Source of the DNA: Leptolinea sp.
GTDB taxonomy: Bacteria > Chloroflexota > Anaerolineae > Anaerolineales > Anaerolineaceae
Assembly (NCBI GenBank): GCA_012515195.1
Contig: JAAYYW010000325.1
Coordinates: 1-36,497 of the forward strand
DNA: 36,497 bases
Direction: 5' to 3'
The stretch's first letter is position 1; each line of letters begins with the position of its first letter. A program made the position numbers and the translations under genes. Positions 1 through 36,497 of this stretch are shown one piece after another. The notes below the pieces were generated by a model. That model was not told the origin of the DNA, did no database searches, and worked only from the letters and a program-made list of their open reading frames with translations.

Positions 1-307
1 GCACCAGGTCAAACGAGCAGGAAGGAAATGGCAGATATTCACCGGCTCCGCCTACGGTTGATGGCCCTTTACTGTGAGCCTCTCTGGCACGTTCAACTTC
101 GATATCCAACCCGACTATAAATGACGCTCTCTCGGCCAGACGGACAAGATATGAACCCACTCCGCAACCATCAACGAGAACACGACCCGAAGCCCGCTCA
201 CCGGCTGCGTTACGAATGATGGACAGGCGGCGTTCCTGTCCGGCACGCCAGACATAGGAAGGTTCACCACGCAAAGCGGCTTTTGATGAAGGATTGTGTT
301 CGATCAA
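1..307 (-). CDS. Class I SAM-dependent methyltransferase, truncated by the window edge
   Basis: Reverse-strand translation gives ...RVLVDGCGVGSYLVRLAESASFIVGLDIEVERARES..., a Rossmann-type SAM-binding motif (VLDxGCGxG). Open to position 1; start uncertain (TTG at ~307 or further upstream). Confidence 0.7.
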   Translation of the reverse strand, partial: MIEHNPSSKAALRGEPSYVWRAGQERRLSIIRNAAGERASGRVLVDGCGVGSYLVRLAERASFIVGLDIEVERAREAHSKGPSTVGGAGEYLPFPSCSFDLV

Positions 308-358
308 ATCTGGATTCCCGGATGGTTTTAAGTTGGGGGATATTGTAACCTGATATAG

Positions 359-2038
359 TTATTCTTCTGTGCTAAAGGGAACCCAGGTAAGAATTGTCGT
401 ACCAGTTCCCGGCTCTGTAGTCAGTTCAAGATCCCCACCCACATTGTGAGCGCGGGTATGCATATTGGAAAGACCATGGCCCAGCGAAGTCTTCGTGCTT
501 TCCATGTCAAATCCCTTGCCATTATCCCTGATCTCCATGAGAACCCGATCGCCGGTTTTCCAAACCACCACATCTACTTTCTTGGCTTTGGCATGTTTCG
601 CGGCATTGGCCAGCGCCTCCTGACAGATATGGAATAATGCCAGAGCTTTGGAGGCCGGCAGTTTATCAAGACCGTCGGATGGGCCGCTGACGTGAGCTTC
701 TGCCAGCGTATTGGCCCGAAATTCATTAACCAATCGCTGAAGTCCCTGCATCAAATTCTCATCACTTAATTGACGTGGACGCAGGTCAAGGATGTAATTT
801 CGGATATCACGGATTGTGTTGTTCAATCCGTTTATCGATTGGTCTATGCGTTCCTTAGACTGTTGGGGGTCTTCTGAGAGTAACAGACGGGCATGTTCCA
901 GCGTTAAACCGACGGCATAGATGGATTGAATGATGCCATCGTGCAGATCCATGCCGATTCTTTCCCGTTCCTCCAAAACAGCCAGGCGGCGACTGTTGTT
1001 GTTATACCGCACATTTTCAAGCGCTGTCCCCATCCAGGACCCAATAGCCCCGATAAATTGCGTATCCAGATCTGTCAAAGGACGGTGGCCCAATACGGCA
1101 ACACACATGACACCCAGTACATTGCTTCGTCCCCTCAGTGGAAAACTGCCGATTTGATGAATTTTATTAAGTAAGACATAGTCGTGTAGCTCGGTTCCAT
1201 CATCCGGGCTGATCGTCATCACTTTGGGTAATCCGGTTTTGGCTGTCATCCCCACCATTCCCCGGCCAACAACGAAGACTTCATCTTTCCAAAGGGCTGG
1301 AACCATTTTCCCCCGGTGTAAAACCAGTTTCAGCCATTTTTCACCTTCCGGCCTTAAATACACCTCGCCGACTTTCAGATCGAGAAAATCCATCAATTGG
1401 GTCAGGGCGATCTTGATAATGGCTTCGATCTCTGTGGATGTGGCCAGGGTGGATGCCATGTTGTTTAGCAATGCTAAATTTTCATTCCGCCGGGTGAGGT
1501 CATGGTCACGTCTGATCAAGCGATCATGCAGACGGGCATTATTGATGGCAACGGCAGCATATCTGGCCAACTGTTCAATGACCAGCTGATCCTCATCTGT
1601 AAATTCTGTGCCATCTTTTTTGTCAGCCAGATAAATAACCCCCAGGTTTCGGTTCGCATGACGGATTGGCACACCCATAAATGATTTCATTCCAGGATGG
1701 TTGAATGGAAATCCGATATTCCTGGGATCAGATGCGATATTTTTTACACGGATTGTCTCACTGGCACACATCAATTCACCGATCAGTCCCATACCGATCG
1801 GTTGCTGATCCATGCTTTGCATATTAGATACTAAAAGACCAGCAGGGAAAAATTTATCCAATTTTCCTGTATCACTTAAGATTCCCAGAGCTCCGTACTG
1901 GCTTTCCATGAGCTGACAGGCCTGGTTGGCAATCCGTTCATACAGAGACTCAATGGATACATCCTGCATTAATTGAATGGTTGCCTGATGAAGCGCCGTC
2001 ATCTTCGACTCATAAGATGCGCGCGAGCTTTTTGTCAA
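359..2038 (-). CDS. Cytoplasmic GAF-GAF sensor histidine kinase (NarL/HisKA_3 family)
   Basis: Two GAF-like regions, HisKA_3 motif (ERERIGMDLHDGIIQSIYAVGLTLE) and HATPase (NAAKHAKAKKVDV..DNGKGFD). The track start at 2101 is TTG; a better start is TTG at 2038 (MTKSSRAS...), 5 nt after GGAGG. Confidence 0.92.
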   Translation of the reverse strand: MTKSSRASYESKMTALHQATIQLMQDVSIESLYERIANQACQLMESQYGALGILSDTGKLDKFFPAGLLVSNMQSMDQQPIGMGLIGELMCASETIRVKNIASDPRNIGFPFNHPGMKSFMGVPIRHANRNLGVIYLADKKDGTEFTDEDQLVIEQLARYAAVAINNARLHDRLIRRDHDLTRRNENLALLNNMASTLATSTEIEAIIKIALTQLMDFLDLKVGEVYLRPEGEKWLKLVLHRGKMVPALWKDEVFVVGRGMVGMTAKTGLPKVMTISPDDGTELHDYVLLNKIHQIGSFPLRGRSNVLGVMCVAVLGHRPLTDLDTQFIGAIGSWMGTALENVRYNNNSRRLAVLEERERIGMDLHDGIIQSIYAVGLTLEHARLLLSEDPQQSKERIDQSINGLNNTIRDIRNYILDLRPRQLSDENLMQGLQRLVNEFRANTLAEAHVSGPSDGLDKLPASKALALFHICQEALANAAKHAKAKKVDVVVWKTGDRVLMEIRDNGKGFDMESTKTSLGHGLSNMHTRAHNVGGDLELTTEPGTGTTILTWVPFSTEE

Positions 2039-2170
2039 AACTACCTCCTGCACCAATAGGATTAAGATTTTACCCGATTCCGGGCGTAATAGAACCCGCA
2101 ATTATGCAACCTTCCACATCAGGGTGACTTCTGATATGGCTCATCGGTATAATCGATTCAGGAGGAAACC

Positions 2171-2809
2171 ATGCTGGATAGTTTGAAAAATCGCAAAGAA
2201 AAAGAAATCCGGTTGCGGGAGGAGGGTAGGATACCCCCGGGTCAATCGTTGACCCATGAGTTCCCGGTTTTGCACTATGGCCCAACACCTGGATTTGATC
2301 CCCACACCTGGGATTTCATTGCCTGGGGTGAAGTAGAAAAGCCTCTGACATTGTCCTGGGATGAGTTTACTCAACTTCCGAGGGTGACACTGATGATGGA
2401 TATTCATTGTGTGACTCGTTGGAGCAAGCCGGATACCCTTTGGGAAGGCGTTTCTGTAAGGACCCTGATAGAAAAAGAATTGATCAAACCTTTGCCTTCC
2501 GCTAGATTTGTCATGCAGCATGCAGAATTCGGTTTCTCGGCGAACCTGCCACTTGAGGTTGTTCTGGCTGAAAATTTTCTCCTGGCAACGCACTATAATG
2601 GTCAACCCATCACACCTGATCACGGGTATCCATTACGAGGTGTTATCGGTGCCATTGTTGGTCGGCCAGACCTGAAAGTCCCTTATTTTTGGAAGGGTGC
2701 GAAATGGTTGCGGGGATTGGAATTCTTAAAGGATGACAAACCCGGTTTTTGGGAACAGGCTGGTTATCATAACGAAGGTGATGTCTGGAGAGAAGAGAGG
2801 CTGCGGTGA
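2171..2809 (+). CDS. Sulfite oxidase-like molybdopterin-dependent oxidoreductase
   Basis: Protein contains DIHCVTRWSKPDTLWEGVSVRTLIE and DHGYPLRGVIG, typical of the oxidoreductase molybdopterin-binding fold; 'aggaggaaacc' upstream of ATG. Confidence 0.85.
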   Translation: MLDSLKNRKEKEIRLREEGRIPPGQSLTHEFPVLHYGPTPGFDPHTWDFIAWGEVEKPLTLSWDEFTQLPRVTLMMDIHCVTRWSKPDTLWEGVSVRTLIEKELIKPLPSARFVMQHAEFGFSANLPLEVVLAENFLLATHYNGQPITPDHGYPLRGVIGAIVGRPDLKVPYFWKGAKWLRGLEFLKDDKPGFWEQAGYHNEGDVWREERLR

Positions 2810-3577
2810 TTACCCACTGCGTCCCATTCGGGCTACATAGAATCCAAGCCCCGCCCCGCCAAGGATAAGAACCGCACCGATTAATCCGAGCAGAGGCGAG
2901 CGTCCACCTTCACTGGGGGTGGGTTCAATCAATTGAGACCCTGGCTGGGCGCCAAAATCAAGAATAGATGTGTCTCCACCGGATAATTTTAGGGGGTAGT
3001 TTAATAATGTGGTGGCGTTATACCCTTCCGGTACAGCTACACTGATGTTGTAATCTCCCTCAATAAGTGCTTCAAAGCAAACCGCTTCGACTGCGTTTGT
3101 TTCACCGGTCAGTGATATTCTTCCCTCACGATCCGTCACACTGATGGCTCCCCCGGCCAGTGCTGTTTCGCTGTCGTCTGGAATTGCGTTTCCGTTGGTA
3201 TCGGTGAACAGGTATACACAGATATCACCGGTTCCGGGTGGAAGGGTGGGGGTAGGTACCTGTCCAATTGGGGTGGCGGTGGCCTGTTGCGCGGGTTTGT
3301 CAGCAATACCAATAAGGAGTTGCTGCCCCTCCTGCAGTGTGCAGGCTTCATCAAGGCCGTTCAGGCGGCGGAGTTCTTCCAATTGAACTCCTGTTAGAAG
3401 CGATATGCTGATGCAATTGTCTGCCGCTTTCACCACATAAACGATCCGGCCATCAGCTCCTGGTGTGGGGGTGGCATAAACGACCTGTGGTGGATTTGTG
3501 CCTGCCTGCACAGGAAAAATGACCAAAAAGAGGATAAGTGCGGCCATAAACAGACCGGTAATTGTTATTTTATTCAT
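2810..3577 (-). CDS. Secreted/membrane-anchored protein with LysM-like domain, SdrD/Cna-B-like domain and C-terminal TM
   Basis: Signal peptide MNKITITGLFMAALILFLVIFPVQA; LysM-like VYVVKAADNCISISLLTGVQLEELRRLNGL; DTNGNAIPDDSETALAGGAISVTD; C-terminal hydrophobic helix. Start placed at the internal ATG. Confidence 0.75.
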   Translation of the reverse strand: MNKITITGLFMAALILFLVIFPVQAGTNPPQVVYATPTPGADGRIVYVVKAADNCISISLLTGVQLEELRRLNGLDEACTLQEGQQLLIGIADKPAQQATATPIGQVPTPTLPPGTGDICVYLFTDTNGNAIPDDSETALAGGAISVTDREGRISLTGETNAVEAVCFEALIEGDYNISVAVPEGYNATTLLNYPLKLSGGDTSILDFGAQPGSQLIEPTPSEGGRSPLLGLIGAVLILGGAGLGFYVARMGRSG

Positions 3578-3653
3578 GATTTTCTTTCCAGTATGTAGCA
3601 TTATAACATTACACAATAAGCCGTCTTTTGGGCAGGTATAATTTTACTTACTC

Positions 3654-4541
3654 ATGAAACGATCTACCTTTTTTAGTATTACAAAAAGCCAGATTATGTC
3701 ACTCCTGGCATTATCCCTTTTCCTGGTTATTACAGGCTGCCGGGGTGTTTTGGAACAACCAGCGTATGAAACCCCAACACCATCATCAACCCCTTCACCG
3801 AGTGAGACCATTATCTGGTTCCCTGCAACCTCAACAGGTACGTTGGTGCCAACCCGCGAGCCTGAACCAACAGAAGACCTGCATCCGGCAGTGGGAGACT
3901 TGATTTTTCGGGATGATTTTTCATCAGAGGGATTGTGGTCTACACAAACGGAAGAGGGAGGTAACATAACTTATGGAAACCGTGAACTGACATTGGCTGT
4001 TCAAGAGCCCAAAAAGTATATTGCCAGCTTGTTTTCCAATCGGGTTATTGACAATGCTTCCGTTGAGATCACGTCCAATGTCACCCTGTGTAAAGCAGAA
4101 GATTCTTACGGAATACTTGTTCGCGCCTCAAATGGATTGAATGGCTACCGTTTTCAGGTCAATTGCCAGGGTCAGGTAAGATTGGAACTCCTCAAATCTG
4201 GAAGAGCATATTCCCTGGTTGATTGGTCGCAAAGTGGGCAGGTATTGCCTGGTTCACCTTTTCAACTCCGCTTGAGGGTTTGGATTGTGGAGGATGAAAT
4301 CCGCTTCTTCTTGAATGATAATTTTCAATTTTCCGCCCGTGATGCCACATATAAAAACGGATCTATTGGTGTTTTTGCGCGCCAGGCAGCGGATACACCT
4401 TTAACTGTAAATTTCACCAACCTGACCGTACATGAAATTGAAAGCGGATTTATTTTGCCGAAAGCGACACCCAAACCCACCGCGACACGTCCCGGTAGTT
4501 ACAAACTGGTGAACACTCCGGTTCCTTCCGTAAAGCCCTGA
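3654..4541 (+). CDS. Lipoprotein with concanavalin/LamG-like (DUF1080-type) domain
   Basis: Lipobox VITGC; Thr/Pro-rich linker; FRDDFSSEGLW...DNASVEITSNV...YGILVRASNGLNGYRFQV. Confidence 0.75.
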   Translation: MKRSTFFSITKSQIMSLLALSLFLVITGCRGVLEQPAYETPTPSSTPSPSETIIWFPATSTGTLVPTREPEPTEDLHPAVGDLIFRDDFSSEGLWSTQTEEGGNITYGNRELTLAVQEPKKYIASLFSNRVIDNASVEITSNVTLCKAEDSYGILVRASNGLNGYRFQVNCQGQVRLELLKSGRAYSLVDWSQSGQVLPGSPFQLRLRVWIVEDEIRFFLNDNFQFSARDATYKNGSIGVFARQAADTPLTVNFTNLTVHEIESGFILPKATPKPTATRPGSYKLVNTPVPSVKP

Positions 4542-4593
4542 CTCCCCGGTTGTATAATCAACAGTAATCCTTAGTTCTATTGAAAAGTAACCA

Positions 4594-6993
4594 TTGCTCG
4601 ATCTCTACATTTTCCCAATCCATTTAGCTGGCGGCAAAGAGCTGGCAGACTTGCCCGGGCTGGTTGCCTCATCAGCGCCCAGACGGGTTCTTCGTAATCG
4701 GGCTGGCGATATGCTGGCCGCCCTGTTGACCCTGCCCAGCAAGAATATTTTGACAGCTGAAGCACAACAGGAAATGTTGCTGCATCTTTCGGCTACATAT
4801 TTCACCACCCCCGGTTCCGTGACCTCTGGTCTAAGAGCAGCGGCGGAGCAGATAAACACCTTTATTCTCGGGTCCAATCAATTTGATTCGCCCTCAGGCC
4901 GACCAAACGTAGGTGTGCTTAATCTTGCCGTCATTCATGGCAATATGTTGTACTTGTTGCACACGGGTCCAACCCACACACTGGTTGTCAGCTCTGATGG
5001 TGTGTCGGATTTTGTTGATCTGGAAGGCGCCGGCCGGGGTCTCGGAGTAAGCAGCACAATAACCCCGCGATACTTTACCACTACGGTGCGGGAGGGCGAT
5101 ATGGTTTTACTATGCCCGTCCCCCCCGACTACCTGGACGACCACTTTTCTTGGCGGTAGTTCAAAACTCACTCTTGATCAATTCAGACGGCGTTTACTGG
5201 CCCAATCACCCTTTAATATGACCGCTGCGGTTGCGCAGGTTCAATCTGGCCGGGGAGATGTCCACCGGCTGAGACCGCGAATACCACAGGAGCCAATACC
5301 GTCTGACCCATATTCACTGCCAGTACAGGACACAACCGTACCGGAATCACAGGAATTGCCAGTATTTCCTTCTGAAGCGGAACAGGAACCAGTTGAAGTA
5401 TCTTTTGAAATTCGGGAGGAAACTCCCATCATCCCACCGCCTTCCGTTCCTGTTACGGTTGATAATCCATTGCCTGTGTCTTTCGAAACTGATCCAATCT
5501 GGTCTTCTGAAAACGATGAACCCGTAATTGATGCGGCGCCGGTTGAGCCACCTGTTGTGCTAACCGAACCATCAATGGAAACAACAGGCGAACAAGGCGA
5601 AGGTAGAGAACCGGATCAGGGTTTTAGAACCATCCCGGCGAATGAATTACCCGGTCCACAAACTGCCGCACCAGACACGCCATTCCTGGATAAATTGGCT
5701 GAAATTACCCAAAAACTGATGGAACTGCCCGGCCGGTTGAAACCCAGGATAAAACCCAACGTGGTTAAGATTAATCCAGTGCGCACTGATCCATCTGGAA
5801 GCATCGCGGCTTCCACGTTGCTATTTATCGCGCTGGCCGTGCCGGTCATTATTGTTTTTATTGCCACGAATGTGTATACCCGGTCTGGTAGAGGGGAACA
5901 GCGTACGAATTACCTGATTGAAGCTCAGGCGCATGCTTTACAGGCTGCCGGGCAGGTTGATCCGGAAACTCAACGCAGTGGGTGGACACAATCTCTCTAC
6001 TATGTAACAAAAGCGGAAGAGTATGGGCGTACAGAAGAAACACGATTCTTGCGGAAACAAGCGCAGGACGCCCTCGACAATCTGGACAGCATCATCCGGT
6101 TGCCGGTTCAGGAAGCCGTGCCGGATTCAATCCCATCATCGATAAACATTATCCAGATGGCCGCTTCATCAACCGATGTTTTTGCCCTCGATTCAAACCA
6201 GGGACGAGTGTTACGATTTTCCCTGACCGGAAATGGGTATGTTCTTGATCCAAATTTTCAATGCGGTCCGGGTTCTTCGGGGGGAAAGATTGTCGGCCCT
6301 CTTATCGACATTGTTCCCCTACCGATTAACAATCAATATAAGGCATCGGTTATGGGGATGGATACCGGAGGTAATTTGCTCTACTGCATTCCCGGCAAGG
6401 CTCCATTATCGACAACACTTGCGGCTCCGGCTACCAAATGGGGCAAAATTACTGCGTTCACGGTGGAAGGAAGCGCGCTTCTTATTCTCGACCCACTCAG
6501 CAACGCCATATGGCGCGTGGTGGGTGATGGCGTCGGATTTCCAAACCAGCCGCACCTCTTCTTCGACCGCGAGATTCCCGACCTTTCCGATGTAATTGAC
6601 CTGGTAATGTACCAGGATGATCTGTTATTGTTGCGCAAGAATGGTTTGATCACGAGATGCACGTTCAACAATTTTGGAGTGTCGCCGACCCGTTGCCAGG
6701 ACCCCGCGGGTTATGGTGACCGCAATGGCGAACCCATTCCATTGTTTCCCGATGTGCAATTTACTCAACTTGCCACTGTCCCGCCCCCTGATCCATCAAT
6801 TTACATACTTGATGTGAATGGACCAACGATCTACCATTTTAGTTTGCGATTAAACCTTCACAGCCGCTTGCGTTTTCAGACATTGGATGAATATTCCCTG
6901 CCCGAACAACCGGTGACGGCTTTTGCCGTGGCATCCAACCGCGTAGCCTGGATCGCATTGGGAAACCGTGTTTATTACACACCACTCCCGTGA
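4594..6993 (+). CDS. Membrane protein: PP2C-like N-terminal domain, Pro/Glu-rich linker, single TM helix, probable beta-propeller C-terminal domain
   Basis: TTG start; GVLNLAVIHGNMLYLLHTGPTHTLVV...REGDMVLLCP resembles a PP2C core; TM STLLFIALAVPVIIVFIATNVY; C-terminal repeats such as DVFALDSNQGRVLRF and SIYILDVNGPTIYHF. Confidence 0.7.
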   Translation: MLDLYIFPIHLAGGKELADLPGLVASSAPRRVLRNRAGDMLAALLTLPSKNILTAEAQQEMLLHLSATYFTTPGSVTSGLRAAAEQINTFILGSNQFDSPSGRPNVGVLNLAVIHGNMLYLLHTGPTHTLVVSSDGVSDFVDLEGAGRGLGVSSTITPRYFTTTVREGDMVLLCPSPPTTWTTTFLGGSSKLTLDQFRRRLLAQSPFNMTAAVAQVQSGRGDVHRLRPRIPQEPIPSDPYSLPVQDTTVPESQELPVFPSEAEQEPVEVSFEIREETPIIPPPSVPVTVDNPLPVSFETDPIWSSENDEPVIDAAPVEPPVVLTEPSMETTGEQGEGREPDQGFRTIPANELPGPQTAAPDTPFLDKLAEITQKLMELPGRLKPRIKPNVVKINPVRTDPSGSIAASTLLFIALAVPVIIVFIATNVYTRSGRGEQRTNYLIEAQAHALQAAGQVDPETQRSGWTQSLYYVTKAEEYGRTEETRFLRKQAQDALDNLDSIIRLPVQEAVPDSIPSSINIIQMAASSTDVFALDSNQGRVLRFSLTGNGYVLDPNFQCGPGSSGGKIVGPLIDIVPLPINNQYKASVMGMDTGGNLLYCIPGKAPLSTTLAAPATKWGKITAFTVEGSALLILDPLSNAIWRVVGDGVGFPNQPHLFFDREIPDLSDVIDLVMYQDDLLLLRKNGLITRCTFNNFGVSPTRCQDPAGYGDRNGEPIPLFPDVQFTQLATVPPPDPSIYILDVNGPTIYHFSLRLNLHSRLRFQTLDEYSLPEQPVTAFAVASNRVAWIALGNRVYYTPLP

Positions 6994-7015
6994 AAGATAA
7001 TTCGGTTAAGATAAT

Positions 7016-7053
7016 ACACACAAAGAACCGGGATCACCCGGCTCTTTGTGTGT
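7016..7053. terminator. Strong hairpin between convergent genes, probable terminator
   Basis: ACACACAAAGAACCGGG-ATCA-CCCGGCTCTTTGTGTGT, 16/17 paired, between the ends of 4594..6993 (+) and 7079..7495 (-). A second small hairpin CTTCAG-CCTGT-CTGAAG lies at 7061-7077. Confidence 0.7.
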
Positions 7054-7078
7054 AAAGTCTCTTCAGCCTGTCTGAAGG

Positions 7079-7495
7079 TTATTTGGAAACAACTTTGATT
7101 GATTTCGGTTTGGCTTCTTCCGATTTCGGAATACGCAGTGTCAAAATACCGTTGGAAATGTCAGCTTCCGCTTTTGAAGCATCCAGCTGGTCGGGAAGGG
7201 TCAATACCCGGTTGAACCGGCCGGAAGGACGTTCACTTAAGAGGTAGTTTTCATTTTCGCCGCGAATAACTTTGATCTCACCCTGAATAGTAACAGTTTC
7301 ATTCACAACCTGAATATTCAAGTCTTGGGCAGAAACACCAGGAATAAAGGCAGAGATCAAATAAGCATCTTCTTCCGCTTTTACATCAACCGGGATCACG
7401 ATGTCACAGTACGACTCACGCGGTTCAGGTTCAACCCAGCGCTGTTCCCAGGGGCGTCGCGAAAAACGGGGTGTTCGGGTAATATAGAGAGTCAT
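7079..7495 (-). CDS. Hsp20/alpha-crystallin family small heat shock protein
   Basis: DAYLISAFIPGVSAQDLNIQVVNETVTIQGE...RPSGRFNRVLTLPDQLDASKAEADISNGILTLRIPKSEEAKPKSIKV. Confidence 0.95.
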   Translation of the reverse strand: MTLYITRTPRFSRRPWEQRWVEPEPRESYCDIVIPVDVKAEEDAYLISAFIPGVSAQDLNIQVVNETVTIQGEIKVIRGENENYLLSERPSGRFNRVLTLPDQLDASKAEADISNGILTLRIPKSEEAKPKSIKVVSK

Positions 7496-7654
7496 TTTTC
7501 CTCCACAAAATTTATATGTTTTATATGTTGTTATTTGTAGGATAAGCGATAATTATTTGTGAAATACAAGAGAAAAGTAGGAGATTTATAAGAGTTGTTT
7601 CAAATGATGAAAATCAATATATGGTATGATTTTTATAATTGGAGTAAGTGAAAC

Positions 7655-8011
7655 ATGGACGACAAGATAACGATCATCGAGGGTCCAACCCCCACATTTG
7701 AAGAGATTAACGACGGTTGGGCTTTAGGTTTGAATGAAGGACCAGAACTGTACGATCTGGTAATGACCCGGGTGCGTACGTTTAACGGACAGGCCCTAGT
7801 AGAACGATGCCATAGAGCCTGGAACGAACGGTCAAATGTTTTCCTACATTACCGCAATGAACTTGGATTGGAAGAACGGGCTCCGATTATGGCAGCCCGG
7901 TCGGTTACGACTGACGATGGCTCGGTTTTGTTGTTATGGGTACGTCTTGATTTCGGCGAGACGAAAGCTGAATCAGGTGAAGACCTTGGAAGTGAAGACT
8001 TTGACGACTAG
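7655..8011 (+). CDS. Hypothetical protein (118 aa)
   Basis: ORF ends 3 nt before the downstream aminotransferase ORF, suggesting an operon; no recognised domain. Confidence 0.75.
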   Translation: MDDKITIIEGPTPTFEEINDGWALGLNEGPELYDLVMTRVRTFNGQALVERCHRAWNERSNVFLHYRNELGLEERAPIMAARSVTTDDGSVLLLWVRLDFGETKAESGEDLGSEDFDD

Positions 8012-8014
8012 ATA

Positions 8015-9280
8015 ATGACTCTGGATCTTGAAAAAATCCGAAACGAATTTCCTGCTCTGTCCCGCCCGGTATTATTTCTCGATAATCCGGGCGGTACTCA
8101 AATAACTTCCCGCAGTCTTGACCGTATCCAAAATTATCTTATTCATACGAATGCAAACCATAACGGCAGTTTCGAAACCAGTCGATTATCTGACCAACTG
8201 GTGGATGAAGCACGTACCGCGGCTGCTGAATTCTTGAATGCATCATCGGATCGAGAAATTGTCTTTGGTCCCAATATGACCTCGTTGACCTTTAATTTAA
8301 GCCGTTCACTGGGTCATCTGCTTAGAACCGGAGATACCATTGTGGTAACACGGTTGGATCATGATGCGAATATATCTCCCTGGCTTCTTCTCGCTCAAGA
8401 TTCTGGCTGCAATATCCGCTGGGTGGATTTTAACCCGGATGACTGCACCATCGACCTTGCGGATTACGAGAGAGCCATGGAAGAAAAACCGCGATTGGTT
8501 GCATTCGGTTACGCTTCCAATGCGGTTGGGACGATTAATCCAGCAGCAGAGATGGTGGAAATGGCTCACACTGTTGGCGCGCTTGTTTACATCGACGCGG
8601 TACAGTATGCGCCACATGGCCCAATTGATGTGCAGGCGCTTGACTGTGATTTTCTTGTTTGTTCCGCGTACAAATTCTTTGGTCCGCATGAAGGTGTTCT
8701 ATTCGGGCGGTATGATCTTTTACAAGAGCTGAAAGCATATCGGGTACGTCCTGCGCCGCTTCTTCCACCCGGTAAATTTGAGACAGGTACGGGGAATTTT
8801 GAGAATATGGCTGGAACACTTGGTGCCATGGAATACCTGTTGTGGATTGGTGAAACCTTTGGTTCGGAATTCAAGGAAAACACACGTGAATATTCTGGCC
8901 GGAGGAAAACCTTCAAGCTGGCCATGAATGCCATCCGCGCCTATGAGTATGAGGTCAACCGAGAATTTATCCAACAACTGGAAGGCGTGAAAGGGATACA
9001 CCTTTTCGGGATAATGGATTGGTCCCAGTTGGATCGACGGGTTCCCACAGTCTCATTCACTATAGATAATTGGTCGCCGCAGGACCTTGCCGCGGCTCTG
9101 GATCGGGAAAAAATTTATACCTGGGATGGAAATTTCTATGCCCTGGCTGTCACCGAGCGTTTGGGATTGGAAGGAAGAGGTGGACTTCTCCGGTCAGGGG
9201 CTGTTCACTACAACACATTGGACGAGATCCGCCGATTTGGGAAAGTCTTGCGAAAACTGGCGGAGAAAAGATCGAATTAA
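8015..9280 (+). CDS. Cysteine desulfurase-like class-V aminotransferase
   Basis: FPALSRPVLFLDNPGGTQ...NANHNGSFETSRLSD; PLP-lysine region DFLVCSAYKFFGPHEGVLFG; matches the TIGR01976-type family from memory. Confidence 0.9.
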   Translation: MTLDLEKIRNEFPALSRPVLFLDNPGGTQITSRSLDRIQNYLIHTNANHNGSFETSRLSDQLVDEARTAAAEFLNASSDREIVFGPNMTSLTFNLSRSLGHLLRTGDTIVVTRLDHDANISPWLLLAQDSGCNIRWVDFNPDDCTIDLADYERAMEEKPRLVAFGYASNAVGTINPAAEMVEMAHTVGALVYIDAVQYAPHGPIDVQALDCDFLVCSAYKFFGPHEGVLFGRYDLLQELKAYRVRPAPLLPPGKFETGTGNFENMAGTLGAMEYLLWIGETFGSEFKENTREYSGRRKTFKLAMNAIRAYEYEVNREFIQQLEGVKGIHLFGIMDWSQLDRRVPTVSFTIDNWSPQDLAAALDREKIYTWDGNFYALAVTERLGLEGRGGLLRSGAVHYNTLDEIRRFGKVLRKLAEKRSN

Positions 9281-9327
9281 TAGATAAACACCTGGGTGAG
9301 GGGGGCACCCAAGTGCTTATCTATTAA
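9277..9327 (+). terminator. 22-bp-arm hairpin overlapping the stop codon of 8015..9280
   Basis: TTAATAGATAAACACCTGGGTG-AGGGGGG-CACCCAAGTGCTTATCTATTAA; 20/22 paired, 7-nt loop; TAA stop lies inside the left arm. Confidence 0.6.
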
Positions 9328-9381
9328 TATTTTATATCCTTATTCCTAAATTTGCAAGAGGTTTAGGAAAGAATTTACAAG

Positions 9382-9455
9382 TGCCCCAGGCGGGAATTGA
9401 ACCCACAGCCTTAGCCTTAGGAGTGCTCTGCTCTGTCCATTTGAGCTACTGGGGC
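9382..9455 (-). tRNA. tRNA-Arg (anticodon CCT)
   Basis: GCCCCAG-TA-GCTC-AAATGGACA-GAGC-A-GAGCA-CTCCTAA-GGCTA-AGGCT-GTGGG-TTCAATT-CCCGC-CTGGGGC-A; perfect acceptor stem, good D and T arms, anticodon loop CTCCTAA. Confidence 0.9.
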
Positions 9456-9501
9456 ATTCATTGGGATTATAGCATTTCACCTGAAAATTTCAAACAAAAA
9501 A

Positions 9502-9527
9502 GGGGAGAGGTGTGAATACCTCTCCCC
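9502..9527 (-). terminator. Rho-independent terminator of lipoprotein 9545..10420
   Basis: GGGGAGAGGT-GTGAAT-ACCTCTCCCC perfect 10-bp stem, followed on the minus strand by TTTTTTG. Confidence 0.9.
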
Positions 9528-9544
9528 GGGATGATTATCAGGAT

Positions 9545-10420
9545 CTATTCTGGCTGTTCAGCCGATAGATAATCCCACTGAATTACAACTGGGAGGTAGG
9601 TAGCAGACATTGCACCGAAACCTACCAGACCACCGCCTTTAATCTTGGTGTTGGATGTTTCAATGATCTTTGTTCCATTGACTTCATAGCTGAGTTTGGA
9701 CCCAACACAACTGAATTTTGATACATTGTCTCCGGTCACCCGGACGAGTTTCTGTTTGGCTACACCCTTCTTGATTGTCACATACGGATTTTTGAAGGGG
9801 TCATTATCACGGATGGATTTGTCGTATTGAAGCAGCTGCCACTCACCCTGGGCAGACATCCGGAATTCATACCAACCGGTATAGTCTTCGGAAGCGCGGC
9901 AGAGGAGCGCGACACCGTTCAGGCTCTGTCCATTGCTTTTCCATTTTGCCTCAATCACAACGTCTTCGACCAAAGAATCGTTGATGAATTTATAGGCATA
10001 GGTCTCATTATCACGGATTTTCCAATCCATTATCCCATCCTGCACGAGGGGTGGTTCTGTTTGCATTTGATCGACTGTGACAGCCTGGGTTGTGGTGTAA
10101 ATTTCCTCGGTGTAATTGTCGCTCTCCTCGTCAAAATCATCACGGAAACTGAACCCCTGTTCTTCTTCCTCAACCACAGGTTCTTCTGCCGCAGGTTCCT
10201 CTGCAACAGGTTCCTCGACGATCGGTTCTTCAACAACTGGTTCCTCAACAACTGGTTCTTCAACAACCGGCTCTTCAACAACCGGTTCCTCAACCACAGG
10301 TTCTACGATGACGGGTTCTTCAACTGGTTCTTCTGCTTTGGATGATTTCCCACCGGGCAGTGAACAGGCGGTCAGTATTAGAACCAGAATCAAACCTACT
10401 ACTACGAGCTTCTTTGACAT
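9545..10420 (-). CDS. Lipoprotein with EEPVV repeats and C-terminal LamG/DUF1080-like domain
   Basis: Lipobox LTAC at residue 19; EEPVV-type pentapeptide run; FSFRDDFDEESDNYTEE...VVIEAKWKSNGQSLNGVALLCRASEDYTGWYEFRM. Confidence 0.8.
   Translation of the reverse strand: MSKKLVVVGLILVLILTACSLPGGKSSKAEEPVEEPVIVEPVVEEPVVEEPVVEEPVVEEPVVEEPIVEEPVAEEPAAEEPVVEEEEQGFSFRDDFDEESDNYTEEIYTTTQAVTVDQMQTEPPLVQDGIMDWKIRDNETYAYKFINDSLVEDVVIEAKWKSNGQSLNGVALLCRASEDYTGWYEFRMSAQGEWQLLQYDKSIRDNDPFKNPYVTIKKGVAKQKLVRVTGDNVSKFSCVGSKLSYEVNGTKIIETSNTKIKGGGLVGFGAMSATYLPVVIQWDYLSAEQPE
10157..10333 (-). repeat. Degenerate 15-bp tandem repeat encoding EEPVV pentapeptides
   Basis: About 11 imperfect copies of the 15-nt unit within the lipoprotein coding sequence. 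Confidence 0.9.
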
Positions 10421-10537
10421 TATCTCCTCCTGAATCGTTGGCGATCTCTGCTGCCGGAAATAATACGCTATTCAACTTTTCACAGCATCAAATCCCCGAC
10501 AGACTGCGATTGACCGATATTATACTAATAGTTTATA

Positions 10538-10788
10538 GACAAAAAAGAAACCCGAGTCAAGCTCGGGTTTCATATGGAACATGAACAGCATTCCCGGACA
10601 AATTTATTTTGGACGCATATCCTGTTGCCAGGAGCCGCCACATCGGGTACGGCGCGTCAAAACCAAACACGGATTGCATTCTAACAATCCTGAACGGGGT
10701 AGCGAATGCTAGCTACCTCTGAGAATATAGGTTTTTTGGAGAATTGACCTCCATCCCTGGAGCCCTCAATTTAGAAAGCCGTTCATGC
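10538..10788 (-). ncRNA. Candidate structured small RNA, family not recognised
   Basis: Promoter-like TTGAAT-N17-TACAGT (10823-10795), closing helix 10778-10787/10580-10589, internal hairpins, possible kissing loop and an intrinsic terminator at 10547-10571. No competing convincing ORF. Confidence 0.75.
10547..10571 (-). terminator. Intrinsic terminator of the candidate ncRNA
   Basis: On the minus strand: GAAACCCGAG-CTTGA-CTCGGGTTTC then TTTTTTGTC; perfect 10-bp stem. Confidence 0.92.
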
Positions 10789-10794
10789 AAATTC

Positions 10795-10823
10795 ACTGTA
10801 GCACGGTGGTGATAAAAATTCAA
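10795..10823 (-). promoter_or_regulatory. Sigma70-like promoter for the candidate ncRNA
   Basis: Minus strand TTGAAT-(17 nt)-TACAGT with extended -10 TG (TGCTACAGT); predicted start ~10788 coincides with the 5' arm of the closing helix. Confidence 0.65.
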
Positions 10824-10890
10824 TCAAAGTGAAAAAACTCTTAATAAGCGGTCAGACATCAGAGAACTGCGGTTTGATGGTCGCGATATA

Positions 10891-12132
10891 TCAGGGGTGT
10901 GCAGTTCTTTTGCTGGCCATGGTTGATCTTTGCAGGAAAAGGAATGCCAAGACACTGACAAGCCCGATAAAACCGCCCCCATACCAGATGTATTTGGGCC
11001 CCAGGTTATCAGAGAGAAGGCCCCCAAGCACCGGACCAACGCCGTATGCCAGACTATGCGTCATGGAATACAGGCTCAGGTAACGGCCGCGCATGTCTTC
11101 TGGTGCGAGGTTGGCTGCGAATGTGCTTGATGTGGGGACTAGGATCATTTCTCCAATGGTTAGCAGAACCATCGAAATCCAGAATCCCCAGAAACCGGAC
11201 ATAAACGCGATACTGAATGTGGCGATCCCATAGAAAGCCGATCCGACTGCCAGCATGGAATTTGAGGTTTGCTTGCGAGTCCAGGATGTGATGCCTAGTT
11301 GCAATAAAACAATCATGATTCCATTGGTCGCCGGTAGAAAACCGTACAGATTCTCTGGAATACCATACTGTTCTTTCGTGTAGACAGAAAGTAGCAGCCA
11401 CACCAGGGCAGCGCTAACCTGGATCAATGAGAAAGCGGCCACAAATTGCATATAAGGCTTATCTTTAAATATGATGTTGTATCCACCAAACTTTGGTTTG
11501 GAACGTTCGTATTCTACAGGCCCTTTATTTTTCTGGGGAATGGTTTCTTTGCCCAGTATTAGCATCATTAGCCCATACGTGATCATACCAAAGGACGCAC
11601 AAAGAAAAGCAATGGAATACGATGTGGCTGCCAGAAAACCGCCGATTGTTGGACCGAGTGCCACTCCCAGATTGTTGCTCAACCGGAGCATTGAATAGGC
11701 ATCAAGACGTTTGTTTTCCGGGATAAGGTCAGCGAGCATGGCATCAGCACCAACACGGAAAAGAGGATTAAATGCCCCGGCAAGTCCGGCTGTCAGACAA
11801 AAATGGAGGTACGTTGTGGAATTTTGATAGAAAAGGTAAACCAGTCCGTTTCCGAGCAAGCTGATGACCATAACCCACTTGCGGCCGATCCGGTCAGTCA
11901 CTGGTCCGGCAATAAAAGTAAAAATAATGGACATGATCGAATTGACCGTCATGATGGATGCCGAGGCTGTGAGTGGAAGGTTGAGTTTTTCACTCACATA
12001 GACCATCAAAAATGGCCAAATCATGCTGGCGCCGGTGGTGCTTATCAGCAGACCCCAGAAGAGGAGCCAGAATTGGCGGGGGTATTCCTCCCGCGCTTTT
12101 TGGAAACTGGATAACATAAACCTGCCTGTCAA
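10891..12132 (-). CDS. MFS transporter
   Basis: 12-TM-like sequence; FIAGPVTDRIGRKWVMVISLLGNGL signature loop; DMRGRYLSLYSMTHSLAYGVGPVLGG. Confidence 0.92.
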   Translation of the reverse strand: MTGRFMLSSFQKAREEYPRQFWLLFWGLLISTTGASMIWPFLMVYVSEKLNLPLTASASIMTVNSIMSIIFTFIAGPVTDRIGRKWVMVISLLGNGLVYLFYQNSTTYLHFCLTAGLAGAFNPLFRVGADAMLADLIPENKRLDAYSMLRLSNNLGVALGPTIGGFLAATSYSIAFLCASFGMITYGLMMLILGKETIPQKNKGPVEYERSKPKFGGYNIIFKDKPYMQFVAAFSLIQVSAALVWLLLSVYTKEQYGIPENLYGFLPATNGIMIVLLQLGITSWTRKQTSNSMLAVGSAFYGIATFSIAFMSGFWGFWISMVLLTIGEMILVPTSSTFAANLAPEDMRGRYLSLYSMTHSLAYGVGPVLGGLLSDNLGPKYIWYGGGFIGLVSVLAFLFLQRSTMASKRTAHP

Positions 12133-12170
12133 TAAAAAACGATTAAAAGGTTAGAACGAACTGACTATCA

Positions 12171-12213
12171 TACCAGAATAATTATTCATCCAATGCTGAA
12201 GAATATTCTGGTA
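12171..12213. promoter_or_regulatory. Perfect 10-bp inverted repeat in a divergent intergenic region, putative operator
   Basis: TACCAGAATA-N23-TATTCTGGTA; the right arm abuts/overlaps TATTAT, a possible -10 of 12246..12929. Confidence 0.45.
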
Positions 12214-12245
12214 TTATCAACGATCATAAATTTAGAGGGAATACA

Positions 12246-12929
12246 ATGCGACAATTTGTTTATGACACAGAAATATTAGAGCGATTCCCAGCCATTTCTG
12301 GCGGTTTCATAGTTGGAAATGGTTTGAAAAATGGCACATCGACGGCTGAAGTATGCCGGCTCTATCTGGATGAGCAGCGGGCAGTACTGGAGAGAATTGG
12401 AACGACTCCACTCAGTGAGATACCGACTCTGGCTGGCTGGCGGGCGGCATTCCGGGCGTTCGGTGTGGACCCCACCGGTTACCGCAGCGCGGCGGAAGCC
12501 CTGTTGCGCCGATTGACCAAGAAAGGCGACATTCCATCCATCAATACCATCGTTGATCTATGCAATCTGATCAGCATCCGATATGGGTTGCCGGTGGCTG
12601 CCGTTGATACCCGGTTGGTCAGCCTTCCCATATCTGTCAGGTTCGCGCGGGGAGATGAGGAATTTGTCAATCTGAACCAGTCTGAAGCTGACCATCCAGC
12701 TTCCGGAGAGGTGATCTTTACGGATGAGAATGATGTTGTAATTGCCCGGCGCTGGTGTTGGCGTCAGAGTGAAGAATCGGCCGCCAGGAAAGAGACAACC
12801 GATGTTCTGATCACTATAGAAGCCCAGAATGAAGGTGGTTCAGATCTGGTCATGTCTGCCGTGAACGATCTGCAAATGTTGCTGTCCGCTCATGTGGGGG
12901 GCGAGTACTTATCTTTCTTCCTCCCATAA
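12246..12929 (+). CDS. B3/B4 (PheRS beta-like) tRNA-binding domain protein
   Basis: AFRAFGVDPTGYRSAAEALLRRLTKKGDIPSINTIVDLCNLISIRYGLPVAAVD, characteristic of stand-alone B3_4 domain proteins. Confidence 0.88.
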   Translation: MRQFVYDTEILERFPAISGGFIVGNGLKNGTSTAEVCRLYLDEQRAVLERIGTTPLSEIPTLAGWRAAFRAFGVDPTGYRSAAEALLRRLTKKGDIPSINTIVDLCNLISIRYGLPVAAVDTRLVSLPISVRFARGDEEFVNLNQSEADHPASGEVIFTDENDVVIARRWCWRQSEESAARKETTDVLITIEAQNEGGSDLVMSAVNDLQMLLSAHVGGEYLSFFLP

Positions 12930-13004
12930 ACATATTCTTGATTCTTTAAGACTTAAGATTCTGCAAAACTATCATGGATTGGCTTTATCCACATTCCGTG
13001 ATGC

Positions 13005-13010
13005 TATAAT
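13005..13010 (+). promoter_or_regulatory. -10 element of a probable dnaE promoter
   Basis: TGCTATAAT (extended -10) ~50 nt upstream of the dnaE start, with TTGGCT upstream as a weak -35. Confidence 0.5.
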
Positions 13011-13059
13011 TTTTACAGACCTCCACTGGAGGTGCGTTTCTGATTACCCGTAGATCATC

Positions 13060-16000
13060 ATGTCTTTTGTCCACCTGCATGTCCACTCTGAATACTCACT
13101 TCTTGATGGTTTCAGTAATATCAAGAAGTTGATCAAACGTACCAAAGAATTGGATATGCCTGCTATCGCATTGACCGATCATGGAACGATGCATGGCATT
13201 ATTGAGTTTTATAATGCGGCCACCAGCGCGGGCGTAAAACCCATTCTGGGTGTTGAAGCATATCTGGCTTCACGCCGGATGACCGATCGTGAACCTGGTT
13301 TTGACCGAAGTTCAACACATCTGCTTTTACTGGCAGAAAACATTACAGGTTACCGGAATCTGTTAAAGTTAGCCAGTTCGGCCCAGCTTGATGGTTTCTA
13401 TTATTACCCACGGATCGATCATGAGCTTCTGGCCCAACATTCGGAAGGCCTGATTGCTACATCAGGTTGTATGGCTTCGGAGATATCCCGAACTATTCTG
13501 GATCAGGGCGAAGATGCGGCCCGCGCGAAATTGGATTGGTATTACGATGTGTTTGGGGCAGACAACTTTTTCTTGGAATTGCAGCAGCATAATATCCCCG
13601 AATTGGAGACGCTCAACCGTACGCTGCTGAACCTTGGTCCTCGTTATCAGGCACGGTATATTGCCACCAATGATGTGCATTATATAAATCCCTCTGATTC
13701 GCGCTTACAGGATGTACTTCTGGCCGTTCAAACGAATGCCACATTAAATGACCCGAAGCGTATGCGAATGACAGATCCATCCTACTACCTGCGAACTCCG
13801 CAGGAAATGCAGGATATTTTCAGCTCTGTACCTGAAGCCCTGAGCAATACTCTAATGATCTCTGAGCGCTGTAATGTCGACCTCACACCTGAAGGGTATC
13901 ACCTGCCTGTATTTCCTGTACCTGAAGGTTTCACAGCCCAGACGTATTTACTTCATCTGTGTGAAGAAGGTTTGGCAAGGCGTTATAGAAAGCGGGCGTC
14001 AGACCCGAAGGTGCGTGAACGCCTGGAGTATGAACTGGGTGTGATCCATACGATGGGATTTGATGCCTACTTCCTCATTGTGTGGGATCTCTGCCGGTAT
14101 GCACGGGAAGAAGGCATCTGGTATAACGCCCGCGGTTCGGCCGCTGGATCCATGGTGGCATACACCCTGGACATTACTCTGGTTGAACCGATCAATCATG
14201 GATTGATCTTCGAGCGTTTTCTAAATCCGCACCGCATCAGCATGCCAGATATTGATCTGGATTTCCAGGACGATCTGCGCTCAAAGATGTTGGAGTATTG
14301 TGCCCACCAGTACGGTGAAGACCGGGTGGCACAAATCATCACCTTTGGTACGATGGGAGCTCGCGGCGCGCTACGGGATGTGGGGCGGGTAATGGACATT
14401 CCCCTTTCCGAGGTGGACCGGGTTGCCAAAATGATCCCCAATGTGGGGGCAGGCGCCATGACCATAGCTGAGGCTATGGAAGCGGTGCCAGAGATCAAAT
14501 CAGCCTGCGAAAGTGGTTCATATCTCAAAGAGCTAATCGAAACAGCACGTGATATGGAAGGAGTGGTCCGCAATGCGGGAACCCACGCCGCTGGTGTGAT
14601 CATTGCTGATCAACCGATCGTCAACCTTGTACCCCTACACCGGCCAACCAGTGGATCAGACGATAGCCCGGTGAAAGTGGTTACCCAGTTTGATATGGGC
14701 GTTCTTGATGCCCAGCGCCTCTTGAAGGTCGATTTCCTCGGACTGGCAACATTGACGATTATGGCACGGGCTACAGAACTCATATATCAGCGCCACAATG
14801 TCCGCCTTGACTTGCAGAACATTCCCACCGATGACCCTGAAACGTTCGAATTTATATCGCAGGGGCACACGGCTGGAACCTTCCAACTCGAAGGCAATGG
14901 AATGACTCGGTACATTACCCAGATGCACCCCAAGAATCTGGATAATGTCATCGCCATGGTGGCACTTTACCGGCCGGGACCGATGGATTTCATCCCGACA
15001 TACATCAAGCGGATGCACGGGGAAGAAGAAGTCACCTATCGCCATCCCATGCTGGAACCGACGTTTAAGGAAACCTATGGTATCCCGATTTATCAAGAGC
15101 AATTGATGATCGCGGCCATGAATTTGGCTGGATACACCGCTTCAGAAGCAGATGAACTTCGCAAGGCTATCTCGAAGAAAAACGCTCAAGCACTGGAAAA
15201 ACACCGTCAAAAATTCATTTCCGGGGCGAAAGAAAAAGATATACCGGAGGAAACGTCAGCCGCTATTTTTGAAGACTGGGAAAACTTTGCCCGGTATGGT
15301 TTTAACAAAAGCCATGCGGCTGATTATGGTGTCATCGCTGTGCAAACGGCTTACCTCAAAACCCATTACACCATTGAGTATATGACGGCGCTGCTTTCTG
15401 CCTCGAAAAACGAGACCGAAAAAGTGGCGTTCTATATTGCAGACTGCCGTGTTCTGGGGATCAATGTCCTTCCTCCGGATATTAACTCCAGTGGTTGGGA
15501 TTTCACCATTGAGGATTGCGAAAACACATGCAGCGAGATCCGATTCGGTCTCGGAGCTATTAAGAATGTGGGGCAGGGGCCGGTGGAAACGATCCTGGCT
15601 GTGCGTAACGAAGGTGGCCGTTTCAAAGATCTCAATGATTTTGCCCGCCGGGTAGATCTGCGCTCTGTGGGGCGTCGGCCGCTTGAGTCGATGATTAAAG
15701 TTGGAGCGCTGGATGCTTTTGGATCGCGCGCGGCTTTACTGCAAGGCCTTGATCAGGTCATATCTGTCAGTGGGAATCACTTCAAAGCCCTTAATAGCGG
15801 ACAGATGACCTTTTTTGGGACCATCCAGGGTGTTGAAGAGCATATTCAGCTTCCCATGATTGCCGAATTGGACCAGCGTGAAAAATTGGAATGGGAAAAA
15901 GAACTTATTGGCCTTTATGTTTCCGATCATCCACTCTCACCGTATATGGCCTACATGAAAGAAGCTGTGACCCATTTTTCGGCACAGTTGAAAGAAGCCA

Positions 16001-16863
16001 ATCCGAGAGAAAAAGTTACAGTAGCGGGGATGATCACAAAATTCCGTACACACGTAACTAAAGATGGTAAGGCTATGGGTTTTGCCACGATAGAAGATGT
16101 GCAGGGTTTCATTGAACTGGTCATTTTCCCCCGGGCCTGGGAAGTTTGTAACGAGAAAATCAAGACAGATATGATCGTTCTGGTAACCGGGAAGCCGGAT
16201 TGTGAATCGGGTGACCCCAAAGTCCTCGTGGACAGGCTGCAGGAGATCGATCTTACCAAGCCACCTAAAAAGAAAAAAGGTTCGAAGGACAGTAATACAG
16301 AACCGGAAGCGGAAGGCTCCCCAATGACAGAGACCGTTTTGGAAGAACCTGAACCGGATTGGTCAACCCTTACACCGCCGGTGGATGATTTCGAGGCTGC
16401 TTCCGCTGGAATGGAAAAAAATTCCGAAAAAATTGAACCAGGCATAAAAAACGGCTGGCCGGGAGCAACCGACGGTGGAAATGGGCATCATTCCCAACCC
16501 GCCGCTATTGCAGAAAGCGATGGACAGGCTGATTATTCTGCCCAGAACCCGCCTGAACCTTGCCGTCAACCGGTTGATCCTGATGCTGTGCCTCGCAAGG
16601 TTACTGTTGTATTAAACCCCAGCGGTGACCGGGAAAGGGATAAAGCCCGGTTAGTGCGCGCGCATACTATTCTGGCTGCCCATCCTGGGATAGATCGATT
16701 TGGATTTCAATTATTTGAAAACGACGAGAAATATGAACTCGATTTTCCGAACCACTCCACCCATGTCTGCGATGAAGTTCTAACGACATTGAAATTGCTG
16801 GTTGGCGAGGAAAATATCAACATTATGGAAATGACGCAACAGGAGGGCATGACCAATGCGTAA
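13060..16863 (+). CDS. dnaE: DNA polymerase III subunit alpha
   Basis: PHP domain MSFVHLHVHSEYSLLDG; ARGSAAGSMVAYTL; PDIDLDFQDDLRSKMLEY; FNKSHAADYGVIAVQTAYLKTHY; C-terminal OB-fold region. Confidence 0.98.
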   Translation: MSFVHLHVHSEYSLLDGFSNIKKLIKRTKELDMPAIALTDHGTMHGIIEFYNAATSAGVKPILGVEAYLASRRMTDREPGFDRSSTHLLLLAENITGYRNLLKLASSAQLDGFYYYPRIDHELLAQHSEGLIATSGCMASEISRTILDQGEDAARAKLDWYYDVFGADNFFLELQQHNIPELETLNRTLLNLGPRYQARYIATNDVHYINPSDSRLQDVLLAVQTNATLNDPKRMRMTDPSYYLRTPQEMQDIFSSVPEALSNTLMISERCNVDLTPEGYHLPVFPVPEGFTAQTYLLHLCEEGLARRYRKRASDPKVRERLEYELGVIHTMGFDAYFLIVWDLCRYAREEGIWYNARGSAAGSMVAYTLDITLVEPINHGLIFERFLNPHRISMPDIDLDFQDDLRSKMLEYCAHQYGEDRVAQIITFGTMGARGALRDVGRVMDIPLSEVDRVAKMIPNVGAGAMTIAEAMEAVPEIKSACESGSYLKELIETARDMEGVVRNAGTHAAGVIIADQPIVNLVPLHRPTSGSDDSPVKVVTQFDMGVLDAQRLLKVDFLGLATLTIMARATELIYQRHNVRLDLQNIPTDDPETFEFISQGHTAGTFQLEGNGMTRYITQMHPKNLDNVIAMVALYRPGPMDFIPTYIKRMHGEEEVTYRHPMLEPTFKETYGIPIYQEQLMIAAMNLAGYTASEADELRKAISKKNAQALEKHRQKFISGAKEKDIPEETSAAIFEDWENFARYGFNKSHAADYGVIAVQTAYLKTHYTIEYMTALLSASKNETEKVAFYIADCRVLGINVLPPDINSSGWDFTIEDCENTCSEIRFGLGAIKNVGQGPVETILAVRNEGGRFKDLNDFARRVDLRSVGRRPLESMIKVGALDAFGSRAALLQGLDQVISVSGNHFKALNSGQMTFFGTIQGVEEHIQLPMIAELDQREKLEWEKELIGLYVSDHPLSPYMAYMKEAVTHFSAQLKEANPREKVTVAGMITKFRTHVTKDGKAMGFATIEDVQGFIELVIFPRAWEVCNEKIKTDMIVLVTGKPDCESGDPKVLVDRLQEIDLTKPPKKKKGSKDSNTEPEAEGSPMTETVLEEPEPDWSTLTPPVDDFEAASAGMEKNSEKIEPGIKNGWPGATDGGNGHHSQPAAIAESDGQADYSAQNPPEPCRQPVDPDAVPRKVTVVLNPSGDRERDKARLVRAHTILAAHPGIDRFGFQLFENDEKYELDFPNHSTHVCDEVLTTLKLLVGEENINIMEMTQQEGMTNA

Positions 16864-17677
16864 TATGATCTACCAGGTGGATGCCTTTACTGGTGTCCCG
16901 TTTAAAGGTAACCCCGCTGGTGTATACATCAGTTTCAGTTCACAACCTGAGGACTGGATGCGGATGATGGCACGTGAAATGAATCTCTCGGAGACAGCTT
17001 TCTTATCAAGGAGAGCCATTGAATCGGAGGGGTATGACCTTCGCTGGTTTACGCCTAAAGTCGAAGTAGACCTGTGCGGTCATGCTACATTGGCCAGCGC
17101 GCACATTTTGTGGGAGCAGGGATTTCTTGGCGTGGAAGAGGAAGCACGGTTCCACACCCGAAGCGGCATCTTGACAGCCCGCTTGCTTGACGACGATTGG
17201 ATATCGATGGATTTTCCTGTGAAACGGGTTGAACCAGCCGATGTTCCTGATGGATTGATGGAAGGATTAAACATCAATGCAGCCCGATTTGTTGGATCAA
17301 ACAAGATGGATTATCTTGTTGAACTGGACAATGAGGAGCAGGTCAGGCAGTTAGAACCAGACCATTCACGGTTGAAAAAAGTAAATCTGCGGGGTGTTAT
17401 TGTCACTGCCCGGGCATCATCTAGTGAATATGATTTTGTTTCCCGATTTTTTGCGCCGGGTGCTGGAGTGGATGAAGACCCGGTTACCGGGTCATCGCAT
17501 ACAGCATTAACACCCTACTGGTCGAAAAAACTGGGAAAGAAGGAAATGATTGCCTATCAGGCAAGTGCCCGTGGAGGAATGATCCGTGTTGTTGACCGTG
17601 ATGAACGGGTTGAATTACGGGGGCAGGCAGTCACCGTCTTTATGGCTGAGATTAATTCCGCGGCTTCGGCTGGTTGA
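16856..17677 (+). CDS. PhzF family isomerase
   Basis: YQVDAFTGVPFKGNPAGVYI; FTPKVEVDLCGHATLASAHI; DEDPVTGSSHTALTPYW. Confidence 0.95.
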   Translation: MRNMIYQVDAFTGVPFKGNPAGVYISFSSQPEDWMRMMAREMNLSETAFLSRRAIESEGYDLRWFTPKVEVDLCGHATLASAHILWEQGFLGVEEEARFHTRSGILTARLLDDDWISMDFPVKRVEPADVPDGLMEGLNINAARFVGSNKMDYLVELDNEEQVRQLEPDHSRLKKVNLRGVIVTARASSSEYDFVSRFFAPGAGVDEDPVTGSSHTALTPYWSKKLGKKEMIAYQASARGGMIRVVDRDERVELRGQAVTVFMAEINSAASAG

Positions 17678-17999
17678 GAATCTCATCCAGTAAATGCTGG
17701 ACCGCCAGAATCGGGTGGTGCCATATCATGCGCGGACCGGAAAACCGCATGACACGGCGAATACGTTCACGCATGTCGGCTTTGTAACAATGAACCGGGC
17801 ATTTGGCGCAGGCAGGCTTGTCCGGTGCGAAAGGACAACGAGCCAGTCGTTCATTGGCGTATGTAAGCAGTTCTTGACATTCTGTGCATAAACCGCTGCC
17901 AGGTTTATGGTGTGCCTGACAGAATATTTCGATCATAATGCGCACTGTTCTCGCTTCGCGTTCAATCCGATCAGATGTAATGTCGGTGGATTTTCTCAT
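17652..17999 (-). CDS. YgbA-like nitrous-oxide/NO-stimulated promoter family protein
   Basis: Cys-rich: REARTVRIMIEIFCQAHH..LCTECQELLTYANERLARCPFAPDKPACAKCPVHCYKADMRERIRRVMRFSGPRMIWHHP, matching my recollection of the YgbA_NO family. Confidence 0.82.
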   Translation of the reverse strand: MRKSTDITSDRIEREARTVRIMIEIFCQAHHKPGSGLCTECQELLTYANERLARCPFAPDKPACAKCPVHCYKADMRERIRRVMRFSGPRMIWHHPILAVQHLLDEILNQPKPRN

Positions 18000-18715
18000 G
18001 AGTGGATCGTCAGGTAGTTTTTATAAAAGGGGCAGAGATGATTCAAAGGACACGTACCACAGGCAGGTTTCCGCGCGTGACAGATCTCCCGTCCCAAACG
18101 GATAAGATTCAAATGCGCCGGTCCATATGTAGAGGGATCAAACAACCCGGCCAGGTAGGGATGTGCCTGTTCAACGGACATGATTTCGGGGCGCAGACCC
18201 AGTCTTCCGCTGACCCGGTAGATATGCGTGTCGACAGGGAAGGCTGGGATGTCCAGCGCGAACTGAAGCACTATGGCGGCTGTCTTGGGTCCCACACCAT
18301 TGAAGTGTGTTAACCAGTCCTGTGCTTCCTTGACTCCCAAATTCTTGAGGAATGTAAGATCAAGGTTTCCCCGTTCAGCCGTGATCTCGCGCAAGACGGC
18401 CTGTATTCGTGGTCCTTTCTGATTGGCAAGCCCTGCCGGACGGATACATTCAATTACAGCCTGCGAATCTGCGTCCCGCACAGCTTCCCATGTTGGAAAA
18501 ACCTTTGTTAACCGGTCGAAGGCTACATCCCGGTTGCGGTCATTCGTGTTCTGTGAAAGGATGGTGGAAACCAGCTCATCCATTGGAGATAATGCCACCC
18601 GCCATTCAGGCAAACCAAAAGTAGCCAATAAAATGTTGTAGATCTCCCGGGCATAATCCGGTAATTCTGAAGGATAATTATTCATGCGGGCATTATAAAC
18701 ATGAAATGGACTCAA
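17996..18715 (-). CDS. nth: Endonuclease III (HhH-GPD, 4Fe-4S)
   Basis: VSTILSQNTNDRNRDVAFDRL; LTHFNGVGPKTAAIVLQFALDIPAFPVDTHIYRVSGRLGL; Fe-S motif CHARKPACGTCPLNHLC. Start may be the ATG at 18685. Confidence 0.92.
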   Translation of the reverse strand: MSPFHVYNARMNNYPSELPDYAREIYNILLATFGLPEWRVALSPMDELVSTILSQNTNDRNRDVAFDRLTKVFPTWEAVRDADSQAVIECIRPAGLANQKGPRIQAVLREITAERGNLDLTFLKNLGVKEAQDWLTHFNGVGPKTAAIVLQFALDIPAFPVDTHIYRVSGRLGLRPEIMSVEQAHPYLAGLFDPSTYGPAHLNLIRLGREICHARKPACGTCPLNHLCPFYKNYLTIHS

Positions 18716-18727
18716 AACATGCGCAAG

Positions 18728-18756
18728 TTGTTTTAAGACGTTTTTGACGTTAGAAT
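18728..18756 (+). promoter_or_regulatory. Sigma70-like promoter upstream of the HerA-like gene
   Basis: TTGTTT-(17 nt)-TAGAAT, ~34 nt before the start codon. Confidence 0.5.
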
Positions 18757-18789
18757 CAATTCAGAAAACTGATCGATTGGGAGTGAACT

Positions 18790-21306
18790 ATGGGTGATGA
18801 CAACAATTTCTATCTTGGACGGTTGTTTGACAGTAAAACCGGGAAAGTAACCGCTGAGAATTATATGTACGATCCGGCTGATCTTACCACGCATGCAGTG
18901 ATCACCGGAATGACCGGCTCTGGAAAGACAGGGTTCTGTGTCAGTTTGCTGGAAGAAGCAGCCTTAATGGGTATCCCGGCAATTGCCATTGATCCGAAGG
19001 GTGATCTGACCAATCTACTGCTGCACTTCCCCGACTTGCTGCCCTCGGACTTTCAACCGTGGATCGATCCTGACACCGCCCGACGTGAAGATAAGACCAT
19101 TGAGGTATTGGCGGAGGAAACCGCTGCCAGTTGGAAAAAAGGATTGGCAGATTACGGATTGGGTAAAGAGCAACTGGAGAAATTAAAGAACTCAGTTGAA
19201 TTCACTGTGTATACCCCGGGTTCTTCGGCAGGGGTTCCAGTAAACATCCTTGCGTCTTTTCAAACACCGGATATTCCATGGTCCGGGAATGAAGAGATCC
19301 TGAGGGAGAAGATTGCCAGCATTGTCACAGCGCTGTTGGGTCTTGTTGGGGTAACAGATATTGACCCGCTGCGCTCTCGGGAGCACATTTTACTCTCCAA
19401 TCTTCTGGAAACTGCCTGGAGTAATGGTCAGACACTTCAATTATCTGATTTGATCTTGCAGGTACAGAATCCCCCGTTTGAACGACTTGGCGCGTTGCCG
19501 GTTGACGGATTCTTTCCTCCAAAAGATCGCATGGAGCTATCCATGCTGCTTAACAACTTCATGGCTTCGCCATCCTTTCAGATTTGGTTGACCGGCCAGA
19601 CGTTGGATATTCAACAAATCCTTTACAAAGAAGATGGATCCCCGCGGCACTCGATTTTCTATATTGCACATCTCAGTGAAAGTGAGCGCATGTTCTTTGT
19701 GACCATGCTTTACTCATCGATCGAATCGTGGATGCGGTCACAACGCGGCACAAGCAGCCTGCGTGCGTTGGTTTATTTTGATGAGATCATGGGTTATCTT
19801 CCCCCTATTGCCAATCCACCATCCCGTACCGTAATTTTGCGCATGCTGAAACAGGCACGAGCTTTTGGTGTTGGCCTTGTGTTGGCCACCCAGAATCCCG
19901 TTGACCTGGACTATAAAGCCCTGTCCAATGCCGGGACGTGGGCTATCGGACGTTTACAGACTGAACAGGACAAGAACCGACTGCTGGACGGATTGACGAG
20001 TGCCGCCGGTGGTATTGACCGCGGTACAGTGGATAAATTGCTGTCTGGTCTGGGGAAACGGGTGTTCCTTGTACAAAATGTTCACGAGAAAAACCCGGTT
20101 TTGATCGGTACCCGCTGGTGTTTAAATTACCTTGCTGGCCCGATGACTCGGGCGCAAATACCGGCTGTCAATGCACTTGCCGGTGTAAAAGCGCCAAATT
20201 CTGTATCTGGAGCCAAAAAAGGCAAAGCAGAAAGTACGGAAGACTCTGCCTCTGTCAGGCCTGCCGCGGCGCAATCCGCAGCGGTGGGTGCGTTTACATC
20301 CACTCGCCCGGGCACGCCGCAGGGTGTGGATGAAGTCTTCTTCCCCAATGATCTATCGTTTACCCAGGCAGCCGAACAAGCCGGAGCTTCGGGGCCGCAA
20401 AGTGGAATAGTATACAAACCAGCGCTTCTGGCGCAACTTCAGGTGAATTATCTATCGCGGACCTATGGACTGGATACATCCAAACGTTTTACCTGCCTGG
20501 TTGATGAAGAAGTATCCGGGCGGATTAATTGGGAGGACTTTTTACTATCCGAGAAAGACATAAAAACATTAAGGGCACAACCTGAACCGGCTGGCGCGAT
20601 GTATGATTCTCTTCCCGGATGGATGAGTAACACTAAGCAATTGGCGCAACTACAGAATGAGATGGAAGATTGGGCTTACAGAACGGGATCCATGACCATT
20701 CTTTCCAATAAATCGCTGAAACTGTATGCTGCTGTAGATGAGTCGAAAGAAGATTTCATTGCCCGATGCCGCAAGGTTGCGGAATCAACAGCGGAAGCCG
20801 ATGTGCAAAAGATCGAAAAGGCATTCAATTCAAAGAGCTCAACTCTTTCTGCGCGAATAAAAAAACAAAAAATTGAGATCGACCAAAAACAGAGCACATT
20901 AAACGCCCGGCGCACGGATTCGCTCGTAAAAGGGGCAAGCGTCGCAGGTAATGTATTGTTAGGACTTTTTGGCGGAAAGAAAAGTGGAATAAGTTCGGCC
21001 ATCTCAGGCGGTTCTGCCACTATCAATAAACATCGGATGGCGGAAGAAGCTGCCGCGCGGCTTGAACAGGAAAAGCAGGAGCTGCTTGTGATGGAGGAAC
21101 AGTTCGCTGAATTGAAGAGCGCCATGGAAACCGAAAAAGCGGATGTTTTAGCGAAATGGCAGGAGATGGCGGAAGCAGTGGACGAAATATCCGTCTCACC
21201 GGCGAAAAAAGATATTTACATGGAGCTATTTGGCATTGCCTGGCTGCCGTATTACGCCGTAAAGGCTGGCCTGCAGGATCGATTGATCCCCGCTTTCAAA
21301 CGCTAA
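18790..21306 (+). CDS. HerA/DUF87-like ATPase with C-terminal coiled coil
   Basis: Walker A GMTGSGKT, DPKGDLTNLLL, Walker B-like ALVYFDEI, LATQNPVDLDYKALSNAGTWAIGRLQ; Gly-rich segment and long E/K coiled coil near the C-terminus. Confidence 0.85.
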   Translation: MGDDNNFYLGRLFDSKTGKVTAENYMYDPADLTTHAVITGMTGSGKTGFCVSLLEEAALMGIPAIAIDPKGDLTNLLLHFPDLLPSDFQPWIDPDTARREDKTIEVLAEETAASWKKGLADYGLGKEQLEKLKNSVEFTVYTPGSSAGVPVNILASFQTPDIPWSGNEEILREKIASIVTALLGLVGVTDIDPLRSREHILLSNLLETAWSNGQTLQLSDLILQVQNPPFERLGALPVDGFFPPKDRMELSMLLNNFMASPSFQIWLTGQTLDIQQILYKEDGSPRHSIFYIAHLSESERMFFVTMLYSSIESWMRSQRGTSSLRALVYFDEIMGYLPPIANPPSRTVILRMLKQARAFGVGLVLATQNPVDLDYKALSNAGTWAIGRLQTEQDKNRLLDGLTSAAGGIDRGTVDKLLSGLGKRVFLVQNVHEKNPVLIGTRWCLNYLAGPMTRAQIPAVNALAGVKAPNSVSGAKKGKAESTEDSASVRPAAAQSAAVGAFTSTRPGTPQGVDEVFFPNDLSFTQAAEQAGASGPQSGIVYKPALLAQLQVNYLSRTYGLDTSKRFTCLVDEEVSGRINWEDFLLSEKDIKTLRAQPEPAGAMYDSLPGWMSNTKQLAQLQNEMEDWAYRTGSMTILSNKSLKLYAAVDESKEDFIARCRKVAESTAEADVQKIEKAFNSKSSTLSARIKKQKIEIDQKQSTLNARRTDSLVKGASVAGNVLLGLFGGKKSGISSAISGGSATINKHRMAEEAAARLEQEKQELLVMEEQFAELKSAMETEKADVLAKWQEMAEAVDEISVSPAKKDIYMELFGIAWLPYYAVKAGLQDRLIPAFKR

Positions 21307-21337
21307 CAGAGTTATTTGTAAAGAAATCCCAATGAAA

Positions 21338-21365
21338 AAACGCCCCTTCAGATGAAGGGGCGTTT
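21338..21365. terminator. Bidirectional intrinsic terminator
   Basis: AAACGCCCCTTCA-GA-TGAAGGGGCGTTT perfect 13-bp stem between convergent genes, with T runs on either strand. Confidence 0.92.
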
Positions 21366-21371
21366 GGTTTT

Positions 21372-21977
21372 TTACATTTCCTGTCGACCGGCAAGCGCAC
21401 GCAACAACGTTGACTGGTCGGCGTATTCCAGGTCGCCTCCGGCTGGTAATCCTCGAGCCAGGCGGGTGATCCGGATGCCCAGTGGTCCAAGCTGCTGCTT
21501 AAGGTAGAGAGCAGTGGCATCGCCTTCCATGCTCGGGTTTGTGGCTAGGATGATCTCCGTAACCGGTTCTACGCGAAGGCGTTCCAAAAGCTCTTTTATC
21601 CGCAGATGTTCCGGTCCGATTCCTTCAATTGGTGAGAGAACCCCGTGGAGTACGTGATACCGACCGTTGAACGCGGCGGTCGATTCAATGGCTATGACAT
21701 CCAGCGGTTCTTCGACAACACAGATTGATCCATTTGCCCGTTTGGGATTGGCACACACATCACATAATTCTTGAGAGGATGATGTGATGTTATAGCAGAT
21801 CTTGCAAAAACCCGTTGAGCTTTTCAACGCAAGCAGGGCATCTGCAAGTTTACGCGAAACCTCATCTGGCGCGCGCAAAAAAAAGAAGGTCAGCCGCGAG
21901 GCTGTTTTGGGCCCAATCCCGGGAAGGCGTTCCAGTGCAGTCGACAGGTTGGTAACCGGAGCAGGAAGAATGGGCAT
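21372..21977 (-). CDS. recR: Recombination mediator protein RecR
   Basis: LERLPGIGPKTASRLTFFFLRA; zinc finger CKICYNITSSSQELCDVC; Toprim EIILATNPSMEGDATALYL. Start trimmed from 22061 to ATG 21977 to avoid overlap with ybaB. Confidence 0.95.
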   Translation of the reverse strand: MPILPAPVTNLSTALERLPGIGPKTASRLTFFFLRAPDEVSRKLADALLALKSSTGFCKICYNITSSSQELCDVCANPKRANGSICVVEEPLDVIAIESTAAFNGRYHVLHGVLSPIEGIGPEHLRIKELLERLRVEPVTEIILATNPSMEGDATALYLKQQLGPLGIRITRLARGLPAGGDLEYADQSTLLRALAGRQEM

Positions 21978-21978
21978 T

Positions 21979-22317
21979 TTAGAAGGGTAATCCGCCGGCG
22001 AGTGGCCCCATCTCTTTTGACGCCATCTCTCGTGATTTATCCAACGCCTGGTTAACCGCACTGAGAATTAAGTCTTGAAGCATTTCTGCATCCGCGTCTT
22101 TTAGCATTTCCGGATCAATTATGACAGATTTACACACCTGGTCGCCCGTCATGGTGACTTGAACAGCACCGCCTCCCACGCTGGAGGTAACAGTCATTTC
22201 GGTCAGCCGTGCCTGTGTAGCTTCCATTTGTTCCTGCAGTTTTTTAAACTGGGCAACCATACCACCACCCCCCATACCGCTGCCCATTCCCATCGGTCGA
22301 TTAAATCCTTTCGCCAT
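21979..22317 (-). CDS. ybaB: YbaB/EbfC nucleoid-associated protein
   Basis: KLQEQMEATQARLTEMTVTSSVGGGAVQVTMTGDQVCKSVIIDPEML; located between dnaX and recR. Confidence 0.92.
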   Translation of the reverse strand: MAKGFNRPMGMGSGMGGGGMVAQFKKLQEQMEATQARLTEMTVTSSVGGGAVQVTMTGDQVCKSVIIDPEMLKDADAEMLQDLILSAVNQALDKSREMASKEMGPLAGGLPF

Positions 22318-22332
22318 GGTTTCCTCCTTGTT

Positions 22333-23997
22333 TCATTTCTTTCTTATCTGCCCACCGAGATTAAGGGCCGTTGTAACCAGTCCCTCCCGGGAGATTTCAT
22401 TGTTTTCTGTTTTTGCCATGCGGTTATTGACAACAGTGCACGCGATCTGCATATTAGCTTTAAGCACATGATAGATGGCACGCCGTGTCATCTCCATGTT
22501 GTCATCCATTTCCATCTTTTGCTTGACAATATCGCTGGCAAAGCTGAGAACAAGCCGGCCGTCTTCAATGCTGATATTTTTCACAGAGTTTAGCAGCGCT
22601 TCTGTTTGCGCCTTGGCTTTCCGCACAGTTGAACGGATTTGAGGCCAGGCATTTTTTAACTCGTCCAAAGTGATGGATACCTGTTCAGGTTGCACGTTTG
22701 CAGGAATGTCTGCTTGTTCCAGTGGAACAGCTTTTTCCATCACAGGGGGTGCATCAGCTGTTGTATCGTCGGCGTGGATCGTTTCAGTCTTGTGATCTGC
22801 TCCGTCGGCTTTTATCGCTGGGGTTGACGCGGGGCGCTTGGAACCCTGAAAAGCCGGCATTTTCATGTCGCGAAGGCTCACTTCAGGCTCAGCAGCAGGA
22901 GTCAAGACGGGGGCTGATTTGGCTGATTCAACCGCGGCCACAACAGCAAGTTCGAGATGCAATCCGGGATTCCAGGTAGAACGAGTTTCACCGGCGGCGG
23001 TATTAAATAAACGGATGACATCAACAAGACGATGAATCTGGAATAATTCAGCCTGGCGGGTCATTTTTTCGCGGTTTTCCATTGTGGCATCCACGATCTG
23101 CGCGTTACCCACTTTGATTTGAAGAAGATTGCGCAGATAATCAACCATTTGCCGGGCCAGTTGGCGGGCATCGCTGCCGCCATCCAACGCTTTGTGAATA
23201 ACTTGCAGGCTCAAGGCTGTGTTTTCATCCAGAATGGTGTCCACCATATCAACAACCGCTTGAAGGGCGGCGGTGCCGAGGACGGTTTGTGTAAGTGCCA
23301 GGTCTACGTGTTCCCCCGTGGAGGAAAGCTGGTCCAGCAGTGAAATGGCATCGCGCATACTTCCAGTAGATTGCCGGGAAATAAGTGTAAGAGCATTGTC
23401 GTCCACACTGATCTTTTCGCTTTCAGCAAGCTCGCGCAGCCGGCCGGTGATTTCGGCGACCGGGATACGTCGGAATTCATGCCTCTGACAGCGGGAGAGG
23501 ACTGTGGCGGGAATCTTGTGGATTTCTGTGGTTGCTAAAATGAAAATAGCGTGGGGTGGGGGTTCTTCCAGGGTTTTAAGCAGGGCGTTGAAGGCTGCCG
23601 TTGAGAGCATATGAACTTCATCGATGATGTAAATCTTGAATTTTCCCTGGGTTGGGGAGAAATTGATCTTATCGCGCAGGTCGCGCATATCATCAACACT
23701 GGTATTGGATGCCGCGTCTATCTCAATCAAATCTAGAAAGCGATTTTCGTTGACGGCCCGGCAATTTTCGCATTCATCGCATGGGCGGTGTGAAAGGTCG
23801 TCTGAAAGACAGTTAACAGCTTTGGCTAAGAGTCTGGCTGTGGTTGTTTTACCCGTCCCTCGGGGGCCGGCGAAGAGATACGCGTGTCCAACCCGTTCGC
23901 TGCGGATGGCGTTTTGAAGTGTTTTCACGACCGGTTCCTGGCCAACTACCTGATCCCACAAACGGGGGCGCCATTTACGGTAAAGTGCCTGAGACAT
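22333..23997 (-). CDS. dnaX: DNA polymerase III subunit gamma/tau
   Basis: MSQALYRKWRPRLWDQVVGQEPVVKTLQNAI; AYLFAGPRGTGKTTTARLLAKAVNC; EVHMLSTAAFNALLKTLEEPP. Confidence 0.97.
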   Translation of the reverse strand: MSQALYRKWRPRLWDQVVGQEPVVKTLQNAIRSERVGHAYLFAGPRGTGKTTTARLLAKAVNCLSDDLSHRPCDECENCRAVNENRFLDLIEIDAASNTSVDDMRDLRDKINFSPTQGKFKIYIIDEVHMLSTAAFNALLKTLEEPPPHAIFILATTEIHKIPATVLSRCQRHEFRRIPVAEITGRLRELAESEKISVDDNALTLISRQSTGSMRDAISLLDQLSSTGEHVDLALTQTVLGTAALQAVVDMVDTILDENTALSLQVIHKALDGGSDARQLARQMVDYLRNLLQIKVGNAQIVDATMENREKMTRQAELFQIHRLVDVIRLFNTAAGETRSTWNPGLHLELAVVAAVESAKSAPVLTPAAEPEVSLRDMKMPAFQGSKRPASTPAIKADGADHKTETIHADDTTADAPPVMEKAVPLEQADIPANVQPEQVSITLDELKNAWPQIRSTVRKAKAQTEALLNSVKNISIEDGRLVLSFASDIVKQKMEMDDNMEMTRRAIYHVLKANMQIACTVVNNRMAKTENNEISREGLVTTALNLGGQIRKK

Positions 23998-24033
23998 AAT
24001 TCACCAATTGTGTAAAAAGTATTCCCTGATGTC

Positions 24034-24411
24034 TCATTCCTTGGCTGGTTTCAGTTCAGGAATTTGAATTGGCATCAATCTGAGCGATTCGACAGGGACG
24101 CGCAAATTGTAACCGGAAATCCGCCGGTTCAATTGCTCGACAGCTTCCTGCAGCGTATACGGATCGGTATTTCCCTCTTCGATCGCCGATAAACACGCGC
24201 CAATCAACTGCTGCAATATCTTCCTGTCTTCCAGCCAGACAGGCAGGAAGCGGTTTTGCCGCAGAACATGGTTGGCCATGAATTGATCGGCGCCTGTGGG
24301 ATGGGCCATTTCCAGATGAAGGGGTTTTCCTTTCCCCTCCAATTCGTCGAATACGCCTTCAGATTGTGCCTGCAAAATCTTGTTTTCAGCTATGATCTTC
24401 AATGCGTCCAT
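24034..24411 (-). CDS. DUF1992 (DnaJ subfamily C member 28-like) domain protein
   Basis: IIAENKILQAQSEGVFDELEGKGKPLHLE..., typical DUF1992 N-terminus. Confidence 0.88.
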   Translation of the reverse strand: MDALKIIAENKILQAQSEGVFDELEGKGKPLHLEMAHPTGADQFMANHVLRQNRFLPVWLEDRKILQQLIGACLSAIEEGNTDPYTLQEAVEQLNRRISGYNLRVPVESLRLMPIQIPELKPAKE

Positions 24412-24412
24412 A

Positions 24413-24994
24413 TTATGGGATCCGATAGGTAGCCTTTACTGAACCGTTCTGGTCGAGAAGGGTAACCAGTTCACCGGAGGACCACACGGGTTCATTTAAT
24501 CCCCAGTGGAGTTCGATCACGCTCCGGGTTCCTGGTTTGGTATAGATTTTAATGGCCCCATCTTTATTCAACATTAATTCTGGGAGAACGAAACGATGGT
24601 TGCCTTCATCTTCCAGCCGCCAGCCATTTAACCACAATTCTCCTTCGCCTGTGCGTTTGAGAATAACTACTTCCGTTTCCAGGTCACCCACACCAAAAAC
24701 GTTCTGGATTTGAACCCCGTTGTTGCCTGATGCAGATTCGGGTGTCATTGTACTGGAGACAGGTGCCGATACGTCAGTTGTCTGATTGGGGGCAGGTGTT
24801 GATGTGATGCTTTGTGTTTCAAATGCCTGGCGTGTAATCGTCGCCGCCAGTTGCGCGACGGGTTGAATAATGGGAACCTCAGGCCTGTGATTACGGTCCC
24901 ACAACGAAAGTACGGTGAGGGTCGTCACGGCTGAGACTATTGCATTAAGAACTAAATAGAAGAGGAGTCGCTTCCAAGGATTCATAACTGACAT
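24413..24994 (-). CDS. Membrane-anchored lamin-tail-like domain protein
   Basis: N-terminal TM; ELWLNGWRLEDEGNHRFVLPELMLNKDGAIKIYT resembles an LTD fold. Confidence 0.7.
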   Translation of the reverse strand: MSVMNPWKRLLFYLVLNAIVSAVTTLTVLSLWDRNHRPEVPIIQPVAQLAATITRQAFETQSITSTPAPNQTTDVSAPVSSTMTPESASGNNGVQIQNVFGVGDLETEVVILKRTGEGELWLNGWRLEDEGNHRFVLPELMLNKDGAIKIYTKPGTRSVIELHWGLNEPVWSSGELVTLLDQNGSVKATYRIP

Positions 24995-25033
24995 TTGAAA
25001 TCATAGCACAGTTTTGAAGTTAAAATACTTTAG

Positions 25034-25498
25034 ATGTTATATCTGATCGATGGCCATAATCTAATTCCATTTGTGGACGGTTTGTCTTTAAAACAAATGG
25101 ATGATGAGATGAAATTACTTGAAGTTTTGCAGGATTTCTCACGGGTAAACCGCGTGAAGATCGAAGTATTTTTTGACGGTGCAACTCCCGGATGGGCTGG
25201 AACGAGAAGTTATGGAAATATCCGAGCTCATTTTGTTCGAAAAGGGGAGACGGCGGACGATGCCATCCGGAAGAGGCTGGATCAGATTCCCACGGGAAGT
25301 GGTGTCTCTGTGGTTAGTTCTGATAGACAGGTACAGGCCGAAGCAAGAAACCATCGGGCGGCTGTCATTCCCAGTGGAGAATTTGCTCGAAATCTGCGAT
25401 GGAAGCCATCACCGCCGCCAAAAAAGAAAAAGGGATCACAGATTGAACTCAGTGACGATGAGGTCAATGAATGGCTTGAACTGTTTGGGGAGGAATGA
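25034..25498 (+). CDS. NYN domain (YacP-like) RNA-binding/nuclease protein
   Basis: MLYLIDGHNLI...VFFDGATPG...RKGETADDAIRKRL...VVSSDRQVQAEARNHRAAVIPSGEFARNL. Confidence 0.88.
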   Translation: MLYLIDGHNLIPFVDGLSLKQMDDEMKLLEVLQDFSRVNRVKIEVFFDGATPGWAGTRSYGNIRAHFVRKGETADDAIRKRLDQIPTGSGVSVVSSDRQVQAEARNHRAAVIPSGEFARNLRWKPSPPPKKKKGSQIELSDDEVNEWLELFGEE

Positions 25499-25506
25499 AA
25501 AACTTC

Positions 25507-26055
25507 CTATGTCCCAGTGTCGGTCTGGTATAGATCTGGATTAATGAATGGGATCAATGCCAGCAACACAGCGTGGGTATATAGTCCTGCACGATCAACC
25601 GCGTCTGCTGTAAGGATTCCAACCGCGCCATTCAGTTGCTTTGAATTACTGCGTCCAAAAACCCGATCGTCAGCTTCACCCAACTCCAACCCCTGATGAA
25701 CATATTCCGCCACTTTCGGCGGTAGGTAGAAGGAAGCGGAACGACTCCAACCTGTACGCTTTCTATCGGCAATCACTATCCAGGCATAAGCGGAGAGTTG
25801 CCCTTCTTCATTATTCACTCCACCTTCTATGGCTGCCCAGTAGTCTGCATCAGGGTGGGTTTTCTTAATCGCTGCGATACGGTTACTTGCTCCAAGCCGT
25901 GTTTCTTTGTCCCCGACAGGTTGTTCGCGAACACCGGAAGGTGCGTCTGCTGCAACAAGTTCAAAAGATTGATCTGGAAAAAGCTGTTGAAAACCGCGCA
26001 AAACAGCCTGCCCTTTGACAGGATTTCGCGATGCGATGACGATCTTTAAAGACAT
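25507..26055 (-). CDS. yjjX: Inosine/xanthosine triphosphatase (DUF84/YjjX family)
   Basis: IVIASRNPVKGQAVLRGFQQLFP; PSGVREQPVGDKETRLGASNRI; WAAIEGGV. Confidence 0.88.
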   Translation of the reverse strand: MSLKIVIASRNPVKGQAVLRGFQQLFPDQSFELVAADAPSGVREQPVGDKETRLGASNRIAAIKKTHPDADYWAAIEGGVNNEEGQLSAYAWIVIADRKRTGWSRSASFYLPPKVAEYVHQGLELGEADDRVFGRSNSKQLNGAVGILTADAVDRAGLYTHAVLLALIPFINPDLYQTDTGT

Positions 26056-26072
26056 TCCGGCATTATATCCGG

Positions 26073-26507
26073 TTATCCCATTTCATCCATAACAACAAGC
26101 ATATCGGTGATCGGCGTTTCCGTCTGGTCGGACCCCAGGTCTGGTTCGCGTGCTGATATCGTCACATTGAACATTCCCTGAATTGGTTCTATTCCGATCG
26201 AGCGGAAAATCTCTGCAGCGCCGCAATTACGCATGGCATCCTGAACCAGCTTGATGTGGCGCTTGATATGCCAGACGGTAACAATCTTCCAACGTTCAGG
26301 ATTATCGATGGATTGAATCAGCAGGGTTTCGCAAATTTGTGGCGGCAAGATCTGGGTTGAATGTCGGAATGAAGCTTTGAGCTCTTCCCATTTGTTAAGG
26401 GGGACATTGGCTTCGAGCACTGACATAACCATTTCTGCCTCCTTGTAAAAAAAGCTCTTACTCGAATAAGGTACAAACATAGTACCCAATTCACGGGTGG
26501 TTTTCAA
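26073..26507 (-). CDS. Hypothetical protein, possible ABM-like dimeric alpha/beta barrel
   Basis: MSVLEANVPLNKWEELKASFRHSTQILPPQICETLLIQSIDNPERWKIVTVWHI; the likely true start is an internal ATG. Confidence 0.55.
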   Translation of the reverse strand: MKTTRELGTMFVPYSSKSFFYKEAEMVMSVLEANVPLNKWEELKASFRHSTQILPPQICETLLIQSIDNPERWKIVTVWHIKRHIKLVQDAMRNCGAAEIFRSIGIEPIQGMFNVTISAREPDLGSDQTETPITDMLVVMDEMG

Positions 26508-26524
26508 TGGAAATAACAGAATTG

Positions 26525-27775
26525 TCAGCGAACGGATGTCAGATTGGGAAGCCGGAAACGAATGAATAGTGAACAGGCCAGGAGTAGCGCGGATGAAACC
26601 AGTACAGAAAGTTGTTCATTGGCCATTTCGGCCAGTTCCCCGGCTAAAAGGGAACCAATTGGTTGCGCGCCAAAAAAAACCATGACGTAAATGCTCATTA
26701 CACGGCCGCGCAGATTATCAGGCAACGATGATTGAAGGACGGCATTCGCATTATTTACAACCAGCATGAACCCGAAACCAATACCCATGAGAAATACCAG
26801 AGAGAGATGCAGGTTATTTGTCAGGGCGAAGAGTATCATGACAACGGGAAGAATTAAGCTGCCTATGGATAGGGCTTTCCCCTTCACCCCGTACTGGCTC
26901 AGCCAGGCAATGAAAAGGCCAGCTATCATGGAACCAAACCCACGCGCGGACAATAATAAACCATTGGTTGTCGCGTCACCATGAAGAACATTGACCGACC
27001 AGGCAGGGATTAGTGTAAGCATGCCACTGGCGAAAACACTGACCGTGCCTACCAGGAAAAGAATCCCCAGAATATTGGCATTGTTCCTGGTGTACTGGAA
27101 TCCCTCTCGTAACAGGGCATAAGCCTGTCCGTGAGCCGGTGGGATACTTCTGGGTGGCAGTTTCATTAACGCCAGGGAAAGGATCACTGCAATGAATGAG
27201 ACACCATTGATGGTGAAGCACCATGCCGGTCCGACCCAGGCATATATTATTCCAGCCACAGCCGGACCGATCACAGTGGCAAGATTGAACATGGTGGAAT
27301 TAAGTGCAATCGCATTCGTCAGGTCATTGTGATCAACCATTTCAACCACGAATGACTGGCGGGCCGGCGCGTCAAAGGCGTTAGCAACTCCGAGAAGCAA
27401 GGCCAGAATAATAATGTGCCATGCTTGAACGAGTCCGGAAAAGACCAGAAACGCTTGAATAAACGCCAGAATCATCATGGATGACTGGGTAATCATGATC
27501 ATCCGTCTACGGGGAATGCGATCTGCGATCACGCCCCCGTACAGGGTGAAAAACCAGGATGGGAGTCCTGACGCGAAGGCTACATATCCCAGATAGGCGG
27601 GAGAGTTGGTCAATTGAAAAACCAGGAACCCCTGGGCTGTATTTTGCATCCAGGTACCAACGAGTGACACCAGCATCCCGCGGAACCAAAGCCGGTAATT
27701 GGGATGCCGTAGTGCGGCAAAAGTCATCAAAAAATTGGATCGAAGTTTGGTTTGAAACGTGGTGAACGCACTCAT
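26525..27775 (-). CDS. MFS transporter (MFS_3-like)
   Basis: LRHPNYRLWFRGMLVSLVGTWMQNTAQGFLVFQLTNSPAYLGYVAFASGLP; GGVIADRIPRRRMIMITQ. Confidence 0.93.
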   Translation of the reverse strand: MSAFTTFQTKLRSNFLMTFAALRHPNYRLWFRGMLVSLVGTWMQNTAQGFLVFQLTNSPAYLGYVAFASGLPSWFFTLYGGVIADRIPRRRMIMITQSSMMILAFIQAFLVFSGLVQAWHIIILALLLGVANAFDAPARQSFVVEMVDHNDLTNAIALNSTMFNLATVIGPAVAGIIYAWVGPAWCFTINGVSFIAVILSLALMKLPPRSIPPAHGQAYALLREGFQYTRNNANILGILFLVGTVSVFASGMLTLIPAWSVNVLHGDATTNGLLLSARGFGSMIAGLFIAWLSQYGVKGKALSIGSLILPVVMILFALTNNLHLSLVFLMGIGFGFMLVVNNANAVLQSSLPDNLRGRVMSIYVMVFFGAQPIGSLLAGELAEMANEQLSVLVSSALLLACSLFIRFRLPNLTSVR

Positions 27776-27826
27776 TAAACCGATTGTACGCCGGTAATAG
27801 GAAATCTGAAAGAACAGTCTGGATAC

Positions 27827-28417
27827 TTAAAAAAATCCAGGGAGAAGAGCGGCTGTTCTGGCTTTGTATTCTGTGTATTCTTCGCCAAACACTTCTATCA
27901 TCAAATCCTCTTCTGCCTTTAATCGGACAGCAATCAAGATCGAAGTGATGATGAGATAGGCACATCCATATACATTGGCTGAGAGCAGTACCAATCCGAT
28001 GCCGAATGCAAGAAAACCAGTGTACATCGGGTGACGTAACCATTGATAAATGCCCGTAGTAACCAGTTTGTGGCTATCCTTGATCTCCAGCTCAGCAGAC
28101 CATTGTCTGCCAAGTTCAGCGTATGATGCAATAAAAAGTATATCCCCGGCCAACATCAAGCCGGCTCCTATCAACCTGAGGGGGATGGGGATATTAAAAT
28201 CAAAGTATCCGGTATCCGGAAGGAAAACGTACAGATAGGCCAGCACTACGGCACCGCCAGCCAGCCTGATCAGTGCTGTTTCCCGCAATTTATGGAAATA
28301 CCGGCTTTGATCAGACGTTTCTTTGTTTCTTGTTATCCACATCCGTGAAATTGTCTGAGTGATGAGCAATAGTCCGCACAGTACGCGATAAACAATTCCC
28401 GTTTGGAGCCAGTACAT
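27827..28417 (-). CDS. Isoprenylcysteine carboxyl methyltransferase-like membrane protein
   Basis: HKLVTTGIYQWLRHPMYTGFLAFGIGL...EEDLMIEVFGEEYTEYKARTAALLPGFF. Confidence 0.9.
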   Translation of the reverse strand: MYWLQTGIVYRVLCGLLLITQTISRMWITRNKETSDQSRYFHKLRETALIRLAGGAVVLAYLYVFLPDTGYFDFNIPIPLRLIGAGLMLAGDILFIASYAELGRQWSAELEIKDSHKLVTTGIYQWLRHPMYTGFLAFGIGLVLLSANVYGCAYLIITSILIAVRLKAEEDLMIEVFGEEYTEYKARTAALLPGFF

Positions 28418-28497
28418 ATCAAAAGATCCCTGATCAATAAGAGTATATTTAAAAAACAGGTTCCTGATAATAGCACATATGATAGACTCACAACGCT

Positions 28498-30891
28498 ATG
28501 GACGAGAAAACTCTAAGCATTCTTGAATATCCCAAGGTGTTGGCCAGGTTGACCGAATACGCGGCATTCAGCGCGTCACGGGAACTTGCCCAGTCTCTCA
28601 AACCGACTCGAAGCCTGGAAGAAGCACGGCGGAGGCAGGCTGTTACCCGTGAAGCTGTGCATCTATTGAGCATGAATGACACAGCCGGCATTGGTGGAGC
28701 AACCGATATCCGTCCGTTAGCTGATCTGGCTGGCCGTGGAGGAGTGTTATCTCCGGTTGAATTATTGAGTGTCAAGAATACGCTTATCGCCGCCAGGGAG
28801 CTTTCCAGGGTTTTTGGTCATACAGGCAGCGTGTATCCCTTACTGGAAAAGATCGCTGAACCATTGAATCCATCGCTGGGATTGGTGGATGCCATTTCGC
28901 GTTGTATTTCTGAACGTGGAGAAGTGCTTGATTCTGCGTCAGATAAATTGTCAACTGTTCGAAGGGAAGTCAAGCTGGCCCATGACCGGTTGATGTCAAA
29001 GTTGGACAGGATACTGAATGACAGCCATACCGCGCCCATGCTACAGGAGGGGATTGTTACCCAGCGGAATGGGCGATATGTGATTCCCCTGCGGGCAGAT
29101 TACAAAGGCAGGATAAAGGCCATAGTTCACGATCAGTCCTCGTCAGGTGCGACATTGTTTGTCGAACCGCTGGCAACCGTAGAACTGAATAATCACTGGC
29201 AGGAGCAGATCCTGGAGGAACAGGAAGAAGAACGCCGAATACTGGCGGAACTCTCCGCGCAGGTGGGAGTGAATTCTGACGCGTTATGCTATGTCGTTGA
29301 AAGTCTGGCGGAAATTGACTTTGCGTTTATGCGGGCTAAGTACGCGCGCGATATTCGCGGAGTGGAGCCGGAATTGGTTTCATTTGCCCAGGGGCAGCCA
29401 GGGAACCATCCTGGCAGTGCTGTTCGTCTGCACCAGGCACGCCATCCACTGCTGGATCCAACTGAGGCTGTGCCGATTGACCTTGTGTTGGATGAAAAGA
29501 CGTATGCGTTGGTTATAACCGGTCCGAATACGGGCGGTAAGACGGTCTCCCTCAAAACGCTTGGCCTGCTGGTTTTAATGGCCCAGAGTGGTTTGCATCT
29601 TCCTGTTCAATCTGGTTCGACAATCTCAGTATTTCCGAAGATATTTGCCGATATAGGTGATGAGCAATCCATTGAGCAATCCCTGTCAACATTTTCGGGC
29701 CATATCCGCAATATCGTGCAAATCCTAAAACGCGCCGATCGGGCGTCTCTGGTCCTTCTTGATGAGCTTGGAGCTGGAACTGACCCGCAGGAGGGCGCGG
29801 CACTGGCGCGGGCAATTTTATCCAACCTGATCAGTCGCGGCATAACCTGTCTTGTAGCCACACATTACCCGGAATTAAAAACCTATGCTCACACAACACC
29901 AGGCGCGCTAAATGCCAGTATGGAATTTGATGTCAAATCATTACGGCCCACATACCGGCTGAATATTGGACTGCCCGGACGTTCGAACGCTCTGTTGATC
30001 GCGGAGAAGATCGGACTACCGGTAGAGATCATCGCGGAGGCCCGTTCCTCCGCCAATGATAATGATGTTCGCGCGGAAGATCTATTGGATGAGATCCACA
30101 ATCAGCGTGACCTGGCGCGAAAAGACCGCGAACAGACAGATGCTATCCTTGCACAGGTGGAAAACAAGGAAAAGGAGCTTGCCCTCAGGTTGTCAGGGAT
30201 CGAAAATGAACGGCATGGCATTCTGGAAAATGCGCGGCAAGAGGCCGAAGAACGATTATCTAAATTGGAAGATGAATTGGCAGAATTGCGCCGCGAGCTT
30301 CAACGTGCGCGGCAACCTTTGGATGCCCTTAAGAAAACACAAGAGTCGGTGGAAACCATGCAAACGCTGGTTCAGAAACCGGCAATACGAAAACCAGAGT
30401 ATCACAGGGTCGATAGCGGAATCGTGTTGGGCGAAAAGGTTTACGTACGCTCTATTGGTATGGAGGGTGCGGTTTGTGGAATTGGAGCTGAGGATGTGGA
30501 AGTACAGGTGGGTTCCATGCGTATCCGCGCCCGGCGGCGTGAGATTGAACGCCGGGTCGACAGGTCTCCGGAAGCACCTGAAAAAAAAGCTGTAACCCCA
30601 ACACGGACATTTTCGGGAGCCGGAGCTTCAATCGCTCCATCACCGGGAATGGAAATCGATCTACGCGGTCAGCGCGCGGAAGACGCGTTGGCTGCCCTTG
30701 ACCGCTACCTGGAGTCAGCTTACCTGGCTGGTATGCCTTTTGTTCGCATCATTCATGGTAAAGGGACAGGCCGTTTACGCCAGGTGCTGCGGGAGGCGCT
30801 GCGGCAATCTCCGCATGTTGTCCGCTGGGAAGATGGATTAAACAACGAAGGTGGTGATGGCGTTACCGTTGCCCACCTTGAGATAGATTGA
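28498..30891 (+). CDS. mutS2: Endonuclease MutS2
   Basis: Walker A ITGPNTGGKTVSLKTLGLL; LLDELGAGTDPQEGAALARAIL; C-terminal Smr domain IDLRGQRAEDALAALDRYL...VRIIHGKGTGRLRQVL. Confidence 0.97.
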   Translation: MDEKTLSILEYPKVLARLTEYAAFSASRELAQSLKPTRSLEEARRRQAVTREAVHLLSMNDTAGIGGATDIRPLADLAGRGGVLSPVELLSVKNTLIAARELSRVFGHTGSVYPLLEKIAEPLNPSLGLVDAISRCISERGEVLDSASDKLSTVRREVKLAHDRLMSKLDRILNDSHTAPMLQEGIVTQRNGRYVIPLRADYKGRIKAIVHDQSSSGATLFVEPLATVELNNHWQEQILEEQEEERRILAELSAQVGVNSDALCYVVESLAEIDFAFMRAKYARDIRGVEPELVSFAQGQPGNHPGSAVRLHQARHPLLDPTEAVPIDLVLDEKTYALVITGPNTGGKTVSLKTLGLLVLMAQSGLHLPVQSGSTISVFPKIFADIGDEQSIEQSLSTFSGHIRNIVQILKRADRASLVLLDELGAGTDPQEGAALARAILSNLISRGITCLVATHYPELKTYAHTTPGALNASMEFDVKSLRPTYRLNIGLPGRSNALLIAEKIGLPVEIIAEARSSANDNDVRAEDLLDEIHNQRDLARKDREQTDAILAQVENKEKELALRLSGIENERHGILENARQEAEERLSKLEDELAELRRELQRARQPLDALKKTQESVETMQTLVQKPAIRKPEYHRVDSGIVLGEKVYVRSIGMEGAVCGIGAEDVEVQVGSMRIRARRREIERRVDRSPEAPEKKAVTPTRTFSGAGASIAPSPGMEIDLRGQRAEDALAALDRYLESAYLAGMPFVRIIHGKGTGRLRQVLREALRQSPHVVRWEDGLNNEGGDGVTVAHLEID

Positions 30892-30902
30892 TCAGAAATA
30901 AA

Positions 30903-30945
30903 AAAAGGTCGATAGTGTTTTCTCCCTGTTCACTACCGACCTTTT
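30903..30945 (+). terminator. mutS2 terminator hairpin
   Basis: AAAAGGTCGATAGTG...CACTACCGACCTTTT, one mismatch. A second perfect 8-bp hairpin GCGCAGGT-TCCCTCT-ACCTGCGC follows at 30947-30969. Confidence 0.85.
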
Positions 30946-30981
30946 CGCGCAGGTTCCCTCTACCTGCGCAGATGTTTTCAA

Positions 30982-31003
30982 TGTATACCGTAATGAGTAT
31001 ACA
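30982..31003. repeat. Perfect 7-bp inverted repeat TGTATAC-N8-GTATACA
   Basis: Read directly from sequence. Confidence 0.85.
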
Positions 31004-31009
31004 ACTCAA

Positions 31010-31031
31010 ACGTGGACAAAACGTGGACAAA
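31010..31031. repeat. Tandem direct repeat 2 x ACGTGGACAAA
   Basis: Two identical adjacent 11-mers. Confidence 0.95.
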
Positions 31032-31063
31032 GTTGTTGTCAAAACGCGGAAGTTAATGTGCGT

Positions 31064-34000
31064 TTATTGAGGTTTTGTTAATGATCCCAAAAAAATGATC
31101 AACCTTTCCTTGTCAAGAGAACATGGGAACTGGTTGTATTGACTGATCTTGTTTTGTAATACCTCTGACCAGCGTCCGGGATGCAGGGCATCAAGTTTTA
31201 TGAGATTGGTGAGCACAACCTCAGTTAGTGAGTTTTCTGTGTGTTCAATTATGTTTTGCTGTTGCGGATGACTGCCGATGTACGTGAGCATGGATAAACC
31301 ACGGGTATCTGACTCTGTGATTACATTCTGATAGATAGTCCGGGCTTCTTCAACTTTTCCCATCTTTTCCAGTATCATCCCCCGCATGTAACAGGCAGGA
31401 AGACGGACAACGGCATATCCGCATTGGTTGGCGCTTTCAATAGCTTCATCAATGATCTGCAGGCCTTTTTCAACCTTACCGGATTGAGCAATTGCGTAAC
31501 CCATTCGGTACATAGCGTTAATCCCAGGGTGGGTTCCCTCCAGGCTTTTCTGTGCCAGCCTGTATTCGTGTATTGCGTTGTCATAATCGGTAATGATCAG
31601 GTAAACATCACCCATCACACAATGTGCTTCCGAAACGAATTCAAATAACCCGTTTTTTAATGCGATATTTAGCGTTTTTTGAGCCAATTCCCAGGCTGTA
31701 TCCAGCCGACCCTGGATGCAATTGATACGCGCCTCGATAATGGAAGAAAAGGCCACAGCCCGCTTGTTCTGGATGTTTTCTACCAAACGATTGGAATTAC
31801 GGAGGCACTTCATGGCGTCTGAAAAATTTCCGGAGTAGTATTCTGCGATAGCCAGCACTACATGAGCATACGACAGGGATGCGGGTTTTGTCACCAGGAG
31901 ATAGGCATTCCGTTGGGCGGCTTTTGCGGTCACTATGGCTTCCTTCGGCTTCCCCATCAGACTCTGCAGCAGAGACAATTGAGTCTGGACATGAGCGACG
32001 GCTTTTCGCACCTTATGCGTTGGAGTATCCTTCCCCATATGGATCGCGTCAGAAAAAACCTCAATGGCCTTGTTGTTCTGTCCAATGGTCATGAGCAAAA
32101 CACCAAGGTGGCTGCGAACCTGGATCTTTTCAAATAGATTATCTGTTTTATCGAGAATCAATTGACTCTGGTTTAGAAGGGTCTGGGATTTATCAATTTC
32201 AAACTTATAGAAAGCCACCAAACCTAATCCGCTTAGTCCGGCACCGGTTAGAAGTGGACTGTTGATCTCCATTCCGGTCTCATACATGGCAGAATAACAT
32301 TTTTCCATTTCTATCGTGTCTGTCAGACTGTACGCGAAATTTCCCCATTCGTGAAACAACGAGTACAAATCCGACTCTGGGATATTGTGGAAGTGTTCCA
32401 TGCGTATGGCATTGGCCTTTTCGAAAGCCCCCAATGCCTCATCCTTGGAGAAAAGTCCACGTGCGTATAAGGCGGCTTTGATCCAAAAGGAAAACGCCCG
32501 AACCGCTTTGCCTGCCTTTTCAAAATGTCGTGCCACGGTGCCTGAAAGACGATTGATTTGCGGGCCGCGTAATGAAATAAGCGCCTCCCCCAATTTCTCA
32601 TTCAACAGGATTTCACGCGCGGGGGAAATTTGTTTCAGAATTAAGTCGCGGATCAAACTGTGATGAAAGGCATACTGGCCTGAAATACCGATGGTTTTTA
32701 CAGGATGAATGAAACCCTGGGTTTCCAATTCTTCCAAAGCCTGTACCAGCGATTCCGGTTTACAGATCTGAAGATGAGCCAGAATATCGAATTGGAAATC
32801 CAGTCCACACCCGGCTCCTGCAGAAAGGACCTCAAGCGTTTTCGGGTCCAATGCCCTGACTCTTTCTTCCAAAATCTCCGAAAGATTATCTGCCAATGGT
32901 ATCGGGTCCCGAAAATTTGATAGATCGGAACCGAAGAGGTTCACGAGATATTGTATTGTCTCAACAATAAAAAATGGATTGCCACCGGTGGCTTTATGAA
33001 ATCTCTGGATGAATTCCTGCGTTGGCTCTTGTGTAAGAACTTGACTGATAAGAAAACCTGTTTCTGATTGGTTAAGTGATTTTAATGAAATCCGGGATAG
33101 GAAATGATGGTGTTTCTCACTGATAAGCCCCTGACGCGCTTTGAGTTGTTGGATTTCAGTCCGGGAGGATAGGATTAGAACTCCCCGCTCACCAAAAAGT
33201 TCCCGGTTGGACAGATACATCAGGGCATGCAAGGTATCCAAATCACACCACTGAAGATCATCAAAAACGAGTACAAGGCGGGACGACCGGCCGCACGATT
33301 CTAGAAGATGGTAGATGGATTCAAATAGTTCTTCCCGGGCTTCGGTGGAGGGCCACTCATGTATCGGGTGGGTTGATTCTTTTTGACGGAAAACATCAGG
33401 GGCCAGAAAGGAAAGTGATTTCAACCAGCGATTTTCAAGATTTATCCAATCCTCGCGTTTGATATATTGCTTGATCAGATAGATCAATGGCTGGAGGGGA
33501 GTGTTTTCATCCTGTGCACGGCAATGAATATGCATCACACGCGGATGATGATAGAGGGTATTACAGAAATGGCGAATAAACCGGGTCTTGCCCATACCCA
33601 TCTCACCTGTGACAAAAACCACCCCGCCGGTTTCAAATAAATTCCCCAGCGTTTCAAGTTCTTTCGATCTTCCTATAAAACCATGTCCCCCTTTTTTTTT
33701 CGGAAGTTCCATTGTTAATCGATCAATCTTCCGCCCCACTGTTTCTTGCGAAAACTCTTCCAGGGCAAGTTGCACGGGCATTGGGGGGGGAGTGTCATAT
33801 TCGCGTTGGTAGAGGTCTTGTAAATATGAAAAGTATGTTTGGGCTTCTGAGACACGCCCCGCGCTATTCAATAGAGTTAGTAATTGGGCCTGTAAAACCT
33901 CATTTACTGGATCTGTCTCAAGCGCTTTCTGCACAAATAGGATGGCTTTATCAAGGTTTCCCGTTGCGGCATAATGATTTCCAAGGCGTTCTAGGCATTG

Positions 34001-34504
34001 CAACCGGAACAGTTCCAGTTTGGATGAAGTCTCCCGCTGCCAGTTTTCAAATTCGGGGGTGTTACTGATGCGGGCGCCTGCCAGAAAAGATGGCGACCGC
34101 CATAATGACGCAGCCCGTTCCAGCATTTCAGCAACGTCCGCGGATAATAAATTGCTATTTTGGCTGTTTCCATGAAAATCACGGGCTGGTTGGATCAGCG
34201 ATTGGAAATGTTGGGCATCGGAATATACCAGATCCTGGTTGAGCCAAATACGGTCTGAGCCTGTTTCCAGGATATTGCTTTCGGGAATCTGCGACCGCAG
34301 CTTACTGAGCAATTCGCGCAATTGACGGCGGCCATCGCTTTCTGTGGATTGAGGCCAGAAATAGGATAATAGATTGCCCCTGCCAATTCCATCTGGATGG
34401 CAGGCCAGAAAATACAACATCGTTCTTAATTGCCGGCGCTGAATGGTTATTGCTCTATCGTAGAGCAAAATAGCCGGAGGGCCGAGAACAAGGATTTTTA
34501 ACAT
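31064..34504 (-). CDS. SARP/BTAD-type transcriptional activator with AAA ATPase and TPR repeats
   Basis: wHTH MLKILVLGPPAILLYDRAITIQRRQLRTMLYFLACHPDG...QLRELLSKLRS; BTAD region; FIGRSKELETLGNLFETGGVVFVTGEMGMGKTRFIRHF; LVLVFDDLQWCDLDTLHAL; C-terminal TPR-like repeats. Confidence 0.9.
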   Translation of the reverse strand: MLKILVLGPPAILLYDRAITIQRRQLRTMLYFLACHPDGIGRGNLLSYFWPQSTESDGRRQLRELLSKLRSQIPESNILETGSDRIWLNQDLVYSDAQHFQSLIQPARDFHGNSQNSNLLSADVAEMLERAASLWRSPSFLAGARISNTPEFENWQRETSSKLELFRLQCLERLGNHYAATGNLDKAILFVQKALETDPVNEVLQAQLLTLLNSAGRVSEAQTYFSYLQDLYQREYDTPPPMPVQLALEEFSQETVGRKIDRLTMELPKKKGGHGFIGRSKELETLGNLFETGGVVFVTGEMGMGKTRFIRHFCNTLYHHPRVMHIHCRAQDENTPLQPLIYLIKQYIKREDWINLENRWLKSLSFLAPDVFRQKESTHPIHEWPSTEAREELFESIYHLLESCGRSSRLVLVFDDLQWCDLDTLHALMYLSNRELFGERGVLILSSRTEIQQLKARQGLISEKHHHFLSRISLKSLNQSETGFLISQVLTQEPTQEFIQRFHKATGGNPFFIVETIQYLVNLFGSDLSNFRDPIPLADNLSEILEERVRALDPKTLEVLSAGAGCGLDFQFDILAHLQICKPESLVQALEELETQGFIHPVKTIGISGQYAFHHSLIRDLILKQISPAREILLNEKLGEALISLRGPQINRLSGTVARHFEKAGKAVRAFSFWIKAALYARGLFSKDEALGAFEKANAIRMEHFHNIPESDLYSLFHEWGNFAYSLTDTIEMEKCYSAMYETGMEINSPLLTGAGLSGLGLVAFYKFEIDKSQTLLNQSQLILDKTDNLFEKIQVRSHLGVLLMTIGQNNKAIEVFSDAIHMGKDTPTHKVRKAVAHVQTQLSLLQSLMGKPKEAIVTAKAAQRNAYLLVTKPASLSYAHVVLAIAEYYSGNFSDAMKCLRNSNRLVENIQNKRAVAFSSIIEARINCIQGRLDTAWELAQKTLNIALKNGLFEFVSEAHCVMGDVYLIITDYDNAIHEYRLAQKSLEGTHPGINAMYRMGYAIAQSGKVEKGLQIIDEAIESANQCGYAVVRLPACYMRGMILEKMGKVEEARTIYQNVITESDTRGLSMLTYIGSHPQQQNIIEHTENSLTEVVLTNLIKLDALHPGRWSEVLQNKISQYNQFPCSLDKERLIIFLGSLTKPQ

Positions 34505-34509
34505 ACCGG

Positions 34510-36237
34510 TTATCCGACTGTCGCTTGTCGGGTAAATTGCGCGGCTTCAGTCAGGAGACTTCTGGCAGATTCGATCCCTGTTTCTCCTGGACTTCCCAAC
34601 ATGGCAGCCAGTTCTTCTATCCTGTCAGAACCTGATAGGATCTGGGTTTCTGTAACAGTTCTCTCTTGCACAACGTGTTTCCGCACCGTAAGATGCTGAT
34701 CGCCGAAGGCAGCCAACTGGGGCAGGTGGGTTACACAAAACACCTGATGAGCCCGGGCTACTTGCCAGAGCTTCTCACCAACGGTGGTTCCAATCCGGCC
34801 GCCGATTCCCTGATCGATTTCATCAAAAATCAGGGTGGGAATATCATCTGCGTGTGCCAGAACATTTTTTAAACCCAGCATCAAACGCGATGTCTCACCA
34901 CCGGAGGCTATGCTGACCATGGGTTTCAAACCCTCCCCGGGATTGGGGGCAATAAGAAATTGCACCAGGTCGAAACCGGTACTATCAAATCGCAGAAAAG
35001 AACCATCGATATTAGGAATACCATTCGGGTCTGGTTCGGTATTGAAATCCACGGCAAATCGAGCGCCTTCCATGTGAAGGTCTTGAAGCTGCTGTTCTAC
35101 CGCAGTTGATAATTTTTCCGCGGCCTGTTTTCTCAACCGGCTCAATTCAATTGCATTCTTTGAAAGAACCGCCCGAATTTGTTCAACTTCTATCTCCAAC
35201 CGTTCAATGTGCTCGCCGGCATGTTCGATGGATTCAAGTTGTTTTCTGGCATTTTCTGCGAATGAAAGTGCCGCCTGTTCGTCACCGCCGTATTTTCGAC
35301 TGAGATTCTTGATCAGTTCGAGACGGTCTTCCATTTGTTCAAGCCGGCGTGGATTGATCTCGATCTGGTCGAGATAATCTGTAAGTCCGCGGCTTATCTC
35401 GCCGATCTCATCTGCTGTGGACATGGCTTTTTCCAGAAGTGGTGTCATGGACGGATCAATTCGGACAAGAGCTGATAGAGCGCGCACCGCGTTCCCAAAC
35501 AGGTCGCTGGCAGATGGCGCGTCCGGTTCACCGACATCAAGAAGACTGAGGGCTTCCTGCCCCAATGAAGCAAGGTTTTCCGCATTAGCCAAACGGTCGC
35601 GTTCAATGGCCAGTTCTTCGGCTTCGCCCGGTCTTAAATGGGCGGAATCGATCTCGTTAACCTGGTAACGCAAAAGATCTGTCATGCGCATTGCGTCTTT
35701 TTCATGCTCGCGCATGGCGCCAAGTTCCCGCCGAACGCTGGTAAATTGCTGGTACCCGGCCCGGAATTCTGTCAAAAGGTCGCCGCAACCGGCAAACCGG
35801 TCAAGAAGGTTGATATGCTGGCGGGAATTTAGGAGTGACAGGTGTTCAGATTGTCCGTGGATATCAACCAGAAGAGTTCCAATTTCTTTTAGCAGGTTCT
35901 GGTTTACTGCCCGCCCGTTAACCCGACTGGTGGAACGGCCTTCTTTGCGTATCTCACGGCTGAGAGTCACCCAACCGGGCTCGTCTTGAAGGTCTTCTCG
36001 GGACAATATCACGTCGACCTCAGGGATGGTTTTAAAAACAGCTTCCAATTGGGCTCGTTCTTCACCACTTCGAACCATTCCAGCATCGGTTTTGCCACCG
36101 ACAAGGGCTTCTATCGCGTCGAGAATGATCGATTTTCCAGCCCCGGTTTCCCCGGTGAAGATGACCAGTCCGTGGTCGAATCGTATTTCGAGGTTTTGTA
36201 TGATGGCGAAGTTTTCGATACGAATTTCTTGAAGCAT
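34510..36237 (-). CDS. recN: DNA repair protein RecN
   Basis: MLQEIRIENFAIIQNLEIRFDHGLVIFTGETGAGKSIILDAI; VDIHGQSEHLSLLN; ASGGETSRLMLGLKNVL; IFDEIDQGIGGR. Confidence 0.97.
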   Translation of the reverse strand: MLQEIRIENFAIIQNLEIRFDHGLVIFTGETGAGKSIILDAIEALVGGKTDAGMVRSGEERAQLEAVFKTIPEVDVILSREDLQDEPGWVTLSREIRKEGRSTSRVNGRAVNQNLLKEIGTLLVDIHGQSEHLSLLNSRQHINLLDRFAGCGDLLTEFRAGYQQFTSVRRELGAMREHEKDAMRMTDLLRYQVNEIDSAHLRPGEAEELAIERDRLANAENLASLGQEALSLLDVGEPDAPSASDLFGNAVRALSALVRIDPSMTPLLEKAMSTADEIGEISRGLTDYLDQIEINPRRLEQMEDRLELIKNLSRKYGGDEQAALSFAENARKQLESIEHAGEHIERLEIEVEQIRAVLSKNAIELSRLRKQAAEKLSTAVEQQLQDLHMEGARFAVDFNTEPDPNGIPNIDGSFLRFDSTGFDLVQFLIAPNPGEGLKPMVSIASGGETSRLMLGLKNVLAHADDIPTLIFDEIDQGIGGRIGTTVGEKLWQVARAHQVFCVTHLPQLAAFGDQHLTVRKHVVQERTVTETQILSGSDRIEELAAMLGSPGETGIESARSLLTEAAQFTRQATVG

Positions 36238-36239
36238 GA

Positions 36240-36497
36240 CTATCTACTTATCTGGATGCCGCTCAATCGGGTGTAAACCGTGGTGCTTACTATTGCCGCG
36301 TAAATGACTGGCCAGATCATGGCGATCAAAGTCTCCATCCCTGATATACCCAAAAGCATCACAAAGAAATACGGCAGGAGGGTTACACAGGCTCCCAGCA
36401 CGGCGGAGATGGCCGTAATTTTGAAAAGCGTTTTACCGCGCCGTTTTCCTGTTGCCTTACGGACAACTTCCGCGATAATTATTCCCACGAATGGAGC
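36240..36497 (-). CDS. Small membrane protein, truncated by the window edge
   Basis: Reading frame open to the edge (APFVGIIIAEVVRKATGKRRGKT...); two hydrophobic segments; ends 2 nt before the recN start. Confidence 0.65.
   Translation of the reverse strand, partial: APFVGIIIAEVVRKATGKRRGKTLFKITAISAVLGACVTLLPYFFVMLLGISGMETLIAMIWPVIYAAIVSTTVYTRLSGIQISR

Follow-up and report, generated by a model that had tools for sequence, protein, structure and literature searches.

Between two protein genes on the minus strand of the Leptolinea sp. contig JAAYYW010000325.1, some 210-250 bases very probably constitute a free-standing RNA gene, the fold of which has been preserved in at least eight genera of the Anaerolineaceae. 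We put the probability that a conserved structured RNA exists at this Leptolinea locus at about 0.93. In the window, that is, the whole stretch of 36,497 nucleotides that was analysed, the apparent transcription unit occupies positions 10541-10823 (minus strand) and comprises a promoter, a folded body of approximately 210 nt closed by the long-range helix P1, and a 10-bp terminator. Judged from comparative sequence analysis, this RNA belongs to a new family of stand-alone structured bacterial RNA, found so far only in Anaerolineaceae.

The promoter (10795-10823, minus strand) exhibits a -35 box TTGAAT (10823-10818), a 17-nt spacer and an extended -10 element TG-n-TACAGT (10803-10795), the TG preceding the hexamer TACAGT at 10800-10795. 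The earlier note, whose minus-strand coordinates agree with a re-reading of the sequence, had proposed these boxes; they are present, and at a fixed distance in all 15 homologs, but taken alone they do not rise above chance and were not listed by a consensus scan of the window. A -10-like box, of the extended TGnTA type in most cases, is found 4-5 nt upstream of the P1 start TTGCATG in 15 of 15 homologs from eight genera, and a TTG-containing -35-like box lies upstream of P1 in most of them. As the -10 box stands at this fixed distance before P1, the predicted transcript (10541-10790) should start at the foot of P1, at about 10790-10788, and would end in the T run; the part matched by the covariance models corresponds to the folded body (10790-10578). 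The proposed perfect 10-bp terminator with its U run was recovered by a scan of the window. It reads GAAACCCGAG-CTTGA-CTCGGGTTTC-TTTTTT (10541-10571, minus strand), with the 10-bp stem at 10571-10547 followed by six T, and its hairpin covaries within Leptolinea. Separate terminator hairpins, mutually unrelated but occupying the same place, are present in Leptolinea and in the genera g32 and g25, and several other genera exhibit a U run immediately 3' of P1. A short reading frame beginning in P1 (ATGAACGGC...) was considered as a coding gene and rejected, because its start codon, frame and length are all unconserved across homologs, with ACG in place of ATG in g30.

With regard to the fold, the 263-nt segment has a minimum free energy (MFE) of -93.4 kcal/mol (z -4.65), which none of 200 shuffles equalled, so that the structure goes beyond chance. 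The 15 homologs have folding z values from -2.3 to -8.2, the weakest being that of genome G088, which folds weakly alone (2 of 150 shuffles equally low). The 5' strand of P1, GCATGAACGGC (10778-10788, minus strand), pairs with its 3' strand, GCTGTTCATGT (10589-10579). The 10-bp helix described previously (10787-10778 with 10589-10580) is thus present, and P1 continues to 10788/10579 and also includes an inner part. Further hairpins listed from the letters are likewise present, namely P3, GGTAGC/GCTACC (10698-10717), P4, GGATTG/CAATCC (10671-10690), and a three-way junction (10612-10658) in which P5, GACGC/GCGTC, encloses P5a, GCCG/CGGC (10653-10650 with 10637-10634), and P5b, TCCTG/CAGGA (10633-10629 with 10624-10620). 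An AATTGA/TCAATT helix that was also listed is not supported, as only 3/6 and 2/6 of its pairs form in two Leptolinea congeners. The MFE fold has in this region a P2 domain (10720-10768) made of TGAGGG/TTCTCA with an inner TGGAGG/TCTCCA; the pairing of TGAGGG (10768-10763) with TTCTCA (10725-10720), with TGGAGG/TCTCC within, fits all four Leptolinea better. At the position of P3, most other genera exhibit a hairpin of other sequence, and the strands of P4 differ yet remain complementary elsewhere, e.g., GGGTAC/GTACCC, GGGGC/GCCCC and AGAGGTT/AACCTCT. As the middle region aligns poorly across genera, the P2-P4 hairpins between P1 and P5 are predicted from single-sequence folds and not from cross-genus covariation. 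Outside P1, sequence conservation is highest in the P5 junction.

In the three other Leptolinea genomes, the segment shows 80-84% identity and is flanked by the same two genes, for the MFS protein and the lipoprotein. Identity of the neighbouring proteins is 58-86%, and the DNA flanking the RNA barely aligns between these genomes. A first covariance model, built on the four Leptolinea sequences, gave weak matches in two further genera, and two more genera were recognised by eye, searching from tRNA-Arg(CCU), the common neighbour of those weak matches. Rebuilt and iterated models located the RNA in 15 genomes from eight Anaerolineaceae genera. The homolog of G088 (L123), which was used in no model, scores 67 bits. 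A match in G151 (L124) of 114 nt, covering P1 only (E 0.0017), was excluded as doubtful. No match was obtained outside the Anaerolineaceae among 399 genomes from the order (family members included) and 399 from the phylum. In these scans, the first-look filter limited scoring to six candidates per genome, so that the distribution given here is a minimum. A search of 399 genomes with the motif GCGCC..GGCTCCTG..AGGA alone confirmed no new genus, and most of the other matches differ in spacing and sequence. Loci anchored on the MFS gene in other genera contained no homolog of the RNA, and viral contigs scanned with the neighbouring MFS protein gave nothing.

The conservation looked for in relatives is accompanied by compensatory base changes. 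In a MAFFT alignment (A6) of 10 sequences, 94.9% of the cells of the 28 pairs of P1, P5, P5a and P5b are paired. Ten of these pairs changed on both sides, compared with a shuffle mean of 4.3 (0 of 500 as high), and the covariation score is 0.33, against 0.04-0.13 for slid partners. In alignments of 14 and 15 sequences, two-sided changes affect 12 of the 28 pairs, 96.1% of cells are paired and the score is 0.31-0.32; since these larger alignments were fitted to the covariance model, the 10-sequence MAFFT result and the held-out homolog of G088 are the cleaner evidence. Among the 15 sequences, two-sided changes occur in 8 of the 14 modelled pairs of P1, with replacements among C-G, U-A, G-C and A-U, in 3 of 4 pairs of P5 and in 1 of 4 pairs of P5a. 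Such compensatory changes across genera are what is expected of a stand-alone structured non-coding RNA family.

The genes that surround the RNA differ between genera, and this bears on three other readings of the locus. In Leptolinea, the lipoprotein gene lies downstream on the same strand, between the RNA and tRNA-Arg(CCU), and the RNA could then be a cis-acting leader (riboswitch or attenuator) of that gene, its terminator serving as expression platform. However, in five other genera (g24, g30, g18, g10 and g2), tRNA-Arg(CCU) follows immediately on the same strand and the lipoprotein gene is missing, and in the unrelated surroundings of g32 and g25 the RNA is followed by a LuxR-type regulator gene and a convergent gene, respectively. 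In addition, the predicted folds offer no alternative anti-terminator pairing, and P1 and the terminator coexist in them. As no single downstream gene or function accompanies the RNA throughout, membership among riboswitches and cis leaders was rejected; because the contexts change between genera, the RNA is very unlikely to be the leader of one gene, and action in trans would follow. An element tied to tRNA-Arg(CCU), either a processing leader or a regulator, would be in keeping with the adjacency in those five genera. This is only marginally less improbable, as the tRNA (9382-9455, minus strand) is served by a TATAAT-type promoter of its own, in Leptolinea a gene and a terminator intervene, and no tRNA-Arg(CCU) is present in the stretches examined around the RNA in g32 and g25. 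From its gene contexts, the RNA is not a leader of the lipoprotein gene, and it does not belong to tRNA-Arg(CCU), its usual neighbour. A miniature inverted-repeat transposable element, with the strands of P1 as terminal inverted repeats, is the least credible reading of all. The ends of P1 do form a near-inverted repeat in the DNA, and the model weakly matches the antisense strand, but each genome has a single strong copy, all Leptolinea have it at the same gene position, conservation extends to the promoter outside the repeat, the internal P5 covaries, and no match was found in phages or plasmids.

Some further observations concern the neighbourhood of tRNA-Arg(CCU). A gene for a YacP-like NYN-domain protein (PF05991) is located upstream of this tRNA in several genera (L045, 5692-6168; L044, 2185-2667; L114, L091, L092 and L082), and the two are separated by an RNA gene, either of the present type or of another. 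The other type is a second candidate RNA of approximately 150 nt, present between the YacP-like gene and the tRNA in three other Anaerolineaceae genera (L082, 321-476; L091, motif at 1667-1682, minus strand; L092, motif at 1650-1665, minus strand). It comprises a hairpin, a long stem, a conserved ATTCCCTCCCT or AATCCCTCCCT, which is mostly unpaired in two of three folds, and a strong last hairpin. No Rfam match was obtained for L091 and L092. The C-rich motif could bind Shine-Dalgarno sequences. The lipoprotein gene beside the RNA in the window (9545-10420, minus strand) encodes a long EEPVVEEPVV repeat after the signal peptide, and a similar-looking gene also occurs upstream of tRNA-Arg(CCU) in G010.

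The RNA does not correspond to a catalogued one. At the Rfam 15 cut-offs, only the downstream tRNA was matched in the window, and a permissive scan of the intergenic region yielded only sub-threshold hairpin scores at chance level, mostly around the terminator hairpin. Rfam scans of the homologous loci gave no match to the RNA, and no description of it, or of such RNAs in Anaerolineaceae, was found in open-licence papers. The claim of an unrecognised RNA, without the signatures of 6S, RNase P, tmRNA, SRP and common riboswitches, is supported, since no Rfam 15 family reaches its cut-off at the locus.

What the RNA does may be considered from the location of its conserved bases. Across genera, these are GCATGaGC/GCTCATG at the base of P1 and GCCG/CGGC with TCCTG/CAGGA in P5a and P5b. 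No stretch of at least four unpaired bases is conserved in this way, and nearly every GGA triplet is base-paired in the predicted folds. Because conservation lies in helices, with no conserved unpaired run and with GGA paired, a folded surface may be what is recognised, most simply by a protein. We propose that the locus is a stand-alone gene whose structured non-coding RNA measures about 210 nt, or about 250 nt once the terminator is included. Comparison of the homologs shows a long P1 that joins both ends and a conserved three-way junction, P5/P5a/P5b. Its 3' end would be formed by the separate terminator, or by P1 followed by a U run. The folded RNA would act in trans. Most likely it would be either the RNA component of a ribonucleoprotein or a decoy or regulator to which protein binds, and contact would be made through the sequence-conserved base of P1 and the P5 junction. 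We give this protein-binding mechanism about even odds. A trans-acting antisense sRNA, pairing with mRNAs through loops or single strands, with targets and seeds that differ by genus, is possible, at clearly lower odds. Its own promoter and intrinsic terminator, a size in the sRNA range and variable middle hairpins would all suit such an sRNA, as would the presence, in the same slot of other genera, of another candidate sRNA whose C-rich motif is unpaired. On the other hand, a 190-219-nt body whose two ends are held together by P1 is atypical of antisense sRNAs, and the absence of a conserved unpaired run, together with the paired GGA, speaks against both a universal antisense seed and a CsrA sponge. 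A known class that has diverged beyond recognition by Rfam (6S, RNase P RNA, tmRNA, SRP or Y RNA) is as improbable as a cis-acting leader. Although single copy, paired ends and retention across genera are housekeeping-like traits, most of these classes are accounted for elsewhere. A true 6S RNA is found at another locus in three congeners (G001-G003; none was found in the incomplete assembly of the window's own genome), and the RNase P RNA (RF00010) gene is located elsewhere in all four Leptolinea, with 251-273 bits. The tmRNA (RF00023), which has tRNA-like ends with a tag reading frame, is encoded elsewhere in 8/8 carrier genomes tested. No Rfam SRP model matches the locus in strict or relaxed scans, and Ro60/TROVE (PF05731) is present in none of the 15 carrier genomes; five of 147 genomes of the family have Ro60, all of them non-carriers.

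The Anaerolineaceae gain a structured RNA family that is well supported and not contained in Rfam 15. As its surfaces are conserved, its promoter is fixed and Leptolinea tardivitalis YMTK-2 carries it, its function can be tested directly.

Among known RNAs, Chloroflexi-1 (RF01698), an orphan structured RNA listed from Chloroflexus aggregans (Weinberg et al. 2010, PMC2864571), is likewise a candidate structured RNA from Chloroflexota with no assigned function, but its model gives no match at the Leptolinea locus. Sequestering sRNAs of the CsrB/RsmZ type are similarly free-standing and multi-hairpin, and GGA triplets are present here as well. However, CsrA titration requires exposed GGA, and 13 of the 15 homologs have no fully unpaired GGA in their MFE fold, the other two having 1-2; a CsrB-type sponge was rejected on this near absence of exposed motifs. 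Bacterial Y RNA (YrlA), which acts with Ro60 (Rsr), combines a sequence-conserved end helix with a branched module, as the RNA described here does, but no Rfam match was obtained in the present case and Ro60 is missing from all carriers. 6S RNA (RF00013) is the counterpart in being stand-alone, of about 200 nt, single copy and closed by a long helix joining its ends. Whereas 6S RNA is rod-shaped, with one central bubble resembling an open promoter, the homologs described here have a multi-branched predicted fold and do not match the 6S model. We tentatively suggest that this might be a ribonucleoprotein RNA which is specific to the lineage and whose molecular role is new. It would then represent a housekeeping-like class separate from 6S, tmRNA, RNase P, SRP and Y RNA, in which the base of P1 and the P5 junction might bind a protein so far not recognised as RNA-binding.
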